Positions 1 through 64,000 of a stretch of DNA of 64,000 nt are shown here, in pieces. The notes beneath the pieces are model-generated. The model was not told the DNA's origin. It did not search any database and saw only the letters and a program-made list of their open reading frames with translations. Each line of letters starts with the position of its first letter. Positions within the stretch are counted from its first letter, which is position 1. The translations under genes were made by a program, and so were the position numbers. The stretch spans positions 19,058-83,057 of the forward strand of contig JAAYSS010000047.1 in the NCBI GenBank assembly GCA_012518275.1. Reading direction: 5' to 3'. Source of the stretch: Bacteroidales bacterium (GTDB lineage Bacteria > Bacteroidota > Bacteroidia > Bacteroidales > Paludibacteraceae).

Positions 1-888
1 AATGGTTTCATAACCTTCGCCATAAAGCGGCGGAAAAATAAAAATCAAAATGCTGAGGATAACACCGCCGAGCAATAACTTTTGAATCGGCGATTTAATG
101 CTTCGAAAAAAACCTTCCAAAAAATTCATTCCACGCGTAAAATATAGCGAAACCAAACCGCAGGCAATACCCAATACAATCAACCAGGGAATGCGCCCAA
201 CGGCGAATGGCTCATAAGTAGAAAATTGGAATAAAAATGCCTTTCCGGTCAGCACATAGGAAAGAGAAGTAGCTGTAACCGAAGAAATTAACAAAGGAAC
301 TATTGACGTCATGGTCATATCGAGCAATAAGACCTCCAACGTAAAAACAAATCCGGCAATAGGGGCTTTGAAAATACCCCCAATAGCTCCGGCTGCACCA
401 CAACCAATCATCAACATCAAGGTTTTTTGATCGAGTTTAAAAAATTTGCCCAGATTGGAACCGATAGCTGAACCAGTCAAAACGATAGGCGATTCAGCAC
501 CCACCGAACCTCCGAAGCCGATAGTTACGGCACTACCCACTATCGATGTCCACACATTATGCAGTTTTATAATTGATTTTCGCTGGGAAATGGCATAGAG
601 AATTCGAGTTACACCGTGACTGATGTCATCTTTCACAATATATCTGACAAAAAGATACGAAAGGGTAATGCCGACAAATGGGAACAACAGATACCAAAAA
701 CTTACTTCGTCCGGATTAAACCAACCAGTAAGAAGTTTCTGAATAAGATAAATAGCAGATTTTAAAACGTTGGCGGCAATAGAGGCAAAGATTCCTACCA
801 AAAGGCTGAGGAAAAGAACAAAATGGTGCTGCTTGATGTTCTTTTCACGCCATGCTATTAATTTACCGTACCAATTTTTATCAATCAT
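1..888 (-). CDS. ClC-type voltage-gated chloride channel/antiporter, truncated by window start
   Basis: Reverse-strand reading from ATG (cat at 886-888) gives MIDKNWYGKLIAWREKN... with ClC motifs GFGGSVGAESP and GIFKAPIAGFVFTLE; frame open to position 1. Confidence 0.85.
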   Translation of the reverse strand, partial: MIDKNWYGKLIAWREKNIKQHHFVLFLSLLVGIFASIAANVLKSAIYLIQKLLTGWFNPDEVSFWYLLFPFVGITLSYLFVRYIVKDDISHGVTRILYAISQRKSIIKLHNVWTSIVGSAVTIGFGGSVGAESPIVLTGSAIGSNLGKFFKLDQKTLMLMIGCGAAGAIGGIFKAPIAGFVFTLEVLLLDMTMTSIVPLLISSVTATSLSYVLTGKAFLFQFSTYEPFAVGRIPWLIVLGIACGLVSLYFTRGMNFLEGFFRSIKSPIQKLLLGGVILSILIFIFPPLYGEGYETI

Positions 889-969
889 TACCAGTGTAAG
901 TAAATGAAACACAAAGATAATATTTTTTCATTTAGATAGAAAAAATCAAGCGCTAGATTTATTGCACGG

Positions 970-2373
970 CTACATCCCTTTACCTTTGAATAAAATTTCG
1001 AGGGTGAAAAAAATAATTTTTAAATCGGTACCAAGATTCATATCCTCTGTGTACACAATATCATAATTAAGGCGTTCTATCATCTTTTCAATTGTATCTG
1101 CATAACCAATTTTTATCGGTCCCCAAGAGGTTAAACCCGGGCGGATGCGGTAAATCAAGCAATAATACGGTGCCTTTTGGACAATTTGATCAATGTAATA
1201 TTTGCGTTCAGGACGTGGCCCTACTAAACTCATATCCCCTTTTATGACATTAAAAAATTGTGGAATTTCATCTAATCGGTATTTGCGCATCGTGCGTCCA
1301 ACTTTTGTTATCCTATCATCATCAGGACCACTCAGCTGAGGTATCCCTTTTTCAGAATCGTAGTACATGGAACGGAATTTCAACATATTAAAACTCTTTC
1401 CAAATCTTCCGATACGCTCTTGTTTGTACAATACAGGACCTTTAGACCCCATTTTGATGGCTATAGCAAAATAAATCATAAAAGGCGATAACAATATCAA
1501 ACTAAGTACAGATATCACAATATCCATCGCACGTTTCACGCAAAGTTCCCAGTCTGACATGGTGGGCTGCGTAACACTCACCAGCGGATTAATTCCGTAC
1601 TTCTCAATCCTAACTTTCCCCGTCAATATTTCATAAAGACGAGGTGTAAACCAAATATCTACATTGTACTGAAACAGCCGATTGATTACATCAAAAATTC
1701 GATGCCCACCTGGATCATCTAACGCTACCACAACCTCACTAACATTATTATTCTCAATTACTTTCCCAACTTCAAATATATTGCCTAAAATTAATTCGAG
1801 GGGTACATCTTTTTCGAAGGACTCTACTTTCACATAACCAACAACCGTATTAAATAAGGATGTTTTAGAGATTTCTGACGCTATCCTTTGGGCATTTTTC
1901 CCCGTTCCAACAATCAGGGTATTGATTGTCCACTTTTTTCTCTTAAAATTTCGACGAATAATTAAGGTTTGAATAATCCGAAAAAGCCATGTAAAGCCAA
2001 ACAACATCGCATAAAGCACTAAAAGCGAGTAGTAATAATAGGTATAGTCGACCACAATATCGTCGAGAAGTAACACAAAGAAAATAATGACCGAAATAAT
2101 AGCAGTAGTAAGCAAGGTGGTAAAAAACTCAAAGAATTTTGATTCTTTTATGGGATTAAGATAATAGCCGGAAAGGTAGTTTATAGCAAGGCAAAGAAGT
2201 AAGAAAAGTACTAGGTTAGTATAATAGTTATAATTCGGGAAGAAAATCGTAATGTTAGAGAATAAAATCCCGTCATTCACAACCCACCTGAAAATCATAA
2301 AAAGTATCCACACAATCAGTGCTGCTACTAAATCAAAGAATATGTACTTAAAAATGAGTACTTTTTTATTCAT
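970..2373 (-). CDS. Undecaprenyl-phosphate sugar phosphotransferase / exopolysaccharide polyprenyl glycosylphosphotransferase (WcaJ-like)
   Basis: N-terminal TM segments plus C-terminal bacterial sugar transferase domain (KRAMDIVISVLSLILLSP, KFRSMYYDSE, LDEIPQFFNVIKGDMSLVGPRPE). Confidence 0.9.
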   Translation of the reverse strand: MNKKVLIFKYIFFDLVAALIVWILFMIFRWVVNDGILFSNITIFFPNYNYYTNLVLFLLLCLAINYLSGYYLNPIKESKFFEFFTTLLTTAIISVIIFFVLLLDDIVVDYTYYYYSLLVLYAMLFGFTWLFRIIQTLIIRRNFKRKKWTINTLIVGTGKNAQRIASEISKTSLFNTVVGYVKVESFEKDVPLELILGNIFEVGKVIENNNVSEVVVALDDPGGHRIFDVINRLFQYNVDIWFTPRLYEILTGKVRIEKYGINPLVSVTQPTMSDWELCVKRAMDIVISVLSLILLSPFMIYFAIAIKMGSKGPVLYKQERIGRFGKSFNMLKFRSMYYDSEKGIPQLSGPDDDRITKVGRTMRKYRLDEIPQFFNVIKGDMSLVGPRPERKYYIDQIVQKAPYYCLIYRIRPGLTSWGPIKIGYADTIEKMIERLNYDIVYTEDMNLGTDLKIIFFTLEILFKGKGM

Positions 2374-2378
2374 ATGCG

Positions 2379-2957
2379 CTATTTCCTTATAATCTCAATC
2401 ACGTTTCCCAAACCAAGTTTTACTATCGAGCTGGGCTGTGCGGGCATGACATCATCTTGTCGGTATTCTACAACATAATCAACCGCGTTAATTATTTCCT
2501 GCGAAATTTCCCCAAAAGAAGTCGGCGGCTTTTCACCGCTAATATTGGCGGATGTCGAAACTATTGGAGCACGAAACATCTCGCACAGTTTTTTCGAAAA
2601 CCACTCATTAGTTACTCTGATACCAATTGTCCCGTCTTCAGCCACTAAGTTTTTAGCTAAATTCTTTGCTTCGGGATAAATAATTGTCAGCGGTTTTGTG
2701 GTCAATTCTATCAAATCCCAAGCTATCTCGGGAATTTCTTTCACATAGGCTTGCAACTTTGCTGTAGAATCAATCAAAACAAGCATTGATTTTGTCTCTT
2801 CGCGCTGTTTAATTTCATAAATACGTTTCACAGCACTCTCGTTAGAAGCATCGCAGCCCAGTCCCCAAATTGTATCTGTTGGGTATAAAATAATGCCGCC
2901 TGCGCGAAGTACTTCTACCGCTTTTTTCAAGTTTTCCTGCATATTGTTCACTTCCAC
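2379..2957 (-). CDS. tsaC: L-threonylcarbamoyladenylate synthase (Sua5/YciO/YrdC family)
   Basis: Motifs GGIILYPTDTIWGLGCDASN, KSMLVLID, PIVSTSANISGEKP; likely start at internal M (MQENLKK, about 2942). Confidence 0.88.
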   Translation of the reverse strand: MEVNNMQENLKKAVEVLRAGGIILYPTDTIWGLGCDASNESAVKRIYEIKQREETKSMLVLIDSTAKLQAYVKEIPEIAWDLIELTTKPLTIIYPEAKNLAKNLVAEDGTIGIRVTNEWFSKKLCEMFRAPIVSTSANISGEKPPTSFGEISQEIINAVDYVVEYRQDDVMPAQPSSIVKLGLGNVIEIIRK

Positions 2958-3006
2958 TTAATCAAAACGTAAATATATGAGTTTTATTTTAATGAATGAA
3001 AAACAC

Positions 3007-4338
3007 TTATTGAGTGAGGGAAATTTCTAGGATATTTTTTGTTTTTTCGGTGATCCTAAATCGATTATCTGCTCTTAATCCAATTATCCAAACTATTTTG
3101 TTTTCAGAAACTAATAACCAAATGCTTTCTTTTTGATTTCGGTTGATTTTCTCATCAATAAAAAAATCACTCAATTTTTTGCTTTTTTTCATTCCAAAAG
3201 GATGGAAACTATCACCATGTTTCCATTTTCTGATTGTAAGCGGAAATTGAATTTTATCCGCATCAACGTGTATTCTTTCGGCTGTTTTTGAAACAATGAA
3301 ATTTTCGCTCATCAAGATTTTTTTCAGTGTCAAAGAAATCGGATTTTCGATTGCGGTATCGGTTTCATCTATTGTAAATTCAAGTTTTAAATTCGGTTCA
3401 ATTAAGTCGACAATTAAGTGTTCTCGATCTTTCAATACTCTATGAGTATCTGAGTAATAGCGATTCCCGGGTTCTTTATCCAATCCTTCAAAAACATCCT
3501 TGCTCACGTTGCTGTTAAAGTTATATTCTTGCAAAATTTCATAAAGTACTGTTTGGGGGGCAGGCTGAGATTTCAGTTTTTCAATATTGATAAAAGTTTG
3601 ATTTTCTTGGCTGAAAGTGATTGTTGCTTTAATTTCATTGATTTTTTCAGAATAAATTTTCCAAGCATCACGAAACCTTGAAATATTGTCGGCTAAAGAT
3701 TGTTTTACTGACGGATTGATGTCCGCCATTGCCGGTAAAATAATATTCCGGATTTTATTTCTGCTGTATTCATTTTCCAGATTAGTGGAGTCTGTTACAT
3801 AGTCGAGTTTCTGTTTTTGGGCGTATTTTTCAATTTCGGAACGAGTGCAGCAAAGCATCGGGCGCACGATATTTCCATTTTTTGGTTCAATGCCGGTAAG
3901 TCCTTTCAGCCCGGTTCCACGAATCAAATTCAGCAAGACCGTTTCAATCGAGTCGTCTATGTGGTGAGCAGTTACAATAGCTCGGCATTTATTATCATCA
4001 GCTGTTTTTTTGAACCACGCATAACGTAAATCGCGTGCAGCCATTTCGATGGAAATATTATTAGATTTCGCAAATTTAACGGTATCAAAATCAACTTTTT
4101 TGTAAATTAATTTATAGCTTTCAGCTAATTTTTCCACAAAAAGTTCATCTCGGATTGATTCATCGCCGCGCAGATGAAAATTGCAATGCGCCGCAACGCA
4201 CTCAAAACCTAATTTTTGCAGCATATGGAGCATCACAACTGAATCGGCGCCCCCACTCACACCGACCAAGACCCTTTCATTTTTGTCCAGAAGTTGATTT
4301 GCGTCTATAAATTGTTGAACTTTTTTGAGCATTTCCAT
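3007..4338 (-). CDS. tilS: tRNA(Ile)-lysidine synthase TilS
   Basis: PP-loop VLVGVSGGADSVVMLHML; HHIDDSIETVLLNLIRGTGLKGLTGI. The ORF track extends to 4509 but would overlap divergent folC; MEMLKKVQQFIDANQLL at 4338 is the likely start. Confidence 0.9.
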   Translation of the reverse strand: MEMLKKVQQFIDANQLLDKNERVLVGVSGGADSVVMLHMLQKLGFECVAAHCNFHLRGDESIRDELFVEKLAESYKLIYKKVDFDTVKFAKSNNISIEMAARDLRYAWFKKTADDNKCRAIVTAHHIDDSIETVLLNLIRGTGLKGLTGIEPKNGNIVRPMLCCTRSEIEKYAQKQKLDYVTDSTNLENEYSRNKIRNIILPAMADINPSVKQSLADNISRFRDAWKIYSEKINEIKATITFSQENQTFINIEKLKSQPAPQTVLYEILQEYNFNSNVSKDVFEGLDKEPGNRYYSDTHRVLKDREHLIVDLIEPNLKLEFTIDETDTAIENPISLTLKKILMSENFIVSKTAERIHVDADKIQFPLTIRKWKHGDSFHPFGMKKSKKLSDFFIDEKINRNQKESIWLLVSENKIVWIIGLRADNRFRITEKTKNILEISLTQ

Positions 4339-4442
4339 CGTTTTGAGTATTTTTGCAACCGTCTTACAAAGATAAAAAATACTTTTTGAAATCCGCACGG
4401 CAACTCTGACGGAATCACACATTTCAAAATCAAAATTTCCAA

Positions 4443-5732
4443 ATGAATTACCCTGAAACAATCCAATATCTTTACAATCGCCTGCCTGTTTTTCATCAAA
4501 TTGGCGCAAAAGCCTACAAACCCGGGCTTGAAAATTCCATCAAAATGATGAGCCAACTTGGCAATCCACAAAATAGTTACAAAACAATTCACATTGCAGG
4601 AACGAATGGAAAAGGTTCGGTTTCTCACTTTCTGTCAGCCATTTTGCAGTCGGCAGGGTACAAAGTCGGGCTTTACACTTCGCCCCATTTGGTTGATTTC
4701 AGAGAGCGAATTCGAGTGAATGGCCAAAAAATCAGCGAGCAATATGTTGTCGATTTTGTGAAAGAAAATGAAACCTTTTTTAACAAAATTCAGCCTTCGT
4801 TTTTTGAAGCCACGATGGCAATGGCTTTTCAGTATTTTGCTGATTCAAAGGTAGATATATCCTTAATCGAAGTGGGACTTGGCGGAAGGCTGGACAGCAC
4901 GAATATAATCAACCCAATTTTATCCGTAATCACAAATATTGGATTTGACCACACGGAGTTTCTTGGTGATTCGCTCGATAAAATTGCTGCTGAAAAAGCA
5001 GGAATTATTAAACCAAAAACGCCGGTTGTAATAGGAGAAACCACTTCGGAAACAAAACCGGTCTTTATTGAAAAAGCTATACAGGAAAGTGCTCCTATTA
5101 TTTTTTCAGAAGAAAAACACCAAGTCGATTTCTTCAGATATGATGATAAAATTATGAATGTGGAAGATTCGACGCTTGGGATGTTAAAAATTGGTTTAAG
5201 CGGTGATTATCAACTGAAAAATGTGTCAACAGTTCTTACTTGTTTTGATGAATTAAATAGTTTAGGCTTAAAAATTTCACAAGAAAACGTGAAAGTCGGA
5301 CTGTTGAAAGTAGTTGAAATGACAGGCTTGCAAGGGCGTTGGCAGGAAATTCAGAAAAATCCCCGCGTGATTTTAGACACAGGACATAACGTGGAAGGTG
5401 CAAAACTTGTTGCGTTTCAATTGCGCAAGCAAAGATATAATCGACTTCATATTATTTTTGGAATGGTAAACGACAAAGATGTTACTGGCGTTTTATCGTT
5501 GTTGCCACAAGAAGCTGTGTACTATTTCACTGCTGCTCAGGCCAAAAGAGCTTTGACACCGAAAGAATTACAGGAAAAAGCAAGAAAATACAATTTGGAA
5601 GGAAAAACATTTCCGTCCGTTGATGAAGCAGTAAAAAACGCATTAGATACTGCCAACAAAGACGACCTGATTTTTATCGGTGGAAGTAATTTTATTGTTG
5701 GTGAAGCACTTGCGTTTTTTGACAAACGATAA
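4443..5732 (+). CDS. folC: Bifunctional folylpolyglutamate synthase/dihydrofolate synthase
   Basis: HIAGTNGKGSVSHFLSAIL, SPHLVDFRERIRVNG, VGLGGRLDSTNII, LDTGHNVEGAK. Confidence 0.93.
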   Translation: MNYPETIQYLYNRLPVFHQIGAKAYKPGLENSIKMMSQLGNPQNSYKTIHIAGTNGKGSVSHFLSAILQSAGYKVGLYTSPHLVDFRERIRVNGQKISEQYVVDFVKENETFFNKIQPSFFEATMAMAFQYFADSKVDISLIEVGLGGRLDSTNIINPILSVITNIGFDHTEFLGDSLDKIAAEKAGIIKPKTPVVIGETTSETKPVFIEKAIQESAPIIFSEEKHQVDFFRYDDKIMNVEDSTLGMLKIGLSGDYQLKNVSTVLTCFDELNSLGLKISQENVKVGLLKVVEMTGLQGRWQEIQKNPRVILDTGHNVEGAKLVAFQLRKQRYNRLHIIFGMVNDKDVTGVLSLLPQEAVYYFTAAQAKRALTPKELQEKARKYNLEGKTFPSVDEAVKNALDTANKDDLIFIGGSNFIVGEALAFFDKR

Positions 5733-5764
5733 AAAAGTGGTAATCAATTCATCAGATTACCACA
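5731..5764 (-). terminator. Rho-independent terminator for aspA (convergent with folC)
   Basis: gtggtaatc-aattcatca-gattaccac hairpin; on the minus strand it is followed by a T-run (aaaaaa on +). Confidence 0.6.
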
Positions 5765-5783
5765 ACAGCAGTTTTTTTAATTT

Positions 5784-7217
5784 TTATTTCAAATTAATTT
5801 TCGAAGGTCTGATCATCTGTTTCGGATCCAAAATTTTGTCCAACTCTTCTTGGGTTAACAGTTTTTTATCAAGAACAAGCTGATACACACTACCACCCGT
5901 TTTCAGAGCTTCTTGAGCTATTTCCGTACAGCTTGCATACCCAATAAACGGCTTTAGTGCCGTAACAATCCCAATAGAGTTTTCTACCATATTGCGACAA
6001 TGGTCGCCATTTGCGGTTATTCCGTCCACGCATTCTACTCGAAGCGTATTGCAAGCACGAGCCAGCCAGGTGCATGATTCGATAACACTTTGAACCATAA
6101 CAGGTTCCATTACGTTTAATTCCAATTGCGCCGCTTCCGATGCCATCGTTACGGTCAAATCATTTCCGATAACTTTGAAACAAACTTGATTTACCACTTC
6201 GGGAATTACCGGATTCACTTTTCCGGGCATAATGGACGACCCGGGTTGCTTAGGTGGAAGGTTAATTTCCGACAGTCCGGTACGTGGTCCGGAAGCCATC
6301 AGGCGAAGGTCGTTACACGTTTTTGACAAGCGGATAGCAAGCATTTTCAATGCAGACGAATAAGCCACCATGGCAGAAGTATCGTGCGTAGCCGCAACCA
6401 AGTTATCAGCTAATGTAATGTTCCAATTAGTAATTTTTTTGATATGTCGCGTGCAGATTTCTGCGTATTCAGGCTCAGCGGTAATGCCTGTACCAATGGC
6501 AGTAGCACCCATATTTATAACAAGTAACCCTTCCGAAACCCGACTTAAGCGCTTCAATTCACTACGCATCGCTTCAGCAAAAGCGCCAAAAGACTGTCCA
6601 AGTGTCATAGGTACAGCATCTTGCAATTGAGTCCGACCCATTTTTATGATATTTTCAAATTCTTTTTCTTTTTTCTCAAACGAAACAATTAGCTTTTCAA
6701 GTGCGCTCTTTATCTCTTCGTGAAGCATGTAAAGCCCTAAACTCATCGCCGTGGGATACGCATCGTTTGTCGATTGTGCCATGTTGATGTGATCGTTCGG
6801 GTTGATAAATTTGTACTCAGCGCGCTCTTTACCCATTATTTCCAATGCCCGGTTGGCTATCACTTCATTAGCATTCATGTTTACGCTCGTTCCCGCACCG
6901 CCTTGCACCAAATCAATGGGAAAATGTTTAGTGTGTTTCCCGTCCATAAGTTCACGGCAAGCTGTAACTACAGCATCTTTTATCGCATCCGCAACTAATC
7001 CAAGTTCGTGATTGGCGAGTATGGCTCCCATTTTCACAATCCCAAGGGCTTTAATAAATTGTGGATGATCTGAAAGTAATTGACGGCTGATGTCAAAATT
7101 TTCGATGCAACGAAGGGTTTGAATTCCAAAAAGTGCATCAGCAGGGACTTCTTTGTCTCCTAAAAGATCATGCTCAACACGAACTTTACCGCTGGTTTTG
7201 AATTTGTACGTATTCAT
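5784..7217 (-). CDS. aspA: Aspartate ammonia-lyase
   Basis: Fumarase/aspartase signature GSSIMPGKVNPVIPEVVNQVCF; EHDLLGDKEVPADALFGIQT. Confidence 0.92.
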   Translation of the reverse strand: MNTYKFKTSGKVRVEHDLLGDKEVPADALFGIQTLRCIENFDISRQLLSDHPQFIKALGIVKMGAILANHELGLVADAIKDAVVTACRELMDGKHTKHFPIDLVQGGAGTSVNMNANEVIANRALEIMGKERAEYKFINPNDHINMAQSTNDAYPTAMSLGLYMLHEEIKSALEKLIVSFEKKEKEFENIIKMGRTQLQDAVPMTLGQSFGAFAEAMRSELKRLSRVSEGLLVINMGATAIGTGITAEPEYAEICTRHIKKITNWNITLADNLVAATHDTSAMVAYSSALKMLAIRLSKTCNDLRLMASGPRTGLSEINLPPKQPGSSIMPGKVNPVIPEVVNQVCFKVIGNDLTVTMASEAAQLELNVMEPVMVQSVIESCTWLARACNTLRVECVDGITANGDHCRNMVENSIGIVTALKPFIGYASCTEIAQEALKTGGSVYQLVLDKKLLTQEELDKILDPKQMIRPSKINLK

Positions 7218-7497
7218 AGTTAAATTTGATTTATGGATTTCTACAAAGATAATATTTTATGGTATGACTGCCTAAGAAAAAAACTAAAAAAATTTAGAAA
7301 ATTTCGTTAACCTTACAAACAATTTTCTAGTTGTTGATTGAATTCAAGTTTTAAAAGTTAAATCTATGAAAAATAATTTTGTTAAAATCGGAATGTTCCG
7401 ATAATAGGTGTTATTTTTGTACTAAAAACACAATTACAGTAATAGTTTTGCGTTACTATTTACGATTTACATATCAGTTGATTCAGATTCAAATAGT

Positions 7498-8544
7498 ATG
7501 TTTAAGAAAAAGATTGTTCTAACATCCATTCTATTACTCTTAAATTTCTTGTTAGCTTTTCCACAAGCCGGCAGGGGAGTTTATCGATTTTTGGAGCTCC
7601 CCGTATCAGCTCGTGCCGCAGCTGTGGGTGGTAATAATGTATCTCTGCGCGATAATGATGTGAATTTTGCATTGATGAATCCAGCGCTTCTGACCAATGA
7701 AACATACGGCGTCATCGGACTGAATATGGCAAATTATCTGTCGGATATTAAATTTGGGAGTGCAGTATACGGACATAATTTCGGTGAAAATAATCTATTC
7801 GCTTTCGGTGTACAATACGTGGATATGGGAAAATTTGCAGGATATGATGAACTAGGTCAATACACCGAAGATTTTACTGCAAAAGACATCGCTCTGCATA
7901 TCAGCTACGCCCGTCCGTTGAACGATTTTTTTACCGCAGGAGCTACTTTAAAACCAATTTTCTCAGCCTACGAACGATATTCCAGTGTTGGTTTGGCGAT
8001 GGATTTGGGAGTAAATTACAACACAGAACTATTCAAAGCCGGATTAGTTATCAAAAATGCAGGAGTTCAGTTGAAAGGCTATTATTCCGACATCGGCGGG
8101 CAACACCGTGAGCCACTTCCATTTGATGTTCAGCTAGGAGTGACAAAGAAATTTGAACATGCTCCACTACGAATCTCGGTTACCGCCAATAATTTGCACC
8201 GCTGGGATGTAGCAACCTATCAAAAAACCAACAAAAAAGAAACAAACTTGGACGGGACACCCATCGAAAAAAAAATCAGTTTTGCCGATATGGCTTTTAG
8301 GCATTTAACTTTCGGCGTGGAGTTTGTCCCTTCTCAAAATTTTTACGTAGCTGCTGGTTACAACCACCGCCGCAACCGAGAAATGTCTATGGAAGGTTTC
8401 AAAAGCTTGGCCGGATTTTCGCTTGGTGCCGGAGTAAAACTCTACAAATTTCATGTTGGATTTGGCATGACACAATTTCAAGTTGGCAACAATTCCTATC
8501 AGTTCTCTATCAGTACTAATTTAGGCGAGTTTGTAAGTTTCTAA
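7498..8544 (+). CDS. porQ: Type IX secretion system protein PorQ
   Basis: Signal peptide then GRGVYRFLELPVSARAAAVGGNNVSL...NPALLT, beta-barrel PorV/PorQ-like fold. Confidence 0.82.
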   Translation: MFKKKIVLTSILLLLNFLLAFPQAGRGVYRFLELPVSARAAAVGGNNVSLRDNDVNFALMNPALLTNETYGVIGLNMANYLSDIKFGSAVYGHNFGENNLFAFGVQYVDMGKFAGYDELGQYTEDFTAKDIALHISYARPLNDFFTAGATLKPIFSAYERYSSVGLAMDLGVNYNTELFKAGLVIKNAGVQLKGYYSDIGGQHREPLPFDVQLGVTKKFEHAPLRISVTANNLHRWDVATYQKTNKKETNLDGTPIEKKISFADMAFRHLTFGVEFVPSQNFYVAAGYNHRRNREMSMEGFKSLAGFSLGAGVKLYKFHVGFGMTQFQVGNNSYQFSISTNLGEFVSF

Positions 8545-8623
8545 TTGAAAAATTAACTTATGCTTGCCAATTTCTAAGTCATATCGCAGGTTACCAACCA
8601 ATTAACCAAAATTAGATTACGAA

Positions 8624-9370
8624 TTATAAATTTTTCAAAATTTTCAGCGTCCTTTCTACTCTTTCTGCACTCGTGATTAACGTGCTGTATTCATTAATCG
8701 AAACATTTTTTCCGCCCATAGCGAAATCTGAGTTTCTAAATTTCATTTTGCTTTCAACCGGCTGACGTGCAGATAAATGAAACTCTTCTGCTCCCGATTC
8801 ACGAGCTATTTTACCGATATTCTCTTCATTGATACCACTTCCGGGCATGATAATTATTCTATTGTCGGCTTTTTCAACTAATTCTTTCAGTAAGTCAATC
8901 CCCTGCTCAGCTTTTGATTTCCCACCCGAAGTAAGAAGAGTGTCAAAGCCCAACGAGATGATTTTTTCCAAGCTTTGAAGCGGATCTTTGCAGCGGTCAA
9001 AAGCTCTATGAAAAGTCTTATTCATCCCTTTCGCGGCATTGAGCAGCAACGCGTTTTTTTCCATATCAATTCTGCCATCGGCGGTTAAACACCCAAACAC
9101 AACACCATCAACGCCAACTTTCCGACACATTTCAATATCTTTCAACATTGTACGTATCTCCACATCAGAATAGAGAAAATCCCCGCCACGTGGACGGATA
9201 ATAACGTTCAGTTTTATGTCGAGCAATTCTCGGGCTGTTACTATTTCGCCGTATGAAGGAGTAGTTCCTCCCTCGGGAATGGCAGCGCAAAGTTCTACAC
9301 GATATGCCCCACCCTTTTGGGCTTCCACACAACTGGCAACAGAATTTGCACAAATTTCTATTCGATACAT
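8624..9370 (-). CDS. cutC: Copper homeostasis protein CutC
   Basis: IEICANSVASCVEAQKGGAYRVELCAAIPEGGTTPSYG, MPGSGINEENI. Confidence 0.92.
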   Translation of the reverse strand: MYRIEICANSVASCVEAQKGGAYRVELCAAIPEGGTTPSYGEIVTARELLDIKLNVIIRPRGGDFLYSDVEIRTMLKDIEMCRKVGVDGVVFGCLTADGRIDMEKNALLLNAAKGMNKTFHRAFDRCKDPLQSLEKIISLGFDTLLTSGGKSKAEQGIDLLKELVEKADNRIIIMPGSGINEENIGKIARESGAEEFHLSARQPVESKMKFRNSDFAMGGKNVSINEYSTLITSAERVERTLKILKNL

Positions 9371-9535
9371 AATTTTAGGATAATTTCTAATATCATTTTG
9401 TACAAAAATAGCTATTTTACTCTACATGAATAAATTTCTCACGATTAATTTTCATCTCATTCTCTTTGTAAAATAAACTTTTATTGAACCGCATTTTTTT
9501 ATTAATTTTACACGCTGAAAAAACAAGGATTTATT

Positions 9536-10219
9536 ATGAAAAAAATAATTGTTGCTATTGACGGTTTGTCGTCTTGCGGGAAAAGCACGATGGCAAAAGA
9601 TTTGGCAAAACATGTCGGATACATCTATGTTGATACTGGCGCAATGTATCGTGCCGTGGCTTTATTTGCAATCAAAAACGGTTGGATGACCGACGATTAC
9701 ATAGACGAAGTTGAACTAAAAAGGCACATCAGAAACATCAAAATAAATTTCCAAACCAATGACGAAGGAACGCAGGACACATACTTGAACGGCGAAAACG
9801 TGGAGAAAGAAATCCGTTCGCTGGAAGTTGGAAACGGAGCCAGTCGGATCAGCACTATCGGGTTTGTGCGTGAAGAGCTGGTCCGTCAGCAACAAGCGAT
9901 GGGAGTCGAAAAAGGAATCGTAATGGACGGACGCGATATCGGTACGGTCGTTTTCCCAAATGCAGAGTTGAAGATATTCCTAACCAGCTCACCAAAAATA
10001 CGTGCTCAAAGGCGTTATGACGAATTAATTGCCAAAGGTGAAAAAGTAAATTTTGAAGAAGTATTGGCAAATATCCGCGAGCGCGACGAACGGGATTCCA
10101 ACCGCAAAGAAAGCCCTTTGCGAAAAGCCGAAGATGCTATAGAAATAGACAATTCACACCTTAACATTGAAGAACAAAACGAACTCTTACGAACTTTATT
10201 TCGTGAAAAAGCGTTTTAA
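9536..10219 (+). CDS. cmk: (d)CMP kinase
   Basis: [58 protein letters not shown]. Confidence 0.94.
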
Positions 10220-10279
10220 TTCAAATTTGAAGATGTAAGTTTTCTCTATCGAAATTAACATCACAAAACGACAAAATTT

Positions 10280-11164
10280 ATGGCAGATATTGAAATTGAT
10301 CAAAAATCAGGTTTCTGTTTCGGAGTAATAAAAGCCATCTCCAAAGCTGAAGAAGAATTAGCTAAAGGTGAGCCGTTGTATTGTTTAGGCGATATAGTTC
10401 ACAACGGACAAGAAGTTCAACGGTTAACCGACTTGGGTTTGATAACCATTTCGCATGAAGAGTTCAAAAAATTACGAAACGTAAAAGTGCTGTTGCGTGC
10501 ACACGGCGAACCACCATCTACATATAAAATAGCTCGTCAAAATAACATTGAACTGATTGACGCCTCATGTCCTGTTGTCCTTCGATTGCAGAAAAGGATA
10601 AAATCTGCCTATGAAACTGAAAAAACCGGGACAACAGGGAATCAAGACAGTCAAATTGTAATTTACGGAAAAGTCGGCCACGCCGAAGTAATCGGACTGC
10701 TCGGTCAGGTGGATGAAAATGCTATCGTCATTGAAAGTGAAGCTGATTTACACAAAATAGATTTTACTAAAAACATCAAACTTTTTTCTCAAACAACAAA
10801 ACCACTTGATGGATTTAACAAACTTGTAAAAAGTATTTCAGAAAAAATGGCTCCTGACGCAGTTTTTGAATACTTTGACACAATTTGCCGTCAAGTAGCA
10901 AACAGAATGCCAAATATAGCTACCTTTGCAAAGAAAAATGACATTGTGCTTTTTGTTAGCGGAAAGAAAAGTTCTAACGGAAAAGCACTATATGCACACA
11001 GCAAAAACATCAATCCAAATACTTATTTTATCACCAAACCTAACGAAGTAGATGATTTAAAGTTGGATTTGACAAAAAAAATCGGTATCTGTGGAGCCAC
11101 ATCTACTCCGAGATGGCTGATGGAAGCTGTAGCTGACAAAATCGAACAATTAGAGAAAAAATAG
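10280..11164 (+). CDS. ispH: 4-hydroxy-3-methylbut-2-enyl diphosphate reductase
   Basis: SGFCFGVIKAI, LGDIVHNGQEV, RAHGEPPSTY, ASCPVVLRLQ, FDTICRQVANR, GATSTPRWLMEAV. Confidence 0.93.
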   Translation: MADIEIDQKSGFCFGVIKAISKAEEELAKGEPLYCLGDIVHNGQEVQRLTDLGLITISHEEFKKLRNVKVLLRAHGEPPSTYKIARQNNIELIDASCPVVLRLQKRIKSAYETEKTGTTGNQDSQIVIYGKVGHAEVIGLLGQVDENAIVIESEADLHKIDFTKNIKLFSQTTKPLDGFNKLVKSISEKMAPDAVFEYFDTICRQVANRMPNIATFAKKNDIVLFVSGKKSSNGKALYAHSKNINPNTYFITKPNEVDDLKLDLTKKIGICGATSTPRWLMEAVADKIEQLEKK

Positions 11165-11179
11165 CATATATATACAAAA

Positions 11180-12163
11180 ATGGAGTACAAAATTAATTGC
11201 ATCGGTATTTTAACCTCCGGAGGTGATGCTCCCGGAATGAATGCAGCCATTCGTTCAGTAACGAGGACTGCTATTTTTAATGGAATTCGTGTAAAAGCCA
11301 TTTATCGTGGGTTCAGAGGGCTGATAACAGGAGAGATTAAAGAATTTCAAACTCAAAACGTAAGTAATATAATACAAAAAGGAGGTACAATCCTGAAAAC
11401 AGCCCGCTGTGATGAGTTCAGATCCTCCGAAGGAAGAAAGATTGCCTACGAACGAATGAAAGAAGAGGAAATAGAAGCTTTAATTGTAATTGGAGGCGAT
11501 GGCTCTTTCACCGGAGCTCGAATTTTCGCCCAAGAGTTTAACATTCCAATCGTAGGAATTCCAGGAACAATTGACAACGATTTATTCGGTACAGATGCCA
11601 CATTAGGCTATGATACGGCACTAAACACTATCACGCAAGCCGTAGACAAAATTCGCGACACAGCATCTTCACACGAACGTCTGTTTTTTATTGAAGTTAT
11701 GGGACGTGATGCCGGATTCCTTGCATTGAATAGTGCTGTTGCTTCTGGCGCTGAAGCAGCCATTGTGCCAGAATTAGAAACAAAAGTTGACCAACTTGCT
11801 GAGCTAATTAAAAACGGATTCCGCAAGTCTAAAAACAGCAGCATAGTAATTGTTGCAGAAAGTGAAATTACCGGTGGTGCCAACGGCCTTGCCGAACGGA
11901 TGCGCATAGAATATCCTGAATATGATGTACGGGTTACAATACTCGGACACATTCAGCGTGGAGGCTCCCCTACGGCGTACGATCGCATTTTAGCCAGCCG
12001 AATGGGAGTAGCAGCCATTGATGCATTGCTTGATGAACAGCGTAATATTATGATTGGAATTGTAGATAATGAAATAGTCCACGTACCGTTTACAAAAGCA
12101 ATTAAGCATGACAAACCGCTTGACGACAAATTAATGGGTGTGTTGCATATTTTGTCTATTTAG
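11180..12163 (+). CDS. pfkA: 6-phosphofructokinase, ATP-type motifs
   Basis: [58 protein letters not shown]. Confidence 0.94.
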
Positions 12164-12345
12164 TGGTGAGCAGTTTGCAATAAGCGGTACACCATTTAAC
12201 CAATCAGCAAGATTGGACATATTAAAACCTTGGATTTTAGATGTTTTTGACAGAAAAACACCGACCGATAATTTACCTTAAAATACCAATATGTTTTTTA
12301 ACCCAACAAAATTTTTGAGAAATATTAATTTAAAATTGAATTATA

Positions 12346-12822
12346 ATGCAAGAAAAATCTGTTCTATTTGTTTGCTTGGGAAATATCTGCCGTTCGCCAA
12401 TGGCTCAAACAATTTTTGAAAAAATAGTTGAAGACAAAGGAGCTGCGGATAAATTTGAGATTGATTCTGCTGGTCTTGGCGACTGGCACACGGGCAACAA
12501 AGCCGACCCGCGTATGCGTTCGCACGCTGAAAAGCGTGGCTACACCATCACCCACAGAGCACGACAAGTACAAAAAAATGATTTCAATAAATTTGACTAC
12601 ATTGTCGGAATGGACGAGCAAAATATTCGGGAACTGAACAACTTAGCAACATCAGATGAACATCGCAACAAAATTCTCCGTATGCGTGATTTTTTAACTC
12701 AATTTGATTCAGACATAATTCCTGATCCTTACTACGGAGATGCTGAAGATTTCGAATACGTAATCGATTTGCTTGAAGATAGTTGTGAAAATTTTTATGA
12801 TTTTATTTCAAAAGAAAGCTGA
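12346..12822 (+). CDS. Low molecular weight protein-tyrosine-phosphatase
   Basis: VLFVCLGNICRSPMAQ; C-terminal IPDPYYGD. Confidence 0.93.
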   Translation: MQEKSVLFVCLGNICRSPMAQTIFEKIVEDKGAADKFEIDSAGLGDWHTGNKADPRMRSHAEKRGYTITHRARQVQKNDFNKFDYIVGMDEQNIRELNNLATSDEHRNKILRMRDFLTQFDSDIIPDPYYGDAEDFEYVIDLLEDSCENFYDFISKES

Positions 12823-12897
12823 ATATTTAAATAATGGCTTATTTTTTGTAGAGATAATATTTAGTCAAAAACAATAACATTAAAAAAATAATAAATA

Positions 12898-13650
12898 ATG
12901 AAAAAGTTAATTTTACCATTACTCCTTTTAGGTGTAATTTTCAGTTCTTGTAAAAAAGAAGAACCTCTCGGAAGTGTAAAGCTAGACCCAGCAACAGCTA
13001 ATATGACTTATGGAACTAAACTGTCATTAACCCCAAAATATGAACCGGGTCAAGCAGAATCTTTAACTTATGAATGGTCATCAAGCGCCGATTCAATTGT
13101 TTCTGTAAGAGCAGGGCAAGGTGGACTTGGTGAAGCGCAAGCTTTAAGAGTGGGTGATGCTATCATTTATTTGAAAGGATACAAAAGTGGCGATAAAGAC
13201 AAAAAAATATTATTGACAGCTACTTGTAAAATTTCAGTAACACCTCGAACTGCAATTTTTGGAGTTCCACATTTCAAAAAAGGAGAAAGTAAAACTACCC
13301 TTACTAGCTTAGGGGTTGGTACTATGGATAATGACCAATCTACCGATAAGCTTTTGGTGTATACACGTACTCCTGATGCGGTAAACGGAGTTGATAAAAT
13401 CATTTTTGAACTGGATGACAGTAATAAATTAGTAGCAACTTATGCTTACCTTCAAGACACTCCTAACAACAGAGAAAAAGCGACTCAATACATTGAAGAA
13501 CGTTTCAAATATACAGGAAAAACAGTTGGTTCGCTAACTCTCTATGATGCAGGTGTTAGCTCTATGTATGCTTCAGGTACTATGGCTGCACTATTTTTAG
13601 GTACTGATCCAGGAAATGGTATTCCGGGATTAGGAATTAAATTTTGGTAA
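12898..13650 (+). CDS. Lipoprotein of unknown function (possible Ig-like N-terminal region)
   Basis: Lipobox LLGVIFSSCKKEE; Ig-like pattern KLDPATANMTYGTKLSLTPKYEP. Confidence 0.65.
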   Translation: MKKLILPLLLLGVIFSSCKKEEPLGSVKLDPATANMTYGTKLSLTPKYEPGQAESLTYEWSSSADSIVSVRAGQGGLGEAQALRVGDAIIYLKGYKSGDKDKKILLTATCKISVTPRTAIFGVPHFKKGESKTTLTSLGVGTMDNDQSTDKLLVYTRTPDAVNGVDKIIFELDDSNKLVATYAYLQDTPNNREKATQYIEERFKYTGKTVGSLTLYDAGVSSMYASGTMAALFLGTDPGNGIPGLGIKFW

Positions 13651-13670
13651 ACTTTTTAACAAACAAAATA

Positions 13671-13706
13671 AAAAAACCGTCAAGTTTTCCTGACGGTTTT
13701 TTGTTT
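13671..13706 (+). terminator. Rho-independent terminator between convergent genes
   Basis: aaaaaaccgtcaagttttcctgacggttttttgtttt hairpin plus T-run. Confidence 0.8.
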
Positions 13707-13726
13707 TATAACGTAATTTGAATTAT

Positions 13727-15703
13727 CTATTTCTTATATTCAACAAAAGCTTCAATGGCTTCGTATGATGCTAGTCCTAAATCACTATACAGTTTTGCTG
13801 TCGCTTGGTTTCGATCTTCGGCTCGTTGCCAAAACAGGCGTTCATCGTCACCTAAGAAAGGAGCGCTCTCCATCTGTGACTGGTGTTTTAAAATTGAATT
13901 ACGCTTACGACGAAGCTCTTCCGGACTAATTGGAACAGCCATTTCAATATGGTCTATTTCCCACTCGGCCCAAGCTCCGCGGTACATCCACACACGACAA
14001 TCTTTCATCCATTCTTCATTGAGTAATTCATGAAATGCTGCCAAGAATGCATTCAAACACACTTTGTGCGTTCCATGAGGATCGGCTAAGTCACCGGCAA
14101 CAAATATTTGATGCGGTTTGATGGCTTGCAATAAATCCATAATTATTTTCACATCCTTTTCTGTCAATTTACCTTTTTTGATTGTTCCTGTTTCATAAAA
14201 AGGTAAATCTAAATGATGCACATTTTCTGCCGGAACAGAATTATACCTACATGCCGCACGAGCTTCTTCCCGTCTAATTCGTCCTTTCAAATAACGGACA
14301 TCTTCTGTATCAATATCGCCTTTTTGTTTTTCTTCAGTCAAGAATCGATACATATCAAGATACTTTTCTTTCAACTTTCCATCTGACGGGTCAAAACGTT
14401 CTAATACATTTGCCATCAGAGCAATGTAACGGATGGCTTCATCATCTCCAACAGCAATATTCCCTGACGTTTGGTAGGCTACATGTACGTCATGACCTTG
14501 CTCCACTAATCGCTGAAAAGTTCCCCCCATCGAAATCACGTCATCATCAGGATGCGGACTGAAAATAATAATCCGTTTGGGGTATGGGAGAGCACGTTCA
14601 GGACGATTACTATCATCAGCATTAGGCTTTCCGCCGGGCCAACCTGTAATGGTATGTTGTAAATCATTGAATATTTTAATATTAACATTATACGCAGAGC
14701 CGTAAAGAGCAAGCAGCTCATTGAGGCCATTCTGATTATAATCTTTATTGGTAAGTTTTAAAATCGGCTTTCCTGTAACTTGACAAAGCCACACAATCGC
14801 CCTGCGAATTAATGTGTCGGTCCAATCGCATGAACCAACTAACCAAGGATGGCTGATTCGAGTAAGGTGTTGAGCAGACGTCAAATCTAAAACAACATGA
14901 GCATTTTTGTGAAGTTGCAAAAATGATGCCGGTACTGCATCGCAAGCTTTCTTCTCAATAATTTGACTCACAATAGTCGACTTGGCTTCACCCCAAACCA
15001 CCAACGTCACTCTCTTAGCTGAAATAATTGTTGACAACCCCATGGTAAGAGCACTCACAGGCACATCTTCAGCTGATACGTAAAACTGCTGTAAATCTGC
15101 TCTTGACTGATCATCAAGAAGCATAAGGCGTGTTGTAGAACTTGGTTGTGACCCCGGCTCATTATAAGCGATGTTTCCTACTTTTCCAACCGATACAAGT
15201 ACATAGTCCAAACCGCCTAATTTTTCTATTTCCTGTTCATAGTCATCAGCAAACTCAACAACTTTATCTACTTTTACATTTTCAAAAGTGAAAAAATTCT
15301 TCTTCGGCAAGTCTACCTTGTCTATGAGATATTCCCGAAGTAGTTTCGAGTTTGAGTGTTCATTCTTTTTCAACGGATAAAATTCTGTCACATTAAAAAC
15401 AAACACATTTTTGAAGGATAATCCTTCTTCGCGGTGCATACGAACAAGCTCTTGATAAACTCTGAGAGGCGAAGAACCACCGGAAAGCCCTAACACACAA
15501 TGAGCTTTTGCTTTTTGCTTGGAAAGAATCAATGCAGCAATTTCTTTTGCAACGGCCTTCGAACCTTCTTCTTCGGTTTCATAAATGTCAGCCTTCATTT
15601 TTTCAAATCGAGATTGCCGAGTTGCTTCTAAAACATTCTCAGGACGATAATAACGCCGTGGAATTCGTTCCAACGTAATTTTTGAACTTAAATCGAAATT
15701 CAT
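13727..15703 (-). CDS. NagB-like (glucosamine-6-phosphate deaminase-like) domain fused to PIG-L/LmbE deacetylase
   Basis: NagB-like GLSGGSSPLRVYQELVRMHREEGLSFKNVFVFNVTEF...GNIAYNEPGS; C-terminal LmbE motifs IIIFSPHPDDDVISMGG and DPHGTHKVC. Confidence 0.9.
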   Translation of the reverse strand: MNFDLSSKITLERIPRRYYRPENVLEATRQSRFEKMKADIYETEEEGSKAVAKEIAALILSKQKAKAHCVLGLSGGSSPLRVYQELVRMHREEGLSFKNVFVFNVTEFYPLKKNEHSNSKLLREYLIDKVDLPKKNFFTFENVKVDKVVEFADDYEQEIEKLGGLDYVLVSVGKVGNIAYNEPGSQPSSTTRLMLLDDQSRADLQQFYVSAEDVPVSALTMGLSTIISAKRVTLVVWGEAKSTIVSQIIEKKACDAVPASFLQLHKNAHVVLDLTSAQHLTRISHPWLVGSCDWTDTLIRRAIVWLCQVTGKPILKLTNKDYNQNGLNELLALYGSAYNVNIKIFNDLQHTITGWPGGKPNADDSNRPERALPYPKRIIIFSPHPDDDVISMGGTFQRLVEQGHDVHVAYQTSGNIAVGDDEAIRYIALMANVLERFDPSDGKLKEKYLDMYRFLTEEKQKGDIDTEDVRYLKGRIRREEARAACRYNSVPAENVHHLDLPFYETGTIKKGKLTEKDVKIIMDLLQAIKPHQIFVAGDLADPHGTHKVCLNAFLAAFHELLNEEWMKDCRVWMYRGAWAEWEIDHIEMAVPISPEELRRKRNSILKHQSQMESAPFLGDDERLFWQRAEDRNQATAKLYSDLGLASYEAIEAFVEYKK

Positions 15704-15898
15704 AGTTATTTTTGTATAATTATATATTAAGCTACAAAGTTAACTAAAATTCAGCAAAGGTTCATTTAAAATTTGATTACATTTTTGTAAAATCAAATTA
15801 TGTAAGTTTAATTATAAGTTTAACTAAACTCGGCACGGTTTATGAATTATGAATGATGTTCAATCCAAAATCATTTTTAACCATTAAACTTTTGTTAA

Positions 15899-16237
15899 AT
15901 GAACAATTCTGAAAAAACTTACAATGCTGTTCTTGATACGGAACCAAGAGCTCAGCAAGCGGAAAAAGAACTGACTGTGCCTTCGCTTCCGTTTTGCATT
16001 TTAATGGATGCCGTGGGAATGGCGAGCTACATGTTTCCAGGCATTGGTGAGACGTTTGACGTGGTGTGGGCGCCTATTTCCGGATTTATTTTTATGAAAT
16101 CGTTTGGCGGAATGACCGGTAAAATTGGTGGTTTGATTGCGATGGTAGAAGAAGCCGCGCCGTTTATAGACGTTATCCCGACGTTTACAATTGGACATTT
16201 TTATGTCAAGCATCAGATGAGAAAAAATAAAAAATAA
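15899..16237 (+). CDS. Small conserved membrane protein, unknown function
   Basis: 112 aa, hydrophobic segments (FCILMDAVGMASYMFPGIGETFDVVWAPISGFIFMKSFGG). Confidence 0.6.
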   Translation: MNNSEKTYNAVLDTEPRAQQAEKELTVPSLPFCILMDAVGMASYMFPGIGETFDVVWAPISGFIFMKSFGGMTGKIGGLIAMVEEAAPFIDVIPTFTIGHFYVKHQMRKNKK

Positions 16238-16320
16238 TAGAAACTATTTTACCTTCGAAAACCCAGTTGGCTGTTCTTAATAGTTGTTGGCTGGGTTTGT
16301 TTTTGCTTGAGGGAAAGGTT

Positions 16321-17445
16321 TTACACATACATCAAATCAACGATGATTTTATCTGAAATTAGGATGCCTTCGGAAGTTAAACGAAGGAAGTTGTTGGTTA
16401 TGTGCAATTTGTGATTTTCAATGTATTTAGCTGCTGATTGAATGCAGTAATCATGCATTTTTTCGCCAAATTGATTCTTGACTGCATCAAGATTTATTCC
16501 TTCAATTGTTCTTAGCGAAACCATTACGAAGTCGTTGTATTTATCTTTTTCTGAAAGGATTTCTTTCTCGAAGTAACTTTTTCCGTTTGTAATGTTTCGA
16601 CAATAATTTTCTACAGATGAGATGTTCCATTGGCGTGAATGGATGTTGTACGAATGTGCCGACGGGCCAATTCCGATGTAAGGTGTTTGTGTCCAATAAG
16701 ATGAGTTGTGTTTTGAGCGAAATCCGGGTTTTGAAAAATTGGATATTTCATATTGTTCAAAACCGTTTTTAGCACATATTTTCATCAGATAGTCATACAT
16801 TTCCACAGAGAGTTCATCATCTGCGGGAGCTGTTTTTCCGGCTTTCATTTGCTTCCAAAGTGGGGTGTTTTCTTCATATATCAACCCGTAAGCAGATATG
16901 TGCTGAACATTTAACGTCATTGCCTTGTTTAACTGTTTTTTCCAAGATTCGAGATTTTGACCCGGAAGTCCGAAAATCAGGTCAATGCTGATGTTCTCAA
17001 AACCAGCTTTTTGCGCTAACTTTACTGAAAGCAAAGCCGTTTCGGCAGTATGGCGCCGATTGATGGCTCTCAGTTGCTTGTCGTCAAAACTTTGAATGCC
17101 TATGCTTAAGCGGTTTATGCCGATGTTTCTCAAGGTTTTTAAATAATCCAAGGTCAAATCATCCGGATTTGCTTCCAGAGTAATTTCAGCATCATTATCT
17201 ACATCAAAATTTGTATAAATAACTTGCAGAATTGAATTTATATCAACGGTCTTGAGTACGGAAGGTGTCCCCCCACCGAAATAAATTGTAGAGACAACTT
17301 CATCCAAATATCCTTTTCTCTCATTAATTTCTTGAAGCACAGCACGCACCAGTTCATCCTTTCGTGATAAATTCGTAATCGAATAAAAATCGCAATAGAT
17401 GCACTTTGTTTTGCAATAAGGAATGTGTATATAAATTCCTGCCAT
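16321..17445 (-). CDS. hemW: Radical SAM heme chaperone HemW (coproporphyrinogen III oxidase-like)
   Basis: MAGIYIHIPYCKTKCIYCDFYS, STIYFGGGTPS, ISIDLIFGLPGQ. Likely start is the internal MAGIY at 17445 rather than the ORF-track start 17508. Confidence 0.9.
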   Translation of the reverse strand: MAGIYIHIPYCKTKCIYCDFYSITNLSRKDELVRAVLQEINERKGYLDEVVSTIYFGGGTPSVLKTVDINSILQVIYTNFDVDNDAEITLEANPDDLTLDYLKTLRNIGINRLSIGIQSFDDKQLRAINRRHTAETALLSVKLAQKAGFENISIDLIFGLPGQNLESWKKQLNKAMTLNVQHISAYGLIYEENTPLWKQMKAGKTAPADDELSVEMYDYLMKICAKNGFEQYEISNFSKPGFRSKHNSSYWTQTPYIGIGPSAHSYNIHSRQWNISSVENYCRNITNGKSYFEKEILSEKDKYNDFVMVSLRTIEGINLDAVKNQFGEKMHDYCIQSAAKYIENHKLHITNNFLRLTSEGILISDKIIVDLMYV

Positions 17446-17598
17446 TATTTTTGAAATTTGAAACTTGTCCACCGTCTGATGAGATAGAAGTGAACAATCG
17501 TTAATCATGCAAAAATACGACTTGTTGTTCTATTTCACAAAAACAAAAATGAGTCTAAATATCTGTTAAAAAAACTGCAAGAAAAACAATAGAAAACT

Positions 17599-18091
17599 AT
17601 GGCGCAACAAAAAGTAACACAGATTATTCGTGGACAAAAGACCGTTGACGGGGCAGGTATTTGATTAGGAAGAATTTTAGGATTAAGAAATCTTCGAAAT
17701 TTAATCCGTTTTTGATGCTAAATGAATTTAACTCGACTGATTCGAATGAGATTATATCAAAAGCTTTCCCTGGCATCCGCATCGTGGAATTGAAACGGTA
17801 ACGTATCTGCTGAAAGGTGAAATTACACATACCAACAACCTTGAAAATCGTAGAACTATTGGAAGCTTGGCATGTCAATGGATGACTGCCGACTTGAGAA
17901 TTATTCATTAAGAAATGCCACAAGAATCGGAAAGAATATTAGGATGCCAACTTTGGATAAATTTGCCCGCAAAAGATAAAATAACTGACCCTTTCTACCG
18001 TGATATTACAAGTGAAGATATAGAAGTGATAAAAAAGAAAAACAATTATTCTCTATTACTAAAAGACCATTTGTTTAAACTACTTATTTAA
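17599..18091 (+). pseudogene. Degraded, truncated pirin-family pseudogene
   Basis: Frame-hopping translation: MAQQKVTQIIRGQKTVDGAGI*LGRILGLRN... NPFLMLNEFNS..SKAFP / HPHRGIETVTYLLKGEITHTNNLENRRTIGSLACQWMTADLRIIH*EMPQESERILGCQLWINLPAKDK; pirin HPHRGxETVTY and QWMTAG-IIHxEMP motifs, with in-frame stops at 17662 and 17909 and at least one frameshift. Confidence 0.85.
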
Positions 18092-18155
18092 TTTAACGAT
18101 AGTAAAAAAAAGATAGTCCTATGTAACTATCTTTTTACTAATCCATTAAACATTG

Positions 18156-18230
18156 TCGGGGTGGTGGGATTCGAACTCACGACCACCTGCTCCCAAAGCA
18201 GGTGCGCTAACCGGACTGCGCTACACCCCG
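18156..18230 (-). tRNA. tRNA-Pro (TGG)
   Basis: Reverse complement CGGGGTGTAGCGCAGTCCGGTTAGCGCACCTGCTTTGGGAGCAGGTGGTCGTGAGTTCGAATCCCACCACCCCGA; anticodon TGG. Confidence 0.95.
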
Positions 18231-18305
18231 CAATTATTTCAAAAGGACTGCAAAGATAATCTAATTTTTTAATTAAAAAAAATATTTGTGTTTTTTACAA
18301 AAAAA

Positions 18306-18972
18306 TTGTATTTCCGTAGATGCAAGCACTAAATGCAACATTATTACACAAAGATGCAAAAAATAGTTTTTGGGGGGTATCAAAATTTAGTTTTTTCCTT
18401 GGTCTTTTGTTTAATTCATATTGTACTTATTTGATGTCCTGCTTATTATATGTATCCAAAGATTCTTTTTAGGTATTTATTGTCTAATCAATTTATTGGT
18501 ATATTCATTCAAACCTCTTTCCCATGAAGCATACGAGTGGGCAAAGTAAAACTCAGTGTCAAAAATTCGTGCGATATATTTACGTTCAGCAAATTCGGAA
18601 CCGTTGTCTGCCGTTATGATGTGCACTACATCTTTGAACGGGAGTAATAGTCTGACTAATTCACGTGCCGGTGACTTGGCTTTTCTTCCCTGTTCGAGTT
18701 TCTCGGCAATCAAAAAGCCGGTTTTTCGTTCAACAATAATCAATATCCTCCTTTGTTTTCTTTACCAACAATGGTTCCACTTCCCAGTCTTCCAGACGTG
18801 CTCTCTTATCAACTATATCGGGTCGCAGTTCTATGCTTATCTTATCCTTTATAATCGTCGATTCACTTCCTATCGGTCGTTTCCGATGTTTCAACTTTAT
18901 GACGCAGATGTTTATAAAGCGTCCTTCCAGAATACTTTTACTTTGTGTTACATTTACTAATTGAACTTACAA
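18306..18972 (-). mobile_element. IS30-family relic 1, internally deleted, keeping part of the C-terminal catalytic region
   Basis: Minus-strand ORF 18477-18743 with VERKTGFLIAEKLEQGRKAKSP...ADNGSEFAERKYIA...NEYTNKLIRQ; imperfect terminal inverted repeats (left TTGTA...ACTAAATGCAACA; right, reverse complemented, TTGTAAGTTCAATTAGTAAATGCAACA). Confidence 0.85.
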
Positions 18973-19003
18973 AAATCACAAAAATGTAAATTTGCCTATG
19001 AAA

Positions 19004-19036
19004 ATTTTGTGAAATTTATTTAATTGTCTATCTTTG
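19004..19036 (+). promoter_or_regulatory. Bacteroidetes-type promoter for tRNA-Met
   Basis: TTTG at 19006-19009, 19-nt spacer, TATCTTTG at 19029-19036; matches the -33 TTTG / -7 TAnnTTTG consensus. Confidence 0.7.
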
Positions 19037-19060
19037 CACCCACAAATTTTTGAAAAGAAT

Positions 19061-19134
19061 GGCGAGATAGCTCAGATGGTTAGAGCGCGTGATTCATAAT
19101 CACGAGGTCCCGAGTTCAATTCTCGGTCTCGCTA
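19061..19134 (+). tRNA. tRNA-Met (CAT)
   Basis: GGCGAGATAGCTCAGATGGTTAGAGCGCGTGATTCATAATCACGAGGTCCCGAGTTCAATTCTCGGTCTCGCTA; anticodon CAT. Confidence 0.95.
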
Positions 19135-19240
19135 CATTGAAAACCAGAGAGTAACACCCATTTTGTGATTCTCTGGTTTTTTAATTTTCAAATAATTGTC
19201 AAACATATAAAACTTTAATTTTCTTCAAAAATATACTTTC

Positions 19241-20021
19241 TGTATAATAAGCGTAGATTTAAGTACTAAATGCAACATTATTATGCAAAGATGAAAAAAT
19301 ATCTTTTGGGGGGTATCAAAATTTAGTTTTTTCTCAGTCTTTTATTTAATTCATATTGTACTTGTTTGATGTCCTGCATCGCTTTCTTTACCGACAATGG
19401 CGCCTACTTACCTGTCTCCCAAACGTGCTTTCTCATCAACTATATCAGGTCGCAGTTCTATGATTATCTTATCCTTAATAATCGTCGGTTCACTTCCTGT
19501 CGGTCGTTTCCAATGTTTTAACCTATAACGCAAATGTTTATAAACGTCCCGCCCCAAAGCTTTGTCTTCCTGAATATACTGAAATATAGTTTCGTGAGAA
19601 ACCATATCTATGTTATTTTTCTTGCAATAGCCGACTATTTGCTCGGGCGACCACTTTTTCTTTAAATGCTCTTCGATAAATTCTCGTTTTTGCCTTGTAA
19701 AGGTACGTCTTCGATGGAAACGCTGTTTACGAAAATCGGCTTTCCTCTGAGCTGTCTTGTAATTGTAAACACCCCGTTTATCAGAGCTGTTTCGTTTAAT
19801 TTCACGTGAGATTACTGATCTGTCCTTACCTATTGTCTTGGCAATAAAACTTTGACTGTAGCCTTGCTTGAATAACACAGAAATTGTGTACCTTTGTTCT
19901 CGGGTTAAATGTTTTTTCTTTTTCATAACAACACAAAAGTAAGATTTTTGACCTAATTTTGGCGGGCATGCCACGCCAGAATGCTTTTATTTTGTGTTGC
20001 ATTTACTAATTGAACTTACAA
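19241..20021 (-). mobile_element. IS30-family relic 2, internally deleted, keeping the N-terminal HTH region
   Basis: Minus-strand ORF 19408-19974: MKKKKHLTREQRYTISVLFKQGYSQSFIAKTIGKDRSVISREIKRNSS...WSPEQIVGYCKKNNIDMVSHETIFQYI. Ends nearly identical to relic 1. Confidence 0.88.
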
Positions 20022-20122
20022 TAGTTTATTTATTAACAATAATCAAATTATTTAATTTAAAATTCACATTATTTTCAGTACTTTTGTAGAAAATTTATCA
20101 CCCCTTAATTTTTACGAAAATT

Positions 20123-21067
20123 ATGTCAGATGCAGCTACTTTATTTAAAGTATTTTCTGGTACAAAAAATCGCGATTTAGCAGAAAAAATTTGTGAGAGT
20201 TTAAACTGGCCACTTGGGCGAATGAACATTGAACACTTTTCCGATGGTGAATTTGCCGTTTCCTATGAAGAATCTATCCGCGGACAATACATTTACCTTG
20301 TCCAATCCACATTCCCGAATTCTGATAATTTAATGGAGCTTTTGCTGATGATTGACGCCGCCAAACGTGCATCAGCTTACAAGGTTATTGCCGTAATTCC
20401 TTATTTCGGATGGGCAAGGCAAGATAGGAAAGACAAGCCGCGTGTGTCTATCGGAGCAAAATTAGTTGCCGATATGCTTACAGTAGCAGGCGTTGATAGG
20501 GTAATCACAATGGATTTGCATGCCGATCAGATTCAAGGTTTTTTCAATATTCCGCTTGATCATTTATATGCATCTACCATTTTTATTCCTTACCTTAAAG
20601 CGCTCAAATTGGACAATTTAGTAATTGCGTCACCTGACGTTGGTGGCTCAAAAAGAGCAAGTTCTTACTCCAAGCACTTAGAAGTTCCAATGGTTCTCTG
20701 TCACAAAACTCGTGAAAAAGCGAATGTTGTTGGCGAAATGCGAATAATTGGCGATGTGGAAGGTAAAAATGTAGTCATTGTTGATGATATGGCCGATACT
20801 GCAGGCACACTTTGTAAAGCTTCAAACCTTATGAAGGAAAAGGGTGCAAAAAGTGTAAGAGCCATGGTATCACACGGGATAATGTCAGGCAATGCAGCAC
20901 AAAATGTAATGAATTCAGCACTGACTGAGATTGTTTTCACCGATTCCATTCCCTACGATCGCAGTAAGTGTCCGAAAGTTAAAGTGTTGAGTATAGCTGA
21001 TATGTTTGCTGAGACTATTCGACGTGTTCAAGAACACAAATCCATCAGTGAACTGTATTTGCTATAA
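20123..21067 (+). CDS. prs: Ribose-phosphate pyrophosphokinase
   Basis: IRGQYIYLVQSTFPNSDNLMELLLMIDAAKRASA, DRVITMDLHADQIQGFF, VVIVDDMADTAGTL. Confidence 0.95.
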   Translation: MSDAATLFKVFSGTKNRDLAEKICESLNWPLGRMNIEHFSDGEFAVSYEESIRGQYIYLVQSTFPNSDNLMELLLMIDAAKRASAYKVIAVIPYFGWARQDRKDKPRVSIGAKLVADMLTVAGVDRVITMDLHADQIQGFFNIPLDHLYASTIFIPYLKALKLDNLVIASPDVGGSKRASSYSKHLEVPMVLCHKTREKANVVGEMRIIGDVEGKNVVIVDDMADTAGTLCKASNLMKEKGAKSVRAMVSHGIMSGNAAQNVMNSALTEIVFTDSIPYDRSKCPKVKVLSIADMFAETIRRVQEHKSISELYLL

Positions 21068-21080
21068 TGAAAAACTAATT

Positions 21081-21119
21081 TAAGGGCATTCAAAAAATCT
21101 TGAATGCCCCTTTTTTTAT
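21081..21119 (+). terminator. Rho-independent terminator after prs
   Basis: gggcattcaaaaaatcttgaatgcccctttttttatt. Confidence 0.8.
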
Positions 21120-22147
21120 TTTCCGAAAGAAATTCCTAATCTTTTACCCTGTTTCACCATGATATGATCCCGAGTAACAAGTCTGAGTTTATCGGCCACT
21201 TCTTCCAACGGCACATCTGTTATCTTATCAATTCCTTTAATAGAAACCATCCTGCCAAAACGTTTATTGTGAATAAGCTTAACAGCGTGTCCACCCATCA
21301 ATGTTCCCAAATTTCTGTCGGAAGGTGAAGGCGATCCACCACGCTGAATATATCCAAGAACGGTTTCACGAGTTTCTATTCCTGTCAATCTTTCAATTTC
21401 ACGTGCAAAATAAGTTGCCGGATGATGCCCACCTGTTCCACCTTTCACCTCAATCCCCTCAGCCACAGCAACTATCGAATATGCTTTCCCACTTTTCTTC
21501 CGTTTATTTAATACATCCACAATAACTTTCATATCGTAACCCAACTCCGGAAGCAAAATAACATCTGCCCCACCGGCCATTCCTGCATAAAGCGTTATCC
21601 ATCCGGCGTGGTGCCCCATCAACTCAATCACCATAACTCGCTGATGCGAACTGGCGGTAGAATGTAATCTATCTATCGCATCAGTAGCAATATCTACAGC
21701 CGATTGAAAACCAAAGGTAATATCCGTTCCGTAAACATCGTTATCGATAGTTTTGGGGATGCCCACCACATTCAAGCCTAACTCAGATAGTTGCCAAGTT
21801 GTACGTTGTGTACCATTTCCTCCAATACATACAAGGCAATCCAGCTCCAACTCTTTGTATGCTGTTTTTATTTTATCCCTATCACTCCTATCGGGAGATT
21901 TAAGAATTTTTCGAAATTCTTTCTCACGAGCAGTTCCTAAAATTGTTCCACCCAACGTAAGAATACCCGATAAAGATGCATCCGTAAGCGTGGAAATGTC
22001 TTTATGAAGCAAACCCGAAAAACCATTGTGGATGCCTATCACATCCATTCCATATCTATTAATTGCTGTTTTACCTACTCCACGAATGGTAGCGTTTATA
22101 CCCGGGCAGTCACCGCCCGATGAAAGAATTCCGATTTTCATAATCAA
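21116..22147 (-). CDS. 6-phosphofructokinase paralogue, group III-like motifs (GGNGT / PKTIDND)
   Basis: LSSGGDCPGINATIRGVGK, CIGGNGTQRT, GIPKTIDNDVYGTD, GYIQRGGSPSPSDR. Confidence 0.92.
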   Translation of the reverse strand: MIMKIGILSSGGDCPGINATIRGVGKTAINRYGMDVIGIHNGFSGLLHKDISTLTDASLSGILTLGGTILGTAREKEFRKILKSPDRSDRDKIKTAYKELELDCLVCIGGNGTQRTTWQLSELGLNVVGIPKTIDNDVYGTDITFGFQSAVDIATDAIDRLHSTASSHQRVMVIELMGHHAGWITLYAGMAGGADVILLPELGYDMKVIVDVLNKRKKSGKAYSIVAVAEGIEVKGGTGGHHPATYFAREIERLTGIETRETVLGYIQRGGSPSPSDRNLGTLMGGHAVKLIHNKRFGRMVSIKGIDKITDVPLEEVADKLRLVTRDHIMVKQGKRLGISFGK

Positions 22148-22460
22148 TCTATTTTCATTTAATTTTATAATTTACAAAGTTAAATGAAAAACTTGAAATA
22201 TTGGGTAACAATTATTTTATAGTTCTTCTGAATAAATTTTTATTGCCAAAAAAAATTCCTTTTGGTCTAACAATCAATTTTCTATGCGAAAAATAAATTT
22301 AACTTTAAATTTTAAAAATATTCTCTTTTCAACATCTAGAGTTCGATTTTAAAAATTCGTACAACAATTTTATCTCCAAATTTAAAAAGCAACACCCCAT
22401 TGATTGTTTTTTGTCTCATTTTTGCATATATTTGTATGGAAAAATTTTAAATTTATATTT

Positions 22461-23819
22461 ATGAAACGATTTGCATCCATCTTTTTTGTAGCTTGCTTAT
22501 CTGTAAGCCATTTATTCTCCCAAAGCCTTTTTGAGTCGGCACTTGATTCAGTTTCTACAGATAATGGAGAAGGTACTTCTCCCATCAGTATGAATGGATA
22601 CACTCGCGGATCTGTATTCGGGGGCGGAAAAACGTACGATTTGGCGACGACTTTTGCCGAATTTGCTTTACAAACAAATCTGACAAAAGGGAAAACGCTT
22701 TTAAATTCGGACATCCGATTCCGTACCGGCGTGTTTTTTAATCAAAATGAACAGCACGTGCAATTCAAAGAGCTTTACGCAGGATACTCTGACGACATTT
22801 TCAGCGTGATGCTTGGTAACCAGATTGTTAGCTGGGGACGTACCGACGGATTTAATCCAACAAACAACATTACTCCAAACGATTATTTCTTCCTGACAGC
22901 CGATCCCGATGACCAGAAACTTTCTAACTTCATGTTGAGAAGCAAAATCAGAGCATCTCAATTTATTGATATTGAGCTAATCGGAATACCTTTTTATATA
23001 CCATCCAACTACCGTTATGATTTATTTGACATGGGCCCGAATGTGACTTTCGGTCCAGGCGTATATCCTGAAAAGAAATTGAAAAACGGTGCTCTTGCCG
23101 GTCGGGTAAATTTTGATTTGCCCCAAATCGGTTGGTCACTCTCCTACTTCAACGGCTACGACCCGTATCACGGATTTGATGTGCAAGATGTAGATTTTTC
23201 AACAGGTAACCCAATTCTAACAAACGTTGCCGCAGCTTATCGGAAACAAACGATAGGCGCTGACTTTGCTATACCTATACAAAACTTCATTATTCGAGGT
23301 GAAATGGCATATAATATAACAGATAATCCGGATAACAAGATGTACATTCCAGCTTCTGATTTTAGCTATGTAGGTGGATTAGAAACAAATTTCAGTGGTT
23401 TCACAATAATCGCTCAATACATCGGGAAAGCAGTTTCGGATTTCAAAGAACTGACAGTTCCTGTTCTCGCTGACCCGACAAATCCGATGGCGCAAATGGA
23501 GTACGCCGGACAAATGATTGATTATGAAAACCGACTTTTCAACCGAAAAATTTTCAACCAGCAGGAAAAAACAAATCATGCGGCATCGCTTACTTTAACC
23601 AAATCATTTGGGTATGATGCTTGGAATGCTGAGCTGACCGCTTTTCATAATTTCACATCAAAAGAATCGCTAATACGTCCAAAATTGACCTGGAAAATTA
23701 ATGACTCGTTGGCAACAGCCATCGGAGGTAATTATATGAAAGGAGAAGATAAAACGATGTTTGGATATGCATCAAAAATCATGAACGGTGCGTTTCTCGA
23801 GCTAAAAGCAACTTTTTAA
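22461..23819 (+). CDS. Outer-membrane beta-barrel protein (DUF1302/alginate-export-like)
   Basis: Signal peptide MKRFASIFFVACLSVSHLFSQ; FKELYAGYSDDIFSVMLGNQIVSWGRTDGFNPTNNITPNDY; immediately followed by an RND gene. Confidence 0.7.
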   Translation: MKRFASIFFVACLSVSHLFSQSLFESALDSVSTDNGEGTSPISMNGYTRGSVFGGGKTYDLATTFAEFALQTNLTKGKTLLNSDIRFRTGVFFNQNEQHVQFKELYAGYSDDIFSVMLGNQIVSWGRTDGFNPTNNITPNDYFFLTADPDDQKLSNFMLRSKIRASQFIDIELIGIPFYIPSNYRYDLFDMGPNVTFGPGVYPEKKLKNGALAGRVNFDLPQIGWSLSYFNGYDPYHGFDVQDVDFSTGNPILTNVAAAYRKQTIGADFAIPIQNFIIRGEMAYNITDNPDNKMYIPASDFSYVGGLETNFSGFTIIAQYIGKAVSDFKELTVPVLADPTNPMAQMEYAGQMIDYENRLFNRKIFNQQEKTNHAASLTLTKSFGYDAWNAELTAFHNFTSKESLIRPKLTWKINDSLATAIGGNYMKGEDKTMFGYASKIMNGAFLELKATF

Positions 23820-23841
23820 ACTTATAGAACTAGATTAGAAA

Positions 23842-26103
23842 ATGAAAAAATCGATGTTTGTTATCCGTTACCGCTGGTGGATAATTATTGCAACTGTGTT
23901 AACGGTAATTATTTCGGGTCTATTACTTTTCAAGGTAGAAATCAATTCCGACTTGGAAACTTATCTTCCAGAACAAATAAATTCAAGAAAAAACACAAAA
24001 TTTATTCATGAAGTTTTTGGAGAAAGTGAGCCGATTTTAATCACCATAAAAGCTGATGATGTTTTGGCTACATCCACCCTGGAACGCATTCAGGATCTAT
24101 CAGACGCATTTGCTCAAGAATTGAACTATAAGAATGTTTTTTCTCTTTTTGAGGCAAAAAACATCCGTTCGGAAGAGGGAGCAATGATTGTGGACCCGAT
24201 AATTCAAGTAATACCCCAAACAGATGAGGAACGGGAATTTTTACGCGAAGAGATTAAAAAAAATGACCTTGCATACAAGTTAGTTGTATCCGAAGACTTC
24301 AAATATGCGCTGATTATTTTAAATTCTGATAAAACTTTGCCCGATGATGAACTGATGGGAAACCTGAAGGAAACATTGAGCCTTTACCCCGGCCCGGAAG
24401 AGGTGGAGATTACCGGACAACCCTATCTGCGCGAGGATGCAAACAATAAAATAAGCCACGACTTAATGATTCTGCTACCGGTAGGACTCATTCTGATGTT
24501 TTTTATGTTGCTGATTTCTTTCAAAGAAATAAGAGCTGTTCTACTTCCCTTCTCCGTGGTTGTATTTTCGATCATTGTGGCACTCGGCATGATTCCACTT
24601 TTCGGGTGGCAATTGGGCATTATCGGAATACTCATCCCTATAATGATGATTGCAATCGCCAATAATTACGGTGTCTATTTCATAGCTCGATATCAAGATT
24701 TAAACGCCAACCAACCGCATTTAGGCATGTATAGAATTGTACAACACTCTGTCAATTATTTGACCAAACCCGTACTTTTCTGTGGTTTAACCACCATAGT
24801 CGGAATTCTTGGACTGGTGGCACATCTGTTACTTCCGGCACGTCAAATGGGTGTGGTAGCCGGTATTGCCATTGCATTTGCGTTGGTTGTGAGTTTAATG
24901 TTTATTCCGGCGGTTATGTCCATGATGAAAAAAGGGAAACCGCATAAAGATTTATCCGAAGATTCCAATGGTTTCTTCTCCAAGCTATTACACGGAACAG
25001 GAAATTTAGTGAATAAGAATCCTAAAGGGGTTCTGACAGGATTTATTGTATTCTTTGTCCTGTGTACATTGGGACTTATGTTCTTCAAAGTAGCTCCTGA
25101 TGCCAACACCGTGCTTCCAAAGAACCATTCGTTTAACAAAGGAATTGATATTGTTGATGAAAATTTTGGCGGAAGTAAGATGATAAATCTTATGATTGAA
25201 GGCGATGTGAAGGAGCCGAAATTAATGAACAAGTTGAACGAGTTGGAACAAGAGTTTGAAAGCTTGGATAACGTGGGAAACGTAACTTCGATTGCTACGG
25301 TAGTTCGTGAAATCAGCAAAGCGATGAACGATTCTACAAGTCCTGAATTTGGAAAAATTCCTGAATCGCGCGAAGGAATTGCACAATATTTAGAATTGTA
25401 CAGTATGAGCAGTGACCCGGAAGACATTGAGCAATTTGTAGATTTTGATTATACTAACACATTGGTAAACATCCAATTTAAAGCTAATAACATTGCCGAA
25501 ATCAACCAACTTATAGATGATATAAAAGTAAAACTGGGCGATTATGCTAATGATGTAACCATTGCCGGATACAGCTTGATAGAAAAAGAGATGAGTGAAT
25601 CGATATTGAAAGGGCAAAATTATTCCTTGATTTTCGCGTTTATCGCTATTATCATTCTGCTTTCCATTATTTTCAGAAGCTTTACAGCAGGACTTTTGGG
25701 TAGCTTACCGCTCGTTTTTGCTGTATTCTGTACCTTTGGATTAATGGGATGGCTTGGCTTGGAACTAAACATTGTAACTGCCTTACTCTCATCTATTTCC
25801 ATCGGTCTTGGAGTTGACTTTACGATACACATATTTTGGAGAATTAAGTGGGAACTGGCAGAAGGGAAAGATTATGCGACAAGTGTGAAAAACACGCTTA
25901 TCACCATTGGGCGTGGAATTAGTATTAATGCTTTTTCGGTTATGATTGGATTTGCAGTACTGTTTATTTCTGCGTTTCCACTCATTCGGTCATTTGCATT
26001 TCTCATAATCATTTCTTTGTTCCTATGTCTGATATCTGCTCTGGTTTTTATTCCTGCATTGTGTATCACATTGAAACCTAAATTTTTAGAAAGAGAAGAT
26101 TAA
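23842..26103 (+). CDS. RND superfamily (MMPL-like) exporter
   Basis: Two sets of TM blocks around periplasmic loops; INSDLETYLPEQ..., GLTTIVGILGLVAHLLLPARQMG, SISIGLGVDFTIHIFWR. Confidence 0.9.
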   Translation: MKKSMFVIRYRWWIIIATVLTVIISGLLLFKVEINSDLETYLPEQINSRKNTKFIHEVFGESEPILITIKADDVLATSTLERIQDLSDAFAQELNYKNVFSLFEAKNIRSEEGAMIVDPIIQVIPQTDEEREFLREEIKKNDLAYKLVVSEDFKYALIILNSDKTLPDDELMGNLKETLSLYPGPEEVEITGQPYLREDANNKISHDLMILLPVGLILMFFMLLISFKEIRAVLLPFSVVVFSIIVALGMIPLFGWQLGIIGILIPIMMIAIANNYGVYFIARYQDLNANQPHLGMYRIVQHSVNYLTKPVLFCGLTTIVGILGLVAHLLLPARQMGVVAGIAIAFALVVSLMFIPAVMSMMKKGKPHKDLSEDSNGFFSKLLHGTGNLVNKNPKGVLTGFIVFFVLCTLGLMFFKVAPDANTVLPKNHSFNKGIDIVDENFGGSKMINLMIEGDVKEPKLMNKLNELEQEFESLDNVGNVTSIATVVREISKAMNDSTSPEFGKIPESREGIAQYLELYSMSSDPEDIEQFVDFDYTNTLVNIQFKANNIAEINQLIDDIKVKLGDYANDVTIAGYSLIEKEMSESILKGQNYSLIFAFIAIIILLSIIFRSFTAGLLGSLPLVFAVFCTFGLMGWLGLELNIVTALLSSISIGLGVDFTIHIFWRIKWELAEGKDYATSVKNTLITIGRGISINAFSVMIGFAVLFISAFPLIRSFAFLIIISLFLCLISALVFIPALCITLKPKFLERED

Positions 26104-26229
26104 AACAACAACAAATTACAAATCAAAATTTTAATTATATTATTTAACTTATCAACCTTAAAATACTGAAAATAAAAGTCAGTATCCCGACAAACTTAGT
26201 TTCGTCGGAACTTAAAAAAAATTATAAAA

Positions 26230-27006
26230 ATGAAATCAAAAAAAATCTTTGCAACTATACTATTAGTTGCCTTATTTACAGGAAATTTATTTGCACAAAG
26301 CGCAAACGAAATCAACAAAAAATCGATGGACGCCATTGAAGTTGGAAATATGGAAATGATATCTACCATAAATATCCGCGATGCAAGGGGAAATAATCGT
26401 GTACGAAAGATTACCACCGCATCGAAGCAATTTGGTAATGTAACAAAAATGATTATCCGCTTCATTTCTCCGGCTGATGTAAAAGGGACTGCGCTGTTAG
26501 TTCATGATTATGAAAAGAAATCGGACGACATGTGGATTTACATGCCAGCATTAAGAAAAGTACGCCGCATTGTTAGCTCTGAAAAGAGTAAAAACTTTAT
26601 GGGTTCTGAATTTACTAATGGCGATATGAGCAAACCAAATCTGGATAATTACAATTCCACTATTTTGGGCTCGGTTAATTATGGAGGTAGAAATTGCTGG
26701 AAAATTCAATCGGTAGGAAAAACTTCTGCTATTCAGGCTGAAGATGGATTCAGCAAACGGATAAGCTACATTGAAAAATCAACCTATCTATGCCACAAAG
26801 TTGAATATTACGATTTAAGAGGCAGATTGCACCGCACTCAAACAATCAGTGATTACAGAAGGCTAAAGAATGGAAAATATTTTGCCTACAAAATGGTGAT
26901 GGAAAATAATAAAAACGGTCGGAAATCGGAAATGATTATTAATAATTTCCAATTGGGATCAAACCTTTCTGAAAGTGCTTTTGCTCCTGCTGCATTGAAT
27001 AAATAA
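26230..27006 (+). CDS. Outer-membrane lipoprotein-sorting-like (LolA-fold) protein
   Basis: FISPADVKGTALLVHDYEKKSDDMWIYMPALRKVRRIVSSEKSKNFMGSEFTNGDM, typical of LolA-like proteins linked to RND exporters. Confidence 0.85.
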   Translation: MKSKKIFATILLVALFTGNLFAQSANEINKKSMDAIEVGNMEMISTINIRDARGNNRVRKITTASKQFGNVTKMIIRFISPADVKGTALLVHDYEKKSDDMWIYMPALRKVRRIVSSEKSKNFMGSEFTNGDMSKPNLDNYNSTILGSVNYGGRNCWKIQSVGKTSAIQAEDGFSKRISYIEKSTYLCHKVEYYDLRGRLHRTQTISDYRRLKNGKYFAYKMVMENNKNGRKSEMIINNFQLGSNLSESAFAPAALNK

Positions 27007-27059
27007 CTTTAGAGTAATTAAATTGGGATTATTTTACAATCACAATCCAATCCCCATTA

Positions 27060-27096
27060 ACTCAACTCCCCCTGCTTTTCAAGGGGGAGTTGTGTT
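27060..27096 (+). terminator. Hairpin/terminator downstream of the LolA-like gene
   Basis: caactccccctgcttttcaagggggagttgtgttt. Confidence 0.6.
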
Positions 27097-27193
27097 TAAT
27101 CGGCATAAATTAATTAAAATTAAGGGATTTTACACACAGAAAGCTTCCAGAAAATTCAAGCAGCAAGAAGTCAAGTATTAAAATCACAAATGA

Positions 27194-29623
27194 TTAAATA
27201 TCATTCAATAATTGCTCCAACTCATATTCAGTCTGAACCAATACTTGTCTTGCTTTGCTTCCTTCGCTCGGACCTACTATTCCTGCCACTTCAAGCTGGT
27301 CAGTAAGACGTCCGGCACGATTATATCCGATAGAAAATTTTCGTTGAATCATTGATGTAGAGCCTTGTTGTGTAGCTACAACCATACGTGCTACATCTTC
27401 AAAAAGCGGATCGCGCTTAGCCATATCCACAGAAGTTGGATCTGCCCCTTCTCCTTCCGCACCGGTATATTCCGGCAGATAAAACGCAGTGGGATAACCT
27501 CGTTGATCGCCTATAAACTGGGCAATCCGCTCCACTTCCGGCGTGTCAACAAATGCGCACTGTACACGCGTCAAGTCATTTCCCTGTGAGAAGAGCATAT
27601 CACCCCTACCCACTAATTGATTTGCACCCGGAGCATCAAGAATTGTCCGCGAGTCTATCATGGATGAAACTCGAAAAGCCATTCGAGCCGGGAAATTAGC
27701 TTTGATTACACCTGTAATAATATTTACCGAAGGACGCTGTGTAGCTATAATCATATGAATTCCCACTGCGCGGGCAAGCTGAGCAATACGTGCAATCGGC
27801 ATCTCCACCTCTTTTCCGGCAGTCATAATTAAATCTCCAAATTCATCTACAATAACTACGATATACGGTAAGAATCGGTGTCCTTTTTCTGGATTTAATT
27901 CACGGTTTATAAATTTTTCGTTGTATTCTCTGATATTTCGGACATGTGCTTTTTTCAACAAATCATACCTATCATCCATTTCTATACACAGTGAATTTAA
28001 TGTTTGAACCACCTGTGTTGTGTCGGTAATAATCGCATCATCTCCATCGGGTAGTTTTGCCAAAAAATGTTTTTCAATAGCCCCGTAGATACTAAATTCT
28101 ACTTTTTTCGGGTCAATTAGCACAAATTTCAAATGCGACGGATGCTTTTTATACAACAAAGAAGTTATCATCGCATTGAGACCAACTGATTTTCCTTGTC
28201 CGGTCGCTCCGGCAACCAGTAAGTGAGGCATTTTAGTCAAATCAACTATAAAGATTTCGTTTGTAATTGTCTTTCCAAAGGCAATCGGCAAAATAAATTG
28301 TGAATCCGCAAACTTCTTTGAAGCAATTATCGAACGCATTGAAACGATTTTAGGTTCTTTATTCGGCACTTCAATACCAATGGTTCCTTTTCCCGGAATC
28401 GGTGCAATAATACGAATACCCGTAGCAGCCAGACTGAGCATTATATCTGACTCTAAATTTCGAATTTTCGAGATACGTATGCCCGATTTTGGCACAATTT
28501 CGTAGAGCGTAATCGTAGGTCCTACCGTTGCTTTTATAGATTTAATCTCAATACCAAAATTGCGAAGCGTTGTAATAATCCGATCTTTATTAGCGTTTTG
28601 TTCAGTTACATCTACTTGCAAATCAGTATCTGAACTGTATTTTTTAAGCAGTTCTAGCGTAGGTGGCTGGTAACGAGACAAGTCAAGGGTCGGGTCATAC
28701 TTTCCTAATTTTGCTACACTGTAATTAGAATTAGAATCAGCATCTTTACCTGTCTTATCCCCCGCAACATCAGACTTCGGCACATTTACTTCAAATTCTA
28801 CATCTTCTGAATCTTCCGATTCCTTGGATGAAGCTGTTTTACGTAACGGCTCTTTTTCTTGGACTTCTTCTGATTTTGGTTCTACTATCCATTCCTCGGG
28901 TACAGTTTCAGTACCGACTGCTACTGGTGCATCTTCTTCTGGATGTTTTAAATCTTCTTTAACAAAAATATTTTTCAAAAATGGAATCGTTCCACCCCAC
29001 ACAAACACCATGTAAACAATCAATCCGGCAATCAAACTTAGTGCCGTGCCAAGCCTTCCGATGAATGAATTTAGAATATCGACCGCAATGTAATTACCGT
29101 GAGAGCCACCGAGAGCAAAAAATGAAGGCTGAATGGCAGGAAAAAGATTGGCAACAAAACCGAGCAATACCGAGAGCCATATCAACCAAAAAAATGAGTG
29201 CAAAAACGCAACCCAAATCGGCATGACTTTCACCCGCATCAATCGCAACGAAACAATTACTAAAAAGAAAAGTATGGCAAAAGAAGAAATCCCGAACAAG
29301 TTATCTATAAACGTTTCTGAGAGATAGGCTCCCATTACCGATGTCCAGTTTTTAACTTCATAACGTTCGGCAAGTGCTTCTTTGAACGTGTTGTTGTCAA
29401 ATACGCTTTTATCTGCTGCACCTGTAAAAAAATAGGATACAAACGACATGAACACATATAAAACAACCATTGCAAGAATAATTCCAACCACAAAATGAGT
29501 TCGTTCGTCTCTGAAAAAATCAACAATTTTGGAAATAACGCCTAATCCACCCGAACTTCCGGATGATTGCTTTGAAGTCTTAGTACGTTGGTTCCTTTTA
29601 TTTTTAACTGGTTTCTTAGCCAT
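27194..29623 (-). CDS. ftsK: DNA translocase FtsK/SpoIIIE
   Basis: N-terminal TMs, HLLVAGATGQGKSVGLNAMITSLLYKKHPSHLKFVLIDPKKVE, C-terminal gamma winged helix. Confidence 0.94.
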   Translation of the reverse strand: MAKKPVKNKRNQRTKTSKQSSGSSGGLGVISKIVDFFRDERTHFVVGIILAMVVLYVFMSFVSYFFTGAADKSVFDNNTFKEALAERYEVKNWTSVMGAYLSETFIDNLFGISSFAILFFLVIVSLRLMRVKVMPIWVAFLHSFFWLIWLSVLLGFVANLFPAIQPSFFALGGSHGNYIAVDILNSFIGRLGTALSLIAGLIVYMVFVWGGTIPFLKNIFVKEDLKHPEEDAPVAVGTETVPEEWIVEPKSEEVQEKEPLRKTASSKESEDSEDVEFEVNVPKSDVAGDKTGKDADSNSNYSVAKLGKYDPTLDLSRYQPPTLELLKKYSSDTDLQVDVTEQNANKDRIITTLRNFGIEIKSIKATVGPTITLYEIVPKSGIRISKIRNLESDIMLSLAATGIRIIAPIPGKGTIGIEVPNKEPKIVSMRSIIASKKFADSQFILPIAFGKTITNEIFIVDLTKMPHLLVAGATGQGKSVGLNAMITSLLYKKHPSHLKFVLIDPKKVEFSIYGAIEKHFLAKLPDGDDAIITDTTQVVQTLNSLCIEMDDRYDLLKKAHVRNIREYNEKFINRELNPEKGHRFLPYIVVIVDEFGDLIMTAGKEVEMPIARIAQLARAVGIHMIIATQRPSVNIITGVIKANFPARMAFRVSSMIDSRTILDAPGANQLVGRGDMLFSQGNDLTRVQCAFVDTPEVERIAQFIGDQRGYPTAFYLPEYTGAEGEGADPTSVDMAKRDPLFEDVARMVVATQQGSTSMIQRKFSIGYNRAGRLTDQLEVAGIVGPSEGSKARQVLVQTEYELEQLLNDI

Positions 29624-29802
29624 TTAATGAAAATTTGTCGTGAAAACTGTAAATAAAGAAATAAATACAGAACTAAATTGCAAAATTACTAAAAATGAAT
29701 GGCAATAAAAACGCTTTTTGTTAAATTTGCAAGAAAATAAAAATCTGTCGGGTACATCCGCATTTTGAGAAGCGGGAAAAATCCATTTGAAATTTCACTT
29801 TA

Positions 29803-30447
29803 ATGACAAAAAAAGAAAGATACGAGAAAATCATCAGTTGGTTTGAGCAAAATCAACCTGATGCAGAAACGGAACTTACCTACTCTGATCCGTTCAGTTT
29901 GCTTGTTGCGGTTATTTTATCAGCTCAATGCACAGACAAGAGAGTCAATATGATAACACCAAAATTAATTCATGACTACCCCACCGCCGAAGCGATGGCG
30001 AGTGCCGAGCCTGAAACGATTTATGAATATATAAAATCCTGCTCTTTCCCAAATAATAAAGCCAAACATTTAGTCGGAATGGCAAAAAAACTGGTTAACG
30101 ATTTTAACGGAATTATTCCAAGCGACGTGGATGATTTACAAAAACTGCCCGGAGTGGGAAGAAAAACAGCTAATGTGATTGCTTCTGTAATATTTGGTCT
30201 GCCGGCAATGGCGGTTGATACACATGTGTTCAGGGTTTCGGAACGCTTGGGGCTCACTACAAACTCGAAAAATCCGCTTCAAACCGAGAAAGAACTGGTA
30301 AAACACATTCCGGATAAACTAATTCCAAAGGCACATCATTGGCTGATTCTACATGGACGATATACTTGTACGGCTCGGAAGCCAAAATGCGATATCTGCG
30401 GACTTACTGAATGGTGCAAATGGTACGCGAACAGAGCTAAAGAATAA
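29803..30447 (+). CDS. nth: Endonuclease III
   Basis: LSAQCTDKRVNMITPKL, LPGVGRKTANVIASVIFGLPAMAVDTHVFRVSERLGL, C-terminal CTARKPKCDICGLTEWC Fe-S motif. Confidence 0.95.
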   Translation: MTKKERYEKIISWFEQNQPDAETELTYSDPFSLLVAVILSAQCTDKRVNMITPKLIHDYPTAEAMASAEPETIYEYIKSCSFPNNKAKHLVGMAKKLVNDFNGIIPSDVDDLQKLPGVGRKTANVIASVIFGLPAMAVDTHVFRVSERLGLTTNSKNPLQTEKELVKHIPDKLIPKAHHWLILHGRYTCTARKPKCDICGLTEWCKWYANRAKE

Positions 30448-30538
30448 GAGATTAAGAATGATGAATGAAACTTGTTTCAATGTTTCACTATTTCCTATAT
30501 TTTTGTAACTTTGTAATTTATTTTTAGAAGTAAGATTT

Positions 30539-31045
30539 ATGAAGAAAAACATGATGAATACAGCTATGCGCAATGGCTTGATTTTAGGAGTTTTATTCTC
30601 AATAAACTTTTTAATCACAACCACAGAAAATTCGGCACTCGGATTGATAACGTACTTGATTGTAGGGCTTATCGTTTATTTAACATACAGATACACCGTT
30701 CACTATCGAGATACGGAATTGGGCGGCGCCATTAGCTTTGGGCGTGCATATCTGTTTGTTATTGTTCAATTTTTCTTTGCATCCATCATCTCAGCATTTG
30801 TAAAATACTTCTACCTAAGATATAGTAAAACATCTTTTTTAGAAAACATGTTTAATCAAAGCATGGAAGTTATGGAGAAGATTCTACCTACTGTATCCGG
30901 CGAGATGTACGATGCAATGGAAGTGATTACAAATCCACAATCCTACACGCTTATGACAGCGTGGACAAATATACTTTTAGCACTAATTCTTGGTTTAATT
31001 ATTGCTGCAATCGTAAAACGAAAAAGGTTTCCGTTTGATTTTTAA
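30539..31045 (+). CDS. DUF4199-like membrane protein
   Basis: 168 aa, four predicted TM segments, upstream of a GT2 gene. Confidence 0.65.
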   Translation: MKKNMMNTAMRNGLILGVLFSINFLITTTENSALGLITYLIVGLIVYLTYRYTVHYRDTELGGAISFGRAYLFVIVQFFFASIISAFVKYFYLRYSKTSFLENMFNQSMEVMEKILPTVSGEMYDAMEVITNPQSYTLMTAWTNILLALILGLIIAAIVKRKRFPFDF

Positions 31046-31101
31046 GTCTTTAATTATAAATAATTTAAGCAGAATAACACTTATTTCTCTAATTTTATCC
31101 A

Positions 31102-32055
31102 ATGAATATTTCAGTAGTAATCCCTTTATACAACGAAGCAGAATCATTACCCAAACTTTACGAGTGGATTGAGCGGGTAATGAATGAGAACAAATTTTCC
31201 TTCGAAGTAATCTTTGTGGATGATGGCAGTACGGACGATTCTTGGGCTGTGATTGAAGGATTGCAAACAAAATCGCCCGATAATATTCGTGGAATAAAAT
31301 TCAGACATAACTACGGTAAATCACCGGCTCTTCATTGTGGTTTCCAAGAAGCGATTGGCGACGTGGTAATTACGATGGATGCTGACTTGCAGGACAGTCC
31401 GGATGAAATTCCGGAACTTTACAGCATGATAGTCAACGACAATTACGATTTAGTCTCGGGCTGGAAGCGGAAACGATACGACTCGAAACTGACCAAGAAT
31501 CTGCCATCTAAACTTTACAACGCCACGGCGCGTATGGTTACCGGCATACGCCTGCACGACATGAACTGCGGGCTGAAAGCCTACCGCAACGAAGTAGTGA
31601 AAAACATTGAAGTGTTTGGCGATACGCACCGCTACATCCCTTATTTGGCAAAAAATGCAGGATTCACCCGAATTGGTGAAAAGGTGGTGAAACACCGCAA
31701 GCGTGAATTTGGCGAGTCAAAATTTGGAATGAATCGATTTGTAAATGGTTATCTCGATTTAATCACGTTGTGGTTTCTATCCAAGTTTGGCAAAAAACCG
31801 ATGCATTTTTTCGGACTTTGGGGCAGCCTAATGTTCATTCTCGGCTTTATTGCAGTCGTTGCAGTAGGCGTGAACAAACTTTTGGCGTTGTACAAGCACA
31901 TTCCGGAACGATTGGTGACAGACAATCCTTACTTTTATCTTTCGCTGGTTGCAATGATTTTGGGAACCCTGCTTTTTTTGACGGGATTTTTAGGCGAATT
32001 GATAACACGAAACGCACCGGAAAGAAATGATTATAATATCGAGAAAAAAATATAA
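31102..32055 (+). CDS. Glycosyltransferase family 2 (DPM1/GtrB-like) with C-terminal TM segments
   Basis: SVVIPLYNEAESLPKLYEWI, VFVDDGSTDDSW, TMDADLQDSPDEIPEL, MNCGLKAYR. Confidence 0.9.
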   Translation: MNISVVIPLYNEAESLPKLYEWIERVMNENKFSFEVIFVDDGSTDDSWAVIEGLQTKSPDNIRGIKFRHNYGKSPALHCGFQEAIGDVVITMDADLQDSPDEIPELYSMIVNDNYDLVSGWKRKRYDSKLTKNLPSKLYNATARMVTGIRLHDMNCGLKAYRNEVVKNIEVFGDTHRYIPYLAKNAGFTRIGEKVVKHRKREFGESKFGMNRFVNGYLDLITLWFLSKFGKKPMHFFGLWGSLMFILGFIAVVAVGVNKLLALYKHIPERLVTDNPYFYLSLVAMILGTLLFLTGFLGELITRNAPERNDYNIEKKI

Positions 32056-32089
32056 GAGAAAAACTTAGTTCTGTTCCTTAATCAAAAAA

Positions 32090-32467
32090 ATGAAACAAAT
32101 ATTACTCATAGGGTTTGGTGGATTTCTCGGGAGCATAGCCCGATATTTGGTATCTAAACTGAATATTGTTTGGCAGTTTTACAACATTCCCATGGGTACG
32201 CTGGTTGTAAACATTGTTGGGAGTTTACTTATTGGATTTTTTGCAGGATTATTAGCTCACAACATAACTTCCAACGAAAATTTAAAGTTGTTTCTTATCA
32301 CGGGAATCTGTGGTGGGTTTACTACATTTTCGGCATTTGCTTTTGAAAACATGCAGCTTATCCAAAACGGACACAACGTCGCTGCGATAATTTACATTTC
32401 CGTCAGCGTTTTTCTCGGAATTATAGCCGTAATCGGGGGACTTGTTCTTAGTAAATCTTTTATTTAA
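32090..32467 (+). CDS. crcB: Fluoride efflux transporter CrcB
   Basis: IGFGGFLGSIARYLVS, PMGTLVVNIVGSLLIGFFAG, GICGGFTTFSAFAFE. Confidence 0.93.
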   Translation: MKQILLIGFGGFLGSIARYLVSKLNIVWQFYNIPMGTLVVNIVGSLLIGFFAGLLAHNITSNENLKLFLITGICGGFTTFSAFAFENMQLIQNGHNVAAIIYISVSVFLGIIAVIGGLVLSKSFI

Positions 32468-32477
32468 TTATTTTTCA

Positions 32478-32987
32478 ATGGAACTACTAAAATATACGAT
32501 TCCTGCCATTCTGGTTCTTATTTTGGTCTATTTTCTGATGCATCGTTTTTTCAAAAATGAAGCTAAAAGAAGAAATTTGGAATTGAAAAAATCCAACCTT
32601 CAAATCGTAACGCCTACACGGATGCGGGCTTACGAACGATTGGCATTACTTCTCGAACGCATCAATCCAAACAATATGTTGGTAAATAAAATCGATGAGT
32701 CGATGAACTGCATTCAATTTCAAACATCGGTTTTGAGTGATATCCGCCGAGAATTTGACCACAATATTTCGCAGCAAATTTACGTCAGCGAAGAGCTTTG
32801 GGAACAGATAGAAGATGCACGTGAAAATCTGATACAACTAATCAACGCGGCTGCTACGCAATGCAAAGCCGACGAACCCGCTACTAAGCTGGCAAGCATC
32901 ATCATTGAAGCGTATAACATGCCGGAAGACACTGCACTAAATGCAGCAATGAGGGCATTAAAAGAAGAAGTTAATGAACTTTTTTAA
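32478..32987 (+). CDS. Conserved hypothetical protein with N-terminal TM
   Basis: MELLKYTIPAILVLILVYFLMHRFF...; start moved inside the ORF-track frame to avoid overlap with crcB. Confidence 0.65.
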   Translation: MELLKYTIPAILVLILVYFLMHRFFKNEAKRRNLELKKSNLQIVTPTRMRAYERLALLLERINPNNMLVNKIDESMNCIQFQTSVLSDIRREFDHNISQQIYVSEELWEQIEDARENLIQLINAAATQCKADEPATKLASIIIEAYNMPEDTALNAAMRALKEEVNELF

Positions 32988-33475
32988 TGAAAAAAACAGG
33001 ACTTAACATATTATTTATCATTGCTTTATCTGTCGGAATTCTATCTTGCGACACGGATGACACGTGCCGAAAAAGCCGTACTGTATTGCTTGGGATGAAT
33101 TTTTATCTGGATAGCATCAACAGCAAAACAAATCAGCTGGTAGTACAAAATCTCGCTATCGATAGCCTTTGGATAAAAGGCGAAGGATTGGATAAGTATT
33201 TCTATTCAAAAGAAAGCAAAAATTCCGTTAAATTACCGCTAAATTCATTCGCACAAGAATCCAAATACATGATGCGATTTAACGAAACCATCGATACGGT
33301 TCTCATTAAGCATCAGAATTTTACCGAATTTCTTTCGCTTGAATGCGGTTACATACGCACGCACAAGATTGATACGGTAATTTCTACCAATAATTTTATT
33401 GACAGCATTTCCATTAATCAAGAAAACGTAGGCACCATTTATGTCGAAAATATTCAGATTCATCATAATAAGTAG
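32987..33475 (+). CDS. DUF6452-like lipoprotein
   Basis: Lipobox SVGILSCDTDDTC; overlaps the following barrel-like gene. Confidence 0.6.
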   Translation: MKKTGLNILFIIALSVGILSCDTDDTCRKSRTVLLGMNFYLDSINSKTNQLVVQNLAIDSLWIKGEGLDKYFYSKESKNSVKLPLNSFAQESKYMMRFNETIDTVLIKHQNFTEFLSLECGYIRTHKIDTVISTNNFIDSISINQENVGTIYVENIQIHHNK

Positions 33476-34151
33476 TGTTTTCTTTTTGGGCTTGCTGTCA
33501 AGCATTCACGCACAAGAAGAAGTGAAACCGATTAAAAAAACCGTAGAAAAATCAGATACGGTCAAAGTTAAAGTTTGGCAAGGATTTTTCGTAGAATTTG
33601 ACGTTGCGCCGCTTATAGAAAGCGCACTCATCAACAAGTACGCCTACACCTATCAGGGAAATCTGATGATAAATCTTAGCAACCGTTTTTTCCCTATGAT
33701 TGAAATGGGGTATGCCGGAGCCGACAAGACGAACATTAACGAAATTAGTTTCAAAACCAGCGGTATGTTTCAAAAAATCGGGATAGATTTCAGACTGCTA
33801 AAACCGCATCCATCAGCCACTATCAAGCACAACTTTGTGCTTGGCGGACTGAGATTTGGAATGAGCAACTTCAACTATTCTATTAACAACGCATTAATTG
33901 AAGACCCATACTGGGGCGGTTCGGAAATAATTAATGAAAATTCAATTCCTTCCACAAAATATTGGTTCGAATTCGTAGCCGGAACACGTGTATCTCTTTA
34001 CAAAAACATTTATTTAGGTTGGAACGTAAGAAACAAAAGATTACTGAATAAAACGAAGGAAGGCGAAATCTCGCCTTGGTATGTACCCGGGTATGGATTA
34101 GGAAAATCACCCATTTGGGGATTCAGCTACACGGTGGGATATAAATTTTAG
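33441..34151 (+). CDS. DUF6048-like predicted outer-membrane protein
   Basis: Signal peptide then beta-strand-rich sequence ending GFSYTVGYKF. Confidence 0.6.
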   Translation: MSKIFRFIIISSVFFLGLLSSIHAQEEVKPIKKTVEKSDTVKVKVWQGFFVEFDVAPLIESALINKYAYTYQGNLMINLSNRFFPMIEMGYAGADKTNINEISFKTSGMFQKIGIDFRLLKPHPSATIKHNFVLGGLRFGMSNFNYSINNALIEDPYWGGSEIINENSIPSTKYWFEFVAGTRVSLYKNIYLGWNVRNKRLLNKTKEGEISPWYVPGYGLGKSPIWGFSYTVGYKF

Positions 34152-34197
34152 AATTGAAAACAGACACGAAAATTAATAATTCAAAAAACAAATAACT

Positions 34198-36219
34198 ATG
34201 AATTCAACAAAAGAACTTAATCTTGCAGCTGACAACATCCGCGTTCTTGCGGCGGCTATGGTAGAAAACGCAAAATCCGGGCATCCGGGCGGCGCAATGG
34301 GTGGTGCCGATTTTATCAACGTATTGTATTCTGAATTTTTAGAATATGATCCTGAAAACCCACGCTGGGAATGCCGTGACAGGTTTTTCTTGGATCCGGG
34401 ACACATGTCGCCGATGCTTTACTCGGTTTTGGCACTAACCAGAAAATATTCCATGGAAGATTTGAAACAATTTCGCCAGTGGGACAGCGTTACACCCGGG
34501 CATCCGGAATTAGACGTTGACCGCGGTGTTGAAAACACGTCCGGTCCGCTTGGACAAGGTCACGTTTTTGCCGTTGGAGCAGCCATTGCTGCTAAATTCT
34601 TAAAAGCCCGTTTTGGCGATTTAATGAATCAAACCATCTACGCATTTATTTCTGACGGTGGAATTCAAGAAGAAATTTCGCAAGGCGCCGGACGAATTGC
34701 CGGGCACTTAGGGCTTGACAATTTGATTATGTTTTACGACTCTAACAACGTTCAGCTTTCCACTTTTACCGATTCGGTTACGAGCGAAGACGTGGCTATG
34801 AAATATCGGGCTTGGAACTGGAATGTAGTCGAAATCAACGGAAATAATGTTACAGAAATCAGGACTGCACTCAAACAAGCCAAAAAGGAAGCTGAAAAAC
34901 CGACTCTTATCATCGGTAGAACAGTTATGGGAAAAGGCGCAATAAAAGCTGACGGCAGCTCTCATGAAAATCAAGTGAACACACACGGACAGCCACTCAG
35001 CAAAGCTGGAGCCAGTATTACTGAAACCATTAAAAACCTGGGCGGAGATCCGGAAAATCCGTTTGTAATATTTGAAGAAACAAAAGCGCTGTACGCGCGT
35101 CGAGAAGCTGAATTAAAAGAAATTGTAAAAGCTAAAAAAGCAGCACAAAAAGAATGGGCTGAAGAAAATCCTGAACTGGCTGAGAAGTATAAAAATTTCT
35201 TCTCAGGAAAAGCACCGAAATTGGATTGGGCGTCCATTGAGCAAAAAGCCAATCAGGCAACTCGCGCCGCTTCTTCTACCGTTCTTGGTTTCTTGGCTGA
35301 AAACGTTGAGAACATGATTGTTTCAAGTGCCGACTTAAGCAATTCTGACAAAACTGACGGTTTCTTGAAAAAAACAAAACAGATGGAAAAAGGTGATTTC
35401 TCAGGCAAGTTCCTTCAAGCCGGTGTTTCTGAACTTACTATGGCTTGCATAGCAAACGGAATTGCTCTTCACGGCGGTGTACATGTTGCTTGCGGAACAT
35501 TTTTCGTGTTCTCCGACTACATGAAACCTGCCGTGCGCATGGCAGCCCTAATGGAGCTACCTGTAAAATACATTTGGACACACGATGCATTCCGCGTGGG
35601 CGAAGACGGACCTACCCACGAACCGGTTGAGCAGGAAGCGCAAATCCGTTTGATGGAAAAATTGAAAAACCATAACGGTGAGAACTCGATGCTGGTACTT
35701 CGTCCGGCTGATGTGGAAGAAGCTACCGTGAGCTGGAAAATGGCGATGGAAAACACCGCTACACCGACCGGCTTGATTTTTTCACGCCAAAACATCACCA
35801 ACCTGCCGGCTGAAAACAGAAAAGAAGCAGCCTATCAAGCCGAAAAAGGTGGTTACGTGGTAGAATGTGATGGCAATCCGGATATCGTTCTTATCGCTTC
35901 AGGTTCAGAAGTTGCCACACTGGTTGAAGGCGCGGCGCTACTTCGTGCCGACAGCATTAAAGTGCGCATCGTTTCAGTTCCTTCTGAAGGATTATTCCGC
36001 TTACAGTCAGCAGAATATCAAGCAAGAGTGTTGCCGAAAGGGGTAAAACGCTTTGGACTTACAGCCGGACTACCGGTAAATCTGCTTGGTTTAGTAGGCG
36101 AAAACGGGGCTATCTGGGGATTGGAATCATTCGGATTCTCAGCACCTTACAAAGTACTGGATGAAAAGCTCGGTTTTACAGCTGAAAATGTTTATAAGCA
36201 AGTAAAAGCTATTTTGTAA
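34198..36219 (+). CDS. tkt: Transketolase
   Basis: KSGHPGGAMGGADFINVLYSEF, GPLGQGHVFAVGAAIAAKF, SDGGIQEE, HDAFRVGEDGPTHEPVEQ. Confidence 0.95.
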   Translation: MNSTKELNLAADNIRVLAAAMVENAKSGHPGGAMGGADFINVLYSEFLEYDPENPRWECRDRFFLDPGHMSPMLYSVLALTRKYSMEDLKQFRQWDSVTPGHPELDVDRGVENTSGPLGQGHVFAVGAAIAAKFLKARFGDLMNQTIYAFISDGGIQEEISQGAGRIAGHLGLDNLIMFYDSNNVQLSTFTDSVTSEDVAMKYRAWNWNVVEINGNNVTEIRTALKQAKKEAEKPTLIIGRTVMGKGAIKADGSSHENQVNTHGQPLSKAGASITETIKNLGGDPENPFVIFEETKALYARREAELKEIVKAKKAAQKEWAEENPELAEKYKNFFSGKAPKLDWASIEQKANQATRAASSTVLGFLAENVENMIVSSADLSNSDKTDGFLKKTKQMEKGDFSGKFLQAGVSELTMACIANGIALHGGVHVACGTFFVFSDYMKPAVRMAALMELPVKYIWTHDAFRVGEDGPTHEPVEQEAQIRLMEKLKNHNGENSMLVLRPADVEEATVSWKMAMENTATPTGLIFSRQNITNLPAENRKEAAYQAEKGGYVVECDGNPDIVLIASGSEVATLVEGAALLRADSIKVRIVSVPSEGLFRLQSAEYQARVLPKGVKRFGLTAGLPVNLLGLVGENGAIWGLESFGFSAPYKVLDEKLGFTAENVYKQVKAIL

Positions 36220-36245
36220 TAATTAGCTGATCACAACAAATAAAT

Positions 36246-36296
36246 ACTATTCAACTCTTTTTTGAAATTTGAAAAGAGTTGAATAGTTTTGTTTTC
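36246..36296 (+). terminator. Rho-independent terminator after tkt
   Basis: ctattcaactcttttttgaaatttgaaaagagttgaatagttttgtttt. Confidence 0.75.
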
Positions 36297-36337
36297 AGCT
36301 ATTTATGTATTTTTATAATAATTTTGTTTATTCATTA

Positions 36338-36925
36338 ATGGATTTCACATCAATCTTGTTAATTGCAATCGGTCTGTCGATGGACAGTTTAGCTGTTTCA
36401 ATCAGCCAGGGCGTTTGTTCCAAAAAACTACAAGTATCACAAGCGCTGTTGCTGGCAGTAATTTTCGGATTTTTCCAAGGTGCGATGCCCTTGTTGGGAT
36501 ATAGCATCGGGCAGCTTTTTGCAGATGTGATACGGTCTGTTGATCACTGGATTGCATTTGTTATTTTACTCTTGATCGGTATCAAAATGATTATTGAAAG
36601 CATAAAAAAATCCAAGCAAAAGGATAACTATGGATGCGAAGAAGAGTGTACAGAAGAAAACTTTCGATTGAGATACTTAACAGTTCTTGCTGTAGCCACA
36701 AGTATAGACGCTATGGCTACCGGCTTGATTTTCACGGCATACCCTGCAATGATTCTGCCCGCAGTCCTTATCATTGCAGCCACAACATTTGTTTTTTCAC
36801 TGCTTGGTGTAAAACTTGGACACAAGTTCGGCTCTCGGTTTAAATTCAATTTTGAGATTTTAGGCGGTATTGTGCTAATCTTTATTGGGGTTAAGATATT
36901 ATTAGAGCATCTTACAGCCATCTGA
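36338..36925 (+). CDS. mntP: Manganese efflux pump MntP
   Basis: AIGLSMDSLAVSISQGV, VLAVATSIDAMATGLIF. Confidence 0.9.
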   Translation: MDFTSILLIAIGLSMDSLAVSISQGVCSKKLQVSQALLLAVIFGFFQGAMPLLGYSIGQLFADVIRSVDHWIAFVILLLIGIKMIIESIKKSKQKDNYGCEEECTEENFRLRYLTVLAVATSIDAMATGLIFTAYPAMILPAVLIIAATTFVFSLLGVKLGHKFGSRFKFNFEILGGIVLIFIGVKILLEHLTAI

Positions 36926-36985
36926 TTTTTTATAAACATTATTCAACTTTAAGATGTTTCTTTAATAGTTCGATTAAAAATAATT

Positions 36986-38263
36986 ATGGAATTAAAAATG
37001 GAAGAAATTCAAAATTCAGCGTTTGAAGTAACGGCATGGACAAACCAATTGTTGCAAAATTGGGGTGTAAACAGTGATTTAATCAATCTTTTTACTTTAT
37101 TGTTACAATTGACTATCGTCATTTTAATAGCTTTCATTTTTCAATGGATTGTACGAAAAATCATCGTGTTAGTATTGAAACAAATAGGCAAACTACCCAA
37201 AATGAAATTGGCAGAATTTCTGATACATGACAAATTCCCAACCTATTTAGCATTAACAGTGCCTTTGATTTGGGTAAAAAACACCATTCCTGTGGTTTTT
37301 GAAAACTATCCGACGACAATTTCAGTCCTTGAAAAGTTAATAGGCATCTTCATTGTTTTAATGATTTTCTGGCTTGTCAGTTCCTTTTTAAAATCGCTTT
37401 CAAAACACCTGCTTATACAAACAAAGTACAGCGACAAACCGATTGAAAGCTATTTCCAAGTTGTAAAAATAGTCGTATTAATTTTCTGTGCCGGGGCTAT
37501 CTTTACCATTCTGTCCGGTCAGAGTTTCGGAGCGTTTTTCACAGCCATGGGTGCCGCGTCCGCCATCATGATGCTGATTTTCAAAGACACTATTTTAGGG
37601 TTTGTTGCCAGCATTCAGGTAAGTACCAACGATATGGTACGCATCGGCGACTGGATTACCATTCCGAAATTCAACGCTGACGGTATTGTGCAACAAATCA
37701 CGCTGACGACCGTGAAAGTCAAAAATTTCGATAAAACCATCAGCACCGTTCCCACCTATGCGCTGATTTCAGATTCGTTCCAAAATTGGCGGGAAATGCA
37801 GAATGACGGCGCAAGGCGGATAAAACGTTCTATCTTTCTAAAACAATCTTCATTCCGCTACATTCAAAAAGATGAGTTGGAAAAGTTCAAAAAAATTCAA
37901 TTAATCAGCAGTTACATCGACGAACGTCAGCATATTATTGATGCCTACAACGAAGAATTTGAAGTCGATTTAGGCGTACAGGTGAATGGCAGAAACTTGA
38001 CGAATATCGGGCTTTTCAGGAAATACACGGAAAATTACTTAAAGAATCACCCAAATGTTAGAAAGGATTTGACGCTGATGGTACGACAATTGGCTCCTAC
38101 TGAAAGTGGACTTCCTTTAGAAATTTATTGTTTTACAAACACTACCGTTTGGCAAGAGTACGAGAACATTATGGCTGATATTTTTGACCATCTGACTTCG
38201 GCAGTTCGATTTTTCGACTTGAAGATATTTGAGAATCTATCAGATAGTGGTCCGGTAGAATAA
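36986..38263 (+). CDS. MscS-family mechanosensitive ion channel (YbdG-like)
   Basis: FFTAMGAASAIMMLIFKDTILGFVASIQVSTNDMVRIGDWITIPKFNADGIVQQITLTTVKVKNFDKTISTVPTY. Confidence 0.92.
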   Translation: MELKMEEIQNSAFEVTAWTNQLLQNWGVNSDLINLFTLLLQLTIVILIAFIFQWIVRKIIVLVLKQIGKLPKMKLAEFLIHDKFPTYLALTVPLIWVKNTIPVVFENYPTTISVLEKLIGIFIVLMIFWLVSSFLKSLSKHLLIQTKYSDKPIESYFQVVKIVVLIFCAGAIFTILSGQSFGAFFTAMGAASAIMMLIFKDTILGFVASIQVSTNDMVRIGDWITIPKFNADGIVQQITLTTVKVKNFDKTISTVPTYALISDSFQNWREMQNDGARRIKRSIFLKQSSFRYIQKDELEKFKKIQLISSYIDERQHIIDAYNEEFEVDLGVQVNGRNLTNIGLFRKYTENYLKNHPNVRKDLTLMVRQLAPTESGLPLEIYCFTNTTVWQEYENIMADIFDHLTSAVRFFDLKIFENLSDSGPVE

Positions 38264-38324
38264 TTGCAATCCCTTTATCGAACCGCTCAAATCAATAAAT
38301 CTGAACGCTTGGGTTTTTCTACCC

Positions 38325-38379
38325 GAGCGCTCAAACCCAACACATCTGAGCGTTCAAACCTAACACATCTGAGCGCTCA
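38325..38379. repeat. 23-bp tandem repeat, about 2.4 copies, after mscS-like gene
   Basis: gagcgctcaaacccaacacatct / gagcgttcaaacctaacacatct / gagcgctca. Confidence 0.85.
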
Positions 38380-38397
38380 CAGTAATCAATCGGCATT

Positions 38398-39732
38398 TTA
38401 CTTTACTCTCAACCACTTCCACAGCTCTTTCCAACTCACTTTTTTGCCGTACATCAAAATTCCGGTGCGGTAAATCTTTCCTGCCAGCCACGTGGAAGCA
38501 ATAAACGAGCCGACGAGTACGGCAAGCGACAGTAAAATCTGCCACATCGGCACGTCGTAAGGCACACGCGCCATCATCACTACGGGCGAAGTGAACGGAA
38601 TCATCGAACCCCAAAAAGCCAAGGCGCTGTCGGGACTTTGCGAAGCGTAAATCCCTATAAACAAGGCGAATATTATCGGTAGAGTTATTGGCATGGAAAA
38701 CTGCTGCGTATCGGTTTCGTTGTCCACAGCCGACCCGATGGCGGCGAAAAGCGACGCATAAAGCAGATATCCGCCAAGGAAATAAAGCAGGAACAGCACG
38801 GATACTTTCACAAAGTCAAAACCGGAAAGCATCGTCATCACCTTACTTATCATTTCCGCAGAATCGCCTTCTGAAACAGTTTGCCCCATTTGAACAGCTT
38901 CCGACATGGAAGATGTGTTAAATCCGGGACCGAAAATAGCCGTTCCGATGCCGGTCAAAATCAGCGTAAAAACTATCCAAATGGTAAATTGAGTCAGCCC
39001 GACAAGCGCAATCCCAATGATTTTCCCCATCATCAGCTCAAAAGGCTTGACCGATGAGATAATTACTTCCACGATTCGGCTCGTTTTTTCCTGCAAAACA
39101 CCCGACATCACCTGTGAGCCGTAACTCATGATGAAAATATAAATCAAAAAAGCAGACACCATGCCGATAATAAGCGCCATCTCTGCCGAACCTTCCTTTT
39201 CCTTGCCCGAGCTGTCCCATTTAATCGTTGTGATTTTAATGTTGGATTTGGACTGCTCGATTTTTTCTTTCAAATCTTGTATGTTCAAAGCCTCTAACTT
39301 CTTGTCGCGAACGTAGTTATTCAACTGATTGGCGATGTAGCTTTTCAATTCAACGTTAATCTGTTTCTCGGAATAAATCGTTACGGCATTCGGATTTTCA
39401 ACCAAATCTTCCGAAATGTATAACACGGCTGAAAGTTCGTTCTTTTTATTTGATGTTGTCTTATCTGACCGCTCTTTCCGAATATCGTCAATGGATGTGT
39501 CGGTAAATACAAACGTGTACTGCTCGCTGCTTTTCAAAACATCTCGAAGCGAACGGGTATTGTCCACCACAACGATGTTTTTAACCGTTTCATCTTTTAG
39601 CGTCGTTATCCACATCGGCAAAATAATCATTGCCGCCATAAAGATGGGTGTGAGAAACGTGAGCAATAAAAATGATTTTTTCATTACCCGCGAAACGTAT
39701 TCGCGCTGGATGATAATTCCTATCTTGGACAT
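38398..39732 (-). CDS. ABC transporter permease (NatB/ABC-2 type)
   Basis: MSKIGIIIQREYVSRVMKKSFLLLTFLTPIF; MSYGSQVMSGVLQEKTSRIVEVIISSVKPFELMMGKIIGIALVGLTQ. Confidence 0.9.
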   Translation of the reverse strand: MSKIGIIIQREYVSRVMKKSFLLLTFLTPIFMAAMIILPMWITTLKDETVKNIVVVDNTRSLRDVLKSSEQYTFVFTDTSIDDIRKERSDKTTSNKKNELSAVLYISEDLVENPNAVTIYSEKQINVELKSYIANQLNNYVRDKKLEALNIQDLKEKIEQSKSNIKITTIKWDSSGKEKEGSAEMALIIGMVSAFLIYIFIMSYGSQVMSGVLQEKTSRIVEVIISSVKPFELMMGKIIGIALVGLTQFTIWIVFTLILTGIGTAIFGPGFNTSSMSEAVQMGQTVSEGDSAEMISKVMTMLSGFDFVKVSVLFLLYFLGGYLLYASLFAAIGSAVDNETDTQQFSMPITLPIIFALFIGIYASQSPDSALAFWGSMIPFTSPVVMMARVPYDVPMWQILLSLAVLVGSFIASTWLAGKIYRTGILMYGKKVSWKELWKWLRVK

Positions 39733-39797
39733 TTTAATTGATTGATGGTTGAGTAGTTAATAGTTAAATGGTAACTTCGTGTTTCAATCTCCTGACT

Positions 39798-40694
39798 TTA
39801 AGCCTTTGTTACCGTTCGGATAAAAATATCGTTCATCGTGGGCAATAATTCTTCAAATGAATAGACCTGAGTTTGAGCGATGATTTCTTGCAGGATTTCG
39901 TTATTCGACTTCTCGTTTCGTTTTTTAAGCGTCGTTTCAAAGGCTCCGTTTTTCTGAATTTGAGAAATAATATCGCAGTTTTCAAGCGTCACGGCATCGG
40001 CGGTTTTCACGAAAAGGCTGTCAGATGCATGCGAAGCTCGAATTTCAGCTACATTCCCTTGTAGAACGACTTTGGATTTATGAACCAACGAAATGTTTTC
40101 GCAGAGCTCTTCCACCGATTCCATGTTGTGAGTCGAGAAAATAATGGTTGTCCCTTGGTCGCGAAGTGCCAAAATTTCACGTTTCAGCAGGTCGGCATTT
40201 ACCGGATCAAATCCGCTGAACGGTTCGTCAAAAATCAGCAGTTCCGGTTCGTGCAGAATGGTTGTGATAAACTGCACTTTTTGCGCCATCCCTTTGGATA
40301 GTTCTTCCACTTTCTTGCCCCACCAGTCCTGAATTTCAAACTTCTCAAACCAATACTTCAGCGATTTCAGCGCATCTGCCTTGCTCATCCCTTTCAGACG
40401 CGCCAAGTAAACAGCCTGCTCACCCACTTTCATTTTTTTGTACAGCCCGCGCTCTTCCGGCAAGTAGCCGATGTTTCGCACATCTTCAAGTTGAAGCTTT
40501 TTCCCGTTCAACAAAACTTCTCCGCTATCGGGCGCAGTTATGCAGTTGATAATGCGAATCAGCGTAGTTTTTCCGGCACCGTTTGGTCCAAGAAGCCCAT
40601 ACACAGTTCCTTTCGGAATTTCCAAGCTGACACCATCCAAGGCACGATGCCCGGCGTATTGCTTCACAACGTTATTTACTTCAAGAAATTTCAA
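39798..40694 (-). CDS. ABC transporter ATP-binding protein
   Basis: Walker A GLLGPNGAGKTTLIRI; ELSKGMAQKVQFI; LLIFDEPFSGFDPVN. Confidence 0.94.
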   Translation of the reverse strand: MKFLEVNNVVKQYAGHRALDGVSLEIPKGTVYGLLGPNGAGKTTLIRIINCITAPDSGEVLLNGKKLQLEDVRNIGYLPEERGLYKKMKVGEQAVYLARLKGMSKADALKSLKYWFEKFEIQDWWGKKVEELSKGMAQKVQFITTILHEPELLIFDEPFSGFDPVNADLLKREILALRDQGTTIIFSTHNMESVEELCENISLVHKSKVVLQGNVAEIRASHASDSLFVKTADAVTLENCDIISQIQKNGAFETTLKKRNEKSNNEILQEIIAQTQVYSFEELLPTMNDIFIRTVTKA

Positions 40695-40760
40695 TTTGAT
40701 AAATTTGTTAAATGATTGTTTGGATGTTAAACGTATAAACTCTTGAACTCTTTTTATTCA

Positions 40761-41783
40761 TCACATCTTAAACGATACACTTACGCCTAAGAAATTGTTC
40801 TGCGGATTGACAATAAACGAGCCGAGCATCAGTACAAAATCATACCACATATGTGCCGCTACTGCCGGTCCGATATCATATCCCCGTTTTTGAACATCGT
40901 ATCCGAACAAATAACCCATCACGGAAGTCACCGCAACCTGCGTGAAAGTGGCAGCGTAATCGGGCTTTTTTGACATCATAAGATTGGTCAAATGGGCTCC
41001 CCCAAAAATCAAACTAGAATAAATCAAACCTTTCCGCTGTCCATATTTATAATCCAGCATCGGCATCACTGCATTCCTAAACACATACTCTTCTGACACT
41101 CCCGCACCAAAACTTGCCGCCAGCGAAACTCCGCCGTATAGTGCCAACGCATGATTGGGGTTAACATATCGATTCATCACCATCATCTGTTCCACCTGTC
41201 CGAAATAACGATTCGGCTTTGGACCAAGCAAAAAAAGTTCCGCAACGGCAATGGCAACAAATGCCCCTGTTATCGGCGTAAAAAAATTCTTAGGCTGAAA
41301 GGGTGCCAACAGTAAATCGTTGTATTGTATCGGATCGTACCGAAAATCAGGATTGTTATATTGTATATATTCCATCCTGTTTCGGAAGAAATCAACTTTA
41401 TCTACACTATAAGCCTGCAAACCAATTAACAACGGGAAATTAGAGTACGGCGACGAGTTTTCCCTTCCGAACCTATCGCTGTTTATCAATCCGTACGTAA
41501 TACCGCCAACAGCCAAGCTCGAAAAAACAATCCCTTCAGCTATTCTTTTGTCATAAAAATGGGTACCTCCGGGAACATAAAATGTCCAATTCGGGTAAAG
41601 TTTCGGGGCTGTTTGAGACAAAATCGCTTCCTCTTCACTCGGTTTTTCAAGGCTGTTACCGTTTAACTGCAAATTAACACTCGCCGAGTCATTCAATTCA
41701 ATAGCTACACTATCCGTTGGAAATTGAGCCAGCAATATTCCGGTAGCAAAAAATAGATATGCAATAATAGTAATAAATCTCAT
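40761..41783 (-). CDS. CPBP-family intramembrane metalloprotease
   Basis: GVSEEYVFRNAVMPML (EExxxR), FGGAHLTNLM, AHMWYDF. Confidence 0.88.
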   Translation of the reverse strand: MRFITIIAYLFFATGILLAQFPTDSVAIELNDSASVNLQLNGNSLEKPSEEEAILSQTAPKLYPNWTFYVPGGTHFYDKRIAEGIVFSSLAVGGITYGLINSDRFGRENSSPYSNFPLLIGLQAYSVDKVDFFRNRMEYIQYNNPDFRYDPIQYNDLLLAPFQPKNFFTPITGAFVAIAVAELFLLGPKPNRYFGQVEQMMVMNRYVNPNHALALYGGVSLAASFGAGVSEEYVFRNAVMPMLDYKYGQRKGLIYSSLIFGGAHLTNLMMSKKPDYAATFTQVAVTSVMGYLFGYDVQKRGYDIGPAVAAHMWYDFVLMLGSFIVNPQNNFLGVSVSFKM

Positions 41784-41821
41784 AGGTTGGGTTTAAGTTT
41801 TATTTCATGCAATTCGTATAT

Positions 41822-42511
41822 TTACACTTTTCCTTCATCTGCAAAGCTGTAATAGCTGTTTCCGGCAATGATAAGGTGATCCAAAAAACGTATTTCGATA
41901 GCGTTACAGCCATTTTTTATTTTCTGCGTTACCGAATAATCATCTCCGCTCGGCTTCTTCTCACCCGACGGATGATTGTGTGCCACAGCAATGGCGTGAG
42001 CTGACTTTTCCAGCGCCAACCGAAGCAATATCGGGATATCTACAACGGTTTGACGCATACCGCCTTTCGTTAAATTAACTACTTCCATCACTTTATTTGC
42101 CCCGTTCAGAAACACCGCCCAAAACTCCTCGTGATTCAAATCTTCCATCCTCGGTCCGAAGACATCAAATAAATCACTGCTTTGCGTAATTTGTTTCCGT
42201 TCCAGCACCTCCTCGGTTCTCCGCCTTTTCCCTATTTCAAGGGCAGCAATTAAAGTTATCGCTTTGGCTTCGCCGATGCCTTTGAACTTCTTTAAATCCG
42301 ATATTGATAAGCGAGCTAACTCGTTCAAATTATTGTGATTTTCACTTAAAATCCGCCTGCAAAGCTCCACAGCCGTTTCATCCCTATTACCTGAACCGAT
42401 TAATATTGCCAGCAGCTCAGCATCGGAAAGTGCCGAAGCGCCTTTCTTCATCAGCTTTTCACGCGGGCGATCGTCCTCAGCCCATTCGGTTATGGTTAAT
42501 CGTTTTGTCAT
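41822..42511 (-). CDS. radC: RadC-family JAB-domain protein
   Basis: DDRPREKLMKKGASALSDAELLAILIGSG; AVAHNHPSGEKKPSGDD. Confidence 0.93.
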   Translation of the reverse strand: MTKRLTITEWAEDDRPREKLMKKGASALSDAELLAILIGSGNRDETAVELCRRILSENHNNLNELARLSISDLKKFKGIGEAKAITLIAALEIGKRRRTEEVLERKQITQSSDLFDVFGPRMEDLNHEEFWAVFLNGANKVMEVVNLTKGGMRQTVVDIPILLRLALEKSAHAIAVAHNHPSGEKKPSGDDYSVTQKIKNGCNAIEIRFLDHLIIAGNSYYSFADEGKV

Positions 42512-42569
42512 GTTTTTTAAGTTAGATGAACGAAAAGAGAAGCTCAATATTCAAAAAACATTTAGTTAT

Positions 42570-43676
42570 TTACTGCTTATTGGCTTCTTCCAAATGCCTA
42601 ACCACATCTTCGTTTTCATCGTAAATACTTAAATCAATATTATTCAATTTCCCGTTATCAATAAGCGATTTCAACAACGGATAAATCGGGAATTCCTCTG
42701 TCCAATAACGTTTGCAAAGAAAAATCATCGGACTGGCGAAACCATAGCTTTCGTAATGGTTTTGAGCCAAATCCATAAAAATCTCCTGCATCGTTCCGGC
42801 ACTTCCGGGTGAGAAAATCACACCGCCTTTGGCGATGGCAAGCAAACCTTCTTCGCGCAAACTGTTTTCGAAAAACTTGGCAATGTGCGTAGCAAACGGC
42901 GTAGAAAGCTCATGACCGTAGAGCCATGTCGGTATTCCAAGGCTTTTGAATTCGGATTCAGGATATTTTTCGAGCACTTGAAACGATGTTTTCAGCCAAT
43001 CGGGATGCGAGTAAATCGGCGCAGGGCTAAATATTCGCACGGCATCTTCCAGCTCAGCGTCTGTCTTACCCGCAAACCAAGCCCCCAGATGCAACGCTTC
43101 CATGGCTCCCGGACCACCTCCGGAACACATCAAATAACCTTTCTCGGTCAGAATCTTTGATAACTTTGCGGTTTGCAAATAAAGTTTTTCGTCTCGTCTC
43201 AGTTTGTGCCCACCCATGATAGCCAGCACTTTGCGTTCATCATAATCCGAAAGGAAGTCGTGTTTGGCATCGTAAATGGAATGGTCATGAAGCGAGCGAG
43301 CCAGCGTTTCCTTGATGTTCCGCGTTTCCGAACCACCCATTTTTTTGTAATAATCATACACGATTTTATCCCTTGTCGCCAAATAAGTTTCCGGCTTTCT
43401 GTAATCGTAGCCGTTGTATAGTTTCTCTTTGTTGTAAAGCCCCGACGGGTAAATACTGAACGGAACGCTTAATCGTGGAAAAATGTAATTATTGGGAAAC
43501 AAGTAATTTATTAGTTTGTCTGTCATTTTACAATCAAGAAACAAACAGTTTTTCACGGCAATACACATCATCCGTTCCTCGAGCCTCGTAAAGTCCAACC
43601 TTTGAAAAGCTATTTTTGAAAGCTTTTCATTCTTAATAACTTCTCGTAATTCTTCTTGTTTCTTTATCTTTCGCAT
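42570..43676 (-). CDS. LOG-family (lysine decarboxylase-like) nucleotide hydrolase
   Basis: VLAIMGGHKLRRDE, LMCSGGGPGAMEALHLGA, VIFSPGSAGTMQEIF. Confidence 0.8.
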   Translation of the reverse strand: MRKIKKQEELREVIKNEKLSKIAFQRLDFTRLEERMMCIAVKNCLFLDCKMTDKLINYLFPNNYIFPRLSVPFSIYPSGLYNKEKLYNGYDYRKPETYLATRDKIVYDYYKKMGGSETRNIKETLARSLHDHSIYDAKHDFLSDYDERKVLAIMGGHKLRRDEKLYLQTAKLSKILTEKGYLMCSGGGPGAMEALHLGAWFAGKTDAELEDAVRIFSPAPIYSHPDWLKTSFQVLEKYPESEFKSLGIPTWLYGHELSTPFATHIAKFFENSLREEGLLAIAKGGVIFSPGSAGTMQEIFMDLAQNHYESYGFASPMIFLCKRYWTEEFPIYPLLKSLIDNGKLNNIDLSIYDENEDVVRHLEEANKQ

Positions 43677-43766
43677 GGTTATAAAAATTTAACACATCTC
43701 CTACCCTGTGCCTGAATATGACCTCCGCAAAACATACTCCCCATCCACCACACACCAATCTCCAAA

Positions 43767-44777
43767 CTAATACCCCGATTTTTCCAGCAGTTCCTGATAA
43801 TTATTCATCTGCATCAATGCAGGCAGGGTTACGTTTTTATTTTTATTCATAAAGCTCTCCACTATTCGAAGCCCCATCCACTCCCCCAGCCTTCCCGGCG
43901 ATTCTTGTGAAATAGGCGCAGTAAACGGCGCCACCTTCATGTACTTTCGGATTAAATGTTGGTCGGACGAAAACAAATCTTTCTGCGCAACAATGGCTTT
44001 CCAGATTTCCGTTTCGTGTGTTTCTGCCCACAATTGCTGTTCTTGTGAGTACCCCACAATATCTTTCATCTCCTTTTCAGACATCGCTACGGAAAGCAGG
44101 AACAATACCTTGCCCCGATACAGCATATTGTCAATCAGTCGATTTTGCGAAGCATCAAACATAAAATTTCTAAAAAGCACGGCAGATACTACATCAATCG
44201 GTAATCGTTCTGCAACAAAGTTTTGAAGCATATAATCATAAACGATATCTTTATAAGGCTCAAAATCAGCACCTAAATAAAAATCCGTACCTACGCCAAA
44301 CACCGTGCGGTCAAGGCTCATAAGCATCGGAACATTCAGCCCGGACACGTAAAAATAGAGCTCGGGCAGGGTCAAGTTCGGGAAATAATGATGAATGAAG
44401 GTGAAAGCATCGGCAATTTCGTTTTGAATGGAAGAAATATCGGTAAACACATCCAACACCTTCCTATTCACGTCTTTCACAAGCGGATAATTAACAAAAT
44501 CGCTCAACATTTTGCCAATCGTATCGCGGTCGGTTACTGAAGAATTCGTCATGTTTTCGATAAAAAGGGGAAGGAATTTCGGATATTTAACCAGCAATGA
44601 TTCAACCGATTCAGCTAAATTGACCGTATCTAAACGTATCAAATCCCTGTCGAAACGGCGGATATTCACCTCCACCCTGTTTTTCTTGGTGTCAATGTGA
44701 AAGCGATTCTTCTTCCCGCAAGACGGAAGCAATAAGAGTAACGAAAGCAAAAGTATGTAGATGTTAGATTTTACCAT
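43767..44777 (-). CDS. gldB: GldB-like gliding/T9SS-associated lipoprotein
   Basis: Lipobox LLLLLPSCGKKN; VNIRRFDRDLIRLDT; LPLFIENM; ERLPIDVVSAVLFRNFMFD. Confidence 0.78.
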   Translation of the reverse strand: MVKSNIYILLLSLLLLLPSCGKKNRFHIDTKKNRVEVNIRRFDRDLIRLDTVNLAESVESLLVKYPKFLPLFIENMTNSSVTDRDTIGKMLSDFVNYPLVKDVNRKVLDVFTDISSIQNEIADAFTFIHHYFPNLTLPELYFYVSGLNVPMLMSLDRTVFGVGTDFYLGADFEPYKDIVYDYMLQNFVAERLPIDVVSAVLFRNFMFDASQNRLIDNMLYRGKVLFLLSVAMSEKEMKDIVGYSQEQQLWAETHETEIWKAIVAQKDLFSSDQHLIRKYMKVAPFTAPISQESPGRLGEWMGLRIVESFMNKNKNVTLPALMQMNNYQELLEKSGY

Positions 44778-44907
44778 TTAAGGTACAAAAATAGTAAAAT
44801 TAACGGAAGAATCGCACTTATCTTTCGCATCAAAACACTTTTACCGAAAATAAAGGGTACTTTCTGTAGTCCGGTTCTAATAATTTTTGTACTTTTGTGG
44901 TTCCAAT

Positions 44908-44978
44908 TGTCCTATAGTGTAACGGTAGCACACCAGTCTCTGGATCTGTTAGTCAAGGTTCGAATCCTTGTAGGACAA
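44908..44978 (+). tRNA. tRNA-Gln (CTG)
   Basis: TGTCCTATAGTGTAACGGTAGCACACCAGTCTCTGGATCTGTTAGTCAAGGTTCGAATCCTTGTAGGACA; acceptor stem pairs perfectly; anticodon stem is imperfect, so the isotype is somewhat less certain. Confidence 0.85.
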
Positions 44979-44980
44979 CA
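44965..44980 (+). repeat. att repeat, tRNA side
   Basis: TCCTTGTAGGACAACA, overlapping the 3' end of tRNA-Gln. Confidence 0.9.
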
Positions 44981-44982
44981 AT

Positions 44983-45013
44983 AAACCGCAACACAATGTC
45001 TGTGTTGCGGTTT
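44983..45013 (+). terminator. Hairpin terminator downstream of tRNA-Gln, inside the element
   Basis: aaaccgcaacaca-atgtc-tgtgttgcggttt: 13-bp perfect stem followed by T-rich sequence. Confidence 0.8.
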
Positions 45014-45020
45014 TTATTTC

Positions 45021-45043
45021 AAAGGGTGAAAATTAGGGTGAAA
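45021..45043 (+). repeat. Putative integrase arm-type site, left
   Basis: AAAGGGTGAAAATTAGGGTGAAA, identical to 50550-50572; contains two AGGGTGAAA units 12 bp apart. Confidence 0.75.
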
Positions 45044-45065
45044 GTGGTTGCGGAAAAGTTGTTTT

Positions 45066-45096
45066 TTTGATAACTCGAATAAACATTCTATCTTTG
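45066..45096 (+). promoter_or_regulatory. Consensus Bacteroidetes promoter upstream of ncRNA candidate
   Basis: TTTG (45066-45069), 19-nt spacer, TATCTTTG (45089-45096). Confidence 0.7.
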
Positions 45097-45102
45097 TAGC
45101 AC

Positions 45103-45250
45103 CTACCAACATTTTTGCCGTTGGTTGGTTAAACACTTTGACGGGCGGGGTGGTTCTCGCCTGTCTTTATTTTTATAAATTTATATTCCAGTTGTTAAAC
45201 GAAAAATCCCCACTATACATCGTATTTGTATGGGGATTTATTTTTTCTAA
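45103..45250 (+). ncRNA. Candidate structured small RNA, no convincing ORF
   Basis: Consecutive hairpins ACCAAC..GTTGGT, GACGGGCG..CGCCTGTC followed by TTTATTTTT, and AAATCCCC..GGGGATTT followed by ATTTTTTCT; start placed about 7 nt after the -7 box. Confidence 0.5.
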
Positions 45251-45520
45251 TTGTTAAAAAAGTACCCTATGAAAACATGAAAGAAAAATGCTATCTTATT
45301 GATATTCAATAACGTAATTCTATTTGACATAATGTAAGTTATAGGCATTAACTTTCATTAACTTATTAAAGTATTGATTATGTGGGTATTAGCGAATATC
45401 TTAGATATTTCACATTTAACAGATTCGCTGTATTGCAAAGATAAGTTAAATTCTCGTTAAATTACTGTTAAAAAATGGCGGGATGATTCCCACCGTTTTC
45501 TTTTAAGTAACTTTGTAAAT

Positions 45521-45727
45521 ATGAAAGAAGAATTGACTATAAAGATGCATTCAGAGCTTGCTATTAGTCCTCGTATTGAAGAGCTGCATCGTTGTATGAC
45601 AATTTGGTGTCATTCTGGGATTAAATCTGAAAATAACCAAAATTTTGAAAAGGTATGTGAGCGATATGGTGTGAGTAAGGCTGTTGTTCTGAAAAATAAG
45701 AAATATTGTCTTTCACTTATCGAATAA
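45521..45727 (+). CDS. Small hypothetical protein
   Basis: 68 aa; TAACTTTG -7-like box at 45508-45515 and a downstream hairpin terminator. Confidence 0.5.
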   Translation: MKEELTIKMHSELAISPRIEELHRCMTIWCHSGIKSENNQNFEKVCERYGVSKAVVLKNKKYCLSLIE

Positions 45728-45765
45728 AAAAAGTAGGCTGGTTTTTTACCAACCTACTTTTTCAT
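45727..45765. terminator. Bidirectional terminator
   Basis: aaaaaaagtaggctggttttttaccaacctactttttcat. Confidence 0.75.
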
Positions 45766-45805
45766 TGTGTCTATATTCCGCAACGGCATTTTCATATTAT
45801 TTTAT

Positions 45806-46042
45806 TTACAGTTTCAACTGATTAATATCTTCGATTGTTTCCAAATTAAGTTTTACACTTCTTGTTATTTGCTCCATTATCGCGTTTTGCAATTTAAAAA
45901 CTGGATTTGTTACCTTACTCGATTCAAGCGGAATGTGAATGTTAGCATAATCAACAATCCGCGCTTCTAACTTCACTAAATCCTCATAAATTCCTACAAG
46001 CTGATTTGTACGTTCTGTTACATCAAATTTTTTTGTATTCAT
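45806..46042 (-). CDS. Small hypothetical protein
   Basis: 78-aa ORF in the minus-strand block; six bases from the neighbouring ORF. Confidence 0.55.
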   Translation of the reverse strand: MNTKKFDVTERTNQLVGIYEDLVKLEARIVDYANIHIPLESSKVTNPVFKLQNAIMEQITRSVKLNLETIEDINQLKL

Positions 46043-46047
46043 AGTGA

Positions 46048-46296
46048 TTAGATAATTACTCCTTTGTTTTTATTTAAACTCAAATTTTCATCAATGGAGC
46101 TTAAAACATAATGAAAAACTTCATCTTTTAGATTCGTGATGACTGGGTAAAAACATTCATTCATTACCTCATCAACTTTAGAATCTTCTACATATTCGCT
46201 TACTGTTTTATAAATTTGTTCGCAAGTGTCATCGATATTTTTTATACACTCAATAAAATCTGCTGTTTGTTTGCTTACTTTAAATTGTTTTTCCAT
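46048..46296 (-). CDS. Small hypothetical protein
   Basis: 82-aa ORF, tightly spaced with 45806-46042. Confidence 0.55.
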   Translation of the reverse strand: MEKQFKVSKQTADFIECIKNIDDTCEQIYKTVSEYVEDSKVDEVMNECFYPVITNLKDEVFHYVLSSIDENLSLNKNKGVII

Positions 46297-46446
46297 ACTA
46301 TTTTAAAATTTATTTTTAGTGATTAATAACTTCTGCAATAATACAATATTATCTTATAAGAAACAAGTTAAAAACATATAAATCAGCGTATTAAAATAAT
46401 ACGTTTTGGGCTTATTTTTTAACATTCGTATTAAAATAATACGCTT

Positions 46447-46758
46447 TTAGTACTCGGTCTCAAGTTCTTTCAAAAGTTCTTTCGCTTCTTCTTTGCTAAG
46501 TTCTACCTCCTGAATAAATTCAATATCAGTTTGTACACTTTGCATTTTTGGTGTTGTGTATTCAAGCAGTTTTATCAAAATGTTTAACCGGTCTTTTGGT
46601 TCTACTGCCAACAAATCTTTTTCAAATTGGATTCGGTTCTTATCCAATAAAAAATTAATCCATTCCCTAACACTTTGAGTGATTTTGTTGGGTGTGCCTT
46701 TTTTCCGCCCCCCGGTTTTGGGTGTTCCTTTTGGTCTTCCTACTGTTTTTTTATTCAT
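46447..46758 (-). CDS. Basic GRPKG-motif protein, phage/element-associated type
   Basis: MNKKTVGRPKGTPKTGGRKKGTPNKITQSVREWINFLLDKNRIQFEKDLLAVEPKDRLNILIKLLEYTTPKMQ; resembles small DNA-binding proteins found in phages and integrative elements. Confidence 0.6.
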   Translation of the reverse strand: MNKKTVGRPKGTPKTGGRKKGTPNKITQSVREWINFLLDKNRIQFEKDLLAVEPKDRLNILIKLLEYTTPKMQSVQTDIEFIQEVELSKEEAKELLKELETEY

Positions 46759-46880
46759 TTCTATTTATTTCTACTTTAGAAATTAACACTCTTATTTTCA
46801 AAGGCATACTGAAAAATAAATTTTCGGACGCCCCATTAGTTTTTTATTTTGCTTATTCGTTTAATTTCAGTCGCTGCATT

Positions 46881-47630
46881 TTATAGTTTTTCATCATAAT
46901 GGCTTTTTTGACTAATTCTGCGTTTATTCTCTCCATTGTTTTCTGTGTTGATTTTATGATTATACCAATTTGCAAAATGTTTTTTCGCATCGTTTATTGA
47001 TTTTTTTTGCGCCCCCTCAGTTTCCAGTTTCTTAAAAAAAGAATTTATGGAATAAATTATTTCCTCTTTGCTTTTGTGATAATTCATGCACAAAATTTCA
47101 ATATGCCTTTCGTCTTCTAAAAATATCTTTTTACAATCGGATAATTCTATTTCAAAATTTTGTGAGAATTTGTTCTTATTCTCATTCTCATTCTTATTCT
47201 TATTATTATTCTTATTCTTATTCTTATTACCGATATGGTATTCGTATGGTATTGATACTGTATCTGTATTATATACATACTCTATCAAGTCCCGATTCTT
47301 AACCATAGTAAGCCCTTTATTTACAGCACTTATTACTTTTGGAGATTTATTTTTATTATACTTATTCCAGTTAATAATTGCCATTTCATTAGTTTCTTCT
47401 GAATAAACTATCTTTTCAGCATTTTCAAAAAAATCTATTAGCTTTGTAACTTCATCTATTGAAACACCTAAGTCAAAAGAAATTTGCCTTTTAGTTATTT
47501 CATATATTCCGCATTGAGTAGTACGTTCATTTGTCAGTAAGTAAATAAAGAATAGCTTCTTTATTGGATCTAATTCGGAAATGAAACTATCACTCCAATA
47601 TGTAGTATGTACATTTCTATAAATTGCCAT
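46881..47630 (-). CDS. Putative phage-type replication/DnaD-like protein
   Basis: N-terminal winged-helix-like SDSFISELDPIKKLFFIYLLTNERTTQCGIYEITKRQISFDLGVSIDEV; N/K repeat linker; C-terminal FANWYNHKI. Confidence 0.65.
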   Translation of the reverse strand: MAIYRNVHTTYWSDSFISELDPIKKLFFIYLLTNERTTQCGIYEITKRQISFDLGVSIDEVTKLIDFFENAEKIVYSEETNEMAIINWNKYNKNKSPKVISAVNKGLTMVKNRDLIEYVYNTDTVSIPYEYHIGNKNKNKNNNKNKNENENKNKFSQNFEIELSDCKKIFLEDERHIEILCMNYHKSKEEIIYSINSFFKKLETEGAQKKSINDAKKHFANWYNHKINTENNGENKRRISQKSHYDEKL

Positions 47631-47633
47631 AAT

Positions 47634-48125
47634 TCAAAAATTTTTATTAAACCATTCTACGAACGTTGTAAAATCTTTTGCTATATAGTAAACACCGCCC
47701 GCGCTTTCAATATCCCGCTGATATTTCTTTTGTGCCTCACTTTGGCGGTCTGCTCCAATCTTAACCTCAATTTTAACACTCCTGCCGTTGATTGTAGCGG
47801 ATATGTCGGCACTTCCGGGCGTTGATGTACCTTTTACCCATTCAATACTTCCAATCGTTCTACGAAGCCCTAAAACGTCTGTATAAGTTTTGCGTTTGTC
47901 GATCGGTATGCCGGTGGTGTTTATCCTTTCAGCTTGCCCGCCTTTAAGTTTAATATATGCAATGATAGCTTTTGTAAGACCGTTGGCGGTCTTATCGGTG
48001 TGTGTAATCGGTGCAAGGAGTTCCGCCGGTATATTCGGATATTTTAACCGCTTGCGCTTCATTAACTCACTCTCAAGCCGTTTAATGCTTTCCGGTTTTT
48101 TGTATTTAGTTAAACACTTAGCCAT
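47634..48125 (-). CDS. VRR-NUC-like (PD-(D/E)XK) nuclease
   Basis: GTSTPGSADISATINGRSVKIEVKIGADRQSEAQKKYQRDIESAGGVYYIAKDF: D...EVK and Q-containing motifs. Confidence 0.72.
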   Translation of the reverse strand: MAKCLTKYKKPESIKRLESELMKRKRLKYPNIPAELLAPITHTDKTANGLTKAIIAYIKLKGGQAERINTTGIPIDKRKTYTDVLGLRRTIGSIEWVKGTSTPGSADISATINGRSVKIEVKIGADRQSEAQKKYQRDIESAGGVYYIAKDFTTFVEWFNKNF

Positions 48126-48128
48126 AAT

Positions 48129-48440
48129 TTACACCCTCCGATATTTAAGTGTTTCAACATCTTTCATTGTATCGCAGATAATGTTCTTTTCGTAGCGTAT
48201 GAGCGAACCAATCCTTTTGGCGGGGATTATTCCCTTTTTAGTCCATTTGTGCAATGTGGGCAACGATACACCCAAATACTCGGCTGTTTGCTTTCGTGTT
48301 AATAATTCCGGTGTAGTGTCGGTGGATTCTGGTGGCGTTAATTGTTCTACCGCCTTTTGTACTTCGTTTGATACGATTGTTTGAATTGAGTTTTGAAAAT
48401 CGTTAAAACTAATTCCGTTTAATAAAATTTCGTTTGTCAT
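48129..48440 (-). CDS. Excisionase-like helix-turn-helix protein
   Basis: LLTRKQTAEYLGVSLPTLHKWTKKGIIPAKRIGSLIRYEK (HTH_17-like). Confidence 0.85.
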   Translation of the reverse strand: MTNEILLNGISFNDFQNSIQTIVSNEVQKAVEQLTPPESTDTTPELLTRKQTAEYLGVSLPTLHKWTKKGIIPAKRIGSLIRYEKNIICDTMKDVETLKYRRV

Positions 48441-48560
48441 AATCTTGTTTTTATTAAAGTTTACGACAAAGTTGCGGTTTTGATAAAAAATAAAACTTCC
48501 AAAGTTCCGATTGGGATAAATGGAATTTTGGAAGTGAAAATATTGATTAAGATAGAGTAA

Positions 48561-49223
48561 TTAAATAAAATATTTCGTCAATTCTTCTTTTACATAATTT
48601 TCAATTAAATCTGTGTTTCTTGCGGTGTTTCTTGTAATACCGCCTCTAACAGCGCAAAAAACGTTTTTTTCTTTTTTTTCAACAACTTTACAGCCAAATT
48701 TATCATAAAAAACTGAAATTCCATCACTTCCTCGATAAAATTCTTTTTGTATTACGTTATTTTCTATCAGATAATAAAAAATCCGTGCAAAGTCTATGAA
48801 TTTAGATATTAGTTTCTCATTTTCATCAATATATGAACAACGTTTTAACACATTAATTAAATCACTTATTTTGTGGCGGTATTTTTTTTCAAATAGACCT
48901 TCAAACGTTAATTCATGCTTTTCTGCTGGCTTATTTGGTAGCTGTGAATCTTTTATGCCTTTCTCAATTAGCAACAAATCAACTTCAACTATTAACCTAT
49001 CTCGAAGTTCGATTAAAGCTGGCGGTGCTTTAAGTATAAGGTCAGGTATGGTGCGTAAAACTCTATCTTCTTCAAGTAAATCACTTTTTAAACTTTCTAA
49101 AAGATAACTAACAACGCCCGGGTTATAATCATTGAAATTCTTCTTTAACCTTTTCAATTGTTTCACCTGATTCAATGTGGTTTCGTATCGTTCTACTTTT
49201 TGAGAGATTGTTGTTGAACTCAT
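48561..49223 (-). CDS. Unknown protein coupled to the integrase (weak RteC/DUF6617-like impression)
   Basis: 220 aa; start overlaps the integrase stop in an ATGA; C-terminal LINVLKRCSYIDENEKL...IFYYLIENNVI...AVFYDKFG-like pattern. Confidence 0.6.
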   Translation of the reverse strand: MSSTTISQKVERYETTLNQVKQLKRLKKNFNDYNPGVVSYLLESLKSDLLEEDRVLRTIPDLILKAPPALIELRDRLIVEVDLLLIEKGIKDSQLPNKPAEKHELTFEGLFEKKYRHKISDLINVLKRCSYIDENEKLISKFIDFARIFYYLIENNVIQKEFYRGSDGISVFYDKFGCKVVEKKEKNVFCAVRGGITRNTARNTDLIENYVKEELTKYFI

Positions 49224-50500
49224 TTTGCTATCGTTAAGGGATTAAAGAACTTATGAGATTTCAGTTTCATTGCATTATCCTTGCTACTCATTTTAATGTA
49301 TTTCATAAATGCACTTTCGGTTTTGTGTCCGGTTATCTCCATTATTGAAAGTACCGGAACGTCTGCCAAATAGGCATTCGTTGCAAAAGAACGGCGGGCG
49401 GTGTGGCTCGTTACTAACTTATATTTTGGCGTTGTTGAACTGACTAACATTCCTTTTATTCGGTTTTGGGTTGTTATTGGTTCATTTATCTCTGCTTTTT
49501 CCGCTACTTCCTTAATGTATTCGTTGTATTTTTGATTACTGATTGACTTTGGTAGCTGATAATCGTATTTCTCGAATATCTGTTTTACTCTCGTATGTAT
49601 CGGAATATCTACGATTCTTTCAGTCTTTTGCGTTTTAAGACTAATCGTATTATCGGAAGTAATGTTATCTTTTGTTAGTCGGAAAAGGTCGGAATATCTT
49701 AAACCGGTATAACTTCCAATAATAAACATATCCCTAACAGTTTCTAAATACTTTGGTAGGTTGGAAAGGTTGTACATTTTCGAAAGCTCCGTTTCATTCA
49801 AATAAATGCTCTCTGTTTCCTCTTTCGGTTTACTAAATGATTTCTTTTGATAGTCTAATGATACGTCAATACCTCGTTCGTTAGCCTTGTTTAGTATCGT
49901 TTTTATAATCTTTATTCGTGTGCCGATAGTGTTTTGTGCTAAACCCAAATCGGTAAGGTATTTCACAAATAAATTATAAAAATCAATATCGGCGTTTTTG
50001 TATGTTAATACGGTTTTATGTTTCTTTTCATAGTCTTTCAGATTACGCAAAACAACCTTATAACTTTTTAATGTGGATTTTTTATAAGGTAGGGTATCAA
50101 TCAAATGCTGTGTGAACTGCGTTAATGTCAAATTAGCAAGACTTGTTGCATCTGTAGCAGTGTTTTTCTGTTTTATAACCTTATCGAGTTCGTTTTTGAT
50201 TTCGTCTTTGGTTGGTGTAGATCCGCTGTTTTTGAATGATAGCAAAACAGCGTTAATCATACTTTCGATGTCATCCAGACGTTGGTTAAATTCCGGATAT
50301 TCCGGAAATTTGGCGGTACTCTTTGCCCTGCAAGTCTTTTTGTTCCAAAATTTCGGATTGATTGTTTCTGAAATATAATATCTCAAATAATTATATTTCG
50401 TTTTGTTGCCAATTTTGACCGGTTCACTAATTGGGATTTGTGCGTAAAGTGGTGTAGTATCCCCTTTTGTATATTTACGGGTAAAACTAATTTTTGCCAT
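49220..50500 (-). CDS. Tyrosine recombinase/integrase
   Basis: Phage_int_SAM-like N-terminus; catalytic motifs GSYTGLRYSDLFRL, TSHTARRSFATNAYLADVPVLSIMEITGHKTESAFMKYIK. Confidence 0.95.
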   Translation of the reverse strand: MAKISFTRKYTKGDTTPLYAQIPISEPVKIGNKTKYNYLRYYISETINPKFWNKKTCRAKSTAKFPEYPEFNQRLDDIESMINAVLLSFKNSGSTPTKDEIKNELDKVIKQKNTATDATSLANLTLTQFTQHLIDTLPYKKSTLKSYKVVLRNLKDYEKKHKTVLTYKNADIDFYNLFVKYLTDLGLAQNTIGTRIKIIKTILNKANERGIDVSLDYQKKSFSKPKEETESIYLNETELSKMYNLSNLPKYLETVRDMFIIGSYTGLRYSDLFRLTKDNITSDNTISLKTQKTERIVDIPIHTRVKQIFEKYDYQLPKSISNQKYNEYIKEVAEKAEINEPITTQNRIKGMLVSSTTPKYKLVTSHTARRSFATNAYLADVPVLSIMEITGHKTESAFMKYIKMSSKDNAMKLKSHKFFNPLTIAK

Positions 50501-50549
50501 AATTGAATAATGATTGGTTAAACACTATGCAAATATAACAAATTCTTTT

Positions 50550-50572
50550 AAAGGGTGAAAATTAGGGTGAAA
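50550..50572 (+). repeat. Putative integrase arm-type site, right
   Basis: AAAGGGTGAAAATTAGGGTGAAA, identical to 45021-45043. Confidence 0.75.
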
Positions 50573-50704
50573 ATATTTTTAATTTAACTTTACTTATATT
50601 TATTCTGAAAATGAAAATATTTTGTAAAAAACGCAATACAGTGCGTATTATAAGCATTTTAATAAATAATTTAGATAAAAATAAATAATAAAAGGAAAAT
50701 ATAA

Positions 50705-50725
50705 TGTTGTCCTTGTAGGACAACA
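50705..50725. repeat. att repeat at the distal end, with palindromic core
   Basis: TGTTGTCC-TTGTA-GGACAACA perfect 8-bp inverted repeat; includes the 16-bp direct repeat at 50710-50725. Confidence 0.88.
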
Positions 50726-50834
50726 CTTAGGCGTGTATTAGTTATTGATATATTGGTGTTTAGCACAGTTTCACATCTCCTTATTTTCTCATCGTACTCA
50801 CTCTCCACTCTTTCAGTCACTCTTTCTCTCGGTT

Positions 50835-51116
50835 TCACAGTTTCTCATCCAGCAGTGCTTCTTGTTCACGGCACCAAATCAACGACTTTTTATAACTCGA
50901 CATCGCTTTGATATAGGTTTTACGGTAGCTATCAACCGATTCTCGGAATTGCCCCAACGCTTCCAAATAGGCATCGTAATCTGATACCAGCTGAGTGTAA
51001 TGCCGAGCCACATCAATATCGTACGGCTGCTCTTCGTCATAAATTACTATACGCTCCTGCAGCTGATACATGGCTCTTCGTAAACGATAATATCTTTCTA
51101 CATCTATTTTTCGCAT
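50835..51116 (-). CDS. Hypothetical protein
   Basis: 93 aa, Tyr- and Glu-rich helical composition; no family recognised. Confidence 0.5.
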   Translation of the reverse strand: MRKIDVERYYRLRRAMYQLQERIVIYDEEQPYDIDVARHYTQLVSDYDAYLEALGQFRESVDSYRKTYIKAMSSYKKSLIWCREQEALLDEKL

Positions 51117-51186
51117 AATAAATTAATTAACAAATTAACAAGTAAACAAGGTCTAATTGCTTAGGTCTGTGGTGTCTGTTAATTCT

Positions 51187-51268
51187 ACCAAGGTTGAAGA
51201 AAAAGATAAGGTTATATAAACCCCTTTCCGCTTTTGCGGATAACCTTATCTTTCTTCAGTACCTTAGT
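51187..51268. repeat. Long imperfect inverted repeat (about 29-bp arms)
   Basis: accaaggttgaagaaaaagataaggttat (51187-51215) pairs with ataaccttatctttcttcagtaccttagt (51240-51268); loop contains ccgcttttgcgg. Confidence 0.85.
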
Positions 51269-51376
51269 AGCAATCCAATTAAAAGAACCTTATTACCTTA
51301 TTTTTTCTAATCCCTCCTGCGGGTACCTGCCTATAGTCTGTTGCCGTCCCATTTATGAGACGGATAGGCAGTACCA

Positions 51377-51594
51377 TCTGCATGGGATTTATCCCAACTA
51401 GAATTGGGCTAAAGCCCGAAGGGGTGTGGAGCTTGCTTTCCGTCAGTTAAAACTGACGGAAATAGACCTTTCCGCACCAGAGGGATTAAGTCTTTATACT
51501 TTATAACTTTTAACTTTTAACTGAAATTACTAACCCCTCCCCCTTCGGGGTACCTGCCTGCGGCAGACAGGCTCCCCTTTGGTCAAAAGGGGAG
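51377..51594. repeat. Composite intergenic repeat, copy A
   Basis: ctgcatgggatttatccc..ttgggctaaagcccgaagg..cgtcagttaaaactgacgg.. and ..taacccctcccccttcgggg..cctgcctgcggcagacaggctcccctttggtcaaaagggga; near-identical modules at 53813-53906 and 54116-54231. Confidence 0.85.
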
Positions 51595-51862
51595 AGTGGC
51601 GCCGTACAACCCATTATCATTATTTACTTTGTATGAACATCGCTATGTTCCTTTACATATAGTTTACTGTTCTTACGTTGCAGCCCGCGGCTCCCGATTC
51701 TCGGGACAAGCTCTTTCTCATTGAGGGGGATTGGGGTGTCCCGCCACCAAGTCTCCAGTTCCTGCAGACTGAACCAACAATCTGCAGGATGTGTTAGTTA
51801 ATTGATAATTGACAGTTGATAATTATATGGTCCATTGTCAATTATCTATTATTCATTATCCA

Positions 51863-53617
51863 TTAAAGAATCACTTTAGCGCTTCTGTCGCCGGCTCTTA
51901 CGATAACGATTTGGTTTTTCGTTAAGCCGTTGATGCGTGTTTCTTCTGCAGTAGCAACTGTTTCTGCTATTTTAGCACCCAACGCATTATAAACCGTTAC
52001 TACATCACCGATTACCGTGGGTATCAGCAGGCTGCTGCCTTCTGAGCGGATGCCCCACTCACGGGCGGTTATTTCTTCCACACTTGTATCATCACATACG
52101 GCGCTGTTATCACCATTAATTTCAATCGAATTCCAATCCTTATCATATTCAATAAACTTCTCCCAGCCTTTATCATACAAGATTTTGGTATTGGAAGTTT
52201 TCATGGCTTCCCAAGCTCCGCCGAGAAGTTCAATACCGTATCCCTCTTCTGCCGCTTCGGGGAGGATTTCGTAGATTTTATTTAACACGCAGGCATCAAG
52301 ATCACCTTCAAGCTGAATCATTGATAAGTCGTACGATTCCGGTGCAAATACCACGTCCTTCAGCGCCGAGTATTTCTGTTCGTTCCAATAATTAACAGTG
52401 ATGCTTACCGATAACAATTCAGGGTTATTAGAAAAGTCGGCTTTAATGATATGAACATTTCCGTCTCCCGGCTGACGTTGAGTCGTTTCCACTAAGTTAA
52501 ACGTAACGGCTTTATTTTCCAAGTAGAACTTTATTTCAGAACCTTTGGAGTAGCCGGTTACATTACCTTTCCCTGAAAGTTGAGTGTTACCCGTACAGTA
52601 TTCTACCAACTCACCGTCACCCCAATCTACCTGAATCCGATAGGAGCCGTGCTTCTTTTCATAAGTAATCTCCTCCATCGTGATTATGTCGAAAGAAAAG
52701 AAGTGGTCGGGTTCTACCGTAAGTACAACGTCGGGAGTATCTTTCAGCTTTACAATGTCATCACCGCAGCGCACTCTACCTTCGCCGTAGTTATGTATCT
52801 CAAAGGTCTTAGCCTTTGTTGTTATTTTGTTCACTCCGTGCATGCCCGGGTTTCCGTCGTAATTAAATCGGATATTGACCTGATTGCCGTCTTTATCGGT
52901 TGTCGGTTCCGGGATGTACTCATTAATGATGCGGTTCAACTCGCAGGTCTGAAACATATTGTCCCTTATGTACAATTCTCCCAGTACGCCGTCTTTTACA
53001 AACGTTGCCTCCGGTGAAAGTTTTAATTCCGAGTAGCGCGTTTTGGTCACATCTATCTTCCAGATATTTGGGGAATTGCTTAGATCCAGTACCCCTCCTA
53101 CAGTTCCATAATTTAAGATTAATATTTCCAACTTGGTCATTACCGTAAAGTCAATGTCACTTTTAAGTCCTGTTATACGTAGTCTGTTCAGGTTTACGTT
53201 TTTGCTTAGGTCAAGCTCAGAACCTCCTCCTCCTATTTCCAAATCTTCCAGTTCCGGGGCATTGGTAACATCCAACGAAACAAGGCCTGATGCCTTGAAT
53301 TTATAAAGTTTGGGAGCGTAAATCTTAACAACTCCGCCCTGATAATCCGGCGCAATGGCAACGATTTGAATCGGCGTTTTGTTCTGGTCATTGATTTCCT
53401 GTTTCACGCCGTCGCCCCAGTCGATATAAATCTTTTTCCCTTCCGCGTCAGCTTCGTCACGGGCATAGGTGAAGTCTAAGGTAGCCTTTTGGTAATCATA
53501 CTTTTGCCCCACATAGGTAGAATCGAATTGGAGAATTGCCTTAGGCTCATCGGTTTGCGCTACTGCAGCCCATGCCATGGTTATTAGGCATAAGATTGCT
53601 AATGTAATTTTCTTCAT
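51863..53617 (-). CDS. Secreted leucine-rich/WGDG-motif surface protein, possible T9SS-type C-terminus
   Basis: Signal peptide; repeated IYIDWGDGVKQ / IQVDWGDGELVEY; LRR-like spacing; C-terminus VVTVYNALGAKIAETVATAEETRINGLTKNQIVIVRAGDRSAKVIL. Confidence 0.65.
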   Translation of the reverse strand: MKKITLAILCLITMAWAAVAQTDEPKAILQFDSTYVGQKYDYQKATLDFTYARDEADAEGKKIYIDWGDGVKQEINDQNKTPIQIVAIAPDYQGGVVKIYAPKLYKFKASGLVSLDVTNAPELEDLEIGGGGSELDLSKNVNLNRLRITGLKSDIDFTVMTKLEILILNYGTVGGVLDLSNSPNIWKIDVTKTRYSELKLSPEATFVKDGVLGELYIRDNMFQTCELNRIINEYIPEPTTDKDGNQVNIRFNYDGNPGMHGVNKITTKAKTFEIHNYGEGRVRCGDDIVKLKDTPDVVLTVEPDHFFSFDIITMEEITYEKKHGSYRIQVDWGDGELVEYCTGNTQLSGKGNVTGYSKGSEIKFYLENKAVTFNLVETTQRQPGDGNVHIIKADFSNNPELLSVSITVNYWNEQKYSALKDVVFAPESYDLSMIQLEGDLDACVLNKIYEILPEAAEEGYGIELLGGAWEAMKTSNTKILYDKGWEKFIEYDKDWNSIEINGDNSAVCDDTSVEEITAREWGIRSEGSSLLIPTVIGDVVTVYNALGAKIAETVATAEETRINGLTKNQIVIVRAGDRSAKVIL

Positions 53618-53812
53618 TTTAATTGATTTGTTTTACGTCCTTCTCCTGTAAAAGGACTTTTGTTAATAAATTATTTAATTAATTATGTGTTTCAGGCGTT
53701 AGAATGATAAGGCCATGTGTTTGATTGGTTTATCCAATGTTTAATTGTTTATCCTTTGCTGTCTGTGTTATCATCTTATATGAAAGAAGATCGCTATGTT
53801 CATTATATCTAT

Positions 53813-54231
53813 TCTGCATGGGATTTATCCCTACTAAAATTGGGCTAAAGCCCGAAGGGATAAGGGGGCATTGTTATCCGTCAGTTAAAACTTACGGCAA
53901 TAGACCTAACGAACAGTTAAAACTGACGGCAATAAACCCTTGAACAATCCCTAACCAGAAGTTTACGGCGTTCCTACCGAGAGCGTTGTTTCGGTCTGTC
54001 TGTAACTCTCATCATTTTTCAATTCCCTTCCGTTTCCCATCCGATTCTTCGGGAGGAACTCCCCCTTAATCTAAGGGGACTGCTTGTCCCGAACGCTTTC
54101 GGGAAGGACATAATCCAGAGGGGTTAAATCTTTCTATTTTATAACTTTTAACTTGTAACTGAGATTACTAACCCCTCCCCCTTCGGGGACCTGCCTGCGG
54201 CAGGCAGGCTCCCCTTTGGTCAAAAGGGGAG
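53813..54231. repeat. Composite intergenic repeat, copy B
   Basis: Same two modules as copy A, separated by about 210 bp of unrelated sequence. Confidence 0.85.
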
Positions 54232-54414
54232 GACTTGTCCCGAGAATCGGGAACGGCAGAGTGCTACAATCATCATTATCTCCTTTCCTTTGCATTCTGC
54301 TACTATCATCATATTCTCTGCACACTACAACATCCACCAACCACATTCACCATTCATAATTTATAAATCATCATTCGTGACGTCTCCCCGTCACAAAGTC
54401 TCCAACTCACCAAC

Positions 54415-55389
54415 TCACTCTATCGTTATCCCAAGTGTATCCCTACCCTGCCAATGCGTATGCGGTTCTATATCTATAAATTTAAAGTGTCCAAACTTTC
54501 TTGTTGAATCCGGGCGTACTTCTTCAAATATATACATGGCTACCCCTTGTTCGTAAAGTTTCTTGTCAACCCCATTCTTTCCTTTGGGGGGCATGATTCC
54601 ATAATCACCGACCATAGTAGGCTCAAAAAAACGTTCCGCATTTACGCCGTCAATGGTCCATACCAACTCATCCGTACCGGCTTTCACCACATCTACATAA
54701 AGCCAGTTGCTGCGGAATATCTGTCCGGCCGCCTCCACGCTGTCTTTCCTTAGGGGAATATCTACCGCTTCTGAAAATTCGGTCCACGAGGGGATTACAT
54801 TTTTCAGCTCCGCCACGTATTCTATATCTTTCATTCGCCTAATTTCCTTCCGGGTGTATTCTCTCCCTCCATTTTTCCTCGGCAGGTAGTAGAAGCGCAT
54901 ATCCACAGGGTCCGTATATTTACTTACACCGAGCCTTAGTATAAACTTGGCACGTGTAAACCCCTTTTCGGGTGGTTCGGGTATATCAATTCCCTCTATC
55001 AACTGCTCTCCGTCGTATATATACTTGAAAAACATCAACTGATTAAACCCTTCTCCCAGACCGGGGTGGGTAAGTTCAAACTCTTTAAGTACCTGCGTGG
55101 TGTCTGATGACTTGACCAAGCTGAAGTGATACCGCTTATCTTTATCGGGAAATGCATATACAGATCCTTGCAAGTATGACCCACCGATAGCCTCATGCCG
55201 CACTCTGTATTTATTGTCACGCAAAAGATAAAGAGGTTCTCCAAGGCTAAACCCTTTAACATAAAGCGTAATTACGGGATAGCTCTGCGGTGTGGCTTTG
55301 CCGTGGTCGCCGCACGAAGTAAGCCCTACCGACAGCATCGTAGCTGCAATAAGCGCCATGATTAGTTTGTTATAAAGTTTTGTTTTCAT
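54415..55389 (-). CDS. Lipoprotein of unknown function in the TonB-receptor locus
   Basis: Lipobox TMLSVGLTSCGDHG; contains RFYYLPRKNGGREYTRKEIRRMKDIEYV; between the LRR protein and the receptor. Confidence 0.65.
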   Translation of the reverse strand: MKTKLYNKLIMALIAATMLSVGLTSCGDHGKATPQSYPVITLYVKGFSLGEPLYLLRDNKYRVRHEAIGGSYLQGSVYAFPDKDKRYHFSLVKSSDTTQVLKEFELTHPGLGEGFNQLMFFKYIYDGEQLIEGIDIPEPPEKGFTRAKFILRLGVSKYTDPVDMRFYYLPRKNGGREYTRKEIRRMKDIEYVAELKNVIPSWTEFSEAVDIPLRKDSVEAAGQIFRSNWLYVDVVKAGTDELVWTIDGVNAERFFEPTMVGDYGIMPPKGKNGVDKKLYEQGVAMYIFEEVRPDSTRKFGHFKFIDIEPHTHWQGRDTLGITIE

Positions 55390-55498
55390 TGTTTATGGAT
55401 TGAATTTGTAATGTCTAAAAGTTTATTAGTATTTATTATGTCGTTGTTACGTAGCTGTCCGCCACTCTCCCCATCTCCCAGTCACCAACCACTCCACC

Positions 55499-58400
55499 CT
55501 ACAAATCCCAACCTATTGAGATAGAGAACGTGCGTCCCGGGCGGATAACGTAAGTTAAATAATCATCGTCGTCTCTGTAGTCGGGATTCTCCTTGTTAGG
55601 TACAAAGTCCACTTTCAAGTAGGGATACCCTTCAGGTGTATGCGTCTGTATCCGTTTATTATCGTAGTCTTTTATATTTCTATAGTATATGGTATATGGC
55701 GATAACAAATTACTCATATTCAGTTTGATGTTGATGTTTGGTTTTTTGAATCGGTAACTTAACTGCGCATCCAGCTTGCCGTCTTTATCCTGATACTCCG
55801 TCTGCTCCATGCCTTGATAGGAGAAGTAAAGTACTCGCCTTCCGCTTGCGTTATACACCATGTTGGCACCGAAGCGGGGTCCGTCATACATCAGCCCTAA
55901 ATTATATATATAGGGTGTTTGCCCGTAAAGGGGGCGTTGCAGCACGCGTGGTTCCCTATGTACTTTACCGTGCAAATCGGTAAAGGCATCGTAATAGTTT
56001 TCAACCTTAGACATTATCAGTGTCAGGTTACCCGATAGCCACAAGTCTTTCAGTGCGGGCGTGATAAAGTCAAAACTCTTACGCAGCTCAAACTCGTAGC
56101 CCCAGTTCTTAGCCCAGTTGGTATTTTCAAGCAAGTAAGCGGTATGTCCTGATGCCGATCTCGATACCAGCTCAATGGGGCTGTCGAGGTATCGGTAGAA
56201 TCCTCCTATGCTGATGATTTCTCCCGCTCCGGGATAGATGTCGATACGTGCATCGTAGGAAGTAATGTGCGTACTTTTCAGGTTATCTGCTCCTGCACGG
56301 TACGCCCCGAACACCGGGTCGTAAAAGTGAAACTGGAGCCGTTCTTGCAGTTCGGGTCTTAATACCGATTGCGAGTAAGAGAGCCTGAAATCCATCCACT
56401 TCAACGGCGATATGGTTAAGTTAGCCGAAGGGATAATAGCCCAAGGCTCTTCGGGTTTAATGTCTTTTTGCTGAATGTGTACATTTAGCCCTTTCACTTC
56501 CTCATTTACAAAATTGGTGTATCGGTAGTTTACAAAGCGTGCGCCCCACACCAACCTCAATATGCTCCACTTGTGTTCAAGCATACCAAAGAAGGCAATC
56601 TCATCAGTTCTCCCGTGAAACTGCGGAATCTTACCGCCTGAACCCGGGAGCCAAGAATAGAATGCAAACCCACGGAGATGCATATGGTCCGGATGAATGG
56701 CATCTTGAAACGACAGGTAGCGATAACGGGGGTCTAAATTTCCTCCGGGCACCCCGAGTGTAACTTCACGGAAAGAGAACTCTCCTTCCTTGCCGTTTAT
56801 CATGCCTCCGGTCTTGAATTGATTCTTTATCGGTCCTATGTTGAAATTGACACTTCCTGCCACATCACCCTGCAGCATGCGCTCGTAGTTTTGGTGATCG
56901 CCCATGTAGTTACCAAGCTGCTCGCGTCTCATCGGACCTCCTCCCCCCCAGCTCCAATACGGATATCCCGCATTAGTTCTTTCAGTCCACTCGGTTCTTC
57001 CCACACCGGCATAGCGTCTCTTGGCATATGTATGAGAGAGTGTCCAATCAAGGGCGAAGATACCGAAACGGTGTTTCCCTTCGAGCTTACTCTGTATCAA
57101 GTCCTGAAACAAGGGTGAAGCATAATTGATATAGGTGTCGCCGGTTCCCCCTCCGGAGCCCAACTCTTCGTTAATGCCTTGCAATGAGCTATAGGTATTG
57201 TCAAATTTACGTACGTAGATGTTTCGGAATCCGAGGTGATGTTTACCATACTCCCACCCCACATTGAAAATACCGCTGAGGATGGTGCTGAACTTATCGT
57301 TCCTTCCACTGTTTCTTCTGTCATCAGGCGCATTCAGCAAAGTATCTAAATTAGTGAATGTACGTGTATGCCAATTGCCTCGTGTAATAGAGAGGACACT
57401 GTCGGCTGCTTGTGTGTTTCGGTAGCTGAGTGCCGTTACAAATCCTAACTTTCCGGCTTTCTCTGTACGAAATACCTTTCCCCACGTCATCTGGGCATTG
57501 CTATTGGGCATTGAGGTATATCTATAAGGAGTTACCAAGTCGTACTTGAAGAGCTTGCTCTGCTCGTACATAAAGGGCTCGGGGTGGTATTTGAACGGAT
57601 CGGGACCAACATGATAGTTAAATTCATCTCCACTTGGGAAGGCTCTACGCCCGTCGTCAAATCCGAGGTAATCCAGCTTGCCTCGCTTAGGCATCCACAT
57701 TTCTTTGAAGGTGCTTTGATCGTTCACTCCTCCACCGATACTTATTGTGAAGAAGTCTGCCTGAGGAATATCGCGGGTAAATACCTGCACGTATCCGCCG
57801 GCAAAGGTAGTGTTCATGTCAGGAGTAATACTTTTACTAACCATGATGTTCTCAATCAATGATGAAGGTATCAGGTCAAAAGAAAATCCTTTACTTGCCA
57901 CGTCAGTACTGGGAAGTACTACCCCGTCCAGCGATGATGAATTCCAACGTTCGCTCATGCCTCTAACAGATACGTTCTTTCCGTCCACCAGCGTAACTCC
58001 CGTTACACGCTTAAGGGCTTCTTGCACATTTTTATCAGGAGTCTTTGATATCTGCTCCGATGAAAGTACTGCGGACACCTGCGGCGCCAGCTTCTGTATT
58101 TGTATGGAACCCGCTGCCGTACTCCGGTTGTAATTGGCTGTTACGGTTACTTCCTCCAGCTGCTTTCCTTCTTGTGCCAACACTACATTTAGAGGTGTTA
58201 TCTCACGCTCTTTAATTACCACGTCTGTGATCTGTGTGGTCTGGTAGCTGATGTAGCTCACCTCAACGGTGTAGGTGCCTACGGGAAGCTCAAAGCTATA
58301 ATCGCCATCAAGTCCGGTAATGGTACCGTAATCCTTTTCGAGCACCCTCACTCCTGCACCGATAAGGGTTTCACCCGTTTCATCCATCACCATTCCGGCA

Positions 58401-58774
58401 AGGGTACCTTTTGCGGATGGCTTGGCTGCCACTGTTTTACGAACGGTGTCTGTAACCGTAACGACACGGGGCGCGGGTTTTCGGTAGATAGCCACCATGC
58501 CGTCGCCCGTCATGCGATATGCCAGCGGCGTGTTCTCCAACGATTTGGAGAGCATCCCCGCAGCGTTATTACGCTCTATCTGTAAGGGGGAAACCCTTAT
58601 TCCCTTCACCATGTCTGTCGTGTAGGTGATAGACACCCCGGTGCGTGCGCTGATTTCATCCAGTCGCTGCTGTAAACTCTGACCCGGGAACGTAAGTGTA
58701 CCAGCTTGTGCCGACAGCGAAAATACCGCTGTAGACAATAATAATAGTAGTAAAATAATCAAGTTTCGTTTCAT
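55499..58774 (-). CDS. TonB-dependent receptor with N-terminal STN and carboxypeptidase-regulatory-like domains
   Basis: FPGQSLQQRLDEISARTGVSITYTTDMV (STN), GMVMDETGETLIGAGVRVLEKDYGTITGLDGDYSFELPVGTYTVEVSYISYQT, plug domain VQEALKRVTGVTLVDGKNVSVRGMSERWNSSSLDGV. Confidence 0.92.
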   Translation of the reverse strand: MKRNLIILLLLLLSTAVFSLSAQAGTLTFPGQSLQQRLDEISARTGVSITYTTDMVKGIRVSPLQIERNNAAGMLSKSLENTPLAYRMTGDGMVAIYRKPAPRVVTVTDTVRKTVAAKPSAKGTLAGMVMDETGETLIGAGVRVLEKDYGTITGLDGDYSFELPVGTYTVEVSYISYQTTQITDVVIKEREITPLNVVLAQEGKQLEEVTVTANYNRSTAAGSIQIQKLAPQVSAVLSSEQISKTPDKNVQEALKRVTGVTLVDGKNVSVRGMSERWNSSSLDGVVLPSTDVASKGFSFDLIPSSLIENIMVSKSITPDMNTTFAGGYVQVFTRDIPQADFFTISIGGGVNDQSTFKEMWMPKRGKLDYLGFDDGRRAFPSGDEFNYHVGPDPFKYHPEPFMYEQSKLFKYDLVTPYRYTSMPNSNAQMTWGKVFRTEKAGKLGFVTALSYRNTQAADSVLSITRGNWHTRTFTNLDTLLNAPDDRRNSGRNDKFSTILSGIFNVGWEYGKHHLGFRNIYVRKFDNTYSSLQGINEELGSGGGTGDTYINYASPLFQDLIQSKLEGKHRFGIFALDWTLSHTYAKRRYAGVGRTEWTERTNAGYPYWSWGGGGPMRREQLGNYMGDHQNYERMLQGDVAGSVNFNIGPIKNQFKTGGMINGKEGEFSFREVTLGVPGGNLDPRYRYLSFQDAIHPDHMHLRGFAFYSWLPGSGGKIPQFHGRTDEIAFFGMLEHKWSILRLVWGARFVNYRYTNFVNEEVKGLNVHIQQKDIKPEEPWAIIPSANLTISPLKWMDFRLSYSQSVLRPELQERLQFHFYDPVFGAYRAGADNLKSTHITSYDARIDIYPGAGEIISIGGFYRYLDSPIELVSRSASGHTAYLLENTNWAKNWGYEFELRKSFDFITPALKDLWLSGNLTLIMSKVENYYDAFTDLHGKVHREPRVLQRPLYGQTPYIYNLGLMYDGPRFGANMVYNASGRRVLYFSYQGMEQTEYQDKDGKLDAQLSYRFKKPNINIKLNMSNLLSPYTIYYRNIKDYDNKRIQTHTPEGYPYLKVDFVPNKENPDYRDDDDYLTYVIRPGRTFSISIGWDL

Positions 58775-58961
58775 TCTTATACCTTCTTATACCTTAATTT
58801 TGAATCGTTTAATTTCCTGCCTGCCATCCACGGCTGATAACCCCACCATAGCGAGTAAACCGTAGGTGTTTTGTTGTCACGTTATAGTATTGTTATTCAT
58901 TATGTAGTTTGTCATTCATCATTTGTTGTCTGCTACTCTCCCCGTCACCAACCACCAATCA

Positions 58962-59996
58962 CTAATCGCCAAAAACTAACACATCTCCTTTCATTTCATA
59001 CCGTACACCAAAAGATTTGGCAACAGCGCGGGCTATTTCCTTCGGCGGTGTGGAATGATGATAGACTGCATTCAGCTCCATGGCTTGAGGTAAGGCATTG
59101 CCTTTCACCACTACTTCCACATCGTAATATTGCTTTAGCCGCATGCTAAACTCTTTCAACCCGGCATCAACAAATATGATTTTTCCCTTGCGCCACTCTT
59201 GGCTCAGCTCGCTGTCGGCTACTCCCTGTGTCAGCACTCCGGTAGTTTTGTTAAAATCAGCCTTTTGGTCGGGCGTTAGTTGCACAGCTTCTCCGTCGGC
59301 AGTACTCACCTGCACTTTTCCTGTTCGCACGCTGACTACTTGCTCTGTCAGTTCGTTATAGGCTTTAATATTAAAAGAGGTGCCGAGTACGCGGGTTTGC
59401 AACCCGTCAGCGGTATGGACGATAAAAGGGCGTAAGGAGTCTTTCGCCACATCAAAGAAAGCCTCCCCCTCATCGAGCCACACTTCGCGCGTTTGAGCGG
59501 TAAATTTATCTTTTCGTAAAGTTAATTTGGAGTTTACGTTCAGGTACACCACCGTACCGTCCGATAACTGTAAACTACGGATGTTCCGCTGAGTGGTAAA
59601 GCTGTCGGTTACAAGGGTTTGAGCTGTGAGCGTTTCGGTATGTTGTAGAATGGTATTGCGCACCACCGGAAGGTTAAGCACTATAAGCAATAACACGGCA
59701 GCTGCTGCCATCCCGTATCGTACAAGGGCTCTATTTTGTCGTCTATACTTGTAGGCAGTCTGTGCGGTTCTTAGCTCAGGAATCTCTCGCTGTAAAAATA
59801 TACGAAACCTTTTCTCGGCTTCATCCACTTGGTCACGAGTCAATTCTATTTTCTTTTTGTTGCTCCTGTACTTACGCAATAATCGATCTATTATCGCATT
59901 CTCCTTCGGTGAAAAATTACCTTGTTTAAAGCGCAGGAAGAATCCTTTGAATAGTATCTCCTTTTCCTGTCGGGACAGCTTCTTTTTGTCTTTCAT
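58962..59996 (-). CDS. FecR-type anti-sigma factor
   Basis: Single TM AAAAVLLLIVLNLPV; LSDGTVVYLNVNSKLTLRKDKFTAQTREVWLDEGEAFFDVAKDSLRPFIVHTADGLQTRVLGTSFNIKAY. Confidence 0.93.
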   Translation of the reverse strand: MKDKKKLSRQEKEILFKGFFLRFKQGNFSPKENAIIDRLLRKYRSNKKKIELTRDQVDEAEKRFRIFLQREIPELRTAQTAYKYRRQNRALVRYGMAAAAVLLLIVLNLPVVRNTILQHTETLTAQTLVTDSFTTQRNIRSLQLSDGTVVYLNVNSKLTLRKDKFTAQTREVWLDEGEAFFDVAKDSLRPFIVHTADGLQTRVLGTSFNIKAYNELTEQVVSVRTGKVQVSTADGEAVQLTPDQKADFNKTTGVLTQGVADSELSQEWRKGKIIFVDAGLKEFSMRLKQYYDVEVVVKGNALPQAMELNAVYHHSTPPKEIARAVAKSFGVRYEMKGDVLVFGD

Positions 59997-60277
59997 TGTT
60001 GAAGTCGTTTTTTTATGCTTCCTATAATAAGTTACGTATTTAGTGGGGTGGAATCTACTTGGCTAAAATGTTAAAAAAGACGCTTTATTTCTTAAAAACA
60101 AGATGAGTGAACACTACTACCTACTGATAATAAAGCCAATAAATAGTGTTAAAAGTCACATATTAAGTTACTGTTACATTTTGAAATGTAATAGTTCCTT
60201 AATATAAACATCATAGTATTTTAATAAAGGGGTATCCTTTATGTAAAAAAAAAGTACTTACTTTGCGCTTAAGAAAT

Positions 60278-60934
60278 ATGAAGGTAACAATGAGAAAAAC
60301 AGACGGTGAACTTCTGGCTGCAATCAGCAAAAAGGATAAGACTGCTTATACCCAATTCTTCAATCAATACTGCAGGCTTCTTTATGTAAAAGTAGTAGGA
60401 ATGACCCGTGATACAACCGACGCTGAAGATATTCTCCAAAACTTCTGGTTGAAACTTTGGAACGAGGGGGGTGATTTTATCTCGTGCGATAAAAACGGGT
60501 CAGCTCGAAGTTACATCATACAACATCTTCGCTTCAAAACAATGGATTATTTCAGGCAACAAGCGCGTGAAATAATTTCGGTAGAAGACATCAACCTTAC
60601 CGAAGAGGAAATGCTGGTATACAGTAATATTATGGAAGAGATGGATTTGAACTCGTTATTTGAAGAGATAGATGAGTTACTTGCAAATAACTCGGAGCTG
60701 GCAAGGTCCATCTTCTGGATGCGTATTAACAATTATCCTGCAAAAGAAGTAGCAGGGAAACTATCGGTAAAAATTCAGACCGTTTACAATAAGTACTCAG
60801 AATCACTGGCGTTGGTCAAAGAACACCTAAAGACCAATCATCCGGAACTAACCAAAAACATATCCATGGCTTCCAACCAAAAGGACAGTTATGCACTGAT
60901 TATTTGTTTTCTACTAAGCTCCACAAATTTATAA
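60278..60934 (+). CDS. ECF-type RNA polymerase sigma factor
   Basis: Sigma-70 region 2 (TTDAEDILQNFWLKLW) and region 4 (MRINNYPAKEVAGKLSVKIQTVYNKYSESL). The ORF track begins at a TTG inside a promoter-like TTACTTTG; ATG at 60278 is more likely. Confidence 0.88.
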   Translation: MKVTMRKTDGELLAAISKKDKTAYTQFFNQYCRLLYVKVVGMTRDTTDAEDILQNFWLKLWNEGGDFISCDKNGSARSYIIQHLRFKTMDYFRQQAREIISVEDINLTEEEMLVYSNIMEEMDLNSLFEEIDELLANNSELARSIFWMRINNYPAKEVAGKLSVKIQTVYNKYSESLALVKEHLKTNHPELTKNISMASNQKDSYALIICFLLSSTNL

Positions 60935-60978
60935 ATAGAAATAAAACCAACCTATCCTAATTACTTTTAAGGATGATA

Positions 60979-61027
60979 CAAAAAAGAGAGTACCCTTTTT
61001 TCAAAGCGTACTCTCTTTTCTATTTTT
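60979..61027 (+). terminator. Rho-independent terminator after the sigma factor
   Basis: aaaagagagtacccttttttcaaagcgtactctcttttctattttt. Confidence 0.75.
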
Positions 61028-61028
61028 G

Positions 61029-61102
61029 AGCCTCTTGTCGGATTCGAACCAACGACCCCGAGATTACAAATCACGTGCTCTGGCCAACTGAGCTAAAGAG
61101 GC
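61029..61102 (-). tRNA. tRNA-Thr (TGT)
   Basis: Reverse complement GCCTCTTTAGCTCAGTTGGCCAGAGCACGTGATTTGTAATCTCGGGGTCGTTGGTTCGAATCCGACAAGAGGCT; anticodon TGT. Confidence 0.95.
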
Positions 61103-61103
61103 A

Positions 61104-61207
61104 AGTGGGTAAGCTTACTGTATCGCACCGCTACAACCTTCGACCCTTGCTGCGGTCAGGCCCTGGGGGAGTTAGAAGGGAGCTGGTCGTACAGGACTTA
61201 CCCAGGC
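61104..61207 (-). ncRNA. ffs: Signal recognition particle RNA, small bacterial type
   Basis: Reverse complement TGCCTGGGTAAGTCCTGTACGACCAG...ACTCCCCCAGGGCCTGACCGCAGCAAGGGT...ACAGTAAGCTTACCCA: terminal stem TGGGTAAG/CTTACCCA and an SRP apical-helix GCAGCAAGG motif. Confidence 0.85.
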
Positions 61208-61397
61208 ACAAAAGTACTACATTTCAATGATATGACAAAATTTCGGGAAAATAAAATTCGTAAATTCAAGTGTAAACTCAAATAAATCCATTATTTTATC
61301 GTTTAAGAATTGCCAGTAAAACTAAAATGCGTAATATTGCAGATGAAATGTTTTGGCAAAATCTTTGTAAAGAAGAACCTATAAAACAAGTAAAACA

Positions 61398-62654
61398 ATG
61401 AAGATAAAACACTCATTTATAATAGCTTTTTTTACAGTGTTTTGTGCTAATATGATGCTGGGACAAGAGGTTTTTCATACTCAGATATTCAAAGATAACA
61501 TCAAAACGCTTCAAGTAAAAACGAATGGTAATCCACTTTCAGAGCCTATAATTGAACTTAATAGCAACGATGTTCTGACAATTAGTTTTGATGAAATGTC
61601 TCACGAAGGACATTCTTTTTCTTATGAAATAAAGCATTGTAACACCGATTGGACTGAATCGAACCTTTCATCAGCTGAATTTATTCAAGGATTTTCACGT
61701 GGTTATGTTGATGATTACACACTATCGGTGAATACTACTTTTTTATATACCAATTACCAATTTTCTCTGCCTAATAATAATGTAAATTTTAATGTGTCAG
61801 GCAATTATATTGTTAATATATTTGAGGATAATGATAGAGATAATCCTGTTGTCAGTCTTCGATTTTATGTCGTAGACCCGAAGGTGGAAATTGTGCCGCA
61901 AGTTCGCGGAAACACAGATTCTGAGCTTTACAGCTCCAAACAACAAGTTGATTTTGATATCCTTATGAGAAATTATAAGATTCAGGACCCCCATTCAGAA
62001 TTAAAAGTAGTAGTTCGGCAAAACGGACGTATGGATAATGAAGTCACTGACTTGAAACCGACCTATTATTCTTCGGGTAAATTAAGCTATATGAACAACC
62101 GTGATTTAATTTTTGAGGGTGGAAATGAATATCATCGCATTGATTTTTCATCCATCTATAATTACGACGAACGGATTAGTGAAATCAAATTTGTTCGCCC
62201 GCATTACGAAGTTTTTGTGGCAGAAAATTTCATCCAGTCCAAGCTACCGTACCAAACCGATTTTGATATAAATGGAAAATTTGTGATTAATTATCAAAAT
62301 GGTTTTGATAGTGATTTGGAGGCAGATTATATGTATGTTCATATTTTTCTTCCTGTGGAAAAGCAACTTGAAAACGGAGCAATTTATTTGGGCGGATACT
62401 GGAATTATAATCAAATGAATGAAGCATCTCGGATGAGTTATGACTCTTATAATAAATTGTATTACAAAACTTTACTCTTAAAACAAGGAGGATACAATTA
62501 CCAGTTTTGGTATCTGCCCAAGCAAGCAGAGAAAGCCCTTGTAAAACCAATCGACGGAAGTTACTGGCAGACTCAAAATGAATATGCGATTTATGTTTAT
62601 CATCGTCCATGGGGTGGGAGATACGACCAGCTTATCGGGGTGACAATCTTGTAA
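61398..62654 (+). CDS. DUF5103 / type IX secretion system plug-type protein
   Basis: Signal peptide; KTLQVKTNGNPLSEPIIELNSNDVLTISFDEMSHEGHSFSYEIKHCNTDWTESNLSSAEFIQGF. Confidence 0.82.
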   Translation: MKIKHSFIIAFFTVFCANMMLGQEVFHTQIFKDNIKTLQVKTNGNPLSEPIIELNSNDVLTISFDEMSHEGHSFSYEIKHCNTDWTESNLSSAEFIQGFSRGYVDDYTLSVNTTFLYTNYQFSLPNNNVNFNVSGNYIVNIFEDNDRDNPVVSLRFYVVDPKVEIVPQVRGNTDSELYSSKQQVDFDILMRNYKIQDPHSELKVVVRQNGRMDNEVTDLKPTYYSSGKLSYMNNRDLIFEGGNEYHRIDFSSIYNYDERISEIKFVRPHYEVFVAENFIQSKLPYQTDFDINGKFVINYQNGFDSDLEADYMYVHIFLPVEKQLENGAIYLGGYWNYNQMNEASRMSYDSYNKLYYKTLLLKQGGYNYQFWYLPKQAEKALVKPIDGSYWQTQNEYAIYVYHRPWGGRYDQLIGVTIL

Positions 62655-62684
62655 CAAAACACATTTAATCAATTTCAGGACAAT

Positions 62685-63950
62685 ATGCTTGTTTATAAAT
62701 TTGGAGGCGCATCAGTGCGTTCAGCAGAAGGAATTAAGAACATTGTTAAAATTGTTTCCGGTATTAAGGAAGACTTGTTTATTGTTGTATCAGCAATGGG
62801 CAAAACTACCAACGCACTGGAAGATGTGCAGGCAGCCTTTATGAAAGCTGACCGCGAAGGTGCACTAAGCAAACTCAGTGAAGTTGAAACCTATCACAAG
62901 CAGATAATCAAAGAACTTTTTGCTGATGAAGCAAACGGAAATACTGCTTTCAAGTCGGTGTTCGATGAGTTGAAAAGTCTGATTGAAACTGGTTTAGGAG
63001 ACGATTATGATAGATGGTACGACCAGATTGTTTCTTACGGCGAGATAATTTCTACGATGATTGTGGGAGCCTATCTTACGGAATGTGGGCTATGCAATAA
63101 GTGGCTGGATATGCGAAAATTGTTGATAACCGATAGTAATTTCCGTGAAGCTAACGTTAATGTGTTTGAATCCGAGAAAAGATTTAAAGAAGTAGTCCGT
63201 TTTGATGATTGCAAAATTTATATCGGACAAGGTTTTATCGGCTCAAACATTCAAGGGAGACCAACTACACTCGGTCGAGAAGGTTCGGATTATTCCGCTG
63301 CCGTGGTGGGAAATATACTTGATGCAGAGAGTGTTACGATTTGGAAAGATGTTCCGGGGGTGTTAAATGCCGACCCACGAATTTTTGAGAAAACGGTTCA
63401 TATCCCAGAATTGACCTATCTTGATGCCGTGGAGCTGGCTTACAGTGGCGCACAAGTAATTCACCCAAAGACCATCAAGCCTCTGGAAAACAAGCAGATA
63501 CCGTTATATGTTCGTCCTTTCAACACCCCAACAGAAGCAGGCTCGGTCATCAAATCTGAAATCGCGAAGCCGATTGGTGTTCCTGTATTAATTTTGAAGA
63601 AAAACCAAGTGCTTTTCACACTTCGTCCATTGGATTTTTCATTTATTTTAGAAGAAAGTTTATCGTGGATATTTATGGTAGTGGAGAAATACCGCCTGAA
63701 AGTTTCTCTGATACAAAGTTCGGCTGTAAGCATATCCATTTGTGTAAATAACAGCCGTTATCTCCAACGTGCATTTGATGAACTTTCAACTGATTATCGG
63801 GTTTCATATAACAAAGACTTGGAATTACTTACTATACGTGGTACAAATCCGGAAATAATTAAAGAAACAACAACCGGAAGGGAAATACTTGTGCAGCAAC
63901 GGACTCGTCGGATTGCCCGTTTTGTGATGCGTGAAAAAACTATAAAATAA
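62685..63950 (+). CDS. Aspartate kinase (monofunctional)
   Basis: MLVYKFGGASVRSAEGIKNI; GRPTTLGREGSDYSAAVVGNILDAESVTIWKDVPGVLNADPRI; C-terminal ACT-like region. Confidence 0.93.
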   Translation: MLVYKFGGASVRSAEGIKNIVKIVSGIKEDLFIVVSAMGKTTNALEDVQAAFMKADREGALSKLSEVETYHKQIIKELFADEANGNTAFKSVFDELKSLIETGLGDDYDRWYDQIVSYGEIISTMIVGAYLTECGLCNKWLDMRKLLITDSNFREANVNVFESEKRFKEVVRFDDCKIYIGQGFIGSNIQGRPTTLGREGSDYSAAVVGNILDAESVTIWKDVPGVLNADPRIFEKTVHIPELTYLDAVELAYSGAQVIHPKTIKPLENKQIPLYVRPFNTPTEAGSVIKSEIAKPIGVPVLILKKNQVLFTLRPLDFSFILEESLSWIFMVVEKYRLKVSLIQSSAVSISICVNNSRYLQRAFDELSTDYRVSYNKDLELLTIRGTNPEIIKETTTGREILVQQRTRRIARFVMREKTIK

Positions 63951-63985
63951 AAAACGGTTTCAATTAAATTAAAACCGTTTTGTTG
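63949..63985 (+). terminator. Rho-independent terminator after aspartate kinase
   Basis: aaaaaacggtttcaattaaattaaaaccgttttgtt. Confidence 0.75.
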
Positions 63986-64000
63986 GTGCGCAGGATGAGG

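Follow-up and report, generated by a model that had tools for sequence, protein, structure and literature searches.

A putative small antisense RNA encoded by a Bacteroidales integrative element is complementary to the start region of the element's integrase mRNA

The window, i.e. the whole stretch of 64,000 nucleotides of Bacteroidales DNA that was analysed, contains an integrative element of 5.75 kb, which sits at the 3' end of a tRNA-Gln(CTG) gene. Apart from a 220-aa protein and small ORFs, the element and its borders show the following features:

44908-44979, plus strand: tRNA-Gln(CTG), from the tRNA call
44965-44980, plus strand: left attachment repeat, sequence TCCTTGTAGGACAACA, at the tRNA-Gln 3' end, a 16-bp exact direct repeat with 50710-50725
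44983-45013, plus strand: terminator hairpin AAACCGCAACACAATGTCTGTGTTGCGGTTT, from the terminator scan, just inside the element and beside tRNA-Gln
45014-45043, plus strand: tandem repeat AAAGGGTGAAAATTAGGGTGAAA, with a copy at 50543-50572 (direct repeat D3, 93%)
45521-45727, plus strand: orphan ORF of 68 aa, facing the rest of the element
46881-47630: replisome-organizer-like gene, inside the element
47634-48125, minus strand: putative nuclease gene with a weak PHROG 93 endonuclease match, carrying target 2 (see below)
48129-48440, minus strand: HTH_17/excisionase-like gene (Pfam PF12728, PHROG 66), preceding the target 2 gene
49220-50500, minus strand: tyrosine integrase gene int, 426 aa (Pfam PF00589 and PF13102; PHROG 1)
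50710-50725, plus strand: right attachment repeat, second copy of TCCTTGTAGGACAACA

The ORF at 45521-45727 had no Pfam or PHROG match. The hairpin AAACCGCAAYACA..TGTGTTGCGGTTT (44983-45013) lies on the inner side of the attachment repeat and adjoins tRNA-Gln in the window, and a near-identical hairpin is located just outside the far-end attachment copy in another element, L007 (12047-12081); the element may thus supply or displace the tRNA terminator. Tandem repeats of approximately 11-12 bp were seen just upstream of int and at the opposite element end in the window, L007, L008/L009, L022, L030, L046 and L019, and differ in sequence from element to element (AGGGTGAAA, GGTAAGAA, GGGGACAA, CCCTCAACC, CCGTCCCC). 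These repeats (45014-45043 in the window) are probably arm-type sites of the integrase that coevolve with it, and as such might be used for delimiting elements.

At the left end of the element, a promoter is followed by a compact structured region:

45066-45096, plus strand: RNA promoter, recognized by its sequence and by pattern excess, with TTTG at 45066-45069, a 19-nt spacer and TATCTTTG at 45089-45096
45101-45174, plus strand: candidate antisense RNA gene of ~74 nt, ends approximate, the start being placed from the promoter
45101-45129, plus strand: hairpin 1, from the fold, with the loop AUUUUUGCC at 45111-45119
45140-45174, plus strand: intrinsic terminator, from the terminator scan and the fold, with a stem at 45140-45150/45155-45165 plus U tract

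The promoter is of the Bacteroidota type and has the form TTTG-19-TATCTTTG that an earlier sequence-only reading of this DNA had assigned to it, and the copy which that reading had placed at tRNA-Met is found at 19006-19036, upstream of this gene. The pattern TTTG-N18-20-TAnnTTTG occurs eight times in the window compared with 2.2 times by chance (0/100 shuffles get to eight), and one further copy is located upstream of an SRP RNA/tRNA-Thr unit (61239-61209, minus strand). In this unit the Bacteroidales small SRP RNA (RF04183; 61028-61210, minus strand) is directly followed by tRNA-Thr, and both apparently form a single transcription unit with a promoter of this form.

From 5' to 3', the RNA consists of hairpin 1, a single-stranded linker and the intrinsic terminator. 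The fold of 45101-45174 reaches -28.6 kcal/mol compared with -15.8 kcal/mol for shuffles (z -4.5; 0/200 shuffles), that of 45099-45255 reaches -45.8 compared with -29.3 kcal/mol (z -4.9), and five terminator-like sites were detected in 44800-46000 where 0.6 are expected. All three hairpins described previously are present, namely hairpin 1, a second one at 45140-45165 followed by a U-rich tract and a third one at approximately 45204-45239 followed by AUUUAUUUUUU. The conserved stretch extends from the promoter, whose -7 box TATCTTTG is kept in homologues, to the second hairpin (45066-45175). As homologous loci lack the third hairpin, it was dropped as a part of the RNA; the RNA should end near 45174, and the extent to 45255 proposed before is too long at the 3' end. 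A small coding ORF was also rejected, as the sole ORF of the region (69 aa, TTG start, 45048-45257) starts upstream of the promoter. The same reading had recognized no RNA family: in Rfam 15 no family reached the gathering score for the window RNA or its homologues, and a permissive Rfam search of the region gave chance-level matches only. By its sequence, the RNA is equipped with its own promoter and terminator, both conserved in homologues.

A repeat search found the linker a second time 5.4 kb away, downstream of the -7 box of the int promoter. Together with the hairpin loop, it defines two stretches of complementarity between the RNA and the int mRNA:

50530-50537, minus strand: -7 box TATATTTG of the int promoter, recognized by sequence
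45111-45121, plus strand: RNA loop segment AUUUUUGCCGU, antisense to the first four int codons, start codon included (11 pairs, one G-U)
50490-50500, minus strand: target 1b, the int start codon region AUGGCAAAAAU, complementary to AUUUUUGCCGU
45122-45137, plus strand: RNA arm and linker UGGUUGGUUAAACACU, antisense to the predicted beginning of the int mRNA (16 pairs with wobbles, 13 contiguous Watson-Crick)
50511-50526, minus strand: target 1a, the predicted int mRNA 5' end AGUGUUUAACCAAUCA, complementary to UGGUUGGUUAAACACU

Both pairings are in the correct antiparallel order, with 27 continuous nucleotides on the RNA side (45111-45137) and 10 bulged bases on the mRNA side. The int leader is only ~28 nt long in the window and about 21-37 nt across elements. 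A genome-wide target search with the 12-mer GTGTTTAACCAA found it only in the RNA (antisense) and in the int leader within the whole 2.4-Mb assembly. The duplex energy alone is not unique to the int site, since a mid-gene site at 9056-9120 (minus strand, gene 8624-9370) reaches -39.4 by chance and certain unrelated stretches in L007, L054, L022 and L030 outscore the int site. A whole-locus scan of duplex energies was therefore rejected as sole evidence, chance sites such as 9056-9120 being equal or better.

A homologous unit is present in L007 (from G005) and in L008/L009 (from G002), both of the same genus and located at tRNA-Gln, as well as in the viral contig L054. The window, L007, L008 and L054 are referred to as group A. 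The conserved unit comprises TATCTTTG, a 5' tract, a small hairpin with a loop ending in (U)UGCC, the linker GGUUAAAYAC and a terminator of differing sequence. Among close homologues the 5' stem of hairpin 1 is CCAAC or CCAGC, an exchange from G-C to G-U being tolerated. Within the genus, the RNA and this integrase co-occur in the same three of eight genomes. A second, degenerate copy of the RNA was noticed in L054 (10361-10425, minus strand); it has the common seed GGGTTAAACACAA, lacks the -7 box and shares the viral contig with a functional-looking copy bearing a changed seed.

The RNAs of L007, L008 and L054 were found via DNA similarity or the RNA motif, independently of pairing, and hence provide the cleanest test of complementarity. 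Duplexes of the group A RNAs with their own int mRNA (-45 to +20) range from -25 to -33 kcal/mol, compared with -12 to -14 kcal/mol for dinucleotide-shuffled int, and between 0 and 5 of 5000 shuffles match the own RNA:int duplex. Covariation across homologous elements had been suggested as a check by the sequence-only reading, and compensatory changes were indeed found between the RNA and its own integrase message. The linker/leader pair AAACAC/GUGUUU of three elements is changed to AAAUAC/GUAUUU in L054, and pairing is retained by G-U in L008, where a leader C is replaced by U, and in L054, where a leader A is replaced by G. The loop also tracks codon 3 of int, as seen for the window (AUUUUUGCC/GGCAAAAAU) and L008 (AUUGCC/GGCAAU) and, beyond group A, for L036 (GGUUGCC/GGCAACU) and L030 (GCUUGCC/GGCAGGC).

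A total of 38 integrase loci from public genomes were scanned for leader complements downstream of TAnnTTTG boxes. Analogous RNA units were identified in L022, L030, L053, L036, L091, L018 and L045; the same design is found in ten elements other than that of the window, i.e. in 11 in total, which belong to five integrase groups and have different sequences:

Group B (L022, L030, L053): GGUUUGAACA against the leader UGUUCAAACC; loop CUGCC or GCUUGCC against GGCAG or GGCAGGC
Group C (L036): UUAUUGAACA against the leader UGUUCAAUAA; loop GGUUGCC against GGCAACU
Group D (L018, L045): AUUGUUUCGCAC/GUGCGAAACAAU and AAUGUUUCGCAC/GUGCGAAACAUU; second stretch antisense to AAGCCGUGAA or AAAGCCGUG
Group E (L091, from viral contigs): GGUGAUUUUACGCA against UGCGUAAAAUCAUC; loop CUAUGCU against AGCAUGG

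Groups C and E have a single member each. The leader motifs of the five groups differ (GUGUUUAACC, UGUUCAAACC, UGUUCAAUAA, GUGCGAAACA, UGCGUAAAAUC), and each is accompanied by a promoter-terminator RNA bearing the complement. One continuous RNA stretch splinting both sites is seen in nine of the 11 RNAs. The two group D RNAs have a different fold: a single long terminator stem carries the two antisense stretches in its loop, in opposite order, and two separate contacts are more likely for these RNAs. Their leader pairings form a further compensatory pair (AUUGUUUCGCAC/GUGCGAAACAAU in L018, AAUGUUUCGCAC/GUGCGAAACAUU in L045). Both elements share one assembly (BWSM_97) with seeds differing by this compensated change, and they offer a natural test for cross-talk of co-resident elements. 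The L036 element holds, besides its integrase antisense RNA, a c4-2 RNA (Rfam RF02944, 51.9 bits; 10028-10108, plus strand) near its tRNA-Arg end.

In ten elements the own RNA:int duplex beats at least 4978 of 5000 dinucleotide shuffles (0-22 as good; z -3.5 to -7.3), values that are inflated and not independent for groups B-E because these were found via the leader complement. The L091 duplex reaches -32.4 kcal/mol. The mean duplex energy is -26.6 kcal/mol within groups compared with -14.1 kcal/mol between groups, and the correct matching of RNA and integrase groups ranks first of 120 permutations. When the ORF starts within an element are ranked, that of the integrase comes first or second (11/11), a spurious L008 ORF overlapping the RNA in antisense being excluded. 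For groups B-E, independent support comes from start-codon pairing, terminator anatomy and second targets, which were not search criteria. As judged from these comparisons, the complementarity to the integrase mRNA start region exceeds chance and the pairing covaries across elements.

No such RNA was seen in many more-distant integrase loci, in some cases owing to early contig ends. Pairings in L073, L028, L033, L039 and other distant loci were judged to be chance or lacked the RNA anatomy, and two loci with relatives of the L091 integrase, L100 and L144, were left out since their start regions are missing or ambiguous. A DNA similarity search of phage records returned AT-rich chance matches only, an exact-pattern scan of viral contigs gave no match, and an order-wide pattern search allowing two mismatches retrieved the window and two chance coding matches only. 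A Pfam search on neighbour genes in the other elements yielded no names.

Besides int, the RNA matches a second gene of the element. Target 2, AAGUGUUUAACUAAAUA (48103-48119, minus strand; direct repeat D2), falls on codons 3-7 of the gene that follows the HTH gene and is the second-best ORF start in the element. In several elements the gene following the HTH gene is the best or next-best start region; the second target lies just after the HTH gene in the window (MAKCLT), L007 (MKRECLT), L054 (MKKMCLT) and L022 (MKTDVQT, GACGUUCAAACC). The L007 homologue of the window nuclease begins with MKQVKRYSKPQS and has no site, whereas its upstream neighbour carries the site. In L018, GUGCGAAACAAUC is repeated in the leader of a second gene, which has a TAAATTTG box, and a similar second site is present in or near the upstream region of another ORF in L018, L030 and L053. 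The second-target site tracks the operon position and not the protein family, as would be expected for the target of a regulatory RNA.

We regard it as very probable that the RNA is a trans-encoded antisense RNA which blocks translation of the integrase and keeps the element quiescent. Its own promoter, at the end of the element nearest the tRNA gene, would give rise to the RNA of ~74 nt, which would act in trans on the integrase message; the int gene is located 5.4 kb away. The loop of hairpin 1 would pair with the start codon, and the 3' arm of hairpin 1 together with the linker would bind ~16 nt at the start of the ~28-nt leader, one continuous RNA stretch splinting both sites while 10 mRNA bases bulge out. 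Pairing of this kind would cover the entire ribosome-landing region, whereupon integrase synthesis would stop and the element would stay integrated. Shine-Dalgarno sequences are generally missing from Bacteroidota mRNAs, and since the leader is also very short, pairing at the 5' end and the start codon should exclude the ribosome. The linker could also pair near the start of the second gene, which follows the excisionase-like gene in the window, with co-silencing as the probable consequence. As the RNA would act in trans by sequence, incoming copies of the same element type should be silenced as well. The sequences show the anatomy of the RNA gene, the complementarity at two sites, its covariation across elements and the recurrence of a second target; expression of the RNA, its pairing in the cell, repression and a physiological or immunity role are what we infer from them. 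The analysis supports the proposal of the sequence-only reading that a regulatory RNA controls the element, and candidate targets can now be named, namely the int mRNA together with one or more further genes of the element.

The motif GGTTAAACAC, shared by the RNA gene and the int leader, is unlikely to be a DNA operator or a recombination-protein site near both element ends that has nothing to do with RNA pairing. Repeated end sites are common in mobile elements, the motif follows closely on each of two promoters (45127-45136 and 50516-50525), and arm-like repeats do occur in this element (45014-45043, 50543-50572); however, the true arm-type repeats vary among the window, L007 and L008 while the motif stays. 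Moreover, the start-codon half of the complementarity corresponds to coding sequence of the integrase and covaries with its codon 3, the second copy in the window, L007, L054 and L022 is located a few codons into a mid-operon gene, and the RNA gene is not found at an element end mirroring int in L022, L030, L053, L036, L018, L045 and L091. Differences between the copies within the helix are mostly G-U compatible, which is suggestive only, as the boundaries were chosen for pairing. It is also very improbable that the RNA pairs with the int mRNA yet activates or stabilises it, e.g. by 5'-end protection. Pairing at the 5' end is able to protect transcripts, but the start codon is covered in nine of 11 elements, such pairing normally excludes ribosomes, and the leader measures no more than about 21-37 nt. 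Finally, the order of a promoter and terminator-like hairpins had suggested an attenuated leader or a premature terminator of a downstream element operon, which is hardly credible given that the terminator follows after ~74 nt, the same strand holds no conserved gene beyond it, the next plus-strand ORF (45521) is ~350 nt downstream, and the RNA recurs in other elements as an isolated unit in opposite orientation to its neighbours.

Building on antisense repression of the integrase as the preferred reading, we tentatively consider, with slightly more doubt than belief, that these RNAs form a widespread, undescribed class of trans-encoded antisense RNAs in Bacteroidota integrative elements acting as the main quiescence switch, which silences the element's own tyrosine integrase by splinting the 5' end and start codon of its mRNA and also silences a second operon, and that the seed defines an immunity or incompatibility group blocking a second copy of the same type. 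To our knowledge, little is known about how small Bacteroidota integrative elements keep quiet. According to a survey of B. thetaiotaomicron from 2020, no more than two sRNAs were then known in Bacteroides (PMC7366714). The RNA described here would be a candidate switch for integration and excision with base-pair predictions in eleven elements, and might point to a rule for the coexistence of elements within one cell. Looking for RNAs that could pair with the two ends of a short integrase leader is a search rule that finds them without sequence similarity, and in a phylum poor in genetic tools the RNA and its target could serve as an orthogonal pair for antisense control.

Plasmid countertranscript RNAs of the RNAI, CopA and FinP type exert loop-mediated antisense control with sequence-specific compatibility groups; they are cis-encoded, fully complementary and control replication or conjugation. 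The window RNA would share the loop-mediated control and the sequence-specific groups, but it is not cis-encoded, is partially complementary and has an integrase as candidate target. The C4 antisense RNAs of P1/P4-type phages (Rfam clan CL00128) are prophage-type RNAs that use short complementary stretches within a structured RNA; we know of no integrase among their targets, and the C4-type covariance models of this clan did not match the window RNA or its homologues. In the open-access literature we found no antisense RNA against a tyrosine integrase, and priority is therefore not certain.

A trans-encoded small RNA is also known from another Bacteroidota integrative element, CTnDOT, whose RteR is 90 nt long and acts on the tra operon and transfer (PMC7366714). 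The window RNA resembles RteR in being trans-encoded by such an element; going by the description of RteR (PMC7366714) the targets differ, as the window RNA matches the integrase start region. The sgm-sRNA of Salmonella Genomic Island 1 is likewise encoded by the integrative mobilizable element itself, but it derives from a 3' UTR and is required for mobilization (PMC9299015), whereas the window RNA has an independent promoter and is a putative repressor. Antisense control of a recombinase is known from the RNA-OUT:RNA-IN system of IS10/Tn10, where the 69-nt RNA-OUT acts on the initiation region of the transposase mRNA and blocks ribosome binding (PMC5006887); a set of such RNAs for tyrosine integrases appears to be undescribed. 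Like RNA-OUT, the window RNA is a small antisense RNA of a mobile element that matches the start region of its own recombinase mRNA. RNA-OUT is cis-encoded on the strand opposite the 5' end of its target, a DDE transposase mRNA, with 35 nt of perfect complementarity. In contrast, the window RNA (45101-45174) is not transcribed opposite its target (50490-50526) but is encoded kilobases away, with imperfect two-site pairing to the message of a tyrosine integrase.
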